Shown one piece after another: positions 1-64,000 of a stretch of DNA of 64,000 nt. Every line of letters starts with the position of its first letter. The first letter of the stretch is position 1. The translations under genes were made by a program, and so were the position numbers. Origin of the DNA: Pedobacter segetis (lineage in GTDB: Bacteria > Bacteroidota > Bacteroidia > Sphingobacteriales > Sphingobacteriaceae); contig NZ_JAEHFY010000022.1 in assembly GCF_016623585.1 (NCBI RefSeq), forward strand, positions 1-64,000, read 5' to 3'. A model generated the notes under the pieces. That model ran no database searches. It saw nothing but the letters and a program-made list of their open reading frames with translations, and was not told where the DNA came from.

Positions 1-1
1 C

Positions 2-121
2 ATCGCCTTTATCAGGCTTAACATATTTGTGAAGATAAACCTGCAGAACTGGCTCGATCGGCCTTTTGAAGAACCCGGCGAGCTGAAAGACAAACAGGTT
101 GTTCAGGGGGTTCTTTTCTGA
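2..121 (+). CDS. C-terminal end of a probable IS4-family transposase (5' partial)
   Basis: An open frame enters from the left edge and ends at a TGA at 119-121. Its 39 visible residues contain IAFIRLNIFVKI and NWLDRPFEEP. This resembles the hydrophobic tail of IS4/DDE_Tnp_1 transposases in Bacteroidota, but the catalytic DDE part lies outside the window, so the assignment rests on the tail alone. It is followed by a non-coding stretch with a perfect palindrome at 176-189, which could be near the element's right end. The family identification is from memory of similar tails and is uncertain; it could be another hydrophobic C-terminus. Confidence 0.45.
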   Translation: MAFIRLNIFVKINLQNWLDRPFEEPGELKDKQVVQGVLF

Positions 122-175
122 AATGTCATAATTGCAACCATATAATCATCAACAACACGTATTTTTACTCTATTC

Positions 176-189
176 CTAAACGTTTAGGA
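176..189. repeat. Perfect 14-bp palindrome CCTAAACGTTTAGG
   Basis: The palindrome lies between the probable transposase end and rnhB. It could belong to the terminal inverted repeat of the insertion sequence or be an operator. The other end of the element is not in the window, so this cannot be decided here. Confidence 0.4.
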
Positions 190-235
190 CACCATTGGTT
201 TAAAACCTGATCTTAATTTTTATAAATTAGCAATT

Positions 236-832
236 ATGCTACTCCCTTTTTACCAAAACCAGTTGATAGAAGCAGGCTGTGACGAAGCCGGAAGAGGGTG
301 TTTGGCAGGGCCGGTTTTTGCCGCTGCCGTTATTTTACCACAAGACTTTGCGCATCCTTTGTTAAACGACTCTAAGCAGATCAAAGAAAAAGACCGATTT
401 CAATTAAGGAAAGAAATAGAAGAATGTGCGCTTTCTTTTGCCGTGGCGATGGTAGATCATCAAGAAATTGATAAAATAAACATCTTGAACGCTTCTTTTT
501 TGGCCATGCACAGGGCAATAGGGAAATTAAAATTGCAGCCACAGTTTTTAATTATAGATGGTAACCGGTTTAAGGCCTATCCAAATATCGGCCACCAATG
601 TATCATAAAAGGAGATGGGAAATACTTTTCCATTGCTGCGGCATCTATCTTGGCAAAAACCTACCGGGATGATTTTATGGCAAACATTGATCAAGAATAT
701 CCCATCTATCAATGGAGAAAGAACAAAGGCTACCCAACCATTCATCATCGTAAAACGGTAATGGAAATCGGGTTTAGCCCTTATCACAGAAAAACATTTA
801 AGGTAACCAATCCACAATTATCTATTTTTTAA
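236..832 (+). CDS. rnhB: Ribonuclease HII
   Basis: RNase HII cuts the RNA strand of RNA-DNA hybrids and removes single ribonucleotides misincorporated into DNA. The 198-residue protein has the usual family length. The first catalytic pair is in CDEAGRGCLAGP (D16, E17). A third acidic residue is in IIDGNRF (D108), and the fourth lies in SIAAASILAKTYRDD (D145/D146). The ATG at 236 gives a compact N-terminus that reaches the first motif within 15 residues, which is normal. The gene sits after a probable transposase remnant and 13 bases before a glycosyltransferase on the same strand, so the two may be co-transcribed. Nothing is missing from the active site. Confidence 0.97.
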   Translation: MLLPFYQNQLIEAGCDEAGRGCLAGPVFAAAVILPQDFAHPLLNDSKQIKEKDRFQLRKEIEECALSFAVAMVDHQEIDKINILNASFLAMHRAIGKLKLQPQFLIIDGNRFKAYPNIGHQCIIKGDGKYFSIAAASILAKTYRDDFMANIDQEYPIYQWRKNKGYPTIHHRKTVMEIGFSPYHRKTFKVTNPQLSIF

Positions 833-845
833 TTAATTTGCCTTC

Positions 846-2054
846 ATGCGTATATTAATGCTCACCAATCGTGTCCCTTTCCCAGCTGATGGTGGTTACG
901 CAATTGTGGTTAGAAACACCATTGAGGCACTTTTAGGGCAAGGTTGTGAGGTTCATCTTTTTAGTTTAAATACCACAAAACATTATATAGATACCCGTGA
1001 TATAGAAGATCCGATTTTCCAGAAGATAAAATTCCTTCAGTTCAAAGTTGATAACCGGGTAAAAATAAAAGATGCTTTTTTTAATCTTTTTAGCAAGCAA
1101 TCTTATAATATCAGCAGATTTTATAACCCCGCTTGCGCCAGTAGATTAGTACATCTACTAAAAAACCACCCGTTTGATATTATCCAATTTGAGGGGTTAC
1201 AGGTTACCCCATATCTGCAAGTTGTAAAAGAGAATTCAGAAGCAAAACTCATCTACAGGGCGCACAATATAGAATATCAAATTTGGAAAAGATTGACCCA
1301 GCAAGAAAGCTTTATTGCCCGTAAAATTTATTTGGGGATCTTAAGCAAGCGCTTAAAGCGTTTCGAGTTTAATATCCTAAATGGTTTTGATACCATAGTT
1401 GCCATCAGCTTTGTTGATCAGCATTTTTTCGAGAGCTTAAATCACGATGTTCCAGTACAAACCTTGGCCGTAGCCTTAAATTTAGAAAACTATAAAAACG
1501 ATTATAAGCTTAGCCCCAACAAAAGCGTAGGCTACATAGGCTCTATGGATTGGCGACCGAATATTGAAGGTTTAGATTGGTTTCTGGATAAAGTTTGGCC
1601 AAATATCTTGCAGTTGGGGTCGGGCATTACCTTTCATTTGGCGGGTAAAAATATCCCAAAGCAATTTCAGATCATGGGCGATGAATCTTTTATTATGGAA
1701 GGCAAGGTTGATAACGCGATAGAGTTCATCAGCAGGCAACACGTTTTAATTGTCCCCCTGCTTTCGGGCAGCGGCATGAGGGTAAAGATTATTGAAGCAA
1801 TGGCTTTGGGCAAATGTATTATTGCCACATCTATCGCCGCAGAAGGTATAAATTACCATCACGATCGGGATATTTTGATTGCCGATAAATCAGACGATTT
1901 TTACCGACAAATTTTAAGGTGCTTTACCGATAAGAACCTGATCAATAGAATTGGCCAAGGAGCTAAGAAATTGGTAGAAAAAAACCACGACCAAAATAAA
2001 ATGGGTAAAGAATTATTAAAGATCTATGAAGATTTACAAGTAAAGCCCGCTTAA
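846..2054 (+). CDS. Glycosyltransferase family 4 protein
   Basis: The 402-residue protein has a GT-B fold layout. Its N-terminal acceptor domain starts RILMLTNRVPFPADGGYA, which is the usual first strand and glycine loop of GT4 enzymes. The C-terminal nucleotide-sugar domain contains VGYIGSMDWRPNIEGLDW and SGSGMRVKIIEAMALGKC. The latter carries the EX7E-type donor-binding region of retaining GT4 enzymes. It probably transfers a sugar from a nucleotide donor to a lipid-linked or surface glycan at the cytoplasmic face of the inner membrane. Donor and acceptor cannot be read from the sequence. It stands apart from the main polysaccharide cluster and follows rnhB closely. Confidence 0.88.
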   Translation: MRILMLTNRVPFPADGGYAIVVRNTIEALLGQGCEVHLFSLNTTKHYIDTRDIEDPIFQKIKFLQFKVDNRVKIKDAFFNLFSKQSYNISRFYNPACASRLVHLLKNHPFDIIQFEGLQVTPYLQVVKENSEAKLIYRAHNIEYQIWKRLTQQESFIARKIYLGILSKRLKRFEFNILNGFDTIVAISFVDQHFFESLNHDVPVQTLAVALNLENYKNDYKLSPNKSVGYIGSMDWRPNIEGLDWFLDKVWPNILQLGSGITFHLAGKNIPKQFQIMGDESFIMEGKVDNAIEFISRQHVLIVPLLSGSGMRVKIIEAMALGKCIIATSIAAEGINYHHDRDILIADKSDDFYRQILRCFTDKNLINRIGQGAKKLVEKNHDQNKMGKELLKIYEDLQVKPA

Positions 2055-2063
2055 AATATTTCT

Positions 2064-2071
2064 TATTTTTG
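2064..2071 (+). promoter_or_regulatory. Possible -7 promoter box TATTTTTG for gcvT
   Basis: The sequence fits the TAnnTTTG -7 consensus of Bacteroidota and lies 78 bases before the gcvT start. No good -33 TTTG is present at the expected distance, so only half the promoter is supported. Confidence 0.35.
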
Positions 2072-2148
2072 TGAATGTCTAAATTAACTTTATATATTTC
2101 AATTCTAAAAGCTGTCAAAACTCAAATCCCACTTCTCAGATCTAATCT

Positions 2149-3231
2149 ATGAAATCAACGGCGTTAACAGATAAACATATCTCTTTAGGGGCCAAAATGG
2201 TTCCCTTTGCAGGTTTTAATATGCCTGTACAATATGAAGGCATAAACTTAGAGCATGAAACGGTAAGAAACAATGTGGGGGTTTTTGATGTGAGCCACAT
2301 GGGCGAATTTATTTTAAAAGGCGATAATGCGTTAGCTTTGATCCAAAAGGTTTCTTCTAATGATGCCGCCAAACTATTCGATGGTAAAATTCAATATACT
2401 TGTTTACCCAATAAAAACGGTGGGATCGTAGATGATCTATTGGTTTACAAAATGGATGATAAAACCTATATGTTGGTAGTTAATGCCTCAAATATAGAAA
2501 AAGACTGGGACTGGATTTCTTCATTTAACACAGAAGGCGTAGAAATGAAAAACATTTCTGATCGTACCTCACTTTTAGCCGTACAAGGGCCAAAAGCGGC
2601 AGTAGCACTGCAATCTTTAACCGATGTTGATTTGGGCAATATGGAATATTACACCTTTAAAAGAAGTAAATTTGCAGGTTTCGATAACGTAATCATATCA
2701 GCAACAGGCTATACGGGTGCGGGCGGTTTCGAGCTTTATTTTGATAATGCTTACGCCGATGAAATTTGGGACGCTATATTTAAAGCCGGAGAACCTTACG
2801 GCATCAAACCGATAGGTTTGGCGGCAAGAGACACCTTGCGTTTAGAAATGGGTTTTTGTTTGTACGGTAACGATATTGACGATAACACTTCTCCGATAGA
2901 GGCGGGTTTGGGTTGGGTAACCAAATTTACCAAGCCATTTATCAATTCAGAAGCTTTACAAAACCAAAAACAGCAAGGCGCAACAAAAAAACTAATAGGT
3001 TTTGAAATGATAGATAGGGGAATTCCGAGGCATGGTTATGAGATTGTAGATGCAGAAGGGAACAATATCGGTAAAGTAACATCTGGCACACAATCGCCAT
3101 CTTTACAGAAAGCCATTGGCATGGGATATTTACAAATCAACTTAGCTAAAGAAGGGCAAGAGATTTATATCAACATCAGAGATAAGAAAGTTAAAGCCAA
3201 AGTGGTGAAGTTTCCTTTTTATAAGAAGTAG
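2149..3231 (+). CDS. gcvT: Aminomethyltransferase, glycine cleavage system T protein
   Basis: The T protein takes the aminomethyl group carried on the lipoyl arm of the H protein. It releases ammonia and forms 5,10-methylenetetrahydrofolate in the cytoplasm. The 360-residue product has the typical length. It shows [15 protein letters not shown] at the N-terminus and [11 protein letters not shown], a hallmark of the folate-binding GCV_T domain. It also has [15 protein letters not shown] and [17 protein letters not shown] further on, and a GCV_T C-terminal barrel near the end. The gcvH and gcvP genes are not in the window, so the gene is unlinked to its partners, as is common in Bacteroidota. 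A possible own promoter lies upstream. Confidence 0.96.
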
Positions 3232-3239
3232 ATAAAAGC

Positions 3240-3347
3240 TTGTCGTATCGACCAGAGGAGACATCTCACTGGCAAGATTGCCAAGCGATAAAAAGTTATT
3301 TGAAAGAAAAATCGATAAAACAAAGGAGTCGAATTCGACCCCCTTTT
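3240..3347 (+). repeat. Hairpin-rich intergenic element with terminator-like end
   Basis: The stretch after gcvT has a short hairpin (TGGCAA, GA, TTGCCA). It ends in a palindrome GTCGAATTCGAC followed by CCCCC and TTTTT (about 3322-3347), which could act as a rho-independent terminator of gcvT. The first part (GACCAGAGGAGACATCTC) looks like a piece of a dispersed genomic repeat, but no second copy is in the window. Confidence 0.4.
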
Positions 3348-3377
3348 TCATATTCGTATATAAATTGATATAAATTT

Positions 3378-4091
3378 ATGCAAAAAAGAAAACTGGAAGT
3401 CTGCTATACACCGGCATTGCTCCCGCTGTACGATATAAAGAATGCCATAGTAGTAGTTATAGATATATTTAGGGCTACAACCTCTATCTGTTATGGCATA
3501 GAAAACGGAGCCTTGGGCATTATCCCGGTTGCCAATGTAGAAGAATGTATCAGCTTTGAAAAAGAGGGTTATTTATTGGCGGCAGAAAGAGATGGGAAAG
3601 TGGTTGCCGGTTTTGATTTCGGTAATTCCCCTTTTGCCTATACAGAAGATAAAGTAAACGGGAAAACCATCGTATTAACCACTACCAACGGAACCCACGC
3701 CATAGATGAATCCAAAAAATCTGCATACCAAGTAATTATTGGTTCTTTTTTAAATTTAGATGCCGTTTGTGCTTATCTAAAAAACCAGGATAAAGACGTG
3801 TTTCTTTTATGTGCCGGCTGGAAAAATAAATTTAATTTAGAGGATACTTTATTTGCAGGTGCAGTAGTGGATCAATTAAAAAAGCACAACTATTTTTTAG
3901 ATGATGCCAGCATTGCAGCGGATGATCTTTACCAAGTAGCGAAGAAAGATTTGGAAGCTTATACCGCCAAAACATCCCATAGCGAGCGGCTAAAGAATTT
4001 AGGGATAGAAGAAGATATTAAATTTTGCTTAAACCTAAATACCGTAAAAAGCATCCCTATTTTAAAAGGTGATAAATTGGTTAAGATGTAA
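3378..4091 (+). CDS. comB: ComB-like 2-phosphosulfolactate phosphatase
   Basis: The 237-residue protein matches the ComB family, which removes phosphate from 2-phosphosulfolactate in the coenzyme M type sulfolactate pathway. Diagnostic segments are VVVIDIFRATTSICYG near the N-terminus, LAAERDGKVVAGFDFGNSP in the middle, and TIVLTTTNGTHAI followed by LLCAGWKNKFNLEDTLFAGA. These carry the conserved acidic residues of this Mg-dependent phosphatase family. Many Bacteroidota carry ComB homologues without the rest of the coenzyme M route, so the physiological substrate may differ. It has terminator-like sequence before it and a repeat block after it, so it is probably transcribed alone. Confidence 0.88.
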   Translation: MQKRKLEVCYTPALLPLYDIKNAIVVVIDIFRATTSICYGIENGALGIIPVANVEECISFEKEGYLLAAERDGKVVAGFDFGNSPFAYTEDKVNGKTIVLTTTNGTHAIDESKKSAYQVIIGSFLNLDAVCAYLKNQDKDVFLLCAGWKNKFNLEDTLFAGAVVDQLKKHNYFLDDASIAADDLYQVAKKDLEAYTAKTSHSERLKNLGIEEDIKFCLNLNTVKSIPILKGDKLVKM

Positions 4092-4208
4092 TTGTTAATA
4101 GAATAAATATAGATTTTTGTTATGTATTTAAGGCGTTTTAACACTCCGCAAGCTAAGGTATATATCATTTTGCGGTCATCTTGAGCTTTTGCTGTCATAC
4201 CGATCATC

Positions 4209-4318
4209 CTCACTCTGAGCATTGCAACTCCGAGCATCGTCACTCTGAGCATTGTCACTCTGAGCGGAGTCGAAGAGGGAGTCGAAGAGATAACCGAAGA
4301 GGGAGTAGAAGGACAGCA
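4209..4318 (+). repeat. Dispersed repeat with four 15-bp tandem units
   Basis: Four consecutive 15-base units (4209, 4224, 4239, 4254) follow the pattern GTCACTCTGAGCATT with changes. They are followed by repeats of GTCGAAGAG. The core (CACTCTGAGCGGAGTCGAAGA) is the widespread Bacteroidota intergenic repeat also seen here at 10491-10703 and, inverted, near 35669-35692. It fills most of the 330-base gap between comB and the sugar dehydrogenase gene. No gene is supported in this gap. Confidence 0.85.
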
Positions 4319-4421
4319 AAAAAGCATGAAGCTTAAATAATTAGCATGAAGCATAATACTTAAAATAAATTAAAACTCGATTTAAACCTAACAAAGCGCA
4401 ACCTTAAACCCCAAAAAATAT

Positions 4422-5696
4422 ATGTCCCTATCCTCATCAACAGAAAACAGAATAGCCATTATAGGTTTGGGATATGTGGGTTTGCCCTTAGCTGCGGCCT
4501 TTGGTGGCCAATTTAAGACCATCGGCTTCGATATTGATACAGAAAGGGTAAAACAATTAAAAAACGGGTCGGATTTAACCAGGCAGTTAGAGCCTTCAGA
4601 ACTAAAAGAAAGCCAAAACCTTTCTTTTACAGATAAAATAAACGATGTAGCAAACTGCAATATTTTTATCATCACTGTTCCTACGCCCATCTCACAATAC
4701 AAATCACCAGATTTAAGCTTGCTTTTAAAGGCAACAGAAATGATTGGTGGTTTGCTCAAGAAAGATGATCTAGTGATTTATGAGTCAACGGTTTATCCCG
4801 GCTGTACCGAAGAAGATTGTGTGCCGCTTCTAGAAAAGGTGAGCAGCCTAAAATATAATCGAGATTTTTTTGTGGGTTATTCTCCAGAACGCATCAACCC
4901 AGGCGATAAAATAAATACACTAACTACCATTTGCAAGGTTACCTCTGGATCAAATCCAAAAACCGCACAAAAAGTAGATGCGCTTTATAAAACAATCATC
5001 AAGGCGGGCACTTATTTATCGCCATCCATAAAGGTTGCCGAAGCTTCAAAAGCCATAGAAAACGCACAAAGGGATGTAAATATTTCTTTTGTAAATGAGT
5101 TGGCCTTGATCTGCGATCGATTAAAAATCGACACCAATGATGTATTGGACGCTGCGGCTACCAAATGGAATTTCTTAAAATTTAAACCCGGTTTGGTGGG
5201 CGGGCATTGTATTGGCGTAGATCCCTATTATTTGGCACATAAGGCAGAATCTTTAGGTTATCATCCTCAAGTAATCTTATCTGGCCGAAGGGTAAACGAT
5301 AACATGGGAATGTTTGTGGCTAACAAACTCATTAAATTGATGCTCAAGAAAGAACACAGAATGACACAAAGCAAAGTGCTCATTTTAGGTTTCACTTTTA
5401 AAGAAAACTGCCCAGATATTAGAAATACAAGGGTAATTGATATTTATAATGAATTGATCCAATTTGATCTAAGCGTAGATGTTTTTGATCCTTGGGCAGA
5501 TGCCGCAGAAGTAGAAAACGAGTACCATATAAAGTTGCTCAATAAAATAGATTTGAAGAATTACCAAGCTGTGGTGATCACAGTGGCCCATCAGCAATTT
5601 TTAGAGTTAGATTACCAAACCATAAAAAACAACAATGGGGTTATTTTTGATACCAAATCTGTTATCGATAGAAATTTAGTTGACGCAAGGTTATGA
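4422..5696 (+). CDS. Nucleotide-sugar 6-dehydrogenase (WbpO/TviB/WbpA-type)
   Basis: This UDP-sugar dehydrogenase oxidises C6 of a UDP-N-acetylhexosamine to the uronic acid in two NAD-dependent steps. The 424 residues show the Rossmann loop GLGYVGLPLAAAF (about 15-27) and VPTP (86-89). The central-domain segment YSPERINPGD follows at about 153-162. The catalytic cysteine motif GGHCIGVDPYYL has C263. The sequence is closest in feel to TviB/WbpO enzymes that act on UDP-GlcNAc or UDP-GalNAc. The stop overlaps the next gene (ATGA), so it is translationally coupled to an aminotransferase and then an acyltransferase. That context points to an acylated aminouronic acid. The exact sugar is inferred. 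Confidence 0.9.
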   Translation: MSLSSSTENRIAIIGLGYVGLPLAAAFGGQFKTIGFDIDTERVKQLKNGSDLTRQLEPSELKESQNLSFTDKINDVANCNIFIITVPTPISQYKSPDLSLLLKATEMIGGLLKKDDLVIYESTVYPGCTEEDCVPLLEKVSSLKYNRDFFVGYSPERINPGDKINTLTTICKVTSGSNPKTAQKVDALYKTIIKAGTYLSPSIKVAEASKAIENAQRDVNISFVNELALICDRLKIDTNDVLDAAATKWNFLKFKPGLVGGHCIGVDPYYLAHKAESLGYHPQVILSGRRVNDNMGMFVANKLIKLMLKKEHRMTQSKVLILGFTFKENCPDIRNTRVIDIYNELIQFDLSVDVFDPWADAAEVENEYHIKLLNKIDLKNYQAVVITVAHQQFLELDYQTIKNNNGVIFDTKSVIDRNLVDARL

Positions 5697-6817
5697 GGCA
5701 TAAAATCCAAATGATAGATTTGGCCGCAGAATATCAGCTTTTGAAGCCAGCGTTACAACCAAAGATCAATAAAGCCTTAGAAAACGGAAATTATATACAA
5801 GGTATTGAGGTAAGGGAATTTGAACAAGAGCTGGCAAATTTTCTAAATATAAAACACGTTATTTCTTGTGGCAACGGTACCGATGCTCTGCAAATTGCTT
5901 TAATGGCAATAGATATTAAAGTTGGCGATGAAGTGATCATACCCGCATTTTCTTATGTTGCTGTTGCCGAGGTGCTTTGCCTATTGGGCGCAACACCGGT
6001 TTTTGTAGATGTGGATCAAAAGTATTTTCAGCTCGATAATGAGCTGGTAAAAAAAGCCATTACCAAAAAAACAAGGGCCATCATTCCCGTTCATCTTTTT
6101 GGGCAATGTGGTGATATGGAAACTTTGCTCAACATCGCCGAAAGGCATAAAATTTCTGTGATCGAAGATACCGCACAAGCTTTGGGGGCAAGCTGCCAAA
6201 TAAGCGGAACTCATAAATATTTGGGAGGTTTGGGTAAAATAGGCTGTACTTCGTTTTTCCCCACAAAAAATCTTTCTTGCTTTGGCGATGGCGGGGCGGT
6301 TTTTACCAATGATGATGATTTAGCAAAAAAAATCAGGATGATCGCCAACCACGGACAGGCAGCTAAATACAACCATCAAATAATGGGCATAAACTCTAGG
6401 CTAGATACTTTACAGGCCGTGGTATTATCAGAAAAACTAAAGCATTTAAAAGATAATCTCTCTAGCAAAAAAGCCATTGCCAATTGGTATCATCATCAAT
6501 TAAGAAGTGTATCTCAAATAGAATTACCATTGGTCTTTGAAAATATAAACCATACCTGGCATCAGTTTACCATTAAAATAAAAGAAGGCAAAAGGGATAA
6601 TTTAAAGTTGTATTTAAAAGAAAAAGGGATAGATGCCATGGTCTATTATCCCATGCCATTGGCAAAACAAAATGCTTATTCCAATTTTAGAACACTTACG
6701 CCAATTGCCGATTTTTTATGCAAATCTGTATTGTCGCTGCCTATTCATCCTTTGTTAAAAGAAAAAGAGATCACTTATATTTGCGGTACCATCAAAGAAT
6801 TTTTTAATGTCAGATAA
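5693..6817 (+). CDS. DegT/DnrJ/EryC1/StrS aminotransferase (WbpE-like)
   Basis: This PLP enzyme transfers an amino group to a keto-sugar nucleotide. The 374-residue protein has the cofactor loop SCGNGTDALQIAL (about 58-70), the PLP-ring aspartate in VIEDTAQALGAS (D159), and the Schiff-base lysine in SFFPTKNLSCFGDGG (K192). Its start overlaps the dehydrogenase stop, and its end overlaps the next start by 11 bases, so the three genes form a tight unit. By analogy with Pseudomonas WbpA-WbpB-WbpE-WbpD it may aminate C3 of a UDP-N-acetylhexuronic acid. However, no 3-dehydrogenase (WbpB-like) gene lies beside it. The role is inferred from family and context. Confidence 0.92.
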   Translation: MRHKIQMIDLAAEYQLLKPALQPKINKALENGNYIQGIEVREFEQELANFLNIKHVISCGNGTDALQIALMAIDIKVGDEVIIPAFSYVAVAEVLCLLGATPVFVDVDQKYFQLDNELVKKAITKKTRAIIPVHLFGQCGDMETLLNIAERHKISVIEDTAQALGASCQISGTHKYLGGLGKIGCTSFFPTKNLSCFGDGGAVFTNDDDLAKKIRMIANHGQAAKYNHQIMGINSRLDTLQAVVLSEKLKHLKDNLSSKKAIANWYHHQLRSVSQIELPLVFENINHTWHQFTIKIKEGKRDNLKLYLKEKGIDAMVYYPMPLAKQNAYSNFRTLTPIADFLCKSVLSLPIHPLLKEKEITYICGTIKEFFNVR

Positions 6818-7310
6818 TAATTTTTTTGTCCATACCACTTCAATTTTAGATGATCGGGTAAGCGTGGGCGAAGGCACAAAAATTTGGCATTTCTGCCATG
6901 TTTCTGAAGGCGTTACCATTGGGAAAAATTGTTCTTTGGGCCAAAATGTTTTTATAGGGAAAAACGTAAAAATAGGGAACGGGGTAAAGATCCAGAACAA
7001 CGTTTCCGTTTATGAAGGCGTTGAAATTGGAGACGATGTTTTTATAGGGCCATCGGTAGTTTTTACCAATATTATTAACCCAAGAGCGTTTATTGACCGC
7101 AAAACAGAATTTGTAAAAACGATGATAGAAGAAGGGGCAAGCATAGGTGCAAATACTACCATAATTTGTGGAAATAAGATAGGCAAACACGCACTGATAG
7201 GGGCAGGAAGCGTAATTACTAAAACCGTAAACAATTTTGAGTTATGGTTTGGAAACCCAGCCATAAAAAAGGGAACGGTTGATAAGGAAGGGAATATCTT
7301 AACTATTTAA
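6807..7310 (+). CDS. Hexapeptide-repeat sugar N-acyltransferase (WbpD-like)
   Basis: The 167-residue protein is built from left-handed beta-helix hexapeptide repeats, such as GVTIGKNCSLGQNVFIG and EIGDDVFIGPSVVF. It ends with the conserved IGAGSVITKTV and WFGNPA turn of sugar O/N-acetyltransferases. It should transfer an acetyl group from acetyl-CoA to the amino group introduced by the neighbouring aminotransferase. The start lies inside the aminotransferase end, which implies translational coupling. A terminator-like repeat follows at 7325-7376. Length and repeat pattern fit the WbpD family. The acyl group and the acceptor position are inferred. Confidence 0.9.
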   Translation: MSDNNFFVHTTSILDDRVSVGEGTKIWHFCHVSEGVTIGKNCSLGQNVFIGKNVKIGNGVKIQNNVSVYEGVEIGDDVFIGPSVVFTNIINPRAFIDRKTEFVKTMIEEGASIGANTTIICGNKIGKHALIGAGSVITKTVNNFELWFGNPAIKKGTVDKEGNILTI

Positions 7311-7324
7311 TTCCACTTGCTGAG

Positions 7325-7376
7325 GCGTTAACGATAGGATCGGCATCCTCACCTGTTTTTCGGGCAGGCTTTTTTT
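7325..7376 (+). terminator. Dispersed terminator-like element, copy A
   Basis: GCGTTAACGAT, then CGGCATCCTC, then CCTGTTTTTCGGGCAGG and a run of seven T. It lies just after the acyltransferase stop in the direction of transcription. A near copy lies inverted at 35692-35745 and a partial copy at 44976-45005, each downstream of a gene end. Confidence 0.6.
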
Positions 7377-7510
7377 GCGCTTGCCATTTAACAGATGGCA
7401 AAAAGAGATATATCCGCCAGTTGGCGAAGTGTTAAAACGCATAAATAAATATTATTAAGCAATTTATAGCTACACCATCTAAATTGTTAATTGTTTAAAG
7501 ATTACCTACC

Positions 7511-8098
7511 ATGCAAGAAAAAATAATGATAGAAGTTGGGGGCCATTTAGTTTCTGATGAATTAGCGAAAGAAAACTTCATTTGTAATTTAGATAAATGC
7601 AAAGGAGCTTGTTGCATTGAAGGGGATTCTGGCGCACCTTTAAATGAAGACGAGCTACAAATTTTAGATGATATATATCCAAAAGTTAAACATCTGATGA
7701 CAAAAAAGGGTATCGAGGCAATTGAAGCGCAAGGTACTTTTGTAAAAGATTTAGATGGAGATTATACCACAACTTGCGTAGATGGAAATAAAGAATGTGC
7801 TTACGTAACTTGGGAAAACGGAATTACGAAATGCGCCATAGAAAAAGCGTATGAACAAGGCTTGGTTGATTGGAAAAAACCCATTTCTTGCCATTTATAT
7901 CCCATTAGGCTAACACAATACCCAGAATTTGATATGTTACATTACGATAGATGGAGCATTTGTAGCCCGGCCTGTGCTTTTGGCGATGAACATAAAGTAA
8001 AGGTTTACCAGTTTTTGAGAGAGCCTTTAATCAGAAAATATGGGGAAGCTTGGTACCAAGAATTAGAGGAGAATATTAATGCTTTAAATCAGACTTAA
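7511..8098 (+). CDS. DUF3109 family cysteine-rich protein
   Basis: The 195-residue protein matches the DUF3109 family of small cytoplasmic proteins related to YkgJ-type cysteine-cluster proteins. Cysteines occur in [11 protein letters not shown] near the N-terminus, then [26 protein letters not shown] and [10 protein letters not shown]. Such a pattern suggests binding of zinc or an iron-sulfur cluster. The biochemical role of the family is not established. The gene is widespread in Bacteroidota. It is separated from its neighbours by an upstream terminator-like element and by a likely promoter for the next gene, so it may be monocistronic. Confidence 0.85.
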
Positions 8099-8104
8099 AT
8101 TTTT

Positions 8105-8112
8105 TACATTTG
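8105..8112 (+). promoter_or_regulatory. -7 promoter box TACATTTG for rfbA
   Basis: The box fits TAnnTTTG and lies 38 bases before the GTG start of rfbA, just after the DUF3109 stop. About 19 bases upstream is a weak CTTTA in place of the -33 TTTG. This suggests that rfbA has its own promoter. Confidence 0.5.
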
Positions 8113-8150
8113 CAAACTATCAAAAAAATTACATTTCTAATACATCATTA

Positions 8151-9023
8151 GTGAAAGGAATAATTTTAGCAGGAGGCACAGGTTCAAGGTTACATCCTCT
8201 TACTTTGGCAGTTAGTAAACAAATGATGCCGGTTTATGATAAACCGATGATCTATTACCCATTGGCCACATTAATGCTGGCGGGGATCAATGAAGTGCTG
8301 ATCATTTCTACCCCTCACGATCTACCGGGTTTCAAAACATTATTGGGCGATGGAAAAAATATGGGCTGCAAATTTTCTTATGCAGAACAACCTTCGCCAG
8401 ATGGCCTAGCCCAAGCGTTTATCATAGGTGCCGATTTTATTGGCGATGATGCCGTTGCCTTGGTTTTAGGGGATAATATTTTCTTTGGCGATGGGATGGC
8501 GAAACTGATGCAGGCCAATAACAATCCCCAAGGCGGGGTGGTTTTCGCATACCCGGTCCATGATCCAGAAAGATATGGCGTAGTAGAATTTGATGAGAAC
8601 AAGAAAGCTATTTCTATCGAAGAGAAACCAGAAAACCCTAAATCTAATTACGCAGTTCCCGGTCTTTATTTTTATGATAATGATGTGGTAGAAATCGCAA
8701 AAAATATCAAGCCATCGCCAAGAGGAGAGTTAGAGATTACCGATATAAATAAATATTATTTAGAAAAAGGTTTATTAAAAGTGGGGCTTTTGAGCAGGGG
8801 AACGGCTTGGTTAGATACCGGTACATTTGAGTCGTTGATGCAAGCCGGAACCTTTGTACAAGTTATAGAAGATAGGCAGGGTTTAAAGATAGGGTGTATT
8901 GAAGAAATTGCTTACCGCATGAATTTTATTGACTCCGAGCAATTGAAAAAATTGGGCGAGCCATTAGTGAAAAGCGGTTACGGAAAATATTTAATAGATA
9001 TTGCAGAAGGAAAGATTTTGTAG
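8151..9023 (+). CDS. rfbA: Glucose-1-phosphate thymidylyltransferase
   Basis: RfbA makes dTDP-glucose from dTTP and glucose-1-phosphate, the first step towards dTDP-rhamnose and other dTDP-deoxysugars. The 290-residue length is typical. The nucleotidyltransferase signature [11 protein letters not shown] is at residues 7-17, followed by [18 protein letters not shown]. Later come [12 protein letters not shown] with the metal-binding aspartate, [14 protein letters not shown], and [13 protein letters not shown]. The start is GTG at 8151; no better start lies upstream, and the encoded MKGIILAGG fits the family. The rfbB, rfbC and rfbD genes are not adjacent or anywhere in the window, so its product must feed enzymes encoded elsewhere. 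Confidence 0.96.
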
Positions 9024-9309
9024 GTGTGAGATTTGCAGGATGGCTAGTTTGGAATAATGGAATGATGAAAGATTTGCATAGCTGTGATTTGGGATGATTT
9101 GTAGCCTGAAAAAGCTAGGCTATAGAGTGTTTTAATGGAGGCTTAAGGATGAGAATTATAAGTAAAGAATAATGGAATATTTGGCGTAATTCTCCAAAAT
9201 TTCAGCGTTCCAAAAAAAATTAAAGAAAAAGAATCACATAAGAAAAAAAAGTATTGGTAAGATTGAGGACATTCCAATCCTCCAATATTCCAATAAAAAA
9301 GTAGAAGAG
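9024..9309. other. Non-coding gap with degenerate repeats
   Basis: No gene is supported. The stretch contains related short motifs (GGAATAATGGAATG, AATAATGGAATATT, and inverted ATTCCAATCCTCCAATATTCC). It also has a small hairpin (TAGCCT...AGGCTA). It separates rfbA from gmd. Confidence 0.5.
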
Positions 9310-10449
9310 ATGGCTAAAATTGCTTTAATAACAGGTATCACAGGACAAGATGGCGCATATCTTGCCGAATTTTTATTAAAAAAAGGTTACGAAGTACACG
9401 GGTTAAAAAGAAGAACTTCTCTTTTTAATACCGATAGGATTGATCATTTATACCAAGACCCCCATGAATCTGGCATAAAATTGACGCTACATTACGGTGA
9501 TTTAACCGATTCCACCAATCTAATCCGTTTAGTGCAAGAAATACAACCAGACGAGATTTACAATTTGGCCGCCATGAGCCACGTAAAAGTAAGTTTCGAT
9601 ACGCCAGAATATACCGCTAATGCAGATGGTATCGGAACTTTAAGAATATTGGAAGCGGTTAGGTTGTTAGGCTTAACCAAAAAAACCAGAATTTACCAAG
9701 CCTCTACTTCAGAACTTTACGGCTTAGTACAAGCGGTTCCTCAATCAGAAACAACACCTTTTTACCCACGTTCTCCTTACGCAGTTGCCAAAATGTATGC
9801 TTATTGGATTACCGTAAACTATCGTGAGGCCTATGATATGTTCGCCTGTAACGGGATTTTATTCAATCATGAAAGCCCTATAAGAGGAGAAACTTTTGTG
9901 ACCAGAAAAATAACAAGGGCAGCCGCTAAAATTGCGATGGGTTTGCAAAACTGTATTTATTTGGGTAACCTGTCTTCCCAAAGAGATTGGGGCCATGCAA
10001 AAGATTATATCGAGGCCATGTGGTTAATCTTACAACAAGAAAAGCCAGAAGATTTCGTTATTGCAACTGGTATAACCACCACGGTTAGGGAATTTGTAAG
10101 AATGAGTTTTGAGGAATTGGGGATTACAGTAGAGTTTTCTGGTAAAGATGATAACGAAAAAGGGGTAATTATAGATGTTGATCAAGATAAGGCCAAAGAA
10201 CTAGGTTTAAATTTAGAAAGTTTGAAACTGGGGCAAACCGTAGTTAAGATAGACCCTAAATACTTCCGCCCTACGGAGGTGGATTTATTGTTGGGCGACC
10301 CAACAAAATCAAAAGAAAAATTAGGTTGGAAATTGAAATATGATTTACCGGCTTTAGTAAAAGACATGATTTTATCAGATTTGCACTTGACTAAAAAAGA
10401 CCAGTATTTAAAAGACGGCGGTTACCAAACCATGAATTATTTTGAATAA
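9310..10449 (+). CDS. gmd: GDP-mannose 4,6-dehydratase
   Basis: Gmd converts GDP-mannose to GDP-4-keto-6-deoxymannose, the precursor of GDP-fucose, GDP-rhamnose and related sugars. The 379-residue SDR protein has the NADP loop [13 protein letters not shown] (about 9-21). [17 protein letters not shown] contains the arginines typical of GMDs. The catalytic region is QASTSELYG, with the Y-x3-K pair in [29 protein letters not shown] is diagnostic for Gmd rather than other epimerases. No fcl/wcaG (GDP-fucose synthase) or rmd lies beside it, so the next step is encoded elsewhere. A repeat block separates it from the export genes. Confidence 0.96.
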
Positions 10450-10490
10450 AGTTATTTCGACAGGATTATAAATTTGCCATCCTCAGCCAT

Positions 10491-10703
10491 GTCATCCTGA
10501 GCGAAGTCATCCTGAGCGAAGTCATCCTGAGCGAAGTCATCCTGAGCGAAGTCGAAGGAGAAGTCGAAGGAGGAGCCGAAGGATGATGAATAGAAGGAAT
10601 AAATAATAAATTTGGAAACAGGTGTCATCCAGAGCCATGTCATCCTGAGCCATGTCATCCTGAGCGAAGTCGAAGGAGGAGTCGAAGGAGGGGCCGAAGG
10701 ATG
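10491..10703 (+). repeat. Dispersed repeat with exact 4 x 15-bp expansion
   Basis: GTCATCCTGAGCGAA is repeated exactly four times at 10491, 10506, 10521 and 10536, then GTCGAAGGAG-type units follow. A second related block runs from 10624 to about 10703. It is the same family as at 4209-4318. The block fills the 369-base gap before the SLBB gene. The minus-strand reading frame through it is a repeat artefact and is not called as a gene. Confidence 0.9.
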
Positions 10704-10818
10704 CGCCAAAAGGAAATTAAAACATTAAAAAAATAGATTAACCAGTATCAAAAGTTTTATAAAGATCGTAATCAAAAACAGTATCACACAACACTATATA
10801 AAGATCATATCATCATAA

Positions 10819-13317
10819 ATGAATATTAAAAAACATCTTTTTACGCTATTTCTTGCATTAGGTTTATTGCTGTCTTTCCAAACAAAAGCCCAAACCATCA
10901 ACCAACAAAATTTTTCCAATGTAAGGGTTGATGATCTAAGCGATGATCAAATTCGCCAAATCATCAAACAGATAAAATCTAGTGGCCTGCCCGAATCGCA
11001 ATTAGAAAACGTTGCCCTTTCTAAAGGTATGCAACCATCTGAAGTACAAAAATTAAAAGCCAGGGTTGAGACAGTAAACGCTAAAAGCTCTGCTACCGGT
11101 GCAACTGATGCCACACTTAAAGGAAAAGACGGGACAAGAAGTAGGAGTTTTGAAGGGGAAGCTTCTGAAATAGCGAATTCTGATCAGAAAAAAACAGAAA
11201 AAGAAGCTGATGTAGCTTTACAAGCTTTAAAATCAAAAATATTTGGTAAAGAGCTATTTGCAAATTCCGCTACCACTTTTGAACCAAATTTACGTTTGGC
11301 AACACCCTTAAATTATGTGATAGGTACTAACGATCAGCTTTTAATAGATATTTACGGCTATTCTGAAGTAAGTTATAATTTAACGGTTAGCCCCGAAGGC
11401 ACCATAAACCTTCCTTATGTGGGGATTGTACAAGTAGGGGGATTAACTGTTGAAGCCGCCACATCGAGAATAAAAACCAAACTTTCTAAAATTTATAACG
11501 GGTTAAATTCTGGCAATACCAAACTTAGCGTTACCATTGGCAACATACGCAGCATAAAAGTTATATTAACTGGCGAGGTAATGAAACCGGGCACCTATAC
11601 CCTCCCATCACTAGCCACCCTTTTCAATGCCTTATATTCTTCTGGAGGGCCAACCGATAATGGTTCTTTTAGAAATATTGAAGTGATCAGAAACGGCAAA
11701 AAAGTGGCATCTTTAGATGTATATGATTTTCTTTTAAGAGGAGATTTAAAAAACAACATCCGCTTGCAAGATCAAGATATCATTAGGGTGCCCGTTTATA
11801 AAAAAAGGGTAGAAATTGTTGGGGAAGTAAAACGCCCAGCAATCTTTGAGATGAAAGACAGCGAAAACTTTAACGATTTATTGAATTTTGCCGGAGGTTT
11901 TACAGAGAGTGCCTATAAAGCCCGGGTTAAAGTATTGAGAAATACAGATACAGAGAAAAAAATAGTAGATGTTTCTGAAGATGAATTTAATTCTTTTGAG
12001 ATAAAAAGCGGGGATAAATATTTTGTAAACGAAATATTGGACCGTTTTGAGAATAGGGTAACCATAGAAGGTGCTGTTTTTAGGCCCGGCCAATATCAAT
12101 TAGAACCAGGGCTAACGCTTAAAACCTTGATCCAAGAAGCAGAGGGCATCAAAGAAGATGCTTTTAAGCCAAGAGCATATATTACCCGTTTAACCGATGA
12201 TTTAAATACAGAGCTGATCTCATTTGATGTTGCAAAGATCTTGAACGGACAAGCAGAAGACATCCCATTAAAAAGAGAAGATGTAGTTAGTATCTCTTCT
12301 ATTTTTGATCTTAAGGAAGAATATAAGGTAACCATCAATGGCGAGGTAAGGAGGCCCGGCGATTTCCCCTTTTCAGAAAACATGAGCTTAGAAGAATTGA
12401 TCATCAAATCTGGAGGTTTTAAAGAATCGGCAACCCCTCAAAGAATAGAAATCTCTAGGAGGGTAAAAAACTCTGATGCTACATCCAAATCTGCAAAAAC
12501 AGCTGAAGTTTTTCAAATCAATATTGATAAAAACTTAAGCATTGAAGCTGCTAAATTTATATTAAAACCTTATGACATCGTTACCGTGAGGACATCCCCG
12601 GGCTACGAAGTACAACAACAAGTACGTATAGATGGAGAAGTGATGTACCCTGGTTATTATACCATTACCAAAAAAGACGAACGCCTCTCTGATCTGATCA
12701 AAAGAGCGGGGGGCTTAACTGCCTTGGCCTATGCAGATGGCGCATCCCTAAAAAGGGCAGGGTCTTTTGATACCCAAATCGAAAAAGAGAAAGAAAAGCA
12801 AAAATTAGAACAGTTTAAGAAAGTACAAAAAGATGCCAAAGATTCTACTTCTATAACCTTAGAAAATGTGGTAACACGTAATAATTTTGTGGGAATAGAA
12901 TTGAAAGAAATCTTGACCAAACCCGGCAGCAAAAGCGATTTGTTTTTACAAGATGGCGATATTATCGATGTGCCCACCGAATTGCAGACTGTAAAGGTAA
13001 GTGGCGAGGTGTTGTCTCCAAATACCGTGGTATTTAGCAATAGCAAAAGTTTTAGGAGCTATATAGCCAATGCCGGAGGCTTTGGTACCAAGGCTCTAAA
13101 ACGCAGATCTTATATTATCTATGCAAACGGTGCGGTAAGAAGCACAAAAAAGTTTTTATTTTTCAATAATTATCCCATCGTAAAAACAGGCTCCGAAATT
13201 TTTGTGCCTAAAAAAGAGGAGAAAAGAAACCTATCTACCGGAGAGGTAATCAGTATATTTACAGGTATTGCATCTTTTGGGGCGATAATTTTAGGCGTAT
13301 TAAATACAATCAGATAA
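10819..13317 (+). CDS. Polysaccharide export protein with multiple SLBB domains (Wza-like)
   Basis: The 832-residue envelope protein starts with a signal peptide (charged start, hydrophobic LFTLFLALGLLLS, cut after KAQ near residue 25). A Poly_export domain follows (about 165-255, YVIGTNDQLLIDIYGYSEV). There are then six SLBB-type repeats marked by TGEVMKPG, VGEVKRPA, EGAVFRPG, NGEVRRPG, DGEVMYPG and SGEVLSPN. A short hydrophobic helix (ISIFTGIASFGAIILGVL) closes the protein. It should form the periplasmic/outer-membrane channel through which the polysaccharide leaves the cell. It is much longer than E. coli Wza, which has two SLBB domains, and this multi-SLBB form is usual in Bacteroidota. 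The Wzz-type gene follows 15 bases later, so they form one unit. Confidence 0.93.
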   Translation: MNIKKHLFTLFLALGLLLSFQTKAQTINQQNFSNVRVDDLSDDQIRQIIKQIKSSGLPESQLENVALSKGMQPSEVQKLKARVETVNAKSSATGATDATLKGKDGTRSRSFEGEASEIANSDQKKTEKEADVALQALKSKIFGKELFANSATTFEPNLRLATPLNYVIGTNDQLLIDIYGYSEVSYNLTVSPEGTINLPYVGIVQVGGLTVEAATSRIKTKLSKIYNGLNSGNTKLSVTIGNIRSIKVILTGEVMKPGTYTLPSLATLFNALYSSGGPTDNGSFRNIEVIRNGKKVASLDVYDFLLRGDLKNNIRLQDQDIIRVPVYKKRVEIVGEVKRPAIFEMKDSENFNDLLNFAGGFTESAYKARVKVLRNTDTEKKIVDVSEDEFNSFEIKSGDKYFVNEILDRFENRVTIEGAVFRPGQYQLEPGLTLKTLIQEAEGIKEDAFKPRAYITRLTDDLNTELISFDVAKILNGQAEDIPLKREDVVSISSIFDLKEEYKVTINGEVRRPGDFPFSENMSLEELIIKSGGFKESATPQRIEISRRVKNSDATSKSAKTAEVFQINIDKNLSIEAAKFILKPYDIVTVRTSPGYEVQQQVRIDGEVMYPGYYTITKKDERLSDLIKRAGGLTALAYADGASLKRAGSFDTQIEKEKEKQKLEQFKKVQKDAKDSTSITLENVVTRNNFVGIELKEILTKPGSKSDLFLQDGDIIDVPTELQTVKVSGEVLSPNTVVFSNSKSFRSYIANAGGFGTKALKRRSYIIYANGAVRSTKKFLFFNNYPIVKTGSEIFVPKKEEKRNLSTGEVISIFTGIASFGAIILGVLNTIR

Positions 13318-13332
13318 TTTAATTAATTAAAA

Positions 13333-14460
13333 ATGTCCCAATCAGAGGAACATATCTCAAAACATAGCCAAAAAGTAGAATTTACGGAAACTTTTTCTGA
13401 TGAAAGGCCAAATGCCCAAGACGAAGAGATTTCTTTAAAAGAACTCATCCTGAAGCTACAAGATTGGTGGAAATACCTATGGAGCAAGTGGCTTACTATT
13501 TTAATAGCTGGGCTTATTGGCGGTGCCCTAGGTTTGACCTATGCGTTCATTAAAAAACCGGTTTACACGGCCGAAACCACTTTTGTTTTAGAAGAAGGAG
13601 AAAGTGGGGGCGGTTTGGGGCAATATGCAGGTTTGGCCTCTATGGTTGGTATAGATCTGGGTGGTGGCGGCGGAGGAATATTTAAAGGCGATAATATCTT
13701 AGAATTGTACAAATCTCGTCGTATGATTCAAGAAACGCTTTTGGCAAAGGATACTTTTAATGGTAAACAACAATCTTTGATAGAAAGGTATATAGAGTTT
13801 AACAAACTGAGAGAAGAGTGGGAAGAAAAGCCATTGCTCAAAAACATCAGTTTTGATAACCCCGATAACTTTAACAGAACGCAAGACTCGATCATTGGCA
13901 AATTGGTAGAAACCATAAACAATGGGGTTTTAGAAGTTGCCAAACCAGATAAGAAATTATCGATTATAGCCGTAACGGTAAAATCAAAAGATGAACTTTT
14001 TGCCAAATCTTTCGCAGATAATATCGTAAATAAGGTAAACAACTTTTACGTGAACACAAAAACCAAAAAATCTAACGAAAACGTAGCGATTCTTCAAAAC
14101 CAGGCAGATAGCGTAAAAAGGGTTTTAAATGCCAGCATTGGTGGGGTTGCCGCAGCCGTAGATGCCAACCCAAACCTTAACCCCGCATTACAGACGTTAA
14201 GAGTGAATTCTCAAAGAAAACAGGTAGATGTACAAGCGAGCGGTGCTATTTATGAGGAGATTGTGAAGAACCTAGAAATGGCAAAAATTACCTTGAGAAA
14301 CGATAAACCATTGATACAAGTGATTGACGAACCTGTATTTCCTTTGAAAGAGTCTAAACCAAGTTTTATTAAAATCCCTTTAATTTTTTCGCTAATTTTT
14401 CTCTTTATTGGTGTCACTTTGCTGTTAATTAGAAAAGGAATACAATCCTTGTTACAATAA
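13333..14460 (+). CDS. Wzz/Wzc-type polysaccharide co-polymerase without kinase domain
   Basis: The 375-residue inner-membrane protein has two transmembrane helices: ILIAGLIGGALGLTYAFI at about 54-72 and IPLIFSLIFLFIGVTLLLI near 345-365. A large periplasmic part lies between them, including a glycine-rich LGGGGGGIFKGDN loop. It carries the Wzz signature around the first helix (KKPVYTAETTFVL) and a proline-rich segment before the second helix (DEPVFPLKESKPSF). No Walker motifs or tyrosine tail follow, so it lacks the BY-kinase domain of full Wzc. It likely sets chain length and couples Wzy to the SLBB exporter just upstream. A flippase gene starts 15 bases downstream. Confidence 0.92.
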   Translation: MSQSEEHISKHSQKVEFTETFSDERPNAQDEEISLKELILKLQDWWKYLWSKWLTILIAGLIGGALGLTYAFIKKPVYTAETTFVLEEGESGGGLGQYAGLASMVGIDLGGGGGGIFKGDNILELYKSRRMIQETLLAKDTFNGKQQSLIERYIEFNKLREEWEEKPLLKNISFDNPDNFNRTQDSIIGKLVETINNGVLEVAKPDKKLSIIAVTVKSKDELFAKSFADNIVNKVNNFYVNTKTKKSNENVAILQNQADSVKRVLNASIGGVAAAVDANPNLNPALQTLRVNSQRKQVDVQASGAIYEEIVKNLEMAKITLRNDKPLIQVIDEPVFPLKESKPSFIKIPLIFSLIFLFIGVTLLLIRKGIQSLLQ

Positions 14461-14475
14461 TTCTTTTATAAATAA

Positions 14476-15813
14476 ATGAATTCTAGCCAAATTAGCTACA
14501 ATCGAAATATTCAAATAAACACATTATTACTTCTATTATTTAGGGGTGGTGCAATTTTATGTAGCTTTCTTTTAATTCCAATTAGTCTTAACTATTTAGA
14601 TAAATCTGACTATGGTGTTTGGTTAACGCTAACTTCAATAATCTCATGGTTATCTTTTATGGATGTTGGTTTAGGTAATGGATTAAGAAATAAGCTTGCT
14701 GAGGCGATAGAATATAAAGACAAAATGTTAGCTAACCAATACGTATCAACAGCCTATTTTGTTTTTATTGCTTTGATGTTAATTGTCTTTATACTTTTCT
14801 CTACAATTAACTCTTTCTTAAATTGGAATATAATTTTAAAATCTAATTTACAAAGATATGATTTATTGGTATTGACATTTATAATAGTCTTTAGCTTTTG
14901 TTGTAGATTAGTATTAGATTTATCAGGAATTATTGTAATATCTCTTCAAAAACCATTCATAAAAGCAGTAATCGATTTTCTTTTCAACCTATTTACTTTA
15001 ATTTCAGTTTATTTATTAACATATACACAAAGTAAATCTCTTCTCACTTTTGGTATTGCTGTTTCTATTATCCCTGTTATAATATTATTAGCATTTAACT
15101 TTTATTTATTTAGGAGTAAATCTAGCTACAGTTTTTTAAAACCTTCATTTAATTCATTCAATAAAACTCATTTAAAATCCTTGTTTAGCTTAGGAATGAA
15201 GTTTTTTATTATACAAATTGCAGCAATAGTGGTTTTTTCAACAGACAATGTTGTAATTATTCAATTTTTTTCTTCTTCCAGTGTAACCGATTTTAATATT
15301 GTTTATAAGTACTTTAGCATAATAAGCGTGGTTTTTGGTATTATACTAATGCCATATTGGTCTTCTTTTACGAGTGCTTACACTGGAGGCCGTTTACAAT
15401 GGATAAAACAGTCATTCAAAAAATTAATGTTATTATGGATAGGTCAATTAGTAGTTACTATAATTTTAGTCTTAATTGCGCCATTTATATATTCAATCTG
15501 GTTAGGACGTGAAATAAAAATTCCTGTTAGATTAAATATTTTAATGGGCTTTTTTGTAATTATATTAAATTGGAATAATCTATTTGTTTACTTTTTAAAT
15601 GGTATTAGCAAAATTAAAATACAATTATATAGTTCAATTATTATAGCCATATTAAATTTTCCGCTTTCATATCTATTAATTAAATATACATCTTTTGGCG
15701 TTTCATCAATTGTTATTTCAAATTGTTTATGTTTGCTAATATGTTCCATATGGGCTCCAATTCAATGCTATAAAATTGTTAAAGGTACTTCAAAAGGATT
15801 GTGGAATGAATAA
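14476..15813 (+). CDS. Polysaccharide flippase (Wzx/MATE-like)
   Basis: The 445-residue protein consists almost wholly of hydrophobic helices, about 12, with short polar loops. Its N-terminus (LLLLFRGGAILCSFLLIPISLNYL) and the SDYGVWLTLTSIISW segment are typical of Wzx/polysaccharide-biosynthesis flippases. It would move undecaprenyl-linked repeat units from the cytoplasmic to the periplasmic side of the inner membrane. It begins the AT-rich block that runs to about 21146; base composition drops sharply from the preceding Wzz gene. The next gene starts 23 bases later in the same direction. It is one of two Wzx-like genes in the window. Confidence 0.9.
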   Translation: MNSSQISYNRNIQINTLLLLLFRGGAILCSFLLIPISLNYLDKSDYGVWLTLTSIISWLSFMDVGLGNGLRNKLAEAIEYKDKMLANQYVSTAYFVFIALMLIVFILFSTINSFLNWNIILKSNLQRYDLLVLTFIIVFSFCCRLVLDLSGIIVISLQKPFIKAVIDFLFNLFTLISVYLLTYTQSKSLLTFGIAVSIIPVIILLAFNFYLFRSKSSYSFLKPSFNSFNKTHLKSLFSLGMKFFIIQIAAIVVFSTDNVVIIQFFSSSSVTDFNIVYKYFSIISVVFGIILMPYWSSFTSAYTGGRLQWIKQSFKKLMLLWIGQLVVTIILVLIAPFIYSIWLGREIKIPVRLNILMGFFVIILNWNNLFVYFLNGISKIKIQLYSSIIIAILNFPLSYLLIKYTSFGVSSIVISNCLCLLICSIWAPIQCYKIVKGTSKGLWNE

Positions 15814-15836
15814 TTAAATCAAAACCAAATTAAATT

Positions 15837-17075
15837 ATGAAAACTATTGGTGTATTAGGCGGAGGTATTTCTGGATTAAGTTTTGGTAAACTTGCAAATA
15901 CCGTTTTTAAAGTGGAAATTCTAGAAAAATCAAATGATTGGGGTGGAATAGCCAAAACTTTACAAATTAACGACTCCACTTATCATCCTATTGGAGGGCA
16001 TTGCTTTAATTCTAAATATCCTGAAGTTCTTGATTTTGTTTTTAATAAAGTATTAGATAAGGACAAATGGCACATAATTCAAAGAAATGCTGTTATAAAA
16101 TTACTCGGAAATGAAATAGATTATCCAATTGAATACAGCATTAAACAAATAAATAAACTAAACCATGATTTAGCACTGAATATAACAAAAGACTTTCTAT
16201 CCGCAAATGATGATGGAAATTACAAAAATTTGGAAGATTGGTTTAGGAAAAAATTCGGAGATACATTGTCCGAATTATATTTCATCCCTTATAATAATAA
16301 AATTTGGAATAAACATCCATCAGAAATGAGCCCTGCATGGGTAGAGGGAAAACTTCCATTACCAAATAAAAATTCCTTTTTTCAATCCCTATTGTCTGAT
16401 GTAAAAGATCAAATGCCTCATGCTAGTTTTTTTTATCCAAATTCAAATAATCAAAAGACTTTCATTGACGCATTAGCAGAGGGATTAAATATTGAATGCA
16501 ATTATGAGGTTAAAGATATTTTCTTTGATAAGAAGATATCTAAATGGGTTGTAAATGGAGAAAAACTTTATGATATTCTAATAAACACCCTACCCCTCAA
16601 TCATGTTTGTAAATTAATAAAAGATGCTCCAATTGAAATAATTAATTACTCAAACAATTTAAAGTATAATCAAGTAACAACTATGTTTTGGGAAACTGAA
16701 ACTACTGATAAAACATGGACATATATTCCCGAAGGAGATAACTTTTTTCACAGATATATACATATAGGTAACTTTTTCTCTCCCAAAAAAAATTACACAA
16801 TTACTGAAGTTATAGGAAGAAAAACTTATGAGGAAATGGTTGAAAATGGGGAAAAAGACCCTTTTCTTATTAAACCATTAGCATATAATGTATCCGAACA
16901 TGCTTATGTGGTATTTGATCAGAATTATGATATATCGGTTAATGGTATTAAAAATTATTTAGACTCTATTAGCATAAAAACACTAGGTAGGTTTGGCGAA
17001 TGGGAATACTACAACATGGATATTTGTATAAAAAAGAGCATGGATTTATTTAATGAAATTAGTAGCATAAATTAA
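15837..17075 (+). CDS. FAD-dependent oxidoreductase related to UDP-galactopyranose mutase
   Basis: The 412-residue protein starts with a dinucleotide-binding fold, IGVLGGGISGLSFGKLA, followed by the acidic end of the second strand (VEILEKSNDWGG). A downstream YHPIGGHCFNSK segment resembles the glycine-rich second motif of UGM and protoporphyrinogen-oxidase-like flavoproteins. FGDTLSELYFIPYNNKIW resembles the UGM region that packs near the flavin. It may isomerise or oxidise a sugar nucleotide for the glycan made by this block; a UDP-galactofuranose-type precursor is one possibility. True UGM active-site arginines were not identified with certainty, so only the superfamily call is firm. The stop codon shares a base with the next start. 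Confidence 0.7.
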   Translation: MKTIGVLGGGISGLSFGKLANTVFKVEILEKSNDWGGIAKTLQINDSTYHPIGGHCFNSKYPEVLDFVFNKVLDKDKWHIIQRNAVIKLLGNEIDYPIEYSIKQINKLNHDLALNITKDFLSANDDGNYKNLEDWFRKKFGDTLSELYFIPYNNKIWNKHPSEMSPAWVEGKLPLPNKNSFFQSLLSDVKDQMPHASFFYPNSNNQKTFIDALAEGLNIECNYEVKDIFFDKKISKWVVNGEKLYDILINTLPLNHVCKLIKDAPIEIINYSNNLKYNQVTTMFWETETTDKTWTYIPEGDNFFHRYIHIGNFFSPKKNYTITEVIGRKTYEEMVENGEKDPFLIKPLAYNVSEHAYVVFDQNYDISVNGIKNYLDSISIKTLGRFGEWEYYNMDICIKKSMDLFNEISSIN

Positions 17076-18211
17076 TGATTGCACTTTATATAAGAGAGTT
17101 GGATATTAAAGGCGGAACTCATAAACAGTTTTACTACCTAGCAGATTTCTTACTAAGAAACAATGTTGATTTTAAAATCATCACTAACTCTGTCGATTTT
17201 AAAAAAACTTATGATTCTTTTACGCTATTAGAAAATAAGATATTTTGTATTGAAAGACAAACATCCGAAAATAATTTTCGTAAGATTTATTTTTATTTAA
17301 ACTATATTTTAAAGTTGAGAAAGGCACTTAATGGTGTGAAAATAATCAATATACACGATCATGGACTTCAACTTATCTTGCCATTTTTATTTAACAAAAA
17401 AATAATATGGCAAATAAATGATTTACCTACTGAATTTAAATCAAAACAAAATGAAAGTTTATTTAACAAGCTTAAAAAAATTTATATTAAAATCTCGACT
17501 AAATTATTTGTTGATAAAGTAACTGTTAATGTTAAGAAAAATAGTTATCGAGTTAAAAATCTGATGGGTGCTAAAGCACAGGTTTTATATTGTGGTATTG
17601 AAAAAGTTAATATAAAAAGAGAGTTGGATTCCACTCTTCTTAGATTCAAAAACAAAAAAATAAATATTCTTACTAGTGGCGTTTTTATGCCCTATAGAAA
17701 TTATGAAACTGCAGTAAAAGTTGTAGAAAATCTTATAAATAAAGGATTTGACGTAAATCTTCAAATTATTGGCTCCATAGAACTAAATCCTGAATATTCA
17801 AACTCAATACTTAATCTAATAATTAATAAAAAATTAGCAAATAATATAAAGGTTTTAGGACAAGTTTCTGAAAAGGAATTTTTAGATCTTCATATGAATG
17901 CTGATATATTTATGTTTATTAATATTGATCAAAGTTGGGGTCTTGCGGTATTTGAAGCCATGAGTTGTGGTATTCCTGTTATTCTGAGTGAAAGTGTTGG
18001 AGCAACAGAAATTTTAGAAGATAGAAAAGATTGTGTTTTTGTTGATCCAATCAACGATATTCAAATCAGTGATGAAATCATAACTTTAATAAATGATCCT
18101 AAAAATTATTCTAAGTATTATTACAATGGGATTGAATTCGCTGAGAATTATACATGGGATAAATCTTATTCCTCCAATGTTTTAAGATTAATAGAAGAAT
18201 TAGCTAATTAA
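17075..18211 (+). CDS. Glycosyltransferase family 4 protein
   Basis: The 378-residue GT-B protein has an N-terminal domain beginning MIALYIRELDIKGGTHKQFY with the KGG loop of GT4 enzymes. A C-terminal donor-binding domain contains NILTSGVFMPYRNYETAVKV and SWGLAVFEAMSCGIPVILSE, where the E-x7-E-type region lies. It would add a sugar to the growing lipid-linked repeat unit in the cytoplasm. The ATG overlaps the preceding stop by one base (TAATG), which indicates translational coupling to the UGM-like enzyme and suggests that the two act on the same sugar. It lies in the AT-rich block. Donor and linkage are unknown. Confidence 0.85.
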   Translation: MIALYIRELDIKGGTHKQFYYLADFLLRNNVDFKIITNSVDFKKTYDSFTLLENKIFCIERQTSENNFRKIYFYLNYILKLRKALNGVKIINIHDHGLQLILPFLFNKKIIWQINDLPTEFKSKQNESLFNKLKKIYIKISTKLFVDKVTVNVKKNSYRVKNLMGAKAQVLYCGIEKVNIKRELDSTLLRFKNKKINILTSGVFMPYRNYETAVKVVENLINKGFDVNLQIIGSIELNPEYSNSILNLIINKKLANNIKVLGQVSEKEFLDLHMNADIFMFINIDQSWGLAVFEAMSCGIPVILSESVGATEILEDRKDCVFVDPINDIQISDEIITLINDPKNYSKYYYNGIEFAENYTWDKSYSSNVLRLIEELAN

Positions 18212-18237
18212 AAATTGACTTTCACAAAATTTGTTTA

Positions 18238-18984
18238 ATGCCTAGCCTTAGCTCAAAAAAAGTTATAAATCCTAAAATTAGTATAATAATTGCCGTTTAT
18301 AATGCTGAAGAAGAACTAGAACAAAGTTTAATTAGCATTATTACCCAAAATTATAAAAATTATGAATTAATAATTGTGGATGGCGGATCTACAGATAGTA
18401 CATTAAATATTATAAAAAAATATTATTCAAATATTAACATCTTAATTTCAGAGCCAGATACCGGAGTATATGACGCAATGAATAAAGGAGTAAAGAAATC
18501 TAAAGGTGATTGGATTTTCTTTTTAGGTGCTGGTGATATACTTTTAAATGTATTAGATAGTTTAGTTGCTAATTTTATTAGTGATAATACAATATATTAT
18601 GGAAACGTTTTCAGAAATGACTTGTTAAAAATCTATAATGGCAAATATCCTTCCTACAAACTTGCAGTGACAAACATTTGTCATCAAGCTATCTTCTATC
18701 CAGCAATAGTATTCAAAAATTCAGAATTTAACACTAAATATAAAATACAGGCAGATCATGATTTTAATATGCGTTGCTTTGGCAACAAAAATATTAAATT
18801 TAAATATTTGCCCTTTCTTGTAAGTATTTATCAGGGAGGAGGATATTCTGCGAAAAATGCAGACTACAATTTTTTTTCAGACAAGTTGTCCATAATTAAA
18901 AAAAATTTCCCATATCACATTTATATTTATACTACTATAAGAACCTTTATAGCGCAAAAAATTATAAAGAAAAACCACTATTAA
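18238..18984 (+). CDS. Glycosyltransferase family 2 protein (WcaA-like)
   Basis: The 248-residue protein has the GT-A fold hallmarks of inverting GT2 enzymes. These are ISIIIAVYNAEEELEQSL at the start, IIVDGGSTDSTL for nucleotide binding, and EPDTGVYDAMNKGVKKSKG. The metal-site region reads FLGAGD, where many relatives have NSDD or NADD. The final conserved HQAIFYP is also present. It probably transfers a hexose or acetamido sugar to the repeat unit at the membrane. The gene ends directly before the Wzy polymerase (next start at the following base), so both are probably translated together. It is part of the AT-rich block. Confidence 0.87.
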   Translation: MPSLSSKKVINPKISIIIAVYNAEEELEQSLISIITQNYKNYELIIVDGGSTDSTLNIIKKYYSNINILISEPDTGVYDAMNKGVKKSKGDWIFFLGAGDILLNVLDSLVANFISDNTIYYGNVFRNDLLKIYNGKYPSYKLAVTNICHQAIFYPAIVFKNSEFNTKYKIQADHDFNMRCFGNKNIKFKYLPFLVSIYQGGGYSAKNADYNFFSDKLSIIKKNFPYHIYIYTTIRTFIAQKIIKKNHY

Positions 18985-20313
18985 ATGGAATGGTATAGCT
19001 TTGGACTATTATTAGCTGATAATATAGCTCTTTTCTTAAAAATATTTGCAGCATCACTCATAATATATACTATCATTTTTAAAAGATTATATATATCGGT
19101 GCTCGATCCTATCGTTTTTACGTTACTTTTTTCTGTATTTGGTTTCACGGTTGTGTGGTTTCTGTATTTTACTAAGCAAATTCTCACTTTTTATTTAATT
19201 AGTTACTTATTAACACAAATTGCATTTTTTATTGGCTTATTTAGTTTCAAAAGTTTAAGCAAAACCAGCTTATTATCTAAAACAAAAATTATAAAGCTTA
19301 AAAATGAAACTTTATTTTTAAACCTGCTTTTTATTATCTCATCTACTCTATATATTTTACTTTGTATAAGTACTTATTTTTTAGTGGGAGTACCACTATT
19401 TATGGATTCTCATGTAGATATATATAGTAATAGTGGGGGCCTAGGATTTTTAGGCAGATTTATTGACGTTTTAAAACCTACATCAATTTTTTTATTGATT
19501 ATTTTATTATTTGACAGCCTAAAATTAAATCTTTTTACGTTATACAAATTTTTCTTTTTAATATGTATTATTATTTTTTCAGTTTTATCTGGAAGTAAAT
19601 CTGAGTTTATAAAAATTGGACTTATTTTCTTTTGCTTTCTAATACTAAATGCAAATAAGTATCACTCTTATTTCAACAAACTTAGGAAATACGAGATAGG
19701 TCTGTTTATTACTGCCTTTCTTATAATTATATCAGTTATTATGGTGCAAGGAAACACAAAAGACACTGTAAGCCTCAATGATTCCTTATTTTCTCTATAT
19801 TTTAGGATGGTTTCTTCTGGAGACACTTATTTTTTTGCATACCCAAATGGGGCGATAGAATCAATAAATGGTAATAAGCCTTTTTTAATGCTATTTGGAG
19901 ATTTTTTTGGAGCGTTACGATTTATCCCAAGAGAAAGCCTGCCAGAACCTCTAGGGATTACTTTATTTAATTTATACTTAAAAGCAGATTATGCAGCTGG
20001 GCCAAATCCTCGCCATAATGTACTAGGTTACGTATATTTTGGCTTTTATGGAAGTATTGTATTCTCCTTCTGTATAGGGTTTTTACTTAGCTTTTTCAGA
20101 AATAAATTATTTTTTACATTACGTAAAAATATATCTGGGCAACTTATATTTGTATTGGTTTACCTAAATCTTGTTGTTTTAGAAACAGATACACCTATGG
20201 CTTTATCTGGTATTGGTAATATATTGATTACCCTTCCTATATTATTAGCCATTACATTTCCTGTATTTTTAATATTAACCACATCTGTTAAAAAGCAACA
20301 TATATTATGTTAA
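18985..20313 (+). CDS. Oligosaccharide repeat-unit polymerase (Wzy-like)
   Basis: The 442-residue protein has about 10-12 hydrophobic helices with a large polar loop in the C-terminal half (about residues 255-340). The loop contains VSSGDTYFFAYPNG and GPNPRHNVLGYVYFGFYGS, a pattern seen in O-antigen polymerases, which otherwise share little sequence. It would join flipped repeat units in the periplasm into a polymer whose length is set by Wzz. The start follows the GT2 stop without a gap, and the end overlaps the next glycosyltransferase start by 7 bases. The topology and context make Wzy the best call, although the family is too diverse for proof by inspection. Confidence 0.78.
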   Translation: MEWYSFGLLLADNIALFLKIFAASLIIYTIIFKRLYISVLDPIVFTLLFSVFGFTVVWFLYFTKQILTFYLISYLLTQIAFFIGLFSFKSLSKTSLLSKTKIIKLKNETLFLNLLFIISSTLYILLCISTYFLVGVPLFMDSHVDIYSNSGGLGFLGRFIDVLKPTSIFLLIILLFDSLKLNLFTLYKFFFLICIIIFSVLSGSKSEFIKIGLIFFCFLILNANKYHSYFNKLRKYEIGLFITAFLIIISVIMVQGNTKDTVSLNDSLFSLYFRMVSSGDTYFFAYPNGAIESINGNKPFLMLFGDFFGALRFIPRESLPEPLGITLFNLYLKADYAAGPNPRHNVLGYVYFGFYGSIVFSFCIGFLLSFFRNKLFFTLRKNISGQLIFVLVYLNLVVLETDTPMALSGIGNILITLPILLAITFPVFLILTTSVKKQHILC

Positions 20314-21146
20314 AAATCTGTATATTAATTAGGGTATATGATAGGTTAGACGATTTAAAATATTGTTTACAACTTATTAACGATACTTGGTTAACAAACG
20401 ATTATTACATTTTAGTTGTTTGCAATGGAGTTTCTAAAGGCTACATCGTTAATCAAGAACTAGAGAAGGAAATTGATTATTTATTAGTGCTGGAGGAAAA
20501 TGCAGGTCATTTAAAGGGGAATGCCCAACTATTAACAGAGGGGTTAAAGTTTATACCTTATGACACCGCCTATACAATAATCTTAGAAGCCGATACGTGG
20601 ATTTATACAGATAGTATTATAAACAAATATATAAAGCAATTAGAGGAAACCAAAGCCGTTTGGGCTAGTGCGCAGTGGTACACTACTTATTTTTCTTTAG
20701 CAACTGATTTCGCTATTTTAGACCATAATTTCTTGAAGTTGCATCCCTTGGTTTTTAATTATACAGGTTATCCCGAATGTTATGCAGCCAATTACATTAA
20801 TGATAATGACCTTAAATATGTTTATATCAAAGAAAATATGCCGGTTCATCTTCCAAATTATTTAAAAAAGTATGTTTACGCTCCGGCGGGGCGGTTTAAT
20901 GTTTTTGTACGGTCTAAAATGGTAACACACCATACAGAGCAATACAAAAATGGTATATCAACAAAAAAGGCGCATTTAAATAGGGTAGCAGGTAAAGCTT
21001 ATTTTACAGATATCGAAACAGAAAATTATAATCTTCAAAAAAGCTTAATGAGCTTTTTAATTGCATTAGTTAATTTTTTACCCCGTAAAAGTTGGTTTTT
21101 AAAAACGCAACAATTTAATACTAAGATTACCCATGCCAACATTTAG
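20307..21146 (+). CDS. Putative GT-A type glycosyltransferase
   Basis: The 279-residue protein begins ICILIRVYDRLDDLKYCL, the first strand of a GT-A nucleotide-binding fold, and contains TIILEADTWIY near residue 92. This may be the DxD-like metal site (EAD). The rest does not match a family I recognise with certainty. It resembles small sugar transferases annotated as hypothetical in Bacteroidota polysaccharide loci. It starts inside the end of the Wzy gene, and its own last 14 bases contain the ATG at 21133 that would start the next gene. It therefore sits in a continuous chain of overlapping genes and probably acts on the same glycan. Confidence 0.62.
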   Translation: MLKICILIRVYDRLDDLKYCLQLINDTWLTNDYYILVVCNGVSKGYIVNQELEKEIDYLLVLEENAGHLKGNAQLLTEGLKFIPYDTAYTIILEADTWIYTDSIINKYIKQLEETKAVWASAQWYTTYFSLATDFAILDHNFLKLHPLVFNYTGYPECYAANYINDNDLKYVYIKENMPVHLPNYLKKYVYAPAGRFNVFVRSKMVTHHTEQYKNGISTKKAHLNRVAGKAYFTDIETENYNLQKSLMSFLIALVNFLPRKSWFLKTQQFNTKITHANI

Positions 21147-21196
21147 TAAAGATAAAATTGAAAAAATACGGGTCTTAGATTCCATACTAAGGAAAA

Positions 21197-21206
21197 TTTT
21201 TTTTTT
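21197..21206 (+). repeat. T10 homopolymer splitting the GT9 reading frame
   Basis: Ten T follow four A and precede GG and a run of seven A. An ATG at 21133, overlapping the previous stop, opens a frame that reads into this tract and stops at 21217-21219. With nine T the same frame would run on through WKKTKPLPKDKREVKEILIL into the heptosyltransferase-like gene. This is either a phase-variable tract or a sequencing error. Confidence 0.7.
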
Positions 21207-21274
21207 GGAAAAAAACTAAGCCTTTACCCAAGGATAAGAGGGAAGTTAAGGAAATTCTAATTTTAGGTTTCTTT

Positions 21275-22303
21275 TTGATTGGAGACACAATTCTTTATTC
21301 TTCTGCAATAAAGATTTTAAAAGAAAATTTCCCAAACGCTACCCTAACTCTAGTATGTGATAATACGGTCAAGGACCTAATATATAATCAGAAAATAGTT
21401 GATGAATTTATTATTCTAAAAGCACCTTGGATGGCAACAAGGCCAGTTGGAATAATTGGATTCATACGCTTTTTTATTTCAGTAAAAAAGAATATTAAAA
21501 AGAAGTATGATTTTGCCATAGATTTTAGAGGAGATCTTAGAAATTTTTTAGTTTTAAATATTATTAAAGCGAACCATAAGATTTCCCAGATATTTTTTGG
21601 TGGGGAGTATTTATTAACTTTTGCAATTAAGCCCAACAATGATTTAATTCATTTCCACGAAGAGTCTCTTTATTTCTTAGAAAAAATGGGTTGTGAGTAT
21701 ATTGGCGATAATTACCCTAGATTAGACAGGGAAGTAGCAGTAGAACTTTGTTCGAACTTCTTACTAGAAAATAAAATTGACCCATCAAAGACAATTATTG
21801 GCGTACACCCCGGCGCAAGCCAAGATGTAAAAAAATGGGACGAGGATAAGTACATACTACTTATAAAATATCTAGACCATAGATTTAAAGGACTACACTT
21901 TTTAATATTTCAAGGACCTAGCGAGGAAGAAACAATTGAAAAGATTGAAAAGGGTATTTTCGATATAGATTATACAATTGTTAACCGACCGTTGTCTGAA
22001 TATGTAAAGTTAATCTCGCTCTGCGAGGCATTGGTTTGTAATGATAGTGGGGCTGGACATATTGCAGCCGCCTATGCTATACCCTTAGTTGTGATTTTCG
22101 GAAATGTTAATCCTGATTTTGTCTATCCAAAGGGGTCGGTAGATCTTAGAATTATTTCTAACAATTTGGATTGTAAGCCATGCTTTAGTAGCACCTGTCG
22201 TTTTAAAACCAACGAATGCATAAAAGGTGTTGCATTTAAGGTTGTTGCTGAAAAAGCGGCTGATGTAATTAGTAATTTTTATTTTGTCAAAGATGATAAG
22301 TAG
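21275..22303 (+). CDS. Glycosyltransferase family 9, heptosyltransferase-like
   Basis: GT9 enzymes transfer heptose from ADP-heptose to LPS core or similar glycans. The 342 residues read here include IGVHPGASQDVKKWDEDKY, the donor-binding VCNDSGAGHIAAAYAIPLV, and CKPCFSSTC near the end, all typical of RfaF/WaaF-like proteins. The only in-frame start is TTG at 21275. It begins inside the first beta-alpha unit, since KEILILGFF just upstream is in the same frame and belongs to the fold. The true start is probably ATG 21133, reached through a one-base frameshift in the T10 tract. The gene leads a heptose module (epimerase, kinase, HldD, GmhA), which supports heptose as donor. As sequenced the protein is truncated and perhaps off. 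Confidence 0.85.
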   Translation: MIGDTILYSSAIKILKENFPNATLTLVCDNTVKDLIYNQKIVDEFIILKAPWMATRPVGIIGFIRFFISVKKNIKKKYDFAIDFRGDLRNFLVLNIIKANHKISQIFFGGEYLLTFAIKPNNDLIHFHEESLYFLEKMGCEYIGDNYPRLDREVAVELCSNFLLENKIDPSKTIIGVHPGASQDVKKWDEDKYILLIKYLDHRFKGLHFLIFQGPSEEETIEKIEKGIFDIDYTIVNRPLSEYVKLISLCEALVCNDSGAGHIAAAYAIPLVVIFGNVNPDFVYPKGSVDLRIISNNLDCKPCFSSTCRFKTNECIKGVAFKVVAEKAADVISNFYFVKDDK

Positions 22304-22901
22304 AAGGAATATTTCTTTTCTTTTTTATTACTTAAAAGGTATAATATTTTACAAGTTTTTTTTTCGGAAGACCTCTGGTTTTTTTCTGATAGTTAAACCT
22401 ATGCAAATCACACCTAAATTTATAAAGATTGGAAAAGGGGTTGTAATAAGAGAATACGCAAGGGTTGAAGGGATTACAAAATACGCGGGGGAAAATTTTT
22501 TTCCTAAGATTGAATTTGGAGAAAATGTAAAAATCCAACAATCGCTGCATTTAACATGCGCTAAGAAAGTATTTGTCGGAAAAGAAACAGCTATAGCGGC
22601 TAATGTCACGATCACTGATATAAACCATGGATACGAGATTCTAGATATTCCACCTGAAAGACAAAAAATAAACGTTCAGGAAGTCTATATTGGAATGAAT
22701 TGCAAAATTTATAACAATGCGGTCATTCTTCCAGGAACTATTCTAGGTAAGCAGGTGATAGTGGGAGCAAATTCAGTGGTTAAAGGTGTTTTCCCCGATT
22801 ATTGTGTAATAGCGGGGGCGCCAGCAAAAATTATTAAAAGGTATAATTTTACAAATAAGCAATGGGAAAAAACTAATTTTAACGGAGATTTTATATTATG
22901 A
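22293..22901 (+). CDS. Hexapeptide-repeat acyltransferase (LbH family)
   Basis: The roughly 202-residue protein has left-handed beta-helix repeats (FGENVKIQQSLHLTC, VGKETAIAANVTITDINHG). It also has the catalytic-histidine loop TDINHGY, then IGMNCKIYNNAVILPG and IVGANSVVKGVFPDYCVIAG. These are the marks of maltose/galactoside acetyltransferase-like enzymes that O-acetylate sugars. The start is ATG 22293, which overlaps the GT9 end by 11 bases; a TTG at 22284 is an alternative. The stop overlaps the next gene (ATGA). It probably acetylates a sugar of the heptose-containing glycan. The acceptor is inferred. Confidence 0.87.
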   Translation: MISRRNISFLFYYLKGIIFYKFFFRKTSGFFLIVKPMQITPKFIKIGKGVVIREYARVEGITKYAGENFFPKIEFGENVKIQQSLHLTCAKKVFVGKETAIAANVTITDINHGYEILDIPPERQKINVQEVYIGMNCKIYNNAVILPGTILGKQVIVGANSVVKGVFPDYCVIAGAPAKIIKRYNFTNKQWEKTNFNGDFIL

Positions 22902-24037
22902 AAAACATATTAATAACAGGAGGAGCGGGCTTTATAGGTTCTAACCTGTCTTTAAAACTGGTAGAAAAAGGTTATAAGGTAACCGCATTAGACAACTTAT
23001 CAAAGCAAATACATGGTAACAGTCCTAAAAATGATTCACCACTTTTTAAATCAATTATAGATAAAGTAAATTTTATAGAAGGCAACGTTGTAAATAAAGA
23101 AGATTTAGAAAAAGCAATTTCTGGCCAAGATGCCATCATACACCTAGCCGCCGAAACGGGTACAGGCCAGTCAATGTATCAAATTCACCATTATGCTAAA
23201 GTAAATATAGATGCTACGGCCATGATGCTAGATATATTGGCGAACACAAAGCAGCATTCTGTTAAGAAAGTGATCATTGCATCTTCAAGATCTATTTACG
23301 GGGAAGGAAAGTATTTAAACTCCAGAAACGAGGCAGTTTACCCTAAACATAGGCTTGATAAAAACATGCAATCGGGTAATTTTGAAGTTGACTATCCGGG
23401 TGAAACAAAACCTTTACAATTGGTGGCTACAGATGAAGATTCTAAAATTCATCCATCTTCTGTTTATGGGATAACAAAACAAGTACAAGAGCAGTTAATT
23501 ATGACGGTTTGTCCTACTATTGGCATTGCGCCAGTAGCTTTTAGGTATCAAAATGTATATGGGCCAGGGCAATCGCTAACTAACCCTTATACTGGTATCT
23601 TATCTATATTTTCTACTTTAATAAAAAACAATAAAGAGATAAATGTTTTCGAAGACGGTTTAGAGTCGAGAGATTTTGTTTATATAGACGATGTAGTAGA
23701 TGCCACTATTCTTGGGCTAGAGAAAGAGGAGGCAAATAATCAGATATTCAATGTTGGCACAGGTAAAGCTGTTACGGTGTTGAAGGTAGTTAAGGAACTA
23801 CAGGAAAACTATAATTCCAATGTAGCTATAAAAATTTCGGGTAATTACCGACTGGGTGATATTAGACATAACTATGCTGATTTAACTAAAATAAAGGAAA
23901 TATTAGGGTTTAACCCGAAAATTTCGTTTAAAGAAGGGATTAAGCATTTTGCAAACTGGGTAATTACACAAGAAGTGCATGAAGATAATTATGCTGAATC
24001 GATAGCGGAGATGAAAGAAAAGGGGATGTTTAAATAG
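22898..24037 (+). CDS. NAD-dependent sugar-nucleotide epimerase/dehydratase
   Basis: The 379-residue extended SDR has ILITGGAGFIGSNLSL at residues 4-19 for NAD binding, ASSRSIYGEGKY for the active-site serine region, and the Y-x3-K pair in SSVYGITKQVQEQL. An insertion rich in charged residues (about 150-190) and LAAETGTGQSMYQI recall dTDP-L-rhamnose 4-epimerase/WbiB-like enzymes. The substrate cannot be fixed from sequence. Since a heptose kinase, HldD and GmhA follow, a modified heptose is also possible. It overlaps the acyltransferase stop by four bases and is followed 7 bases later by the kinase, so it is in the same operon. Confidence 0.85.
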   Translation: MKNILITGGAGFIGSNLSLKLVEKGYKVTALDNLSKQIHGNSPKNDSPLFKSIIDKVNFIEGNVVNKEDLEKAISGQDAIIHLAAETGTGQSMYQIHHYAKVNIDATAMMLDILANTKQHSVKKVIIASSRSIYGEGKYLNSRNEAVYPKHRLDKNMQSGNFEVDYPGETKPLQLVATDEDSKIHPSSVYGITKQVQEQLIMTVCPTIGIAPVAFRYQNVYGPGQSLTNPYTGILSIFSTLIKNNKEINVFEDGLESRDFVYIDDVVDATILGLEKEEANNQIFNVGTGKAVTVLKVVKELQENYNSNVAIKISGNYRLGDIRHNYADLTKIKEILGFNPKISFKEGIKHFANWVITQEVHEDNYAESIAEMKEKGMFK

Positions 24038-24044
24038 AATTACA

Positions 24045-25019
24045 ATGAATTATACGGCCAAAAATATAGAAGATAAGTTACCTTCATTAAATATTCTTAT
24101 AATTGGAGATGTGATGATAGATCATTATATCAATGGGAAATGTAGTAGAATATCTCCTGAAGCGCCAGTGCCTGTAGTGTTAACCACTAGTGAAGAATAT
24201 ACCCTAGGAGGCGCTGGAAACGTTTTTCAGAACCTAGTTTCCTTAGGTTGTAGAGTAAATTTACTTTCGGTTTCTGGTGATGATGAAAACGGCAAAAGAA
24301 TTACGAAGCTGTTAAAGGGAACAGCATCTAGCGAAAGCTACATTATAAGAGATCCAAAAAGATGTACAACAATAAAATCCCGAGTGCTTGTTTCAAACCA
24401 TCAAATGATACGTATTGATAATGAGGTAACCACGCGAATAGACGAAAGGGTAGAAAAACAAGTTTTTGACCGATTAACTGAAACAATCAGCGACTATAAT
24501 ATGGTTTTGATTTCGGACTATAGCAAGGGTTTTTTGACCGATTGTTTACTAGAGGGTATTTTTAATTTATGTAAGAAAAATAACGTCACAACTATTGTAG
24601 ATCCCAAAGGGGAAAGCTTTTTAAAGTACAGAGGGGCAGATTTTATAAAACCAAACAAAAAAGAAGCAATTATCGCTTCTGGGATAGAAATTACGGATAT
24701 AAATTCCGTGGAAGAAGCCTGCTTAAAATTGATAGCCCAAACCAAAGGTGACGGAGTTATAATAACGATGTCGGAAGATGGAATAGCCTCTTATAAAGAC
24801 AATGATTTAAACGTAAGTCCAACAAAAGTAATAGATGTAGTTGATGTTACTGGTGCAGGCGATACCGTTCTTGCCTCGTTAGGCATAGCCCTCGGGTGTA
24901 ATTTGCCTTTAATTGAAGCTTGCGATTTTGCAAACCATGTAGCTGCGGTTGTGGTTAGTAAGGTGGGCAGTGAAACGGCGACCTGGAAAGAAATACACGA
25001 AAAATATAAAAACAGTTAA
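24045..25019 (+). CDS. hldA: D-glycero-beta-D-manno-heptose-7-phosphate kinase (HldA/HldE kinase domain)
   Basis: This PfkB/ribokinase-fold enzyme phosphorylates C1 of heptose-7-phosphate to heptose-1,7-bisphosphate. The 324 residues match only the kinase half of E. coli HldE. Segments are GDVMIDHYINGKCSRISPEAP (with the RISPEAP substrate motif), YTLGGAGNVFQNLVSLG, and DVTGAGDTVLASL (about 267-279), which holds the catalytic aspartate. The nucleotidyltransferase half is absent, as in organisms with separate hldA and hldC. No hldC is seen in the window. The next gene (HldD) starts two bases after the stop, and GmhA follows, so three of the five ADP-heptose steps are encoded together. Confidence 0.9.
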   Translation: MNYTAKNIEDKLPSLNILIIGDVMIDHYINGKCSRISPEAPVPVVLTTSEEYTLGGAGNVFQNLVSLGCRVNLLSVSGDDENGKRITKLLKGTASSESYIIRDPKRCTTIKSRVLVSNHQMIRIDNEVTTRIDERVEKQVFDRLTETISDYNMVLISDYSKGFLTDCLLEGIFNLCKKNNVTTIVDPKGESFLKYRGADFIKPNKKEAIIASGIEITDINSVEEACLKLIAQTKGDGVIITMSEDGIASYKDNDLNVSPTKVIDVVDVTGAGDTVLASLGIALGCNLPLIEACDFANHVAAVVVSKVGSETATWKEIHEKYKNS

Positions 25020-25021
25020 TT

Positions 25022-26017
25022 TTGGAAAAAAGTATAATAATTACGGGAGCTGCTGGTTTCATAAGCTCTTGTCTCGTAGAGTATTTTAATGAAAAAGGAT
25101 ATAATAACCTTATCATTGTAGACGACTTTTCTCAAACACGGAAAGATTATAATTATGAAAATAAAAAGTTTGTAATTAAAATTGAACGTAGTGAACTGTT
25201 TGAGTGGTTACAGGCGAATGGAGATACCGTAGAGTTTGTGATTCATCTAGGCGCAAAAACAGATACAACAGAGTTTGACTATAATATTCATAACGAATTA
25301 AATGTGGAATACTCTAAAAATATATGGGGTTTTTGTGAAGAAAAAAACATCCCTTTAATATATGCTTCGTCTGCTGCTACCTATGGTGGAGGCGAATGGG
25401 GTTATGACGACAATCATGAGATTGTAGAAAAACTGCAACCTTTAAATCCTTATGGAGTTAGCAAAAACGAGTTTGATAAATGGGCTTTGAAACAGATTAA
25501 ATCGCCAAAGTATTGGTCGGGTTTAAAATTCTTTAATGTTTATGGCCCTAATGAGTATCATAAAGGGCGTATGGCAAGTGTGATATGGCATTCGTTTAAT
25601 CAAATTAAGCAAAATGGAAAAGTAAAGCTTTTTAAAAGCCATCGCAACGATTACCAAGACGGGCAACAACTTAGAGATTTTATTTATGTTATGGATTTAG
25701 TAAAGGTGATTTATTGGATGTATAATGAAATGAAATCCGAGCATTGGCAAAAAGAATTTAACGGATTATATAATCTAGGTACAGGACACGCAAGAAGCTT
25801 TTATGATTTGGCTAAGAACACTTTCCTTGCAATGAGTTTGGAACCAAATATTGAGTTTATTGATATGCCAATAGATATTAGAGACAAATACCAATATTTT
25901 ACAGAAGCCAATATGGATAAGCTAAGATTAGCGGGGTACAATGCGGAGTTTTACTCACTAGAGGAGGGTATTACTGATTATGTTAAAAAATATTTGTTGA
26001 AAGGAAAAATTTATTGA
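25022..26017 (+). CDS. hldD: ADP-L-glycero-D-manno-heptose 6-epimerase
   Basis: HldD inverts C6 of ADP-D-glycero-D-manno-heptose to give the L,D form used by heptosyltransferases. The 331-residue SDR contains SIIITGAAGFISSCLVEYF, IYASSAATYGGGEWGYDD with the serine site, LNPYGVSKNEFDKWAL with the Y-x3-K pair, and FFNVYGPNEYHKGRMASV, all typical of RfaD/HldD. The third glycine of the GxxGxxG NAD motif is a serine (GAAGFIS), an unusual but conservative change. The start is TTG at 25022, two bases after the kinase stop; no ATG precedes the Rossmann motif. GmhA overlaps its end. Confidence 0.92.
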   Translation: MEKSIIITGAAGFISSCLVEYFNEKGYNNLIIVDDFSQTRKDYNYENKKFVIKIERSELFEWLQANGDTVEFVIHLGAKTDTTEFDYNIHNELNVEYSKNIWGFCEEKNIPLIYASSAATYGGGEWGYDDNHEIVEKLQPLNPYGVSKNEFDKWALKQIKSPKYWSGLKFFNVYGPNEYHKGRMASVIWHSFNQIKQNGKVKLFKSHRNDYQDGQQLRDFIYVMDLVKVIYWMYNEMKSEHWQKEFNGLYNLGTGHARSFYDLAKNTFLAMSLEPNIEFIDMPIDIRDKYQYFTEANMDKLRLAGYNAEFYSLEEGITDYVKKYLLKGKIY

Positions 26018-26583
26018 TGATAGAGCAAATTAAAGGTGTTTTTGCAGATCACGCAGAAGTGGTAAGAAAATCAGAAGAAGAGCTTAGCGAGAAGCTTATA
26101 GAGGTTTGTAACATTATTAGTAATTGCATTACCGCTGGAAAAAAGGTTTTACTTTTTGGAAATGGGGGTAGCGCATCTGACGCACAACATATTGCCGCCG
26201 AGTTTGTAGGTAGGTTTCTTGCGGAGAGAAGGGCATTGCCAGCCATTGCTTTGACAACAGATACGTCAGCATTAACAGCTATAGCAAATGATTACGGTTA
26301 TGAAATGGTTTTTTCACGACAAGTTGAAGCTTTGGCAAACAAAGATGATGTTGTTATCGGAATATCAACTAGCGGAAATAGCCAGAATGTTTTAGAAGGA
26401 CTGAAAGCCGCTAGCCAACTAGAATGTAAAGTTATTGGTTTTAGTGGCAATTCTGGAGGAAAAATGAATGATATATGTGAGTTTAACTTAGTAGTACCTT
26501 CTAACGTAACGGCTAGGATTCAAGAGGTACACATTTTATTAGGTCATATTATTTGTATGTCAGTAGACAAAAGTCTGATTTAA
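26014..26583 (+). CDS. gmhA: Sedoheptulose-7-phosphate isomerase
   Basis: GmhA converts sedoheptulose-7-phosphate to D-glycero-D-manno-heptose-7-phosphate, the first step of heptose synthesis. The 189-residue SIS-domain protein shows LLFGNGGSASDAQHIAAEF, ALTTDTSALTAIANDYGYE, VIGISTSGNSQNVLEGLK, and ARIQEVHILLGHIIC near the end. These include the residues around the zinc/substrate site of GmhA. The start overlaps the HldD end, and the next gene follows after one base. It completes the GmhA-HldA-HldD set. GmhB and HldC are not present in the window and must be elsewhere if ADP-heptose is the product. Confidence 0.95.
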   Translation: MMIEQIKGVFADHAEVVRKSEEELSEKLIEVCNIISNCITAGKKVLLFGNGGSASDAQHIAAEFVGRFLAERRALPAIALTTDTSALTAIANDYGYEMVFSRQVEALANKDDVVIGISTSGNSQNVLEGLKAASQLECKVIGFSGNSGGKMNDICEFNLVVPSNVTARIQEVHILLGHIICMSVDKSLI

Positions 26584-26584
26584 A

Positions 26585-27574
26585 ATGGGATTCGGGTTTG
26601 AGAACAAAAGTATAATTATAATTAGTCCTAAATTTTTTGACTATGAAGTTCAGATTGCTAAGAAGCTGAAAAGTCTAGGAGCCCAAGTTCAATGGTTTGA
26701 TGATAGACCATCTAATTCTTTCATGTCAAAAGTGCTTATCAGACTAAACAAGAAATTTTTAAAAAAAACAAGTTATACATATTATCAAAATTTAATTAAC
26801 AAGCTACAAGCCCAGGGAAATAAATTCGATTACGTTCTATTTATTAGCCCAGAGTCAATCTCTAAAAAAAGCGTGAGTGAATTTAAGAAAGCCTTTCCCA
26901 ACGCAAGGTTTATTCTTTATATGTGGGATTCTTTTAAGAACAAGCAGGCTTTAGATTTGATAGATGAATTTGAGAACATCTATTCTTTTGATCCTAATGA
27001 TTGCAAAACCTACAACGTAATATTTAGACCTCTTTTTTTTCTTGATATTTATTCTGCCACAACTAGCAAAAATAATGCTTACGATCTACTTTTTATTGGT
27101 ACCGCACATACTGATAGGTATAAATTTGTAAAGAAAACAGTGAGCCGATTAAGCAAAAAACTGGATATTAAACTATTCTTTTACTTAAGTAGCAAAAGGC
27201 TTTATTTAATTAAGAAGATTTTCGAGAAAGATTTTAGGGTAGTAAGATACAAAGATATTTCTTTTAATTCACTTACCCTAAAAGATAACGCACAGCTATT
27301 AAAACAAGCAAAATTAGTGTTAGATATTAACCATCCTCAACAAATAGGCTTAACTATGCGCAGTATCGAAACCTTGGGAGCACAAAAAAAATTGATTACT
27401 ACCAATAAAGATATTTTGAACTATGATTTTTATAATGAGAACAACGTTCTGGTCATCGATAGGGTTAACCCTATTATACCCGAGAGCTTTGTCCAATCTC
27501 CTTTTCTGGCTACGGAAAAGGAAATTCTTTATAAATACAGCTTAAATGGTTGGATTGATGAGATTTTCAATTGA
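26585..27574 (+). CDS. CgeB-like putative glycosyltransferase
   Basis: The 329-residue protein resembles CgeB/spore-maturation-type and RfaS-like glycosyltransferases. It has FENKSIIIISPKFFDYE at the start, KFDYVLFISPESISKKSV, ARFILYMWDSFKN in the first domain, and a second domain with YDLLFIGTAHTDRYKF and LDINHPQQIGLTMRSIETL. The latter recalls the donor-binding end of GT-B enzymes of this family. It directly follows gmhA and is the last gene of the heptose operon on this strand, so a role in adding heptose or a neighbouring sugar is plausible. The family is poorly characterised. A low-complexity repeat region begins about 25 bases after the stop. Confidence 0.6.
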   Translation: MGFGFENKSIIIISPKFFDYEVQIAKKLKSLGAQVQWFDDRPSNSFMSKVLIRLNKKFLKKTSYTYYQNLINKLQAQGNKFDYVLFISPESISKKSVSEFKKAFPNARFILYMWDSFKNKQALDLIDEFENIYSFDPNDCKTYNVIFRPLFFLDIYSATTSKNNAYDLLFIGTAHTDRYKFVKKTVSRLSKKLDIKLFFYLSSKRLYLIKKIFEKDFRVVRYKDISFNSLTLKDNAQLLKQAKLVLDINHPQQIGLTMRSIETLGAQKKLITTNKDILNYDFYNENNVLVIDRVNPIIPESFVQSPFLATEKEILYKYSLNGWIDEIFN

Positions 27575-27598
27575 AAATAAACACCAAGAAACTTTAAA

Positions 27599-27890
27599 AT
27601 CATCAAACTTTAAAACCAATCGCTTCCCTCCAATTACTGCTCAACAAACACCGTTTACCGCTCACTGTTTACCGATTACCTCCAACCAAAAACCGCTTAC
27701 CGATTACCATTTACCTCACACCGCTCACCGTTTACCTCACACCGCTCACTGTTTACCGATTACCTCCCACCAAACACCGCTCACCATTTACCGATTACCG
27801 CTCACCGTTTACCTCCAACCAAAAACCGCTCACTGATTACCGTTCACCGATTACCGTTTACCGAACACCGTTCACCTCCCACCAAACACC
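27599..27890. repeat. Low-complexity CACCG/TTACC repeat block
   Basis: About 290 bases are built from shuffled short motifs such as CCGCTCACCGTTTACC, CCGATTACC and TCCCACCAAACACC, without a fixed period. One strand is almost free of G. The block runs into the last codons of the minus-strand glycosyltransferase at 27844. A plus-strand open frame through it is composed of the repeat only and is not called as a gene. Confidence 0.85.
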
Positions 27891-29025
27891 AATCATCCTT
27901 TATACCAACATTCAATATAGATTCCCATAATAAACCGGCGGTTTTATCCCAGTTGTATTCCTCGGCGATAGCCAAGCCTAAAACGATTTTCTCATGATCT
28001 GGGCCATTGCCCGATGCTTGGTTTTCTAAATGTTTTGTTAACTCATCCACATTTTTAGCATCGAATAGAAATGCCGCACCTTTGGCAATTTCTTCCATAG
28101 ATGTGCCTCTGCTAGTGATAACGGGAGTGCCACAAGCCATTGATTCTATAACCGGCAAGCCAAAGCCCTCAAAAAGCGAGGGGTAAACACTGGCTTTCGC
28201 CGATGCTAAGAGTTTAGCGATTTGCTCGTCTTTTAAAAACCCTTTAAAAAGAACATCGTCTTTAAAAGTCATCTCCTTAAAATAATTCTCTACTTCGTTA
28301 TTCTGCCATCCCATCCTCCCAACAAACAGTAATTGATGGGCATCTTGCGGGTTTCTGATTTTAAATTTTTCAAATGCTTTTAATAGCGTAATGATGTTTT
28401 TGCGGGGATGTATGCTTCCCAAACATATAAAATAGGGCTTCCCGCCAATTTCGTTTTTAACGATTTCAAGCTTCTCTTCTTCTTTCATCGGTTTAAAAAC
28501 CGATGAGACCCCGTTAAACACTACATCAATCTTTTGAGGATTTATTTGATAGGTTTTTATCAAATCGTTCTTTGTGAAACTTGAAACCGTTGCAATTCTG
28601 CTCGCTTTTTTGGCAAATCTTGGGAAAAAATATTTGTAATATTTTTGGGTTAGCCAAGGCACAGCGTTTGGGAAATGCTCAAAGGCCAGATCATGGATCA
28701 CAGAAAGTGTTTTAACATTTGTATCCAAAGGTAAAAAACCATCCATAGACAACAATAGATCAATCTTTTCTCTTTTTAAAACAAAAGGCAAGCACCATTT
28801 AAACCAAATGTAATATAAGAACGGGTGCCTTGCCTGTGGCCAAATAACGATAGGTTTTACATTATCGCCATAAATAAATGAAGCATCGAAACCCCTATCA
28901 AAACAAAAAATAAACTCAACTTGGGGGTGGTTTATTACCATTCGTTTTAAAGTTTCATCCGTAAAACGACCGATGCCCTCTAACTTGCCTTTTTGTAATA
29001 AACGGGTATTGACAGCTATTCGCAA
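27844..29025 (-). CDS. Glycosyltransferase family 4 protein (mannosyltransferase-like)
   Basis: The 393-residue GT-B protein begins MRIAVNTRLLQKGKLEGIGR, the GIGR loop of WbaZ/WcaI-type mannosyltransferases. SVIHDLAFEHFP and IATVSSFTKNDLIKTY follow, then the donor domain with ICLGSIHPRKNIITLLKAF, KASVYPSLFEGFGLPVIESM and ACGTPVITS. The E-x7-E motif is in FEGFGLPVIE. It is the only gene of the 8-33 kb polysaccharide region on the minus strand. Its last dozen residues (after about residue 380) are encoded by the low-complexity repeat, so the repeat has grown into the 3' end and the natural C-terminus may have been a little shorter. Confidence 0.9.
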   Translation of the reverse strand: MRIAVNTRLLQKGKLEGIGRFTDETLKRMVINHPQVEFIFCFDRGFDASFIYGDNVKPIVIWPQARHPFLYYIWFKWCLPFVLKREKIDLLLSMDGFLPLDTNVKTLSVIHDLAFEHFPNAVPWLTQKYYKYFFPRFAKKASRIATVSSFTKNDLIKTYQINPQKIDVVFNGVSSVFKPMKEEEKLEIVKNEIGGKPYFICLGSIHPRKNIITLLKAFEKFKIRNPQDAHQLLFVGRMGWQNNEVENYFKEMTFKDDVLFKGFLKDEQIAKLLASAKASVYPSLFEGFGLPVIESMACGTPVITSRGTSMEEIAKGAAFLFDAKNVDELTKHLENQASGNGPDHEKIVLGLAIAEEYNWDKTAGLLWESILNVGIKDDWCLVGGERCSVNGNR

Positions 29026-29111
29026 AACTTTAGTTTTAAGCTAAGGTAATTTATTTACATAATGTTTTAAGAAGCCGTTTAGGTTTTATTTCTTTATTTT
29101 GGAACTATATA

Positions 29112-30545
29112 ATGGTTGCTAAAAAATTTGCTGCTCAGGTAAGCCTACTTATTGTAGTCAATTTAATTGTTAAACTGGTTTGGATATTTCTTATAGAAAG
29201 AAAAATACAGCTACTTGTTGGGTTTCAAAATTACGGGCTTTATTATGGTTTGTTCAATTTTACCCTTATTCTAAGCATCATCAATGATCCTGGGTTAAGC
29301 AATTACCTCATCAAATCTGTTGCCTCAAAGCGGCCAAACTCCAAACAGATTGCCGATCTGTTTTCTATCAAGATCATGCTTTCTTGTGCTTACCTTATCC
29401 TAAGTTTAGCCCTTAGCTTTTTTATGGGCTATCAAAACGCTCAACTTATTTTCATTTTGGTGGCCTATCAAATATTATGGTCGTTTTTGATTTATTTGAG
29501 GGGTTTTTTAAAAGGGCATCAGTTCTTAAATACCGAAGTTCTTTTTTCTATTGTAGATAAATTATTGTTAATTTTTACGTTAATTCCGCTGTTTTATCTC
29601 CCAAACCCAATAATCTGGACAATTAATCGCTATGCTTTTTGTCAGTTTTTGGCGGTACTTGTAAGTATTGCCTTGTGTGGCGTTTTCTTGGGCAAAAACA
29701 GAATTACGGTTTTAAACCGCATTAACCTAAAACCAGGTTTATCTGTTTTAAAAGAATTATTTCCATTCGCAATTTTTGCTTTTTTGGTATTGGCATACAG
29801 CAAAATAGATGTGGTGATGTTGCAAAAATTATTGCCCGATAAAACCCTCGCTATCGGTAATTATGCGGCAGCCTATCGTTTTTTAGATGCCAGTAATATG
29901 CTACCCATTTTATTTGCATCACTTTTTTATCCCGTAATTAGCAAACACATCAAAGAAAAGAAATATGTGGGCGCATCCGTAAAACCGAGTTTAGCGTTTT
30001 TAATGAGTATGGCACTCGTTATAAGCTTTGCTAGCTGGTTTTTTAAACAAAATTTAATGCAGCTTTTTTATGGCCAAAGCAGTTCAGAAGAGTTGGTGCA
30101 AATTTTTGGGGTTTTGATGTTCAGCGGCCCTTTGGTTGTGGTTTATTATTTATACGGTACGGTGCTTACCGCAAATAATAACCTTAAAATCTTAAACATT
30201 ACATCGGCCTTTGGTTTGGTTATAAACATAGGCTTAAACTTATGGTTGATACCCAATTTTGAAGCTTTGGGAGCTGCGATAAGTACTTTTATCACTTTTC
30301 TGATCATCGGGATAGCTGAAATATTCTTTTATTACCGCCTTTTTAAACATCAAAACCACTTTATGATTTGGTTTAAGATCACATTGTTTGCGGTTTTACT
30401 TTTGTTTATTGGGAATGGGGTCATTTATCTTTCTAAAAATTGGATCATCAATTTAGGTGCTTTTGTAACTATGTCCATAATTGTAGCCTCGTTATTGAAA
30501 CTTTTAGATTTAAAAATGATCAAAACGATGATTTACAAAGGATAA
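29112..30545 (+). CDS. Polysaccharide flippase (Wzx-like), second copy
   Basis: The 477-residue membrane protein has about 14 hydrophobic helices. Its MATE/Wzx-like segments include GLYYGLFNFTLILSIINDPG near the N-terminus, and LAYSKIDVVMLQKLL and IGNYAAAYRFLDASNMLPIL in the middle. These resemble the charged loops of polysaccharide flippases. It would translocate a lipid-linked oligosaccharide. Together with the Wzz-like and ligase-like genes that follow, it forms a second assembly set, distinct in base composition from the AT-rich first flippase. The gene is divergent from the minus-strand glycosyltransferase, with an 86-base gap that should hold promoters for both. Confidence 0.9.
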   Translation: MVAKKFAAQVSLLIVVNLIVKLVWIFLIERKIQLLVGFQNYGLYYGLFNFTLILSIINDPGLSNYLIKSVASKRPNSKQIADLFSIKIMLSCAYLILSLALSFFMGYQNAQLIFILVAYQILWSFLIYLRGFLKGHQFLNTEVLFSIVDKLLLIFTLIPLFYLPNPIIWTINRYAFCQFLAVLVSIALCGVFLGKNRITVLNRINLKPGLSVLKELFPFAIFAFLVLAYSKIDVVMLQKLLPDKTLAIGNYAAAYRFLDASNMLPILFASLFYPVISKHIKEKKYVGASVKPSLAFLMSMALVISFASWFFKQNLMQLFYGQSSSEELVQIFGVLMFSGPLVVVYYLYGTVLTANNNLKILNITSAFGLVINIGLNLWLIPNFEALGAAISTFITFLIIGIAEIFFYYRLFKHQNHFMIWFKITLFAVLLLFIGNGVIYLSKNWIINLGAFVTMSIIVASLLKLLDLKMIKTMIYKG

Positions 30546-30662
30546 AAATTTAGGGAAAAGGGTAAAACACTCAGAACAACGGCATATAATGCCTAGCGAA
30601 AAGGCAAAAAGCATCCAACTAAATATCAAATAATTAAGTAAATTCACATCCTAAATTAAAAA

Positions 30663-31754
30663 ATGGCAGATCAAGAAAATGCTTTAAACCTAGTTGCAAT
30701 AACTAAAGTTGCGATCAAATACCGTAAACATATTTTGTTGATCACTTTAATTGGTGCAATTATTGGGCTTGTCCTAAGTTTTTTGATAAAGCCTAAATAC
30801 GAGGCATTTACCATCTTTTATACGCCTGCAAATAATTCGATTTCTAAATCGCTTTTAGCAGAGAATAATTTAGAGAATTTTATGCGCTATGGCGATGAAG
30901 ATCAGATAGACCAAGTTTTGGAAATGCTCAGTTCTGATAATTTAAAGGATAAGGTAATCAGTAAATTTGATCTTACCGCCCATTACGGGATAGATACATT
31001 ATCAAAGTACCCAAAAACAAAAACCAGGGCCCAGTTTGATAGCAATACCGAGTTTAAACGTACAGATAACCTGGCCATAAAAATCGCGGTAGAAGATACA
31101 GACCCGGTTTTGGCCGCAAAAATAGCTAATTTTATTTCGCTTTCGCTCGATAGTATTCGCACCAATATACAACAAGGAAGGGCAAAACAAGCTTATGAGA
31201 TCATCAAAAACAGGTACCAAAAAAAACAAACAGAGGTCGATTCTATTTTAAGCCAATTAAGTACCATCAGGCAAACCGGCGTTTATGATTATGAAGCACA
31301 ATCTAAAGTTTTAAGTGAGGCAATTGTAAAAGCCGAAACTTCTGTAGCTGCCGAAGAGGCAAGGGTTAAAGTTTACGAAAATTATGCGACCCAACTGCCC
31401 GATACCACCATGATCAAGGCCAAAGGAAGGTTGGCCGCCGCTAAAGCAACTTACCGATCTTTAAAGCCAACGGTAAACAATTTTGGCAAACAAAGCGGCA
31501 AATACTTAGAGTTAGTGGCTGTTTATGATAAGGAAAAGGAATCTTTGGCCAATCTTCAAATTAGGCTAGAAAGTGCAGAGGTAGATTATAGATCATCCAT
31601 TTCGCAACAATTTTTGATAGAAAAAGCAACCGTACCAGAAAAAAGCACCTATCCAAATAAGGCGTTGGTTGTTTTCTTATTTTCTTTATCTGCTTTCATT
31701 ATTTCGTTTTTGATGGTTTGCTATTTAGAATTTGTTCTTCCTAAATTTAGATAA
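30663..31754 (+). CDS. Wzz-type chain-length determinant protein, second copy
   Basis: The 363-residue protein has an N-terminal helix (ILLITLIGAIIGLVLSFLI, about 24-42) and a C-terminal helix (LVVFLFSLSAFIISFLMV, about 335-352). A long periplasmic part with coiled-coil character (about 170-310, rich in K, E, Q and A) lies between. The KPKYEAFTIFYTPAN segment after the first helix and the PEKSTYPNKAL before the last one are Wzz-like. There is no kinase domain. It should control chain length for the glycan assembled by the neighbouring flippase and ligase-like genes. The next gene starts within four bases of its stop. Confidence 0.88.
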   Translation: MADQENALNLVAITKVAIKYRKHILLITLIGAIIGLVLSFLIKPKYEAFTIFYTPANNSISKSLLAENNLENFMRYGDEDQIDQVLEMLSSDNLKDKVISKFDLTAHYGIDTLSKYPKTKTRAQFDSNTEFKRTDNLAIKIAVEDTDPVLAAKIANFISLSLDSIRTNIQQGRAKQAYEIIKNRYQKKQTEVDSILSQLSTIRQTGVYDYEAQSKVLSEAIVKAETSVAAEEARVKVYENYATQLPDTTMIKAKGRLAAAKATYRSLKPTVNNFGKQSGKYLELVAVYDKEKESLANLQIRLESAEVDYRSSISQQFLIEKATVPEKSTYPNKALVVFLFSLSAFIISFLMVCYLEFVLPKFR

Positions 31755-31757
31755 TTG

Positions 31758-33188
31758 ATGGTTGCAAGTGCTGATATTAAGAAATTATATGGCATAAGTA
31801 TCTTAAGCCTTCTTTTGGCGGCCTTTATTGCATACCGTTTCCCCTCTTATTTTATACTGATATTGCCCCCTATTTTTTTATTAGCAGGCTTGTTTATTTT
31901 ATCCATCGAGAGCGTTTTTTTCATCGTTGCTTTTTGTTCGCCTTTTTCTATCAAATATTTAATAGGCGGTTCTGGCATTAACCTACCAGACGAGCCTTTG
32001 ATGATCGTTCTGATGTTTCTTTTCATCATCAAAATGATCGAAGAACCCAGTTTGTTTAAACCTATATTAAAGCAACCCCTAACTTTATTGGTAACCTTAA
32101 ATTTGGGTTGGATATTGATTACCTCTGTTACCAGCACTTTACCAATGGTATCATTTAAGTTTTTATTCGCCCGTCTTTGGACGGTTACTTTCGGTTATTT
32201 CTGGGGGGTTTTAATATTTAAGAACCCAAAAAACATCAAGAAATTTATATTGGCTTTTGGTTTAGGTTTATGTGTGGTGGTAATTTACAGCACCTATAAC
32301 CATTATGGTTTCGGCTTTTCGCAAAAAAAGGCAATGTTGGTAATGAAACCCTTAATGGATGATCATACCGTTTATAGCGCAGTTTGTAGTATGGTGCTTG
32401 CCTTTTGTGTTACCATGCTTTTTCTCAAAAATCTGTTTTATGAAAAATTGTTGTTCTTTGGGATAGCCTTGCTTTCTTTAACAGGCGTTATCCTCTCTTA
32501 TTCTAGGGCGGCGGCCTTAAGTTTGGTTTTTGTATTGATCTTTAGCTTTTTATTAAAGTTGAAGATCAGGTTTAAAACCTTGTCCATTTGCTTTTTGGTA
32601 ATCATTTCCGTCGGATTGGTCTTTAGCAATGAAATTTATCAAAGAATAAGGCTTAATCATGTGGCATCGGGCAAAAATTTAATTGGCGATATTAAGTCGA
32701 TCTCTAACGTAAACAACGATGAATCTAACGTAGAGCGATTGAACAGGTGGGAATCTGGCTTTAGGATGTTTAAAGAGAAACCTTTTTTGGGCTTTGGCCC
32801 CGGAACCTACCAATTCCAATATTCTGGTTACCAAAAATCAAATCAAATGACAAGCATCAGCACCACACATGGCGATATGGGGAATGCACATAGCGAATAT
32901 TTTGGCCCTTTGATAGAGAGTGGCGTAATCGGTTTTTTAATAGTTTTAATGCTTTTTGGCCTATCCATATCCATTTTAATGAAATTATATTATCAGCATG
33001 ATGATCGCACAATTAGGATGTTTAGCTTGGCTATTTTATTAAGTTTATTAACCTATTATTTTCATGGCATGATGAACGATTTCCTAGATCAGGATAAGGC
33101 CGCCGTATTGGTTTGGGCACTTCTGGGAATGGCCACCTCATTAAATTTAAAAAGGGTTTCTAATGGATCTTTAAAGAAAGAATGGTAA
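31758..33188 (+). CDS. O-antigen ligase/polymerase family membrane protein (WaaL/Wzy_C-like)
   Basis: The roughly 476-residue protein has about 11-12 membrane helices. It carries the O-antigen-ligase (Wzy_C) region: VILSYSRAAALSLVF, then a periplasmic loop with LGFGPGTYQFQYS and GNAHSEYFGPLIESGVIGF. The AHSEY element corresponds to the conserved H-x2-E/Y pattern of WaaL-type proteins. It could either ligate polymer to an acceptor or polymerise repeat units; sequence alone does not separate these. ATG 31758 is taken as the start (a TTG at 31755 is adjacent). Its 3' end overlaps the convergent phosphatase gene by 29 bases. Confidence 0.85.
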   Translation: MVASADIKKLYGISILSLLLAAFIAYRFPSYFILILPPIFLLAGLFILSIESVFFIVAFCSPFSIKYLIGGSGINLPDEPLMIVLMFLFIIKMIEEPSLFKPILKQPLTLLVTLNLGWILITSVTSTLPMVSFKFLFARLWTVTFGYFWGVLIFKNPKNIKKFILAFGLGLCVVVIYSTYNHYGFGFSQKKAMLVMKPLMDDHTVYSAVCSMVLAFCVTMLFLKNLFYEKLLFFGIALLSLTGVILSYSRAAALSLVFVLIFSFLLKLKIRFKTLSICFLVIISVGLVFSNEIYQRIRLNHVASGKNLIGDIKSISNVNNDESNVERLNRWESGFRMFKEKPFLGFGPGTYQFQYSGYQKSNQMTSISTTHGDMGNAHSEYFGPLIESGVIGFLIVLMLFGLSISILMKLYYQHDDRTIRMFSLAILLSLLTYYFHGMMNDFLDQDKAAVLVWALLGMATSLNLKRVSNGSLKKEW

Positions 33189-34410
33189 TATCATCAGAAG
33201 CTTCTTCATGGTGGCGAAGCTCTTCTATTTTTTCTATCAGCGCATTGTTTACCTCTTTAATAGATTTGTCCCTGTTCTGGTACAAAAAATGGAGTAGGTT
33301 TTCTTCGGTCAAAGATTGCTCTTCATCGCCATCATATTCTACAATCCCGTCTGTATAGTTAAATATGATGGTTTCGGGCATTACATCTATCTCTCCTTCG
33401 TTTATGAAAGGAAGCTCGTCAAAGGCACCAATCATGGTGGTACCCGTAGATAAAGTACCGATGTTGTCTTTTTGGATGATAACTGAGGCATTATGCCCTG
33501 CGTTGATGTATTTTAAACGCCGGGTTTTATCGTTATATAAACCTATGAAAAGTGTAATAAACCTGTCTCCGTTAGTGTTTTTATAAACGTTTTTGTTTAG
33601 CCTTTTAACCAATTCTGGCAAAGTGATATTTAAGGATACCAATGCCCTTAAACTGGCCTGGAAATTTGCCATGATCAATGCCGCCGAAATCCCTTTACCA
33701 GAAACATCTGCTACGCACCAAAGAAATTCATCGTTATTAAGTTGTATGAAATCAAAAAAATCTCCACCTATACTTTGGTGGGGTTTATAAACAGATGCAA
33801 CATCCAAAAATAGGTTGTTGGGTAAATCTTGGGGGATAAGCATGTTTTGAACCTGCCGGGCAAGTTCTACTTCTCTTGTTAAACGTTCCCTATGCAGGCG
33901 TTCTTTAAAAAGCTTTTTATTCTCAAAAGCAACTATGATCACATTGATCAATGTTTGTATGTAATCTACGCTATTGTCTAATAGTTTTTCCTCGTTCTTA
34001 AACTTGCCTACCAAAACAAAAGCCAATGCCTCATCTTTATGGTGAACGGGTATAAAATAATCGTAAGCGTTAAATAGAGGGTCTTGGTGTTTGGTTATCT
34101 TTTGGGCATTCCTTAACGGCAGCAGTTCATCGCCTATCTTTTGTAGATCTTCAAAGTCTTCTAATTCATCGCCAAAATTAGAAACGCAAAAAAATTGATC
34201 AATGTTTCTCAACATCAACCTAAATTTTCTCACACGCAAATTGTTACGCATGATCATCTCTAACATTTCTATTAAAGTTTGACTTGGAACATTGCTATTA
34301 ATTGCCCTTGTTACTTCTAATAGGGCACTTAGCTCTGCCTGTCTCTTTAAAAGAAGCTCTACAATATCAACTTGAGATTCAGATTCTGAAGAAGGATCAT
34401 ACTCCTGCAT
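33160..34410 (-). CDS. SpoIIE/PP2C-family serine phosphatase with GAF-like sensor (RsbU-type)
   Basis: The 416-residue cytoplasmic protein has an N-terminal coiled segment (about 10-45, LLKRQAELSALLEVTRAINS) and a GAF-like region (about 45-175). A linker helix (HRERLTREVELARQVQNMLIP) leads into a PP2C/SpoIIE phosphatase domain. The metal-binding signatures are VADVSGKGISAALIM, INAGHNASV, FNYTDGIVEYDG and EASDDITILSL. Such proteins dephosphorylate anti-anti-sigma or similar partners in response to a ligand sensed by the GAF domain. No partner switch gene (anti-sigma kinase, STAS protein) is next to it. Its last codons overlap the convergent ligase-like gene. Confidence 0.92.
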   Translation of the reverse strand: MQEYDPSSESESQVDIVELLLKRQAELSALLEVTRAINSNVPSQTLIEMLEMIMRNNLRVRKFRLMLRNIDQFFCVSNFGDELEDFEDLQKIGDELLPLRNAQKITKHQDPLFNAYDYFIPVHHKDEALAFVLVGKFKNEEKLLDNSVDYIQTLINVIIVAFENKKLFKERLHRERLTREVELARQVQNMLIPQDLPNNLFLDVASVYKPHQSIGGDFFDFIQLNNDEFLWCVADVSGKGISAALIMANFQASLRALVSLNITLPELVKRLNKNVYKNTNGDRFITLFIGLYNDKTRRLKYINAGHNASVIIQKDNIGTLSTGTTMIGAFDELPFINEGEIDVMPETIIFNYTDGIVEYDGDEEQSLTEENLLHFLYQNRDKSIKEVNNALIEKIEELRHHEEASDDITILSLKIH

Positions 34411-34462
34411 TTATCGGGTGTGTTTATACGTCTAATGTAATTATATATCTATAAAAACACAA

Positions 34463-35572
34463 CTAAACATTTGTGTTTTGTGATTTTACATCGTACAAAT
34501 CTCTAAGCCCTATGGTTATCAGGTTAAAAGAATAAACCATCAGCATGATCATTAAGCCTGGTACCACCGCTAAAAATGCGCCATCCATAATAATATAACC
34601 ATAATGTTCTTTGATCATGCCCCCCCAAGTGGGCATTGGGGGCTGTGCGCCGAAGCCCAAAAAGCTTAAACCTGCTTCTAATAAGATTGCCGATGCAAAA
34701 TTAGAGGCGGTAACTACCCATATTGGCCCTAAAATATTGGGCAATATATGTTTATAAATAATCCTACCGTTAGGGAAACCCAAAGATTTTGCTGCTTCTA
34801 TAAATTGAGCGTTTTTTAATGCGATAACCTGCCCCCTAACCAACCTTGCCACTTCTACCCACATAGATAAACCTACGGCAATAAAAACTTGCCAAAACCC
34901 TTTCCCCAATGCAAATGAAATGGCAATAACCAATAATAATGCAGGTAATGACCATAAAACATTCATCAACCAACTGATACAAACATCGGCTTTGCCACCA
35001 AAATAACCAGCCGTTGCACCTAAAGAAACCCCCAAAAACAAACTGATCATTACCGCCACAAAGCCTACCATTAAAGATACCCTAGATCCAATAATTATCC
35101 GGCTCAACATATCTCTGCCATAAACATCTGTGCCTAGCCAATAGGTTCTTTTGATGATGTTTTCTTGTTTTATTTCTGTTATCGATTTATTACCGAAAGC
35201 GAGCAATTTCATTTTTTTGGGCTCGCCCTTCTCATTACCGCCAATATATTCGTGATAATAGATGCTGTTATTTCCAAATCTATAATCATAGATGGGTATA
35301 TAATTGAACCTTGGCTCTTGCCCAAATAGCATTTTGACTAAAAAATTTACCTTTTTAGGCTGGGGGTTTTTTGGGATTTTTAAAAGTGTAGCCGTTTTGC
35401 CTGGTTTTTCTATATTTAATTGAAGGTTCATCTGATTGGCCATAGGGCTATCATCTGGGGTGATAAGATAACCCAAAACAGAGAGCAGGCTTACCAAAAC
35501 AATAAAAAACAACCCAAATAAAGAGAACTTGTTTCTCTTGAATTTTTTCCATGATGATTGATTTTCTTCCAA
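34463..35572 (-). CDS. ABC transporter permease, OppC/DppC type
   Basis: The 369-residue inner-membrane protein has an OppC-like N-terminal helix (SLFGLFFIVLVSLLSVLGYLI). An unusually long soluble insertion of about 95 residues follows (about 45-140), and then YWLGTDVYGRDMLSRIIIGS with five further helices. The EAA loop that contacts the ATPase is EAAKSLGFPNGRIIYKHILPN. It would be one of the two permeases of a dipeptide/oligopeptide importer. No OppB permease, binding protein or ATPase is in the window, so the rest is encoded elsewhere. The insertion between the first helix and the LGTD motif is characteristic of Bacteroidota OppC-type proteins. Confidence 0.9.
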   Translation of the reverse strand: MEENQSSWKKFKRNKFSLFGLFFIVLVSLLSVLGYLITPDDSPMANQMNLQLNIEKPGKTATLLKIPKNPQPKKVNFLVKMLFGQEPRFNYIPIYDYRFGNNSIYYHEYIGGNEKGEPKKMKLLAFGNKSITEIKQENIIKRTYWLGTDVYGRDMLSRIIIGSRVSLMVGFVAVMISLFLGVSLGATAGYFGGKADVCISWLMNVLWSLPALLLVIAISFALGKGFWQVFIAVGLSMWVEVARLVRGQVIALKNAQFIEAAKSLGFPNGRIIYKHILPNILGPIWVVTASNFASAILLEAGLSFLGFGAQPPMPTWGGMIKEHYGYIIMDGAFLAVVPGLMIMLMVYSFNLITIGLRDLYDVKSQNTNV

Positions 35573-35668
35573 TTTTAAAATTATTATACTGAACTAAATT
35601 ATTATTTTCAATAATTTTTGGAGTTTTATCTGCTAACTAGTGGATTACACTAAATCTTTTTTGTCCTA

Positions 35669-35692
35669 TTCTTCGACTCCGCTCAGAATGAC
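35669..35692 (-). repeat. Dispersed repeat copy (inverted GTCATTCTGAGCGGAGTCGAAG)
   Basis: On the minus strand the sequence reads GTCATTCTGAGCGGAGTCGA and onward, the same family as the blocks at 4209-4318 and 10491-10703. Here it is a single unit without tandem expansion. It directly adjoins the terminator-like element at 35692-35745. Confidence 0.8.
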
Positions 35693-35745
35693 AAAAAAAA
35701 AGCCTGCCCGAATTACTGGCGAGGATGCCGTTTCATCGTTAACGC
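35692..35745 (-). terminator. Dispersed terminator-like element, copy B
   Basis: Read on the minus strand: GCGTTAACGAT, CGGCATCCTC, CCAGTAATTCGGGCAGG, then a T run. It is nearly the same as copy A at 7325-7376. It lies downstream of the minus-strand glycosyltransferase at 35808 in the right orientation to end its transcript. Confidence 0.6.
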
Positions 35746-35807
35746 TATACATTTACGATAAAAATATTTAATCTGTTTTAAAATCAGTTTAGTTAGAAAT
35801 AAAATTA

Positions 35808-36962
35808 TTAATTAACCATTCTGCCTTTCCAATTGTATTTGCCAGAATTACCCGCAAAACCAATAAAGATCAGATAGATAACATGCAAAAAAGTAAGGAT
35901 AAACACGTTGTAGGCCAAACTTTTGCGTTTTGCAAAATCTACCAATAAATCTAAAAAGAATAGCTCTGATGCTAACTTGATGATAAATTGGATGGCAACT
36001 AGCTTTAAAAACTCTGGATAGAAAAAAGCTAAAATAAAATTGATGAGCAAAGATATGTTAAACAGCCAGACAGCTACGGCAACACCGATCAGTTTCTTGT
36101 CTTTATACTTCACGCTTTTGCTTGCCCATCTTTTTCTTTGTTGGATAAACTCTTTAAGGTTCGGTTTGCCATGGGTATAAACAATGGCATCCGGAGATTT
36201 ACAAAAACCGATGGTGCCAGGATGTGCAAAAGCTACCTTATGCAAAAAAAGTTCATCATCGCCAGAGGCCAGATCATCAATCCCTTTAAAGCCACCAAGC
36301 TCAATAAAAACAGATTTTTTGTAGGCCAAGTTCGCACCGTTACAGGTAGAGGGCATTTTATTCCCTATGCCTGCGGCACCCAAGCCTATCAAACACAAAA
36401 ACTCTAGGGTTTGCAACCGCTCAAAGAAAGATTTTTCTTCAAAATAAACCACCGGAGAGCTAATGAGGTTATAGTTTTTGGTCTCATACATGTTAACTAT
36501 CGTATTTAACCAATTCTGTTTCATCCGGCAATCTGCATCGGTGGCAACGATCAGTTCTCCGGCAGAAAGTTTTATGGCTTCCGTAATGGCTTTCTTTTTA
36601 TAAGAATTTAATGGTTCTTTCTCGTTAAGCTTGATCAGTTTTACGCCACGGTTGGCGTAGCTGCGTATAATTTCTGATGTTTTATCGGTACTGTGATCAT
36701 CAACAATGATAATTTCTAACAGATTTTTGGGGTAATCTTGGGCTAAAAGATCTTCAATGGTTAGGTGTATTTTTTCTTCCTCGTTTCTGGCGGCTATCAA
36801 AACAGAAACTTTAGTAATGGGGTTTTTAGCACTTTTTAAAAAATGCGGTATTTTTTGCCAACCACTCCGCAAAAACAAGATTAAAAAAGCGTAAAAAAAA
36901 GTAAGTGCCAAAGAGCAGATACTAACTATTATGATGATCAAAGAAGTTGAGTTTAAAAACAA
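35808..36962 (-). CDS. Membrane-bound glycosyltransferase family 2 protein
   Basis: The 384-residue protein has an N-terminal membrane helix (about 8-31). A GT2 catalytic domain starts SVLIAARNEEEKIHLTI, with VDDHSTDKT for nucleotide binding and the DxD metal site in VATDADCRMK (142-144). QQRKRWASKS provides the Q-x2-RW motif of processive-type GT2 enzymes. Two or three C-terminal membrane helices follow. It probably transfers sugar to a lipid acceptor at the cytoplasmic face. Its start overlaps the end of the UPF0104 gene by 41 bases, and that family often works with lipid glycosylation, which suggests a shared pathway. Substrate unknown. Confidence 0.88.
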   Translation of the reverse strand: MFLNSTSLIIIIVSICSLALTFFYAFLILFLRSGWQKIPHFLKSAKNPITKVSVLIAARNEEEKIHLTIEDLLAQDYPKNLLEIIIVDDHSTDKTSEIIRSYANRGVKLIKLNEKEPLNSYKKKAITEAIKLSAGELIVATDADCRMKQNWLNTIVNMYETKNYNLISSPVVYFEEKSFFERLQTLEFLCLIGLGAAGIGNKMPSTCNGANLAYKKSVFIELGGFKGIDDLASGDDELFLHKVAFAHPGTIGFCKSPDAIVYTHGKPNLKEFIQQRKRWASKSVKYKDKKLIGVAVAVWLFNISLLINFILAFFYPEFLKLVAIQFIIKLASELFFLDLLVDFAKRKSLAYNVFILTFLHVIYLIFIGFAGNSGKYNWKGRMVN

Positions 36963-37896
36963 AATAAGACCCTAAAACAGCAGGGATAATCAAATTAACT
37001 AACCAAATTAATGCCGCAGCTGCCATTACGGCTATTTCTTGGTGCGTTATAAAACTAAAAAAATAGGTGGCCGTTAAACTTCTTACGCCAACATCCAACA
37101 AATCTAAGGAAGGTAAGGCAGATTGTATGAAGAATAGTAAAAAAACCATCAAGGCCGATTCATAATATGGGATGGCAGGTATCAATAAATGGATAACCAT
37201 TAAATATTGGGAAGTAAAAACGGCAAACCTGGCCAAACTGTAAAGCATCACTTTTGCCAATTCAGATTTGTGGTAATCGCTTAGTACGCTAAAAAAACTT
37301 TTAAACCTTCTTAGAAATTTGATGCTGTTTAAAGATTTTTCTAACCAACGGATGTTAAAATAGAATAACAAGAAGAAAAAGCAGAAACCCATTACCAGCA
37401 CACAAATGGCAATAAACAACCATTGATCTAAGGGTTTAAAATTATAGATAAACCATAATAAGGCCAATGCGCCCAAAACGTTGGTTATTACCATTTGTGC
37501 AATCTGCCCTACGCTCATGGCAACCATTCCTTTTATCCTTTTTCTTGATGATAAAAAGAAAATCCTGCCGCCATATTCCCCAATCCTGTTAGGCGTAAAA
37601 ATGGCCCAGGTTAAACCACAAAAAACAGACTCTACCGCCTTATAAAAGCTGATGATTTCTATCTTGCGTACCAAAAACATCCATTTTGCGCTCTCTAACA
37701 ACCAATTTGCAAACATCAGCAAAAGTACCAACCCTATCACTGCCCAAACTTTAACGATATTTAACTGATGGATGAGGTTGAGGAAATTCTTAAGGTTGGT
37801 GTTATCAGAAAGTTTATGATAAATAAAATAAGCTGCTAAAGCAACTATTATTATCTTAAAACAGTATCCTAGTATTTTTTTCTGATGCTTGGTCAA
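36922..37896 (-). CDS. Lysylphosphatidylglycerol synthase-like flippase domain protein (UPF0104/AglD-type)
   Basis: The 324-residue protein contains eight or nine hydrophobic helices and matches the LPG_synthase_TM (UPF0104) family. Conserved features are FTPNRIGEYGGRIFF, the glutamate- and arginine-containing loop after the third helix, and LPSLDLLDVGVRSL in the second half. Related proteins flip lipids or lipid-linked sugars across the membrane. The downstream gene encodes a membrane GT2, and the two reading frames overlap, so they are coupled. This suggests that a glycolipid made by the GT2 is moved by this protein, which is inference. It is divergent from ruvC. Confidence 0.85.
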   Translation of the reverse strand: MTKHQKKILGYCFKIIIVALAAYFIYHKLSDNTNLKNFLNLIHQLNIVKVWAVIGLVLLLMFANWLLESAKWMFLVRKIEIISFYKAVESVFCGLTWAIFTPNRIGEYGGRIFFLSSRKRIKGMVAMSVGQIAQMVITNVLGALALLWFIYNFKPLDQWLFIAICVLVMGFCFFFLLFYFNIRWLEKSLNSIKFLRRFKSFFSVLSDYHKSELAKVMLYSLARFAVFTSQYLMVIHLLIPAIPYYESALMVFLLFFIQSALPSLDLLDVGVRSLTATYFFSFITHQEIAVMAAAALIWLVNLIIPAVLGSYFVFKLNFFDHHNS

Positions 37897-37947
37897 ACCG
37901 TTGGTGGATTTGATACAATGTTAAGAATTTACCTTAATATTGCCCTA

Positions 37948-38514
37948 ATGTTGAGAGAAAAATCCAAAGAACGAATTATTTTAGGGATTGATCCCGGAAC
38001 TGCCGTTATGGGTTACGGGTTGGTAAAGGAAACGGGCAATAAGATTGAACTGATTAGTTTGGGCGTGGTAAAGATGACGCATTTAGACGATCATTTTTTA
38101 AAGCTCCAACGTATTTTTGAACGTACTTGTTTATTGATTGAACAGTATAATCCTGATTGTATCGCTTTAGAAGCACCTTTTTATGGCAAAAACATACAAG
38201 TAATGTTAAAGCTGGGCAGGGCACAGGGTGTGGCAATGGCCGCCGGTTTGGCAAAAGGCTTACCTATCTTTGAGTACTCGCCAAAAAAAGTAAAACAAGC
38301 CATCACCGGAAACGGGAACGCCACAAAAGAACAGGTTGCCGCCATGCTAAAACAACTGTTAAAATTTAACGAAACACCAGAGTTCTTAGATGCTACCGAT
38401 GGTTTGGGTGTGGCGGTTTGCCATTCTTTCCAAAAAATAGCTAGTGCGGGTAGCGGTAAAACCTATAGCGGTTGGGAAGCTTTTGCCAAAGACAATACCA
38501 AAAGGGTAAAATAA
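37948..38514 (+). CDS. ruvC: Crossover junction endodeoxyribonuclease RuvC
   Basis: RuvC cuts Holliday junctions symmetrically during recombination and repair, together with RuvAB. The 188-residue protein from ATG 37948 starts RIILGIDPGTAVMGYGLV, with the first catalytic aspartate (D15) in IDPG. It continues with ALEAPFYGKNIQVMLKLGRA, which carries the second acidic residue. YSPKKVKQAITGNGNATKEQV and FLDATDGLGVAVCH carry the last acidic residues. An ATG at 37918 and a TTG-type start further upstream are in frame, but they would add residues without family support and run into the divergent gene. ruvA and ruvB are not in the window. Confidence 0.95.
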   Translation: MLREKSKERIILGIDPGTAVMGYGLVKETGNKIELISLGVVKMTHLDDHFLKLQRIFERTCLLIEQYNPDCIALEAPFYGKNIQVMLKLGRAQGVAMAAGLAKGLPIFEYSPKKVKQAITGNGNATKEQVAAMLKQLLKFNETPEFLDATDGLGVAVCHSFQKIASAGSGKTYSGWEAFAKDNTKRVK

Positions 38515-38534
38515 CAATAAGCCGGTTTATTTTT

Positions 38535-39533
38535 TTACTGATTGATGGTTTTCCAAAGCATATCTTTCAAATCCATTAAACCTTTATTGGCCAATGAAGA
38601 AATAAATATGGATGGAATGTTTTTTGGCAATTGCTTTTTCATCTCTTTTTGAAGCTCGTTGTCTAATAAATCTGTTTTTGTTATAGCGATGATCTTTGGT
38701 TTTTGCAACAACTCTGGATTGTAGGCCGTTAGTTCTGATAATAAAATCTCGTATTCTTCTTTTATGGTTCTTGGCGTATCTGCCGGTACCATAAAAAGCA
38801 ACACCGCATTTCTTTCTATGTGCCTTAAAAACCTAAATCCCAAACCTTTTCCATCAGATGCGCCTTCAATAATCCCAGGAATGTCGGCCATAATAAAAGA
38901 TTGATGCCCCCGATATGAAACGATACCCAAGTTAGGGACAATGGTAGTAAAAGGATAATCGCCAATTTCTGGTTTTGCGGCTGTAATAACGGATAGCAAA
39001 GTAGATTTGCCGGCATTTGGGAAACCCACCAAACCAACATCTGCCAAAACTTTTAATTCTAAAATTTTCCAACCTTCACTGCCAGGTAAACCGGGCTGTG
39101 CATATCTTGGCGTTTGGTGGGTTGCCGATTTGAAGTGTGAATTACCCAATCCGCCTTTGCCACCTTTCATGATGATCTGCTCTTCGCCGTCCTCGGTAAT
39201 CTCAAATAAAACCTCTCCCGTTTCGGCATCTTTGGCAACGGTTCCTAAAGGCACTTCCAAAATCTCATCCCTTCCCATTTTACCGCTTTTCATGGTTGCC
39301 CCGCCTGCTCCGCCATCGCCGGCAAAAACGTGTTTTTTAAATTTTAGGTGCAACAGCGTCCATAGTTGTGCGTTACCACGTACAATAACATGCCCTCCTC
39401 TTGCCCCATCTCCACCTGCTGGGCCGCCCATACTGGTTTTTTTGTCTCTGTGTAAATATGCAGAACCAGGGCCTCCGTTTCCCGATTTACAGGAAATCTT
39501 CACATAATCAACAAAATTGGTTCCTTGAGACAT
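38535..39533 (-). CDS. obgE: GTPase Obg
   Basis: Obg is an essential ribosome-associated GTPase involved in 50S assembly and stress control. The 332-residue protein has the glycine-rich Obg fold ([20 protein letters not shown] to about residue 158). The G domain follows with G1 [12 protein letters not shown], switch region [13 protein letters not shown]3 [16 protein letters not shown] and G4 ITKTDLLD. The C-terminal OCT domain of longer Obg proteins is absent, as is usual in Bacteroidota. The gene lies downstream of adk on the same strand, separated by a 9-bp-stem hairpin at 39565-39595. Confidence 0.96.
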
Positions 39534-39564
39534 TTCTTTTTATTTTGATATTTTTTTAAAATAA

Positions 39565-39595
39565 AATAGGATGCCATTAAATGAAACATCCTATT
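39565..39595 (-). terminator. Hairpin between adk and obgE
   Basis: AATAGGATG pairs with CATCCTATT around a 13-base loop. On the minus strand it is followed by TTTTATTTTAAAAAAA, so it may end the adk transcript or act as an RNA structure before obgE. Confidence 0.5.
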
Positions 39596-39614
39596 GTATC
39601 TTTTGAATATAATT

Positions 39615-40187
39615 CTAAAGCTGGTTTACAACTTTAACAATACTTGTAAAAATTTCTTCTATGCTACCCGTCCCCTTTACAGCATAAAATTTGTTTTGCG
39701 CTTTGTAAAAGTTGGCAACCGGGGCAGTTTTATTGGTATATTCTTGCACTCTTTGTTTTATGATTTCAGGATTTTGATCATCGGCCCTGCCAGAATCTTT
39801 GCCTCTCAATAACAATCTTCTTTCTAGCTCAAATTCTTCAACCTCGAGAGCAATCATCCCAGAGATGTTGTCATTTTTTGAAATCAAGAGTTGATCCAAA
39901 GCCTCTGCCTGGGCTACGGTACGCGGAAAACCATCAAAAATGAACCCTTTTGCATTGGGGTTGGCATCTAATTTATTGGCGATCATCCCTATAACCACCC
40001 CATCAGGCACTAAAAGACCTTGATCCATTAGCTTTTTGGCCTCTAAACCAAGTGGAGTGCTGTTGCTAATTTCTCCTCTTAAAATATCGCCGGTTGATAG
40101 ATGGATAAGGTTATATTTCGAGATCAAGTTTTGGGATTGTGTGCCTTTACCAGCACCCGGAGGGCCAAATAGTACAATGTTTAGCAT
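39615..40187 (-). CDS. adk: Adenylate kinase
   Basis: Adenylate kinase interconverts ATP, ADP and AMP in the cytoplasm. The 190-residue product has the P-loop GPPGAGKGTQSQ (8-19), the AMP-binding LSTGDILRGEI, and FIFDGFPRTVAQAEAL. The LID region LLRGKDSGRADDQNPEIIKQR is short. The 27-residue zinc-type insertion of long adenylate kinases is missing, so this is the short form common in this phylum. It lies just downstream of tRNA-Arg on the same strand, separated by a strong terminator hairpin, and so probably has its own promoter in that gap. obgE follows. Confidence 0.97.
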   Translation of the reverse strand: MLNIVLFGPPGAGKGTQSQNLISKYNLIHLSTGDILRGEISNSTPLGLEAKKLMDQGLLVPDGVVIGMIANKLDANPNAKGFIFDGFPRTVAQAEALDQLLISKNDNISGMIALEVEEFELERRLLLRGKDSGRADDQNPEIIKQRVQEYTNKTAPVANFYKAQNKFYAVKGTGSIEEIFTSIVKVVNQL

Positions 40188-40205
40188 GTATGTGGATTAA
40201 AATTT

Positions 40206-40239
40206 AAAAAGCCTTTTTGCTGTTGGCAAAAAGGCTTTA
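40206..40239 (-). terminator. Rho-independent terminator of tRNA-Arg
   Basis: AAAGCCTTTTTGC pairs with GCAAAAAGGCTTT around TGTTG. On the minus strand, the direction of the tRNA, a T-rich tail (CTTTTTAAATTTT) follows. Confidence 0.85.
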
Positions 40240-40253
40240 CCTTAAATTAATTG

Positions 40254-40327
40254 TGAACCTGAAGGGATTCGAACCCCTAACCTCCTGATCCGTAGTCAAG
40301 TGCTCTATCCAGTTGAGCCACAGGTCC
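40254..40327 (-). tRNA. tRNA-Arg (anticodon ACG)
   Basis: Folded by hand on the minus strand, the 74-base sequence gives an acceptor stem GGACCTG/CAGGTTC (one G-T pair) and a D arm GCTC...GAGC with AACTGGATA. The anticodon arm is CTTGA-CTACGGA-TCAGG with anticodon ACG. The T arm AGGGG-TTCGAAT-CCCTT has one G-T pair, and the discriminator is A. CCA is not encoded. ACG is the inosine-modified arginine anticodon that reads CGU, CGC and CGA. Confidence 0.97.
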
Positions 40328-40390
40328 AAAAAATATTGTTCTATACTGATTTAAGTTTAGAAAGATAAAGCCTTCGCTTAAATCGGATTG

Positions 40391-40420
40391 CAAAAATAGG
40401 CAATCATCTTTGTATTGCAA
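40391..40420 (-). promoter_or_regulatory. Bacteroidota-type promoter of tRNA-Arg
   Basis: On the minus strand, TTG is followed by exactly 19 bases and then TATTTTTG. This matches the TTTG-N19-TAnnTTTG consensus of the phylum's primary sigma factor. It lies 63 bases before the tRNA 5' end, leaving a leader to be processed. Confidence 0.7.
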
Positions 40421-40756
40421 AATAATTTGTCATTTTTGGGAGGCTTTGATGGTTTTGCCAGTTAAAACCGCAGGTAAATGCTCCTTAAATTTTTAATAGA
40501 TTAAAGGGTTTGTTTATTTTGAGACTTAAAACGGAATATTTTACGCATAAAACATCACTTATTAGTTAACATAATTTATTTGTTGCTGAAAGTTTATACT
40601 AACAACACACTTACAGGGTATAGGATACCCCTGATCATAAGATTTAGGAACATATTTAGGAGAGTACAGATAAAGGGTAGAAAATAATTAGGCAATGAGC
40701 GCATTAACGATTTTAGCGGATGCCCATATTGGAAGTTTAGGACAAGTATCAACGCT
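40421..40756. other. Non-coding stretch upstream of tRNA-Arg
   Basis: No gene, RNA or repeat is supported. The only structure noted is a short hairpin (GGGTAT, AGG, ATACCC) at 40617-40631. The stretch may be the decayed upstream part of the barrel remnant that follows. Confidence 0.4.
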
Positions 40757-41074
40757 TTAGGTGGCAGACAATCATTGCGTGGCTATCGAGCCAACCGATT
40801 TTTGGCTCGTTCAATGTGGTTTACCAACGTAGAATTGAGAGTACGACTAGCAGAAACAAAATTAGGAAAGCAAAGATTTGCATTTGGCGTAGCACCGTTC
40901 TTTGATGCAGGAACAGTAAGAGACCGTTGGCAAGACTTAAACTTTAAAAACATTAAAACTTCTTATGGCGGTGGACTTAGAATTGCTTGGAATCAATCCA
41001 CTATTTTATCGTTTGACTACGGACATTCAAAAGAAGACAGGCTATTTTACTTTGGCATTGGGCAAGCATTTTAG
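40757..41074 (+). pseudogene. C-terminal remnant of an Omp85/BamA-like outer-membrane barrel protein
   Basis: About 105 codons read LGGRQSLRGYRANRFLAR, then TNVELRVRLAETKLG, APFFDAGTVRDRW and FGIGQAF at the end. This is the last part of an Omp85-family barrel, including the conserved RGYR/RGFR turn, the VELR strand and the DAGTV strand with a terminal aromatic. Full proteins of this type have several hundred residues before this point. Here only unrelated non-coding sequence lies upstream, with no start codon or ribosome site of note. It is best read as a fragment left by a deletion or carried in with neighbouring repeat sequence. It is followed directly by an inverted-repeat structure. Confidence 0.7.
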
Positions 41075-41141
41075 ACTTCAAAAAGACTGCCTTAAGCATA
41101 AAAAAATTATCTTAGTCGGACGAAAAACAAGAAGACCAGCA

Positions 41142-41284
41142 CCTAACAGCGGTTTAGCATAATGGCGAATTAAGTACTTCTTATAACAGTTTTGTGGTAG
41201 GTTTAAACGCAGTTCTTCTATAAAACATTTGTGCTAAAAATCTGCCACTACGCCAAGCCACAAAACGATGGCTCTGCTGTTAAG
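41142..41284. repeat. attC-like imperfect inverted repeat
   Basis: The left end CCTAACAGC (41142-41150) pairs imperfectly with GCTGTTAAG (41276-41284). Internally GTTTTGTGG (41189-41197) pairs exactly with CCACAAAAC (41258-41266). A CCTAAC-type left end with a GTTAAG-type right end and internal pairing resembles integron attC sites. No integrase is in the window, and the ends deviate from the GTTRRRY core, so the identity is uncertain. Confidence 0.45.
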
Positions 41285-41348
41285 ATAAAAAAATGTGAAA
41301 ATTGAGGATTTAAACTTTTAATCGAAATATTGTGAATTATGGCGGTTA

Positions 41349-42656
41349 TTATTTTAACGCTTCTTTATAAGTGTCTAAACACCTTTCCCTCGCAAATTTA
41401 TGATCTACCATCGGTTGCGGATAGGTAAAGGGATCGGCATACTCTGGCACCCATTCTTTGATATATTTATGGTCTTTATCAAATTTTTTGACTTGTTCAT
41501 AGGGGTTAAATATCCTAAAATATGGGGCGGCATCCACACCGCTACCCGCCGCCCATTGCCAACCACCAACATTGCTTGATAGTTCATAATCCAATAATTT
41601 TCTGGCAAAATATCGTTCTCCCCAACGCCAGTCTATCAGTAAATGTTTGGTTAAAAAGCTAGCAACAACCATGCGTATCCTGTTGTGCATAAATCCTGTC
41701 TCGTTCAACTGCCTCATGCCGGCATCTACAATTGGGTAACCTGTTTTTCCGTGGCACCAAGCTTCAAATTCTTTTTCATTATTGCGCCATTTAATTTGGT
41801 CGTACTCTTTTCTAAAAGAGTCTTTTGCAGAATGTGGAAAATGGTAAATGATAGAAAAATAGAAATCTCGCCATATCAATTCGCTTAGCCAAACATCACT
41901 TTTTTCTTTTTGGGCAACCTTTACCAGGTTACGGATGCTTACCGTTCCAAATCTTAAATGTACGCTTAACCTAGAAGTGGCATCTTTTGCGGGATAATCC
42001 CTATCTACTCCGTAGTTTTTTAATACATTTTTAAATTCTTTATCGGGGAAGTGTTGGGTGCTTTTCTCAAACCCTAAAGATTTTAGAGTGGGCAGATCAA
42101 AAGACTTTACCGGTATAAACTCTGTAAGGTACTTTTCTGTTGGATAGGGTTTGATGTAAAAATCTTTAAGTTTTGCCAACCATTTTTTCTTGTAAGGGGT
42201 AAAAACAACATAGGGATCTCCATCATCTTTTACTATTTCGGATTTCTCGAAAATCACTTGATCTTTAAAGGTGTAGAAAGGAATATCTTTTTTACTAAAA
42301 TATTGGTTTAAAGATTCGTCTCTTTCTGTTGCGTAAGGTTCATAATCATGATTGGTATAAACTGCCCTCACTTCATAATCGGAAAGGATATTTGCCCAAA
42401 CATCATCTGGTTTACCGTATTTTACCAGTAGAGAAGAGTTGTGTTTTTGGATCTGGGTCTTTAATTTTTCTATTTCTTGGTATATAAATGTGATACGGGC
42501 ATCATCCTTGTCCTCTAACTTATCCAGTATGTTTTTATCGAATATAAAGATGGGCAAAACCTTAAACCCGCTTTTTAAAGCGTGGTATAAACCAGCGTTA
42601 TCATTAACGCGTAAATCTCTCCTGAACCAAAAAATCGCTATTTTTTCTTTATCCAT
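41349..42656 (-). CDS. phr: Deoxyribodipyrimidine photolyase / cryptochrome
   Basis: The 435-residue protein uses blue light and FADH- to split cyclobutane pyrimidine dimers. It has the N-terminal alpha/beta antenna domain (IAIFWFRRDLRVNDNAGLYH). The C-terminal FAD domain contains the signature TGYPIVDAGMRQLNETGFMHN. RMVVASFLTKHLLIDWRWGE and the tryptophan-rich NVGGWQWAAGSGVDAAPYF carry FAD- and dimer-binding residues and the electron-transfer tryptophans. Length and motifs fit class I CPD photolyases. A photosensory cryptochrome cannot be fully excluded by inspection. Its start overlaps the end of the SDR39U1 gene by eight bases, so both are one unit. Confidence 0.95.
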   Translation of the reverse strand: MDKEKIAIFWFRRDLRVNDNAGLYHALKSGFKVLPIFIFDKNILDKLEDKDDARITFIYQEIEKLKTQIQKHNSSLLVKYGKPDDVWANILSDYEVRAVYTNHDYEPYATERDESLNQYFSKKDIPFYTFKDQVIFEKSEIVKDDGDPYVVFTPYKKKWLAKLKDFYIKPYPTEKYLTEFIPVKSFDLPTLKSLGFEKSTQHFPDKEFKNVLKNYGVDRDYPAKDATSRLSVHLRFGTVSIRNLVKVAQKEKSDVWLSELIWRDFYFSIIYHFPHSAKDSFRKEYDQIKWRNNEKEFEAWCHGKTGYPIVDAGMRQLNETGFMHNRIRMVVASFLTKHLLIDWRWGERYFARKLLDYELSSNVGGWQWAAGSGVDAAPYFRIFNPYEQVKKFDKDHKYIKEWVPEYADPFTYPQPMVDHKFARERCLDTYKEALK

Positions 42657-43554
42657 AAATATCTTTTAATGCGGGTTTAATTTCTGGGAACTTAAATTTA
42701 AAACCAGTTTCTTCTATTTTTTTAACTGCCATTTTTGTACTTCCCAAAACCACCGCTGCCATTTCTCCTAAGGCAAATTTAAGGGCAAATTCTGGCACAT
42801 TGGGCAACCATAAAGGTTTTTTTAATTGATTTGCTATACTTTTTGTGAGCGAGGCATTTGTGATGGGGTATGGGCTACTCATGTTGTAAGCGCCAGCTAA
42901 GGTCTCATCATCAATGCCTTTTAGGTACATTTCTGCAACATCATCTAAATGGATCCAAGAAACCCATTGTTTGCCGTTGCCCAAGGGCGTACCAAAACCA
43001 TATTTAATAGGTGCCGCTATTTTTTGTAAAGCCCCGCTATCCTTATCTAATATAACGCCTGTTCTAAATTTGGCAATTCTTAAATTAAATTCTTTGCCCT
43101 CGTCAACGGCTGCTTCCCAAAATAGGCAGCAATTTGCCAAAAAGTCGTTGGCCGGCAAATCTGCTTCGCTCATTAAATCATCACCTCTATCACTGTAGTA
43201 GCCGGCTGCCGATGCAGAAATTATTTCTTTTACCTGATTTTTCTTTTCCCGCATGAGTTTATAGATCAATCTGATGGTTTCTGTACGGCTCTCGATCAAT
43301 ACTTTTTTGCGTTCGTCTGTCCAGCGTTTATCTGCAATGCCCGCACCTGCCAAATGTACTATCGTATCAACACCGTCTAAACAATGCTCATCAATTGTTT
43401 GCTTTTTAACGTCCCATTGATATGTTTCTATTTTAGAATTTGGCTTTGCAGAACGGCTTAGATGGACCACTTTATGCCCTTTATCTAGCAATAATTTGGT
43501 TAACGCTTTACCAACTGTGCCGCTGGCTCCGGTAATCAATACTTTTTTTCTCAT
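42649..43554 (-). CDS. TIGR01777 (YfcH/SDR39U1) family epimerase-like protein
   Basis: The 301-residue atypical SDR begins VLITGASGTVGKALTKLLLD, a nucleotide-binding motif. It contains VDTIVHLAGAGIADKRWTDE, the family signature LAGA-x-IADKRW. ISASAAGYYSDRG follows, and WVSWIHLDDVAEMYLKGI and YNMSSPYPITNASLTKSI in the second half. The C-terminal DUF1731 region includes GSTKMAVKKIEETGFKFKFP. The function of the family is unknown; a role in cell division or oxidoreduction has been suggested for relatives. It precedes the photolyase gene and overlaps it, so they are probably co-transcribed. Confidence 0.92.
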   Translation of the reverse strand: MRKKVLITGASGTVGKALTKLLLDKGHKVVHLSRSAKPNSKIETYQWDVKKQTIDEHCLDGVDTIVHLAGAGIADKRWTDERKKVLIESRTETIRLIYKLMREKKNQVKEIISASAAGYYSDRGDDLMSEADLPANDFLANCCLFWEAAVDEGKEFNLRIAKFRTGVILDKDSGALQKIAAPIKYGFGTPLGNGKQWVSWIHLDDVAEMYLKGIDDETLAGAYNMSSPYPITNASLTKSIANQLKKPLWLPNVPEFALKFALGEMAAVVLGSTKMAVKKIEETGFKFKFPEIKPALKDIYG

Positions 43555-43957
43555 TATTTTAAATTAACCCTTTATGCAGAATTTAGTTTTGATGATTTTA
43601 TCAATTCTCTATTTAGGTGCAAAGGAAATAAATACTATTTGTGTGGAAAAAAATCCCATAATATCAACGTTTATCAAAATCAATATTTAAGCCAATAATT
43701 AAGCGCTTTTTAGCAGGATATTTATTGTGAGGATTAACCGAGGTTAAAAAAATTAATCAAATCAAAAAATTAAAGACCTAAACGATAATATTTTTCTATC
43801 GCAAAAAAATAAATATTTAATTTTCAATTATCTGATAATGAGTTATTTAAAATTAAAAAAATATCAATTAAATGTAACCAAAAACTAGCAGAACCCGTAA
43901 AAAAAGGCAACTCTCTCAACACCTGTTTTTTATTCATTAAATTAATTAGGGTTAAGC
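43555..43957. other. AT-rich divergent intergenic region
   Basis: The gap lies between the minus-strand SDR gene and the plus-strand porP-like gene and should carry promoters for both. It is very AT-rich. I found no clear TAnnTTTG box with a -33 partner, no RNA and no repeat. Confidence 0.4.
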
Positions 43958-44878
43958 ATGAAATGCGTTTTTACAGCTATTTTCATTTTTTTCTGTTTTT
44001 TGGCATGTAAGGCACAGCAACAAGCTATGTACACGCAATACATGTTTAATACGCTTGCCATAAACCCTGCTTATTCTTGTTTAGATGAATCTTTGACCAT
44101 TACTGCGTTAAGCCGCCAACAATGGGTAGGTTTTAAAGGTGCGCCAAAGACCCAAACAGTTTCTATACATACCCCAATTGGGGAAAGCAATACTTTTATA
44201 GGTGCAATTTTGGTAAACGATCAAATTGGCGAGGTAATTAGGGAAACCGGGGGCGATTTAAGCCTCTCGCAGCGTGTGCCGGTAGGCTTAGAATCATATT
44301 TGGCCATTGGGGTTAATGTTGGATCTAGTAGTTATGGCGCACAATATTCTGATAATTATAAATACAGCCCGGCTTCTGCTACTGACCCTGTTTTTGAAGA
44401 CCAAAACAGCATTAGGGTTAACTTGGGCTGGGGTGCAATGTTGTTTTCTGATAAATACTACATTGGTATTTCTTCTCCTCATTTTTTTTATAAGGATGTT
44501 ACCAGCTTAACCAAGGCTGCCTCCAAAACCGCTTATAGGCCTCATTATCTTTTGCAAGCGGGTTATTTATTGCCAATTAATGATGAAGTTAAGTTTAAGC
44601 CCAACTTTTTGGTAAAATACGTTAATGGATCGCCAATTCAGTTTGATCTGAATGCCAGCTTTCTTTTGAACGAGAAATTTTGGTTGGGTGCTTCTTACCG
44701 AAGTTTAGATTCTTTTGATGCCGTAGCATCGATATTTATTACGCCAGACCTGCAATTGGGTTATTCTTATGATTTTACCAATACAGCATTGGCAAAGGTG
44801 CAAAGAGGGTCGCATGAGATCTCTTTGCAGTTTAGGTTGCCCGTTAGAGGGAGAGACCATACTGCCTGTTATTTTTAA
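43958..44878 (+). CDS. PorP/SprF family type IX secretion membrane protein
   Basis: The 306-residue protein has a signal peptide (CVFTAIFIFFCFLACKA, cut before QQQ). The diagnostic N-terminus of the PorP/SprF family follows: AMYTQYMFNTLAINPAYSC and LSRQQWVGFKGAPKTQTVS. A predicted outer-membrane barrel makes up the rest and ends in ISLQFRLPV. Relatives anchor or deliver cell-surface adhesins exported by the type IX secretion system; SprF is needed for SprB. No large adhesin gene or other T9SS gene is adjacent, so this copy is an orphan. A terminator-like element lies downstream. The start ATG follows an AT-rich leader. Confidence 0.92.
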   Translation: MKCVFTAIFIFFCFLACKAQQQAMYTQYMFNTLAINPAYSCLDESLTITALSRQQWVGFKGAPKTQTVSIHTPIGESNTFIGAILVNDQIGEVIRETGGDLSLSQRVPVGLESYLAIGVNVGSSSYGAQYSDNYKYSPASATDPVFEDQNSIRVNLGWGAMLFSDKYYIGISSPHFFYKDVTSLTKAASKTAYRPHYLLQAGYLLPINDEVKFKPNFLVKYVNGSPIQFDLNASFLLNEKFWLGASYRSLDSFDAVASIFITPDLQLGYSYDFTNTALAKVQRGSHEISLQFRLPVRGRDHTACYF

Positions 44879-44975
44879 GGGACTGTTTAAAATTTATCTA
44901 ATAAATTTAAGCAGGCTTTAGATGGTTTAAACTTTAATTCTGCGATATTAAAGCGCATTAAGGATATTAATGGAA

Positions 44976-45005
44976 ATCTCCGCCTGTTTTGCGGGTAGGC
45001 TTTTT
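44976..45005 (+). terminator. Terminator-like element, partial copy C
   Basis: CTCCGCCTGTTTTGCGGGTAGGC is followed by five T. The inner part matches the hairpin end of copies A (7325-7376) and B (35692-35745). It lies downstream of the porP-like gene in the right orientation. Confidence 0.6.
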
Positions 45006-45075
45006 GTTTTTCACAAAAAGATTGTAATATATAGCCCCGACCCCGATTTTTCATCAATGTAATGCCCAATTGCTA

Positions 45076-47487
45076 TTATTTCTTTTTGCCACTATCTTTC
45101 TTATCTATTTTGGTAAACCTGTAGCTTAATGATAAAAGAAAATTACGGGTCCTTTGTATAGAATAACTTTCTTGGTAGAAGTTAGGGCCTTCTGTTATGC
45201 TGGTAATGTTTTTTTGTGAAAAAGGGTCAACTGCGGTTAGCCTTAAGCCAATTTTGTTTTTAAATAGGTTTTGCTTAAAGCCAAATTGTGTTTCTACGGA
45301 TCCGTTTGATGTGCCCTGTGCCGCGGTGCTTTTAAAATAATTTATATTGGCTTCAAAAGCGGCAGACTTTTTTATAGAATAATTGATGCCGATGTTTGAT
45401 CGGATACTGTAACCATTGCGGTTATATCTTGTGTTTAGGGCCGAGCTGTAATCAACCTTGCTTAATGTGAAACCGGCATTAAAAGTTTGTTTTCTTGATG
45501 CCCGATAGTTGCCAAAAACAGTAAAAGATAATGCGGAGCTGTTTGCCAAGTTTTTGTAGGTAGTAGCCGATGATCCATCTGCATTTACGGTTTTGATACG
45601 CTCAATGATCTTGTTGGAAACTGCATAACTAAACCTTGGCGAAAAAGACCATTTATCGGTAAATATGCTGAAGTTTAATCCGTACTGATTGGTAAAAGAG
45701 GGGATTAGAGCTGGGTTTCCGTAACGGATGTTTTGAGGGTCAGAATCGTCTATGATCGGGTTTAAGGCGTTTTCCCTAGGCCTAGAAATACGCCGGCCGT
45801 AGTTTAGGCCAATGCTATACTTATTATTGAAAGATCTGTTTATCCCAATACTTGGGAATAAACTTAAATATGGGGCAATGTTTAGATTTGCGGCATTTTC
45901 TTGCTTAAAAGAAACCTGGGTAATTTCTGCCCGGTTGCCTAGCCTAAACCCCCAATCTTTGATCTTAAAGCGGTAAGATAAGTACCCAGAATAAACATTT
46001 TGGTTAAACTTGAACTTGTTGGTTAAAGCGGGGTTAAAAACATAATCGTTTAAGGTATAATCGTAATTTTTTACGGCTTGGCTTTGATCAGAAAAATTGA
46101 AGGACCCTTTTATCCCGGCTTCTAATTTACTGTTCAAAAAGTTGAATCCTTGGTCAAAATCGACATTAACATCTATATTGTCCCCAAAATCTTGGTTATC
46201 ATTGTATTGAAGGCTAGGATCGTTGGTAATAGGAGAGCCATCTGGGTTTAGCAGATATCTAGAATAGTCTCTGTTACTATTATTAGAATTTTTTTGGTAG
46301 TTTAAACCAATGGCATATTGGGCCAGTTTTTTGGTTTTTAGGGTATAATCCAGATCGGCAACCAGATTAAGGTTTTTGCCGTTGCTGAGGTTGTTTTGCC
46401 TGCGTAAGGTTTGGGCTATTAAATCTTGGTCTAAATATAAGTTGTTAGAAAGCGACTCATTGTCGCCGTTGTTGTAACCGCCCCTAAATGAAAATTTAAG
46501 GTTTTGGGCAGAATCTATCTGATAAGAGGCTCCAAAACGAGAATCAAAGCCATTAGAAATGCGATTGTTATTGTTATCTTGGTTATTGTAGGTGGTATCG
46601 TTAAAGATATTGGTTTTGTTAGAACTGCCATCATAATATCTTACCCCGTGTTTAAAGCCTGCATTGGAAGAAAAGGAAAACCTATCGTTTTTTTTGGAGA
46701 CGAAAAAGCCAGTATTATAATCGCCCATGGTACCCACCCTGGTTGATAAGTTGCCCGTAAGGCCTAATTTTCTGCCTTTTTTCATTACGATATTGATAAT
46801 ACCATCGCCATCGGCATCAAATTTAGAAGAAGGATCTGTAATTACCTCAATGGTTTCGAGGGCATCTGATGGTAAAATGCTCAATAAATCGCCAATGCTA
46901 CTTGCGTTATAATCAGACGGTTTCCCGTCAATAAAAATCCGGGTATTTCTTTTCCCCGCAATGCTCGGTTTACCGTCTATATCAACGGTTACCATTGGTA
47001 CGTTCTTTAGAATATCTGTGGCAACGCTACCTTCAGAAAAAATACTTTGGTCTATATTGTAAACAATTTTATCATCCTGCATTTCTATGATAGGCTTTTT
47101 ATATTCTATCACTACTTCGTTCAACATCTTACTATCAGCATCTAAGGCAATTTCACCTAAGTTGATAGTAAACCTGTTCTCATCAATGATAATTTTTGAG
47201 ATGGTTTTTGTTTGAAAGCCAACGAAAGAAAACTTGATGTTGTAGCTACCTAAACTTAAATTTTTGATAGAAAAATTTCCGTTTGCATCTGTTTGGAAGG
47301 ATTTGGCAACTGTACTATCCACACCGCCAAAAAGCGAGATATTTACGAAGGGGATAGATTCATTATGGCTTAGATCCATCACTTTTCCGCTTAGGCTGCC
47401 AGGTTTTATTTGGGCTAAGGCAGTATTAAATGCAACAATTAATAAAGTAAGAGCTAAATATCTTAGGTTGGTAAATGTTTTATCCAA
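45076..47487 (-). CDS. Outer-membrane beta-barrel receptor with carboxypeptidase-regulatory-like domain (OMP_b-brl_3)
   Basis: The 803-residue protein has a signal peptide (LRYLALTLLIVAFNTALA). A CarboxypepD_reg-like domain follows (about 30-115; GSLSGKVMDLSHNESIPFVN), then a plug-like region with IRYNID-type turns (VYNIDQSIFSEGSVATDIL, FIDGKPSDYNASSIGD). A long C-terminal barrel of alternating strands ends near LLSLSYRFTKIDKK. This is the TonB-receptor-like architecture of the Bacteroidota outer-membrane barrel family 3. The ligand is unknown. A paralogue of the same architecture lies just upstream in the same direction (47549-50017). The two differ enough to be old duplicates. No SusD-type lipoprotein is adjacent, so this is not a glycan-utilisation pair. 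Confidence 0.88.
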   Translation of the reverse strand: MDKTFTNLRYLALTLLIVAFNTALAQIKPGSLSGKVMDLSHNESIPFVNISLFGGVDSTVAKSFQTDANGNFSIKNLSLGSYNIKFSFVGFQTKTISKIIIDENRFTINLGEIALDADSKMLNEVVIEYKKPIIEMQDDKIVYNIDQSIFSEGSVATDILKNVPMVTVDIDGKPSIAGKRNTRIFIDGKPSDYNASSIGDLLSILPSDALETIEVITDPSSKFDADGDGIINIVMKKGRKLGLTGNLSTRVGTMGDYNTGFFVSKKNDRFSFSSNAGFKHGVRYYDGSSNKTNIFNDTTYNNQDNNNNRISNGFDSRFGASYQIDSAQNLKFSFRGGYNNGDNESLSNNLYLDQDLIAQTLRRQNNLSNGKNLNLVADLDYTLKTKKLAQYAIGLNYQKNSNNSNRDYSRYLLNPDGSPITNDPSLQYNDNQDFGDNIDVNVDFDQGFNFLNSKLEAGIKGSFNFSDQSQAVKNYDYTLNDYVFNPALTNKFKFNQNVYSGYLSYRFKIKDWGFRLGNRAEITQVSFKQENAANLNIAPYLSLFPSIGINRSFNNKYSIGLNYGRRISRPRENALNPIIDDSDPQNIRYGNPALIPSFTNQYGLNFSIFTDKWSFSPRFSYAVSNKIIERIKTVNADGSSATTYKNLANSSALSFTVFGNYRASRKQTFNAGFTLSKVDYSSALNTRYNRNGYSIRSNIGINYSIKKSAAFEANINYFKSTAAQGTSNGSVETQFGFKQNLFKNKIGLRLTAVDPFSQKNITSITEGPNFYQESYSIQRTRNFLLSLSYRFTKIDKKDSGKKK

Positions 47488-47548
47488 AGCAATTAATTAT
47501 CATAAAAAAGTCTAAAGAAAACATAAGACTTTTAAAAATCAAAATGGT

Positions 47549-50017
47549 TTAAAAACCCATGTCGTCATCTTGTTGCGCTGGCCGTTTTTGTTGTTTCTTA
47601 CCATCGGGGTTGCTTTGCCCAAAACGATAGCTGAAGGTAAAACTGAATACCCTACCTATCCTGCTTCTTTCCCATTCTTGTATAAACAGGCCGTTATTGG
47701 TTACCAAGCCAAATTTTCTGGTGTTAAATATATCCCTAATATTGAAAGAGATACTCCCTTTGGTTTTTAAAACGTCTTGCTTTATGCCACCATCTACGCT
47801 TAGCATTTGCTTTATCTGCCCTTGAGATAGCGTTCTTGGTGCAGAATAGAAAGCACTAACTTGTGTAGAAAGCCCTTTTGTGATGTTATAATTGGTGGTT
47901 AAATTGCCGTTATAGTTAAAGCCAGAATTATCGTTAATGCCCAAATCTGCAACTCCTTTAAAATAGGTTTGGAAAAAGTTTAGGTTTCCGGTAAGGTTAA
48001 ATTTCTTTGTAATATCAGCCCTGCTGATCAATTCTAAGCCAACGGACTGGTTTTTAGAAAGATTATAATACCTAGAGATCGTACCGCCAAGCTCATCGGG
48101 GTTATTATCCCTTAAACTTTGTACCACATCATTTACCAAACGGTAATATAACGAGGACGTAAAGGTAACGGCAGGCCAAAATTTAGCATAACTAAACTCA
48201 AAAGAATGGATATCTTCTGGTTTTAGGTTGGGGTTACCGATCCTGATGTTATACCTATCAGAGCGATCTGGGAAAGGATTGGTTTGGTAACTTCTGGGCC
48301 TATTAACCCTTCTAGAGTAGCTCAATTGTAATTGATTGTTGCCTTTTAATTTTTCTGTTAAAAAAACACTAGGATAAACCCTTAAATAGGATAGTTTACT
48401 TGGGATTTTTAAACTTTGCCCATTGGCATCCAATCCGGTTACGGTAGTATTCAAATAGGCTTGCTCTGTTCTTAACCCAAACTGAAAACCAAAGTTTTTT
48501 GTGAGTTGGTTTTGATAGTTTGCATAAATAGCATGTACAATATCTTGCAGTTGGAAAAAATTACTTTGTGTATTGTCTTTACTGTAATTGCTCGTATTGT
48601 TTATCAATGTATCAGAATATTGATTTTGGTCATCATATTTTAGGGTGCTTCTATAACCAGCCTCAAACTTGCTCTCACCTTTTAAAGGTAAGGTATAATC
48701 TAATTGTATATTGTAGCTTTTGGTATCTTCAGCAACATTGTTTCTTCTGTCAGATGATATCCTGTTTTGTGAAACAGCCCCATTGCTATCAAAAAAGTTC
48801 TGAACTATTTTTTCGGTTTGATTTTGGTTTCCGTTTCCGTAAGAGAAGTTGCCCGTAATTTCTTCTTTGGGTTTTTTAAATTTATGCGAGAAATCTAAAT
48901 TAAGGTCGTAGCCAAAATCATTTTCATTTTGATTGTTAAAGCCAGAACCATAATCTAGCAAGGTGTTACTTTGGCTTAAAAAGCGTTGCGTTAAATCGTC
49001 TCTATCCAAATCATTACCAAAAGAGAAATTCCCAGAAACAGCAACAGAAGTTTTTTCTGAAAAATACCTTTCTGCACCTACCTTAAAGGTGTTGTTTTGC
49101 CCGCTTCTATTAGATATTTGGTTAGAAAAAGAAAACGGGGCAACATTGGTTGCGGGGTTTAAGAATGTGGTATTGGTTTTTCCGGCACCGGGCCTGTTAC
49201 CGTCCCTAAAACTGTAGTTACCAGAGATGTTCCATTTTTGGTCTCTATAATTTAAACTTCCGTTGGCGTTATAATTATCAAACCTACCAGCAGAAACCGC
49301 CACGTTGCCGTTAAATCCTATTTTTTGGTTCTTCTTTAAAACGATATTGATAATACCAGATTGCCCTTCGGCATCATATTTTGAAGATGGATTGGTAATC
49401 AATTCTACCCGTTCTATGGCACTTGCGGGTAATGATTGTAAAATGGAAGTGATGTTTCCACCTCCAAACGTGGAAGGTTTACCATCAATTAAAATCCTAA
49501 CATTGCTGGTGCCTCTTAAACTTACATTCCCGTCTAGATCTACCTGTACAGAAGGAACCGTTGCCAATAGATCTGTTGCAGAACCTCCTTGGCTTACAAT
49601 GCTTTGGTCGGTATTAAACACTTTTCTATCGATACCCAGTTCTATCACATTTTTTTTGCCGGTAACAACCACTTCATTTAACAGAGCACCTTTTCCTTTC
49701 TCTAGTTTTAAAGTCCCTAAATTCAACTGTTTTTGGTCTTTGGTAGCCACAATGCTTTCAGAAAAAGGGGCATAACCCACAAAACTGATTTTTAAAATAT
49801 AGCCGCCATCATCTACTTTGGTAAAAGAGAAATTACCGTTCAGGTCTGTTTGGCCACCTTTAATCGGTTTATTGGCTAAATCTACCAGGTTTACAGTGGC
49901 AAAACCTATCGCAGAACCATCTTTGCCATCAACAACTTTCCCTTTTACGGTAATGTTTTGCGCAAAAGAAAACGTATAGATTAATGATAACAAAAGGGTT
50001 AGTATCTTAAATTTCAT
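47549..50017 (-). CDS. Outer-membrane beta-barrel receptor with carboxypeptidase-regulatory-like domain, paralogue
   Basis: The 822-residue protein has a signal peptide (LTLLLSLIYTFSFAQ) and a CarboxypepD_reg-like domain (about 22-110; VKGKVVDGKDGSAIGFATVN). The plug-like region has VFNTDQSIVSQGGSATDLL and ILIDGKPSTFGGGN, and a large barrel ends around FTFSYRFGQSNP. The layout equals that of the downstream 803-residue neighbour. A C-terminal charged tail (KKQQKRPAQQDDD) extends past the last strand. The two genes are 61 bases apart and probably co-transcribed. Uptake of a ligand with TonB is expected for the fold; the ligand is unknown. Confidence 0.88.
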   Translation of the reverse strand: MKFKILTLLLSLIYTFSFAQNITVKGKVVDGKDGSAIGFATVNLVDLANKPIKGGQTDLNGNFSFTKVDDGGYILKISFVGYAPFSESIVATKDQKQLNLGTLKLEKGKGALLNEVVVTGKKNVIELGIDRKVFNTDQSIVSQGGSATDLLATVPSVQVDLDGNVSLRGTSNVRILIDGKPSTFGGGNITSILQSLPASAIERVELITNPSSKYDAEGQSGIINIVLKKNQKIGFNGNVAVSAGRFDNYNANGSLNYRDQKWNISGNYSFRDGNRPGAGKTNTTFLNPATNVAPFSFSNQISNRSGQNNTFKVGAERYFSEKTSVAVSGNFSFGNDLDRDDLTQRFLSQSNTLLDYGSGFNNQNENDFGYDLNLDFSHKFKKPKEEITGNFSYGNGNQNQTEKIVQNFFDSNGAVSQNRISSDRRNNVAEDTKSYNIQLDYTLPLKGESKFEAGYRSTLKYDDQNQYSDTLINNTSNYSKDNTQSNFFQLQDIVHAIYANYQNQLTKNFGFQFGLRTEQAYLNTTVTGLDANGQSLKIPSKLSYLRVYPSVFLTEKLKGNNQLQLSYSRRVNRPRSYQTNPFPDRSDRYNIRIGNPNLKPEDIHSFEFSYAKFWPAVTFTSSLYYRLVNDVVQSLRDNNPDELGGTISRYYNLSKNQSVGLELISRADITKKFNLTGNLNFFQTYFKGVADLGINDNSGFNYNGNLTTNYNITKGLSTQVSAFYSAPRTLSQGQIKQMLSVDGGIKQDVLKTKGSISFNIRDIFNTRKFGLVTNNGLFIQEWERSRIGRVFSFTFSYRFGQSNPDGKKQQKRPAQQDDDMGF

Positions 50018-50114
50018 GATTATTCTAATTCTTAATGATTAGGTTTGGTAACCGCAAATTTGGTACGGTGTTTTATATATTAAAGCATAGTAACCACATT
50101 ATTACAGATACAAA

Positions 50115-50711
50115 ATGATATATACACCAGAAATTATTGAAAACGCTTTAAGCTATCAACAATATAGAACTTTGATCGATGAGCTTTTATTAGACCATAG
50201 GACTACGGGTAACGATGTTGATACCGCTTTTGTGCATTATACCAGATTAAACGTTCAGAGGATGAAGAGGCTGGATAAAACCACAACGATCAATAAAGAA
50301 ATTGAAAAAAGATTAAAATTGATAGATCAATATTTTACTTTTCTGATTGTGACAGAAGGCTGGTGCGGAGATGCAGCACAAACCATCCCGGTAATCAATA
50401 AAATCGCAGAATTATCAAATGGTAAAATTTCTGTTAGGTTGGTTTTAAGGGACAGAAACCTAGACATTATCGATGCTCATCTCACAAATGGCGGTAGGGC
50501 AATACCCATCGTCATAATATTAGATAAAGATCGTAAAGAAATAGGTTCATGGGGGCCAAGGCCGGCAATTTTACAGCAAGAGGTTTCTGAATGGGTTAAA
50601 GACCTTAGGCTGACTAAAGAAGACAGGATAGAAAAAGTACACGCTTGGTATGCACAAGATAAAACTATGGCCACACAATCTGATTTTTTAGAACTTTTAA
50701 AAGCGTTATAG
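50115..50711 (+). CDS. Thioredoxin-like fold protein with single active-site cysteine
   Basis: The 198-residue protein has a thioredoxin-like domain in its C-terminal two thirds. The active-site position reads TEGWCGDAAQTIPVI (W83, C84), where normal thioredoxins have WCGPC. The second cysteine is replaced by aspartate-alanine, so disulfide exchange by the usual two-cysteine route is not possible. The cis-proline loop is present in GGRAIPIVIIL. This corresponds to a thioredoxin-family group frequent in Bacteroidota whose role is not established. It is cytoplasmic (no signal peptide). The gene is divergent from the receptor pair and convergent with the DAC-like gene. Confidence 0.88.
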   Translation: MIYTPEIIENALSYQQYRTLIDELLLDHRTTGNDVDTAFVHYTRLNVQRMKRLDKTTTINKEIEKRLKLIDQYFTFLIVTEGWCGDAAQTIPVINKIAELSNGKISVRLVLRDRNLDIIDAHLTNGGRAIPIVIILDKDRKEIGSWGPRPAILQQEVSEWVKDLRLTKEDRIEKVHAWYAQDKTMATQSDFLELLKAL

Positions 50712-50860
50712 CGAGAATAAAAGCGGTTAGCTACTTTTCTCGCTTAACATATTCTTCAAATAACCTAATGAATGATATTTTTTTGAGGAAAAAGTTTTTT
50801 GCTGTTTTCTCTGATAAAACCAAGATTAAGCTTTGGGGCAAGGCTTTTCTCAATTATCCG

Positions 50861-52000
50861 TTAGATCAATAGCGTATCAATTCGATGTGCCTGTACCTTA
50901 TTTGCAACCTCAGACCACGAAAAAACAGTAAAATGCCCGTCTTGTGAAGCTACCATTGCCAAAGCATCCCTCTGATCATAAATAAATTGGGCAGCCGATA
51001 AATGCCTTGTACCGCCCACCTCACCGGCAAATCTTTCTTTAGCCTCGCCGCCATCAACCGGCTCTATGTATAAAATGGTTTCCAATACTGCACTCGCATC
51101 TTTGCGAGAAATTTTTGCGCCAAAAGTATAAACGTTAAAATCCCTGCTAATTACCATTGCGCCATCAACCGCGGTTAAACCGGCAATATTTTCTACCTCG
51201 TTGTATAATTTTATGCGCCATTCAATTTGTGCGGTTTCTTCTTTATAGTCTTCCATCAATTTTGCCAAAGAGCCAAAAGAAGGATATACGGGATAAGTTA
51301 AAGGGTGCACTATAGATTTTCTCCATTCTGATGAGTTGGGCGGTACTACCAATAAAATCCCACCGTGTTGATGTTTGCGCATAGAAACCGCCAATTGGAT
51401 CAACACATTTACCCCGTTATTTAAAGAACAGGGAGAGTTTAGATCTAACAGTGCCGTAACTACAGAAGGCGAATCTTTTTCGGAACCAAATTGTTTGTCT
51501 ATAATTTTAATCTCATCGCCTTTTAAAACGGCAACATTGGTGTATTTCCCAAAACCATACAATCTTCTGTGTTTAATTACCAACAAACCGGCCTCAGAAA
51601 CATCGCAAACAAAACAATAATCAGGGATGGTTAAGGTAGTCCCCCAGATATAAATGCTGCCATTCTCTTCCCAAACGCCCAAATGCACTCCTGCCCGCTC
51701 TATACCAGGTGCTAGTTTTACCAATGTATTGGTATTAAAAGGCAGCCTTACACCAAATAGCAAAGGTTGTTCTGCCTCTTCGGGCGATAAAAACGATATA
51801 GAGATCTTGGGCGATCTTCCCTCTTCTTTTCTCAAGCTGGCCCAAAAAGCAACATTTATTATCGCTTCAATATTTTGCTGCTTAGGTATAGAGGCGATTT
51901 TTTGCTCTCCTTTTTCTATCGCAACCCTAATCAAATCTTTAAAATGATTTTCTAAAACAACGGATGCGGTTTTGGCTGCTTGATAGGTATTCTGGTTCAT
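50861..52000 (-). CDS. Probable diadenylate-cyclase-like protein with N-terminal sensor domain (DACNV-type)
   Basis: The 379-residue cytoplasmic protein from ATG 52000 has an N-terminal domain (about 1-180) of the probable sensor type found in front of DisA_N/DAC domains in Bacteroidota. The C-terminal DAC-like domain follows, with HQHGGILLVVP (210-220), LTAVDGAMVIS with the DGA motif (279-281), and GGTRHLSAAQFI (329-340). In active c-di-AMP synthases the last motif is G-x-RHRAA; here it is RHL-SAA, so one basic residue is lost. It may make a cyclic dinucleotide, bind one, or be inactive. An in-frame extension to 52180 exists but reads as a hydrophobic, unsupported leader. Confidence 0.75.
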   Translation of the reverse strand: MNQNTYQAAKTASVVLENHFKDLIRVAIEKGEQKIASIPKQQNIEAIINVAFWASLRKEEGRSPKISISFLSPEEAEQPLLFGVRLPFNTNTLVKLAPGIERAGVHLGVWEENGSIYIWGTTLTIPDYCFVCDVSEAGLLVIKHRRLYGFGKYTNVAVLKGDEIKIIDKQFGSEKDSPSVVTALLDLNSPCSLNNGVNVLIQLAVSMRKHQHGGILLVVPPNSSEWRKSIVHPLTYPVYPSFGSLAKLMEDYKEETAQIEWRIKLYNEVENIAGLTAVDGAMVISRDFNVYTFGAKISRKDASAVLETILYIEPVDGGEAKERFAGEVGGTRHLSAAQFIYDQRDALAMVASQDGHFTVFSWSEVANKVQAHRIDTLLI

Positions 52001-52233
52001 GATGCCCAAATTTAACTTTTTGTTTAACGCAACAAGAAAGGAAATGAAAGAGAAAAGTAAATTTTTAAGTAATGTTGTTAAAACGTTCTTAAAATAGTTG
52101 TTTAAAAATAAAGGCAGATTCTGCATTAATCTGTGGGTAGTATTAAAGAATAGCTTGTTGTGTAGCTTAAACTTTCCCAAAAGGCAACCTTAACCCGTTT
52201 GTTAAAAAAGGGCTTCAACAATATCAAAAAGTT

Positions 52234-52241
52234 TATATTTG
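52234..52241 (+). promoter_or_regulatory. -7 promoter box TATATTTG for argH
   Basis: The box matches TAnnTTTG and lies 19 bases before the argH ATG, so the transcript would have a very short leader. No good -33 TTTG is seen at 19 bases further upstream. Confidence 0.5.
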
Positions 52242-52260
52242 CAGCAAAACAACCCACAGC

Positions 52261-53592
52261 ATGAAACTTTGGCAAAAAGAAACCTCCACAAATAACCAGG
52301 TAGAAACATTTACGGTTGGGCAAGATCGTGAAATGGATTTGTTTTTAGCCAAGTTTGACGTTTTAGGTTCTTTGGCGCACACCAAAATGTTAGAGAGCAT
52401 TGGTTTGTTAGATAAAAGGGATCTGGACGAGATCCAAAAAGAACTCAAAAACATCTATAAAGAGATAAAAGCAGGCAAATTTACTATTGAAGATGGGGTA
52501 GAAGATGTCCATTCTCAAGTAGAGATGCTTTTAACCCAGCGTATTGGCGAAGCAGGGAAAAAAATACACAGCGGGCGTTCTCGTAACGATCAAGTTTTGG
52601 TGGATTTAAAACTTCTTTTCAGGAACCAAATACAAGAAATGGTTACCTCTGTGCATGAACTTTTTAAAGTGTTGGTTTTACTCGCCGAAGAGCACAAAAA
52701 CAAACTGATGCCCGGCTATACACATTTGCAGATTGCGATGCCATCATCTTTTGGCTTATGGTTTGGCGCTTACGCAGAAAGTTTGATTGATGATCTAGAG
52801 GTTTTATTGGCGAGCTATAAAATCTGCAATAAAAATCCATTAGGTTCTGCGGCCGGTTATGGTTCTTCATTTCCTTTGAACCGCACCATGACCACCCAAT
52901 TATTAGGTTTCGATAACTTGAATTATAATGTGGTTTATGCACAAATGGGCCGTGGTAAAACAGAGCGCATCTTATCCCAAGCCATGTCTTCTATAGCGGC
53001 AACGTTAAACAAAATGGCAATGGATGCTTGTTTGTTTATGAACCAAAACTTCGGTTTCATTTCCTTCCCGGATGAATTAACAACCGGCAGCAGCATTATG
53101 CCGCACAAAAAAAACCCCGATGTTTGGGAACTCATCCGTGGCAGAACCAATCAATTACAAGCTTTGCCCAACCAAATCATGATGCTGACCACCAATTTAC
53201 CTTCAGGTTATCACCGTGATATGCAATTGCAAAAAGAAACTTTGTTCCCAGCTTTCCAAAGCTTAATGGCTTGTTTAGATATGACTAAACTAATGCTTAA
53301 GAACATCAGAATAAAAGATAATATCCTCGACGATGCAAAATATAAATACCTTTTCTCGGTAGAAGAAGTTAACAATCTTGTTTTATCCGGAACACCTTTT
53401 AGGGAAGCCTATAAAAAAGTTGGGATGGATATAGAAGCTGGGAATTTCAGTGGAAACTATGAGATAAACCATACACATGAAGGCAGCATTGGAAATCTTA
53501 ATCTGGATGAAGTGAGTAAAATGATGGAAGTTATGATTGCTGAATTTAAGTTTGAAAAGATAGAGAAAGCTTTAGGATATTTGGTTAAGTAA
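52261..53592 (+). CDS. argH: Argininosuccinate lyase
   Basis: ArgH splits argininosuccinate into arginine and fumarate, the last step of arginine synthesis. The 443-residue protein has KIHSGRSRNDQVLVDLKL (101-118), and PGYTHLQIAMPSSFG with the catalytic histidine (H155). The fumarase/lyase superfamily signature is GSSIMPHKKNPD (276-287), which holds the catalytic serine loop. It is slightly shorter than the E. coli enzyme (457) but complete. The rest of the arginine operon is not in the window, so argH is unlinked. A promoter box close to the start suggests independent transcription. Confidence 0.96.
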   Translation: MKLWQKETSTNNQVETFTVGQDREMDLFLAKFDVLGSLAHTKMLESIGLLDKRDLDEIQKELKNIYKEIKAGKFTIEDGVEDVHSQVEMLLTQRIGEAGKKIHSGRSRNDQVLVDLKLLFRNQIQEMVTSVHELFKVLVLLAEEHKNKLMPGYTHLQIAMPSSFGLWFGAYAESLIDDLEVLLASYKICNKNPLGSAAGYGSSFPLNRTMTTQLLGFDNLNYNVVYAQMGRGKTERILSQAMSSIAATLNKMAMDACLFMNQNFGFISFPDELTTGSSIMPHKKNPDVWELIRGRTNQLQALPNQIMMLTTNLPSGYHRDMQLQKETLFPAFQSLMACLDMTKLMLKNIRIKDNILDDAKYKYLFSVEEVNNLVLSGTPFREAYKKVGMDIEAGNFSGNYEINHTHEGSIGNLNLDEVSKMMEVMIAEFKFEKIEKALGYLVK

Positions 53593-53787
53593 AGGTTTTT
53601 GACCATAAAGTTCGCAAATAAATATCCAGAGCCTGCAGGTTTTAGGCATGGTAAATCATTTAATCCAAAAAATGATTGATCGGGCGCTTATAAAGACTTG
53701 ATCATCTTAATCCTACGGTTGTAGAAAAAACAACCTTCAACTCTGCGTAAATCAGCGAAACATTTATACTCCGCTAAATGCGACAAA

Positions 53788-54228
53788 TCAATTTAAGACA
53801 TCACCCAAATCTTTTTCCTTAGTAATCAAATCTGCTATGGTAGTTTCTGTAAGGATCTTTAAAGTTGCATCCCTCACGTTTCTAAAAGTATCACGGATGC
53901 CACAAGTTTCTTCATCTCTACATTCCTCACATTTTTGGTAAAAGTTTAAGCTCACACAAGGTAATTGCGCAATAGGGCCGCCGGTTAACCTCATAACTTG
54001 TACCAAATTAATGTCCTTTGGATCCTTCAATAAAGAATAACCGCCACCAGCACCTTTTTTACTGTATAAAAAACCAGCGTTACGCATCTCCAATAGAATC
54101 TGCTCTAAAAACTTTTTCGGGATATTTTCTTTTTGTGAGATGGAAAGAATGTTCATAGCCTCGCCACCAAAGTTTTCACCCAATGCAATCAATGCCCTAA
54201 TGGCGTATTTTGTCTTTTTAGATAACAA
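53788..54228 (-). CDS. Rrf2 family transcriptional regulator
   Basis: The 146-residue winged-helix protein begins MLSKKTKYAIRALIALGENF and continues SISQKENIPKKFLEQILLEM with the recognition helix, then AGFLYSKKGAGGGYSLLKD, typical of Rrf2. Four cysteines follow (C91, C100, C103, C109) in PCVSLNFYQKCEECRDEETCG, a likely iron-sulfur or redox site. The spacing differs from IscR (C-x5-C-x5-C). The start is TTG at 54228, chosen because MLSKKTKYAI is the usual Rrf2 N-terminus and no ATG fits. The neighbouring OsmC and Met/Cys PLP genes suggest control of sulfur or redox functions, which is inference. Confidence 0.93.
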   Translation of the reverse strand: MLSKKTKYAIRALIALGENFGGEAMNILSISQKENIPKKFLEQILLEMRNAGFLYSKKGAGGGYSLLKDPKDINLVQVMRLTGGPIAQLPCVSLNFYQKCEECRDEETCGIRDTFRNVRDATLKILTETTIADLITKEKDLGDVLN

Positions 54229-54321
54229 TATCTTTTATTTTGGCAAGCTTAAGGCAAAATGCTTAAAGCATTATATAATATAATGCAAATAGCTTTTCGC
54301 CTATGGCTTTCGGTTTTTTGC

Positions 54322-54735
54322 TTAAATAATTTCCAAAGTATAATTCACTTCTACCCCACCTGCAACCAGCATATCATGCACAGAGCAATATTTTTTTACC
54401 GCCAATTCTGCTGCTTTTTCTGCTTTAGCTTTATCTATATTTCCCGTTAAACGGAATAAGATATGAATTTTTGTGAAAACCGTTGGGATTTCTTCTCTTC
54501 TTTCCCCATCAACCTCCACAGAAAAATCTGTAATTTCTTGTCGTTGTTTCTTTAAAATGCTGATCAAATCCAAAGAACTGCAAGAACCTAATGCCATCAA
54601 CACCAATTCCATAGGGCGTACGCCCAAACCTTGTCCGCCAATAGCCTCAGAGCCATCAATATGCACTTTTACATTTCCGCTCCCTTTAGCCTCAAAATGT
54701 ACGGCATCGTTTAATCTATTTAGTTGTATTTTCAT
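54322..54735 (-). CDS. OsmC/Ohr family protein
   Basis: The 137-residue protein has the OsmC fold. It has GGQGLGVRPMELVLMALGSC with the first conserved cysteine, then SSLDLISILKKQRQEITDF. KYCSVHDML carries the second conserved cysteine. These are the peroxidatic and resolving cysteines of thiol peroxidases acting on organic hydroperoxides. It is cytoplasmic. The gene is on the same strand as the Met/Cys PLP enzyme upstream and the Rrf2 regulator downstream. That group may respond jointly to oxidative or sulfur stress, which is inferred from position only. Confidence 0.92.
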   Translation of the reverse strand: MKIQLNRLNDAVHFEAKGSGNVKVHIDGSEAIGGQGLGVRPMELVLMALGSCSSLDLISILKKQRQEITDFSVEVDGERREEIPTVFTKIHILFRLTGNIDKAKAEKAAELAVKKYCSVHDMLVAGGVEVNYTLEII

Positions 54736-54860
54736 TCTATTTAGATATGAGTATTGAGATGTGAGATTTAAGAAATCTTTTTCTCAAAGATGTAGATTTA
54801 TTAAAAATATCAAAGATTCCCATAGTATTTAACTTTAAGATTTGAATTGTTTCTATTTCC

Positions 54861-56030
54861 TTATTTAGATTTTTCTAATCCATTGGTTATGTCCCCAATA
54901 ATATCATCCAAATTTTCTAAACCAATCGAAAGCCTAATTGTTCCCGGAAAAATCCCAATCTTTGCTCTTTCTTCTTCTGTCAATTTAGAATGTGTGGTTG
55001 ATGCAGGATGGGTGGCTATACTTCTGCTATCTCCTAAATTGGAGGTAATCAATAGCATTTCTAAGGCATCCAAAAATCTTTTTGCCCTATCAAACCCGCC
55101 TTTAATAATGAAAGTAACGATCCCACCACCTTGCTTCATTTGCCTTTTAGCCAGTTCATATTGCGGATGTGATTTTAAATGCGGATAGCGTACCAATTCT
55201 ACCTCTTCATGTTGCTCTAAAACTTCGGCAACAGCCAAAGCACTACTGCAATGCCTATCCATCCTGATAGGTAAAGTCTCTAAACTTTTGCTCAACAACC
55301 AAGCATTGAATGCCGACATTGCTGGCCCTGTATGCCGAATAAAGAACATCATATCTTTGATCAGATCTGCCCTGCCGCAAACCAAACCGCCTAAAACCCT
55401 GCCTTGCCCATCCATATACTTTGTTGCAGAATGGCTAACGATATCAACACCGTAAGCAATTGGTTTTTGCAAATAAGGCGTAGCAAAACAGTTATCTACG
55501 TTGATGATGATATGAGGATATTTCTCCTTGGTTTTACATAACCATTCTAAATCCACCAATTCCAATCCCGGATTTGAAGGGGTTTCTAAAAATATCATTT
55601 TGGTATTCGGCAATATCGCTTTTTCTAAACTATCAGGGTCGGCAGCATCCACGTAAGTGTGAGTGATACCCCAGCGAGGAAATAAAGTAGTTAACAATTG
55701 ATGGGTAGAACCAAAAATAGAACGGAAAGCAACCACATGGTCTCCAGACTTTAACAAACCTGCAAAGGAGGCAAAAACCGCCGCCATACCACTCGCAAAA
55801 GCCAAACCAGCTTCTGCACCTTCCATATCACAAACTTTATCAATAAATTCTGTGGTATTTGGGTTAGAATATCGGGAATAGATGATCCCCTCTTCTTCAT
55901 CCGCAAAAACAGCTCTACCTTGCTCCGCATCATCAAATATAAAACTTGATGTGAGGTACATTGGCGTAGAATGCTCTCTATTGTATGATCTTTTAGTTTG
56001 TGTGCGTATAAGTTTTGATTCTTCTTTCAT
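54861..56030 (-). CDS. metZ: Cys/Met metabolism PLP enzyme, O-succinylhomoserine sulfhydrylase-like
   Basis: This PLP enzyme of the trans-sulfuration family likely converts O-succinyl- or O-acetylhomoserine and sulfide to homocysteine. The 389-residue protein has GIIYSRYSNPNTTEFIDKV (the cofactor phosphate loop with YSRYSNPN), GLAFASGMAAVFASFAGLL, and IINVDNCFATPYLQKP with the PLP aspartate. The Schiff-base lysine is in SHSATKYMDGQGRVLGG. Its SATKYMDGQGR loop with GQGR is typical of MetZ. Cystathionine gamma-synthase or beta-lyase activity cannot be excluded. Its 5' flank runs straight into GTTCATTAG-type repeats. Confidence 0.88.
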   Translation of the reverse strand: MKEESKLIRTQTKRSYNREHSTPMYLTSSFIFDDAEQGRAVFADEEEGIIYSRYSNPNTTEFIDKVCDMEGAEAGLAFASGMAAVFASFAGLLKSGDHVVAFRSIFGSTHQLLTTLFPRWGITHTYVDAADPDSLEKAILPNTKMIFLETPSNPGLELVDLEWLCKTKEKYPHIIINVDNCFATPYLQKPIAYGVDIVSHSATKYMDGQGRVLGGLVCGRADLIKDMMFFIRHTGPAMSAFNAWLLSKSLETLPIRMDRHCSSALAVAEVLEQHEEVELVRYPHLKSHPQYELAKRQMKQGGGIVTFIIKGGFDRAKRFLDALEMLLITSNLGDSRSIATHPASTTHSKLTEEERAKIGIFPGTIRLSIGLENLDDIIGDITNGLEKSK

Positions 56031-56042
56031 TTTGTTAGTTCA

Positions 56043-56134
56043 TTTAGTTCATTAGTTGAACTAGTCATTAGTATTTGCGCAGTAGCAATTTAGTTCATTA
56101 GTTGAACTATTCATTAGTATTTGCTTAGTGTAAG
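56043..56134. repeat. Two 46-bp direct repeats, inverted relative to the 56757 array
   Basis: Two copies with a 46-base period begin at 56043 and 56089 (TTTAGTTCATTAGTTGAACT). They include TTAGTTCATTAG, whose reverse complement CTAATGAACTAA occurs in units of the 6 x 46-bp array at 56757-57032. They lie directly in front of metZ. Confidence 0.85.
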
Positions 56135-56144
56135 TTCACGGTTT

Positions 56145-56637
56145 ATTAGGCTTTGCAAGTTCAAAAGTTAGGGGTTAAATAGTTCATTAAGCCATTCAAA
56201 TTTCTTGCCTCTTTTTACCTATATAATTTATATAAGCGTTTAACATTTTATGAATTTGATCCAATTCGTTTAAAAGATTATCCGCCTTTTCAGCGTTCAT
56301 CAATCCTCTATTTTTGCATTTCTTTATAAATCCCTTGGTTTCTAAAAGTGATCCGCGACTGTAATAACAAAAGTTTTTATTTTCTTTATAATGAAATCGT
56401 CCATAACCTTCAGCAATATTAGCATCAATTGAATCTGCAGATCTAACTAATTGTTTCCCAATTGTGTCCCTAACAAAAAAGTCTTTCCAAAGCCCAACTT
56501 CATTCCAAACTTCTTCAGATAAAGCAAAAGCCCTTTTATAAACTTCTAAATCTTCAAGTGTATTAAAGCTCATTTTTTTAGCTTATTAATAAGTTCATAG
56601 TAGTTATTAGTAAATAAGTTCATTAGGCTTTGCAAGT
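56145..56637. repeat. 16-bp direct repeats flanking the four-helix-bundle gene
   Basis: ATTAGGCTTTGCAAGT occurs at 56145-56160 and again at 56622-56637, in the same orientation, on both sides of the gene at 56196-56573. This resembles a repeat-bounded cassette. Other fragments of the same repeat family fill the rest of the flanks. Confidence 0.75.
56196..56573 (-). CDS. Four-helix bundle protein (S23/IVP family)
   Basis: The 125-residue protein is all-helical. It has the family pattern LEDLEVYKRAFALSEEVWNE, DTIGKQLVRSADSIDANIAEG and YGRFHYKENKNFCYYSRGSL. These match the four-helix-bundle family first found in proteins encoded by 23S rRNA intervening sequences. Related proteins occur as free genes in many Bacteroidota and are often set in repeats; their role is unknown. 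Here the gene is bounded by 16-bp direct repeats and lies between 46-bp repeat blocks. That suggests that gene and repeats moved together. No rRNA is in the window. Confidence 0.9.
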   Translation of the reverse strand: MSFNTLEDLEVYKRAFALSEEVWNEVGLWKDFFVRDTIGKQLVRSADSIDANIAEGYGRFHYKENKNFCYYSRGSLLETKGFIKKCKNRGLMNAEKADNLLNELDQIHKMLNAYINYIGKKRQEI

Positions 56638-56756
56638 GTATTAATCATTAGTCAAGCTAAAAGCAGAACCTTTTTAACAAGAATACTTAAATTCTCTCAA
56701 AATTTACAATCAATGTATTCACTAATCTTTATATTAGAATTTCCCTAATGAACTAA

Positions 56757-57032
56757 CCTTCCCACCAAGATAAACCCAATGAACCAATGCCTATTGAACT
56801 AACCTTCCCACCAAGATAAACCCAATGAACCAATGCCTAATGAACCAACCTTACCACCAAGATAAACCCAATGAACCAATGCCTATTGAACCAACCTTCC
56901 CATCAAAATGAGCCCAATGAACCAATGCCCAATGAACTAACCTTCCCACCAAGATAAACCCAATGAACCAATGCCTAATGAACTAACCTTCCCACCAAGA
57001 TAAACCCAATGAACCAATGCCTAATGAACTAA
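56757..57032. repeat. Exact 6 x 46-bp tandem array
   Basis: Six consecutive 46-base units start at 56757, 56803, 56849, 56895, 56941 and 56987. Each begins CCTTCCCACCAAGATAAACC (with few changes), passes through CAATGAACCAATGCC, and usually ends AATGAACTAA. Units 1, 5 and 6 are the closest to each other; unit 4 differs most. The array ends at the base before the uvrA stop codon. There are no spacers, so it is not a CRISPR. Confidence 0.95.
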
Positions 57033-59831
57033 TCAAAACCTCCCTTTCAAATAATCACCCGTAAAACTCCCTTTAAATTTAATCAAATCCTCGGGTGTTC
57101 CTTCAAAAACCAAATTTCCACCTTCGTCGCCTCCGCCAGGGCCAATATCGATCACATAATCGGTGCATTTAACCACATCCATATTATGCTCGATCACAAT
57201 AATGGTATTTCCTTGCTCAATTAAAGCCTCAAAAGATTTCAGTAATTTTTTAATATCATGAAAATGAAGCCCGGTTGTAGGTTCATCAAAAATAAATAAT
57301 GTGTTATGGCTATTTGTTCCTTTAATTAAGAATGAGGCCAGTTTAATACGTTGTGCTTCACCGCCCGATAAAGTGTTAGAAGACTGCCCCAAGCGCACAT
57401 AACCCAAGCCAACATCAACCAAAGGTTGCAGTTTATTGGTAATCTTATACTCTTTCACAAAAAAGGCTAGAGCTTCGTCAATGGTCATTTCTAAAACTTC
57501 AGAAACATTTTTATCTTGATAAGTAACATCTAAAACATGTTGTTTAAAACGCTTTCCATCACAAGCTTCGCAAGGCAAATAAATATCTGCCATAAACTGC
57601 ATCTCAATTTTCACTTCTCCCTCGCCTTGGCAAACATCACAGCGGCCACCTTCTACGTTAAAAGAAAAAGCAGAGGGCTTTAAACCTGCAGCTTTCGCCG
57701 ATGGCTGGACAGCAAATAAAGTTCTGATCTCGTCCCAAGCCTTAACATAAGTAACCGGGTTAGATCTAGAAGAACGCCCAATAGGGTTTTGATCCACTAA
57801 TTCTACCGAATGGATTTCAGCTGTTGCACCTTCAATGCCATCATAAGCACCGGTTTGTTCGCCAGAATAATTTCCTATTATTTTTTGCAATGCAGGGTAT
57901 AAAATCCTTTTTACCAAAGATGTTTTCCCCGAACCAGAAACTCCCGTAACAGCTGTCAAAACATTCAGAGGAAACTTTACATCTATATTTTGAAGGTTGT
58001 TTTCCCTAGCGCCTTTAATCTCTATGAAATCTGATGGTTTTCTTCTTTTTTTCGGGATTTCAATCTTAACCTCGCCGCTTAAATATTTACCGGTCAGGCT
58101 ATTTTTATCCTTTAAAATATTTGCATAGTTGCCTGCAAAAATCAATTCCCCGCCTAAAGTCCCTGCTTCTGGCCCAATATCGATCAGATGATCCGCAGCC
58201 TGCATCATTTCTTCCTCATGCTCAACAACCAAAACTGTGTTGCCAACATCACGCAAGGATTTTAAAACACCGATCAGTCTGTTGGTATCTTTTGGGTGTA
58301 AACCGATACTTGGCTCGTCCAAAACATAAACAGAACCCACTAAAGAGCTTCCCAAAGAAGTGGCCAAATTGATCCTTTGAGACTCCCCTCCAGATAAAGT
58401 ATTAGACAAACGGTTTAAGGTCAAATAACCCAGGCCAACCTCGTTTAAAAATAAAATCCTGTTTCTAATCTCTAAGATCAATCTTTTAGAAATCTGCTGT
58501 TGCTGCTTATCCAATTTTAAACCATCAAAAAACAACAAAGCTTTTTTTAGGGGCATCAGCACAATCTCAGTGATAGAATGCCCGTCAATTTTCACATAAT
58601 TGGCATCTGGGCGCAACCTGCTGCCCATACAATCTGGGCAATCGGTTTTACCACGGTAACGCGAAAGCATCACCCGGTATTGGATTTTGTAGGTTTGTTC
58701 TTCTAAAAATTTAAAGAACTCGTCCAGGCCTTTAAAATATTTGTTTCCCGTCCACAATAGTTTTCTTTCTGCCTTGGTTAATTGGCTAACGGGGCGGTGT
58801 ATAGGGAAATCGAATTTACCCGAATATTTGATCAGCGCATCTACCCATTCTTTCATTTTCTCGCCACGCCAAGGCGCAATGGCACCGTCATAGATAGATT
58901 TAGATTTATCGGGGATAACCAAATCTTCATCAATGCCTATTACTTTTCCAAAACCTTCACATTTTGGGCAAGCACCATAGGGGTTGTTAAAACTGAAAAA
59001 GTTTGGTGTTGGCTCTTCAAATTTAATCCCATCCAACTCAAACCGATCAGAAAAATGTTTTCGCTCGCCACCAAAATCCACATAACAATCGCCCTTACCT
59101 TCAAAAAATGCGGTTTGTACAGAGTCGCCCATTCTACTAATGGTCTCATCTTCTTGGTTGGTTACGATCCTATCGATCAAGATCAAAATTTCATGCTCAT
59201 CTATGATCTCTTTATTTTCAATGGTATCGTCTTCTAAAACTTCTTCAACTTTCTTAACCTTATTCCCAATAACCACCCTAGAAAAACCTTTTTGCAGCAA
59301 AACGGCCAACTCCTCTTTTAAAGTCCTTTCGTTGTGTGGGTAAAGAGGGCAAAGTACAGTAACCGTACTTTCGGCCGGCAAGGCCGATAAATAATTGACC
59401 ACATCCGTAACCGAATCTTTTTTTACCTCATTGCCAGAAATGGGCGAAACCGTTTTCCCGATCCTGCTGAAGAGCAGTTTTAAATAATCGTAAATCTCGG
59501 TAGAAGTGCCCACCGTAGAACGCGGATTAGAGGTAATTACCTTTTGCTCAATTGCGATGGCGGGAGCAATACCTTTAATGTAATCTACATCTGGCTTGTT
59601 CATACGGCCCATAAATTGGCGGGCGTAAGACGACAAACTCTCCACATATCTGCGCTGCCCCTCGGCGTAAAGCGTATCAAAAGCCAAAGAAGATTTTCCC
59701 GAGCCAGACATCCCCGTAATTACCACCAACTGGTTTTTGGGGATCGCCACATCAATATTCTTTAAATTATGAACCCTTGCACCTTTAATCAAAATGTTTT
59801 TTTGCGGGTCTAAATCTTCTAATTTCATCAT
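57033..59831 (-). CDS. uvrA: Excinuclease ABC subunit A
   Basis: UvrA is the damage-sensing ATPase of nucleotide excision repair and works with UvrB and UvrC. The 932-residue protein has two ABC modules. Walker A sites are GMSGSGKSSLAF (40-51) and GVSGSGKTSLVK. Signature motifs are LSGGESQRINLA and LSGGEAQRIKLA. Zinc-binding cysteine pairs occur in CPKCEGFGKV, CPDCMGSRL, CDVCQGEGEV and PCEACDGKRF. Length and features are those of a full UvrA, and nothing is missing. Its stop codon follows the 46-bp tandem array immediately on the genome. A -7 box lies at 59884-59891. Confidence 0.97.
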   Translation of the reverse strand: MMKLEDLDPQKNILIKGARVHNLKNIDVAIPKNQLVVITGMSGSGKSSLAFDTLYAEGQRRYVESLSSYARQFMGRMNKPDVDYIKGIAPAIAIEQKVITSNPRSTVGTSTEIYDYLKLLFSRIGKTVSPISGNEVKKDSVTDVVNYLSALPAESTVTVLCPLYPHNERTLKEELAVLLQKGFSRVVIGNKVKKVEEVLEDDTIENKEIIDEHEILILIDRIVTNQEDETISRMGDSVQTAFFEGKGDCYVDFGGERKHFSDRFELDGIKFEEPTPNFFSFNNPYGACPKCEGFGKVIGIDEDLVIPDKSKSIYDGAIAPWRGEKMKEWVDALIKYSGKFDFPIHRPVSQLTKAERKLLWTGNKYFKGLDEFFKFLEEQTYKIQYRVMLSRYRGKTDCPDCMGSRLRPDANYVKIDGHSITEIVLMPLKKALLFFDGLKLDKQQQQISKRLILEIRNRILFLNEVGLGYLTLNRLSNTLSGGESQRINLATSLGSSLVGSVYVLDEPSIGLHPKDTNRLIGVLKSLRDVGNTVLVVEHEEEMMQAADHLIDIGPEAGTLGGELIFAGNYANILKDKNSLTGKYLSGEVKIEIPKKRRKPSDFIEIKGARENNLQNIDVKFPLNVLTAVTGVSGSGKTSLVKRILYPALQKIIGNYSGEQTGAYDGIEGATAEIHSVELVDQNPIGRSSRSNPVTYVKAWDEIRTLFAVQPSAKAAGLKPSAFSFNVEGGRCDVCQGEGEVKIEMQFMADIYLPCEACDGKRFKQHVLDVTYQDKNVSEVLEMTIDEALAFFVKEYKITNKLQPLVDVGLGYVRLGQSSNTLSGGEAQRIKLASFLIKGTNSHNTLFIFDEPTTGLHFHDIKKLLKSFEALIEQGNTIIVIEHNMDVVKCTDYVIDIGPGGGDEGGNLVFEGTPEDLIKFKGSFTGDYLKGRF

Positions 59832-59883
59832 TTTCCTCTTTCTGCCTATGCAACCAATAAATGCCGATATTGATTTAAGGCTG

Positions 59884-59891
59884 CAAAAATA
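59884..59891 (-). promoter_or_regulatory. Possible -7 promoter box TATTTTTG for uvrA
   Basis: Read on the minus strand, the box matches TAnnTTTG and lies 53 bases before the uvrA start. No clear -33 element is seen at the standard spacing. Confidence 0.4.
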
Positions 59892-60037
59892 AGGCTATTA
59901 ATTGGTAATAATAAGAGATGGATTAATGTTTTTGGTGATAGAAAGAGAGAGTGATGCAAGATAGAATGAAAGGAGATTTTAAATTAAATAATTTGGGGGT
60001 TTCCCAAGCTTCGCAAGGGTCGGGCTTTACGCTATAT

Positions 60038-60075
60038 CTTTTTTTGCAACCTGCAAAATGGCAAGGCAAAAAAAG
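60038..60075. repeat. Hairpin in a dispersed-repeat-like intergenic region
   Basis: CTTTTTTTGC pairs perfectly with GCAAAAAAAG around an 18-base loop. The surrounding 59832-60544 gap has no gene. It includes degraded repeat-like sequence (60001-60110) and an AT-rich part before the sigma-factor gene. The repeat family is suggested by memory of similar Pedobacter intergenic sequence; no second copy is in the window. Confidence 0.5.
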
Positions 60076-60544
60076 TATGCCGCTTCAATCCCTAACCCAG
60101 CTTTTATTATGGAAATAAGAAAACAATATTATATAAACTCAACGCTGTGGCCACCGCGTCCTCCGCGGTTAAAAATCCTTTATTGGCAAAAAAAATCTCT
60201 GCTTCCTCTGTGAAAAACTTTGTTTACAACATGGTCAAACCTTCTTTTTAAATAACCAATTATAATTAGTTTGTCATAAGCACCAAATTTTGTAGCATTC
60301 ACATACAATATTTCGTAATTGTATATAAACGGGTTTTATTTTAGAATTTAACGATCGTATTTTAAATCAAATACAAAATTAAATGTCATAATTAATGTTA
60401 AAATCATTTTAAAATTTTGTTTTTAAAATAATTATTATTTCATTTGATTAAATCATATACATTAGCAAACTTAAAATAGGAGAGACCATATAGAAAAAGC
60501 ATTACTCAAAGATTTATTTCATAAAATTTTAATTAGGAGTAATT

Positions 60545-61129
60545 ATGGACTTTCAAACCAAAACCGACCAAGAATTGGTGCACCTTTATCTAAAAGGTAA
60601 AGAACTGGCACTATCAGAATTAATTATCAGACACAAATCCCGTATCTATACTTCCATTTACCTTTTGGTAAAAGACGAATATTTGGCAGAGGATATTTTT
60701 CAAGATACCTTCATTAAAGTGATCAAAACCTTAAAAGCCGGAAAATATAACGAAGAAGGAAAGTTTTTGCCCTGGGTATTAAGAATTGGCCATAACTTGG
60801 TTATTGATCATTTTAGAAGAGAAAAAAGAAACCCAACTATTACCAATAGCGATGGCTTTGATATTTTTGAGGTATTGGGGATCCATGATGAGAGCATGGA
60901 AGAAAAAATGGTAAAACAACAAACCCATCAAGATTTAAAATACCTCATACATCTTTTACCTTCAGAACAGAAAGAAGTATTGATTATGAGGCACTACGGC
61001 GAACTAAGTTTTAAAGAAATTGCAGATTTAACAGATGTAAGTATCAATACTGCATTAGGAAGGATGCGTTATGCCTTAAACAATCTTAGGAAAATGATGG
61101 TAACTAAAGAACTTACTTTAAAAAGCTAA
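60545..61129 (+). CDS. ECF-type RNA polymerase sigma factor
   Basis: The 194-residue protein has sigma region 2 (ALSELIIRHKSRIYTSIYLL to HFRREKRNP), with AEDIFQDTFIKVIK for core and -10 contacts. Region 4 includes LLPSEQKEVLIMRHYGELSF and KEIADLTDVSINTALGRMRY, the helix-turn-helix. A good ribosome site (TAGGAG) precedes the ATG. No anti-sigma factor with membrane helices follows. Instead, a 65-codon ORF and then a strong terminator complete the unit, so control may be post-translational by a small protein or transcriptional. The target promoters are unknown. Confidence 0.94.
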   Translation: MDFQTKTDQELVHLYLKGKELALSELIIRHKSRIYTSIYLLVKDEYLAEDIFQDTFIKVIKTLKAGKYNEEGKFLPWVLRIGHNLVIDHFRREKRNPTITNSDGFDIFEVLGIHDESMEEKMVKQQTHQDLKYLIHLLPSEQKEVLIMRHYGELSFKEIADLTDVSINTALGRMRYALNNLRKMMVTKELTLKS

Positions 61130-61200
61130 TAAATTTAAGGGATGGTGTAAAATATTATAATGATAGATGCGTTTTTATTTAAAATTTAAAAACATTAAAT

Positions 61201-61398
61201 ATGATAAAAACCTCTACTCCAACATCAAATCCGATTTCGAACAAAGGGATTGAAGACTTTGAAATGGCTAATAGCTTAAATTTAGATATTCTCAGGTTCT
61301 ATAATACCTTAAAGCCATCTTTAAACAAATATTTGAAGCAGCCCTCAGATAAAGTTGTACAAAATATTTTGGATTTCTCTAAATCACTATCTAATTAA
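61201..61398 (+). CDS. Small conserved-looking protein downstream of the sigma factor
   Basis: The 65-residue product (MIKTSTPTSNPISNKGIEDF, ending FSKSLSN) has no membrane segment or cysteine and matches no family I recognise. Its second half is predicted helical (DILRFYNTLKPSLNKYLKQ). It sits 71 bases after the ECF sigma gene and ends just before a strong terminator, so the two are likely co-transcribed. It could be a small partner or inhibitor of the sigma factor, which is inference only. Confidence 0.6.
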   Translation: MIKTSTPTSNPISNKGIEDFEMANSLNLDILRFYNTLKPSLNKYLKQPSDKVVQNILDFSKSLSN

Positions 61399-61405
61399 AA
61401 TACAG

Positions 61406-61448
61406 AACAAACAAAAAAGCCATCGGTAAGATGGCTTTTTTGTTTGTT
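61406..61448. terminator. Strong bidirectional terminator
   Basis: A 19-bp perfect stem (AACAAACAAAAAAGCCATC and its complement) with a GGTAA loop has A and T runs on both sides. It lies between the convergent small ORF (+) and the barrel gene (-) and can end both transcripts. Confidence 0.92.
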
Positions 61449-61460
61449 GAAATTAAAGAA

Positions 61461-62354
61461 TTATAAAGCCCTATATTTAAAGTTATAGGTTAAACCTGCA
61501 GAACCGTAATAAGATTTACCAACGTTTCTACCATCCACTAATCCACCACCGCTAACGCTTATACCTAAATTCCCATCTATTGGTGTATAAATAGTGCCAC
61601 CAACTTTTGTATAATTAACCTTTGTTGCCGGGAAAGAACCTGTAAAACCAGATCTTAGGATATCTACGCCACCTGTAGAGGTTTGGTTGCCAACTTGGGC
61701 GGCTATATAAAACCTATTAACTGCAAAACCTATTTTTAACTCGCTAAGAACCGCATCTGGCACATCTGTGGTCCTTAAACTATATCCCGCTTGTGCAGTA
61801 ATGAAAAAGCCCCTAGAGTCTTTGTAATGACCAATTAAAACGGCATTGTAAGTAGTAGATCTATTACCTATGGCAATGATTGATTGTAAACTAGTTGGGC
61901 TGTTTGCATAATCACTTAAAGGAGTGGTAACACCCAAACTGCCTAGAAAAGAAACATTGCCCTTTTTAGCGATTTCATATTTCAAAAAAGCAGATAAATC
62001 TTGTGCGCCAGATTGCTCATTAGAATAACCTAACCTTTGTAATACAACAGGGTCTCCATCACCAGAAGATTGTACAAAAGGCACATTAAAGATAACATCA
62101 AGTTTATCAGATAAACCATAATTACCATAAATATTAAAACTGTTGGTTGTAACTGCATCAAAAACAGGTGTCGCATCAATCTCTTGAGGGTAAAGGTAAA
62201 CATTCTTATAATGTTCACTAGTTACAGAAAGTGTGATGTTTCCGCCGCCTTTTCCTTGCATAAAACCATCCAATGGTGTTTGGGCTAAAGACACGGTAGC
62301 TAAACCTAAAACTAATGCGGTACTAAGAGCTGCCGATTTTGTAAATATTTTCAT
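61461..62354 (-). CDS. Putative outer-membrane beta-barrel protein
   Basis: The 297-residue protein has a signal peptide (KSAALSTALVLGLATVSLA, cut before QTP). A series of amphipathic strands follows (GNITLSVTSEHYKNVYLY, DKLDVIFNVPFVQSSGD, FLGSLGVTTPLSDY), and the end reads GSAGLTYNFKYRAL with an aromatic near the terminus. The layout is that of small outer-membrane barrels such as transporter-type proteins of aromatic catabolism loci. The substrate cannot be told. It is divergent from the FAS1 lipoprotein gene, and the region between them holds two copies of TTGCTTATCGGAA. Confidence 0.75.
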   Translation of the reverse strand: MKIFTKSAALSTALVLGLATVSLAQTPLDGFMQGKGGGNITLSVTSEHYKNVYLYPQEIDATPVFDAVTTNSFNIYGNYGLSDKLDVIFNVPFVQSSGDGDPVVLQRLGYSNEQSGAQDLSAFLKYEIAKKGNVSFLGSLGVTTPLSDYANSPTSLQSIIAIGNRSTTYNAVLIGHYKDSRGFFITAQAGYSLRTTDVPDAVLSELKIGFAVNRFYIAAQVGNQTSTGGVDILRSGFTGSFPATKVNYTKVGGTIYTPIDGNLGISVSGGGLVDGRNVGKSYYGSAGLTYNFKYRAL

Positions 62355-62400
62355 ATTGTTAAATTTTTAAATTAATTTTTAATTCTTTTTTGTTAATCAA

Positions 62401-62574
62401 TTGCTTATCGGAATATTGACTGTTAAAACTTATTTGATGGTTAATCGCATTCGTTTTGCACAATTACGAAAAAAAATAATCAAATGGATTTATTTATTTT
62501 CATTTTTTTTATAAAACACAAAACTATCTGAAATGTTTAAACGTATATGTCATCAAAATGGTTGCTTATCGGAA
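62401..62574. promoter_or_regulatory. Duplicated TTGCTTATCGGAA motif between divergent genes
   Basis: The 13-base motif occurs at 62401-62413 and 62562-62574, both on the plus strand. Each copy is 31-47 bases from a gene start (the barrel gene at 62354 on the minus strand, the FAS1 gene at 62605 on the plus strand). It may be a regulator site or promoter element shared by both genes. Confidence 0.5.
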
Positions 62575-62604
62575 ATAAATAATCATTAAATAAAAAAAAG
62601 ATCA

Positions 62605-63612
62605 ATGAAAAAATTTAAACACTTAAAAGTAGTTGTAGGTTTAACCCTATCTGCTTTCTTATTTACAACCATATTAACATCATGCAAGAAAAATAACAAT
62701 GATGTTGACCAAACCATTTCTCAGATTGCGGTAAGCATGGATGGTTTTAGCCAATTAGAGGCAGCCGCCATACAAGGTGGCGTTGCAGGGGTTTTATCAA
62801 ACAAAAACCCTGCTGCAGGTAGTGATGGTAATTATACTGTTTTTGCGCCAACAAATGAAGCTTTTGCTAAAATAGGATTGGTAAAACCAGCAGATTTAAC
62901 CGCATTACAAAATGCCTTCTTAACCAATGTATTACTATACCATGTTAGTAACGGGAATACACTTGAAAGTGCATTAACTGATAAAGCAGTACTACCGTCA
63001 TTGTTAACACCAACAAAGAGAATCATCAAACGTGGTAATGACTTGTACGTAAACGGTTCTAAAATCATCGCAACAAACGTAAAAGCAGATAACGGGATCA
63101 TCCATGTAGTTGATAGGGTACTTTTAGCTTCTGGTGCCGATATAGCCAATACCACTATATTCTTTTCAGAAGGAAAGGGTTTCGTACAGCCAGAATTAAC
63201 TTATCTATTAGCTGCTGTTAAATATGCGGGCTTGGTTGCTCCTTTAGCAGATCCAAATGCTAATCTGATGGTTTTTGCCCCAACAAATCAGGCATTTATC
63301 AATTTGGGTAAGCTTTTAGGGGTTCCTTTAAACCAACCTTCCGATATTGAGAAATTACCTAAAGACGTGGTAACTAAAGTATTGTTAACGCATGTCTTTA
63401 ATTTAACCGGTGGCGCAAGGTTTACTTCAGAATTATACGCAGGCGCTTTTACTTCCTTAAATGGTCAAACAGTAACATTAGGTACTTATAATAATGGCTA
63501 CTTAACCGTAAAAGGAGCAGGAAATTCTGCCCCTGCTAATATGCTGATCCCCGATGTACAATGTACCAATGGTATTGTGCATGTAATTGATACTGTATTA
63601 TTGCCACAATAG
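62605..63612 (+). CDS. Fasciclin (FAS1) domain lipoprotein
   Basis: The 335-residue secreted lipoprotein has a signal peptide with lipobox ILTSC (C27) and a short linker. Two FAS1 domains follow (about 40-180 and 195-335). FAS1 signatures are YTVFAPTNEAFAKIGL with VLLYHVSNGNTLESAL and GIIHVVDRVLL in the first. In the second they are LMVFAPTNQAFINLGK, VLLTHVFNLTGGARF and GIVHVIDTVLLPQ. FAS1 proteins act in adhesion or protein-protein contact at the cell surface. A terminator lies directly after it. The upstream region carries a motif shared with the divergent barrel gene. Confidence 0.94.
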   Translation: MKKFKHLKVVVGLTLSAFLFTTILTSCKKNNNDVDQTISQIAVSMDGFSQLEAAAIQGGVAGVLSNKNPAAGSDGNYTVFAPTNEAFAKIGLVKPADLTALQNAFLTNVLLYHVSNGNTLESALTDKAVLPSLLTPTKRIIKRGNDLYVNGSKIIATNVKADNGIIHVVDRVLLASGADIANTTIFFSEGKGFVQPELTYLLAAVKYAGLVAPLADPNANLMVFAPTNQAFINLGKLLGVPLNQPSDIEKLPKDVVTKVLLTHVFNLTGGARFTSELYAGAFTSLNGQTVTLGTYNNGYLTVKGAGNSAPANMLIPDVQCTNGIVHVIDTVLLPQ

Positions 63613-63633
63613 AGAATAGATAAAATTATATTT

Positions 63634-63663
63634 AAAAGCCCAGTTATGCTGGGCTTTTTTTGT
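63634..63663 (+). terminator. Rho-independent terminator after the FAS1 gene
   Basis: AGCCCAG, loop TTATG, CTGGGCT, preceded by AAA and followed by a T run. Confidence 0.9.
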
Positions 63664-63747
63664 TTTATTTAGATGTAACTAAGCAAATCATTCTTCGTAA
63701 AAAGTATTGGTTAACGCCTTATAGCCACACCATACTCAAAAAATAGA

Positions 63748-64000
63748 ATGATTGTTTTTAAAAAAAAGATTTGCGGTTTAAATCATAATAAAGCGACTAA
63801 ATTTAATTTAACCATAAACAGCATAAAATCTTTTCTTAAAATATTCTTATTTCTTGCGTTTACAAATACGGTCGCATTCTCTCAAGTTTGTGGTACTTCA
63901 GGTATTGATGGTCCAGAAAACGCCGTACCTCCGGTAAACACCTATTTCCCTATTGGTGTAAATACAACGCTTACCGCCGGGAGTAAATCAATTGTGCTAC
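63748..64000 (+). CDS. N-terminus of a secreted protein (3' partial)
   Basis: An open frame from ATG 63748 runs to the window edge (84 codons). A charged start is followed by a hydrophobic core (FLKIFLFLAFTNTVA) and a likely signal-peptidase site after AFS. The mature part VCGTSGIDGPENAVPPVNTY and TTLTAGSKSIVL resembles the beginning of large surface or type-IX-secreted proteins of this phylum. The rest is beyond the window, so the identity is open. The position after a surface-type FAS1 lipoprotein fits a cell-surface role. Confidence 0.65.
   Translation, partial: MIVFKKKICGLNHNKATKFNLTINSIKSFLKIFLFLAFTNTVAFSQVCGTSGIDGPENAVPPVNTYFPIGVNTTLTAGSKSIVL

Follow-up and report, generated by a model that had tools for sequence, protein, structure and literature searches.

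Does a run of ten T near the 5' end of a GT9 glycosyltransferase gene of Pedobacter segetis mark a gene that slippage can switch, a gene miscalled by one base, or a gene that starts elsewhere? The run lies at 21197-21206 of the window, the whole stretch of 64,000 nt analysed here, which lies on contig C14 of a 3.84 Mb draft genome of 72 contigs (99.84% complete by the figure of the tool used). In the initial annotation, this T10 was said to split an ATG at 21133, coupled to the preceding gene, from the GT9 frame, and inspection of the sequence confirmed coordinates, stops and frames alike. The features of the locus are the following.

20307-21146, plus strand: preceding gene, 279 amino acids, without Pfam match, overlapping ATG 21133 (open reading frame and Pfam search)
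21133-21216, plus strand: N-terminal 28 codons of the GT9 gene from its predicted real start, frame 1 (ungapped match to orthologue N-termini)
21197-21206, plus strand: T10 run, likeliest site of the break (sequence)
21209-21215, plus strand: A7 run, second candidate site of the break (sequence)
21209-22303, plus strand: GT9 domain, read in the other frame and given with its stop codon (PF01075, E 5.1e-28; structure model and fold match)
21275-21277, plus strand: TTG, first conventional start of the GT9 frame, which falls after the first beta strand and is not taken as the natural start (homologues, model)
22296-22901, plus strand: hexapeptide-type acyltransferase, overlapping the GT9 stop, with an in-frame T9 at 22356-22364 (domain search)
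24045-26583, plus strand: HldA-like kinase, HldD-like epimerase and GmhA-like isomerase (NCBIfam-type models)

A one-base frame break near the 5' end of the GT9 gene

The ATG at 21133 overlaps the stop of the preceding open reading frame and opens a frame of 28 codons, which reads MPTFSKDKIEKIRVLDSILRKIFFLEKN and closes at TAA 21217-21219. The GT9 frame is open from just 5' of the T10 to 22300 (370 codons from stop to stop), and the first ATG, GTG or TTG within it is TTG 21275. On its 5' side this frame is closed by TAA 21188-21190, so that starts further upstream cannot serve it. The T10 splits the gene at codon 22 and covers codons 22-25; a long run is thus found within the gene and close to its 5' end, and the register is broken.

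The initial annotation had also held that removal of one T joins the two frames. The one-base offset in register stands, but the assignment to the T run does not stand alone, as the adjoining A7 run (21209-21215) could equally hold the shift. We place the break most likely in the T10 rather than in the A7, as longer runs slip more.

The enzyme domain and its operon

The domain behind the break matches PF01075 with 98.5 bits, against a gathering score of 22 (E 5.1e-28). Its structure model has a mean pLDDT of 87.6, and the best matches of its GT-B fold are 3TOV, 1PSW (WaaF) and 2H1H (WaaC); 3TOV, a GT9 structure from Veillonella and also the top fold match, aligns from query residue 13. No second lesion was found in the remaining 364 codons of the gene, and residues that are invariant in five orthologues (IGDT, DFRGD, CNDSGA and others) are present in the window GT9. 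The curated NCBIfam cut-offs for LPS heptosyltransferases I, II and III were missed (best score 91.2 bits, versus 134.6 for type II), and the protein is therefore not classed as an LPS-core heptosyltransferase. The gene product is a GT9 glycosyltransferase and probably acts as a heptosyltransferase on a surface polysaccharide; ADP-heptose as its donor is suggested by the neighbouring HldA-, HldD- and GmhA-like genes only. A second GT9 gene of the genome, with an open frame of 328 codons, lies on contig C66.

The placement of the gene in a surface-polysaccharide operon is borne out by its neighbours, which comprise the HldA-, HldD- and GmhA-like genes and, also downstream, a transferase of the WaaS/CpsH family. 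The HldD-like protein scores above its curated cut-off, and the kinase (331 versus 345 bits) and the isomerase (208 versus 209.45) score just below theirs. The three genes would likely supply ADP-heptose, and the neighbours fit an operon for a heptose-containing surface polysaccharide. Heptose is likely, short of proof, since the kinase and the isomerase fall just under their cut-offs and the GT9 protein fails those for LPS heptosyltransferases. In the sequence as given, the break sits in an otherwise undamaged gene of this predicted ADP-heptose and surface-glycan operon.

In all five Sphingobacteriaceae loci with a homologue of the GT9 gene, the hexapeptide-type acyltransferase gene comes next. 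A homologue of the 279-residue protein is encoded before the GT9 gene in both Mucilaginibacter loci, and a different gene stands there in the three Pedobacter loci. The G+C content of the operon is 31%, versus 36% for the window. As the best match to HldD in 17 other genomes of the genus reaches 26% (E 6.2e-13) and none is close, the heptose gene cluster may have been acquired. The T9 at 22356-22364, which lies near the start of the acyltransferase gene and is read as Lys-Phe-Phe-Phe-Arg-Lys, is a second slippage-prone site of the operon.

Homologues of the upstream segment

N-termini were examined in the best 11 of 24 loci found, five from Sphingobacteriaceae and six from Firmicutes, with the 13 weaker loci and other GT9 matches at 21-31% left out. 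The Sphingobacteriaceae homologues, from Pedobacter petrophilus, P. mendelii, Pedobacter sp. AK013, Mucilaginibacter polytrichastri and the Mucilaginibacter MAG RYN_329, are 38-43% identical to the window GT9 protein over the domain. Four, at 40-44%, were found among 400 genomes of the order, all within the family, and the fifth was added by a genus-level search in which 2 of 149 genomes matched, the other match being already known. A scan of named genomes gave no match with the single window protein as query; with an alignment as query it returned these five as well as the six Firmicutes homologues (29-37% identity). The nearest homologues are from Sphingobacteriaceae (Pedobacter, Mucilaginibacter).

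In 11 of 11 homologues examined, the upstream segment and the GT9 domain share one unbroken frame, and the segment, counted from the first in-frame ATG, has Phe-Asn or Phe-Asp conserved at about residue 4. No gap is needed to align the 28-residue piece of the window with residues 1-28 of P. mendelii and P. petrophilus, and 13 of 27 positions after the Met are identical; for these two, none of 20,000 composition shuffles scored as well. Across the 11 homologues, this test gave 0 of 20,000 for six, 4 to 54 of 20,000 for four, and 416 of 20,000 for the weakest (AK013). The earlier proposal that the upstream segment is part of the gene is thus upheld by the single frame and the ungapped Pedobacter match, and we conclude from the alignments that the 28-codon segment belongs to the GT9 gene, whose real start is predicted to be ATG 21133.

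The model of the P. mendelii orthologue shows a helix at residues 6-23 (modest confidence), a linker at 24-30 (pLDDT below 50) and the first strand at 42-47, and the position of the T10 falls at the end of the N-terminal helix and the start of the linker. As given, the sequence has a genuine frame break, which on this model lies in the linker between the N-terminal helix and the enzyme domain. The linker is shorter by three residues in all six Firmicutes homologues, right at the break of the window gene, and the DNA alignment has an 8-base gap beside the T run of the window and a 3-base insertion further along. Since linker length varies between homologues, the alignments cannot fix the exact base that shifted; other tract lengths in the correct register should, by the same token, be tolerated.

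No run of at least nine bases occurs in the first 180 nt of any of the 11 homologues examined, which gives no indication of an old, selected switch. Shorter in-frame T runs, encoding Phe-Phe, stand at about the same place in three of the 11: T6 in the Mucilaginibacter MAG (with A8 just behind), T6 in Oribacterium and T8 in a Lachnospiraceae MAG. The five Sphingobacteriaceae homologues therefore resemble the window gene in N-terminal segment, domain and following acyltransferase, and differ from it in their continuous frame and in the absence of a run of at least nine from that stretch. The 17 other genomes of the genus that were searched contain no orthologue: their best match to the GT9 protein covers part of it at 29% identity (E 2.8e-19), so that none of them supplies a close relative in which the tract could be seen at a different length.

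A/T runs in the operon and in the genome

Counted over the genome, A/T runs of exactly 8 bases occur 987 times and those of exactly 9 occur 205 times, while 30 runs reach 10 or more. The length of the T10 is thus unremarkable for this genome; its place within a gene is notable. In the operon genes, TTT makes up 82% of Phe codons. When synonymous codons were resampled in the operon coding frames, a count from which the T10 itself is absent as it lies outside the counted frame, 8 runs of at least 8 were observed versus 10.9 expected, and 1 run of at least 9 versus 3.5 expected, the observed number being reached in 460 and 495 of 500 resamplings, respectively. The operon is not enriched for long A/T runs, of which it has fewer than synonymous resampling gives, and the T10 is therefore explicable without selection. 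The longest A/T run of the genome is a T15 at C70:53398-53412, which no long open reading frame spans, and the longest G/C run of the window is a C7 at 34620-34626, in an open reading frame at 34463-35572 (minus strand).

Two screens looked for other genes broken at such runs. In the first, a coding score over 180 nt on either side was used to classify 124 runs (94 of length 9 and 30 of at least 10). For 18 runs (15 of length 9, 3 of at least 10) both flanks were coding and shared a frame, 49 had a single coding flank and 55 were noncoding. The remaining two, both of length 9, were flagged as shifted; read by eye in three frames, they look like junctions at which one gene ends and another begins. 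This screen is blind near gene starts and misses the T10 itself, whose 5' part is too short.

The second screen covered 126 runs (30 of 30 of length at least 10 and 96 of 205 of length 9) and asked for a long coding-like frame after the tract without an ATG within 12 codons. It flagged 9 of 126, with thresholds that were set with the T10 known and are thus not independent of it. The T10 has the longest start gap (22 codons to TTG, 74 to ATG). One further flag, L056, has a 21-codon gap and lies antisense to a 356-codon frame, and in each of the remaining seven a start codon (ATG, GTG or TTG) occurs before the tract, at it or within 15 codons. Long coding-like frames whose first ATG comes 70-82 codons on were seen behind three nine-base runs, L165, L166 and L212 (tracts at 1534, 1594 on the minus strand, and 1485), which have only GTG or TTG near the run and may be frame breaks or plain alternative starts.

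Origin of the frame break

We infer that the window carries a slippage-made, reversible OFF allele of the GT9 gene that starts at ATG 21133, a reading to which we give about an even chance. Replication slippage in the T10, or less likely in the A7, would have shifted the N-terminal segment by one base against the reading frame of the domain; ribosomes coming from 21133 would then stop at 21217 after 28 codons, leaving the allele OFF or nearly so. If translation ends there, little or no enzyme should be made, and translational coupling to the gene that follows should be weakened. With the lesion in a slippage-prone run, reversion is expected far more often than for an ordinary mutation, and mechanistically this would be an on/off contingency allele. 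Length changes in the 5' poly(T) and poly(A) tracts of flhA and swrA are reported at about 3e-4 to 7e-6 (PMC2831843), rates at which reversal should be frequent. As judged from a single sequence, phase variation of the GT9 gene is possible. The wider proposal, that the T10 serves as a functioning switch or dose control for a surface polysaccharide of this member of the Sphingobacteriaceae, with DNA slippage turning sugar addition on or off from cell to cell or RNA-polymerase slippage setting its dose within each cell, is tentative, and we lean against it.

The T10 could instead be kept and the gene still expressed, if RNA-polymerase slippage gave a share of in-frame mRNA and some enzyme in each cell. 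The otherwise undamaged GT9 gene is consistent with this, and precedents are reported for the A11 run of C. rodentium tssM1 (PMC4256274) and for Blochmannia, where RNA slippage may correct tract frameshifts (PMC3017870); selection against slippage is described as evident from nine A or T in many genomes (PMC1088944). However, no other such frame-broken gene was identified among the screened runs, and an out-of-frame tract is found in none of the 11 homologues examined, so that we consider rescue at the level of the transcript unlikely.

A one-base assembly or sequencing error in the T10 or the A7 would leave the gene intact in the cell. The undamaged remainder of the gene is equally what this would produce, the genome is a 72-contig draft, and short reads can yield false homopolymer indels, albeit mostly in runs of more than 14 bases (PMC8808543). 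All 18 clearly intragenic runs of at least nine are in frame, which argues that the assembly seldom miscalls such runs, although 18 cases still allow an error rate of about 15% per run and a single error is well possible. On balance, an error of this kind is an unlikely source of the break.

It is very improbable that the GT9 protein starts downstream, at TTG 21275 or at a non-standard ATT, with the 28-codon frame as a leader or a product of chance. TTG 21275 is indeed the first conventional start in the frame, and homologues beginning at this TTG had been named beforehand as the observation that would speak for it, but none of the 11 examined begins there. In the modelled domain the first beta strand comprises residues 15-19 and the TTG corresponds to residue 23, so that a protein starting there is predicted to lose this strand; moreover, the similarity of the 28-residue piece to orthologue N-termini greatly exceeds what chance would give. 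The TTG as natural start is thus largely refuted by the 11 homologues and the loss of the first strand. Judged by the sequence, a programmed ribosomal frameshift would require the ribosome to advance by one base. A terminator or attenuator at the tract is rejected, as no terminator-like site occurs in 20900-21500 and RNA folding around the tract is no better than that of shuffles (z 0.61, its stability being equalled or exceeded by 144 of 200 shuffles).

Comparison with known systems

An OFF allele made by slippage has counterparts in other bacteria. The window gene shares with C. coli flhA, B. subtilis swrA and L. monocytogenes inlA an A/T homopolymer near the 5' end, a one-base shift and an early stop; those genes are unrelated to GT9 and have observed length variants, as reported in PMC2831843, whereas the window gene is known from a single sequence. 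C. jejuni wlaN and other phase-variable LOS transferases resemble the proposed switch in that a surface-glycan transferase is under the control of tract length, but wlaN encodes a galactosyltransferase and has a poly(G) tract with proven G8/G9 variants (PMC7248181), unlike the T10 of the window. In tssM1 of C. rodentium, a long A/T run likewise interrupts the frame of an otherwise sound gene; that run is a poly(A) tract located late in the gene, and RNA heterogeneity was measured for it (PMC4256274), while the window gene is known from DNA alone. Within Bacteroidota, work on the capsule of B. fragilis reports a run of 4 C that carries a frameshift, for which slippage is suggested (PMC3090145).

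A described case of a homopolymer-switched glycosyltransferase in Sphingobacteriaceae was not found in the portions of the open-access literature on Bacteroidetes, Flavobacterium and Sphingobacteria that were retrieved, and an open-access search on heptosyltransferases brought up only work on C. jejuni and H. pylori. Homopolymer frameshift alleles are a known mechanism, and the window gene is a plausible new surface-glycan case of it in Sphingobacteriaceae.

If the gene switches, it would offer a free-living member of the Bacteroidota a simple way to vary its surface, which could be relevant to phage attack or grazing. Gut relatives among the Bacteroidota are known for DNA inversions, and a true T10 switch would give environmental members a homopolymer contingency system beside these. 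If there is no switching, the gene model is still corrected: the TTG-started protein would be a product of the frame break, with the real start at 21133, and a purely automatic open reading frame call would lose an N-terminal segment that is common even to the Firmicutes homologues.

In this GT9 group, the N-terminal helix segment is Lys-rich, has Phe-Asn near residue 4 and recurs in the six Firmicutes homologues; it is covered neither by Pfam nor by the matches to solved GT9 structures.
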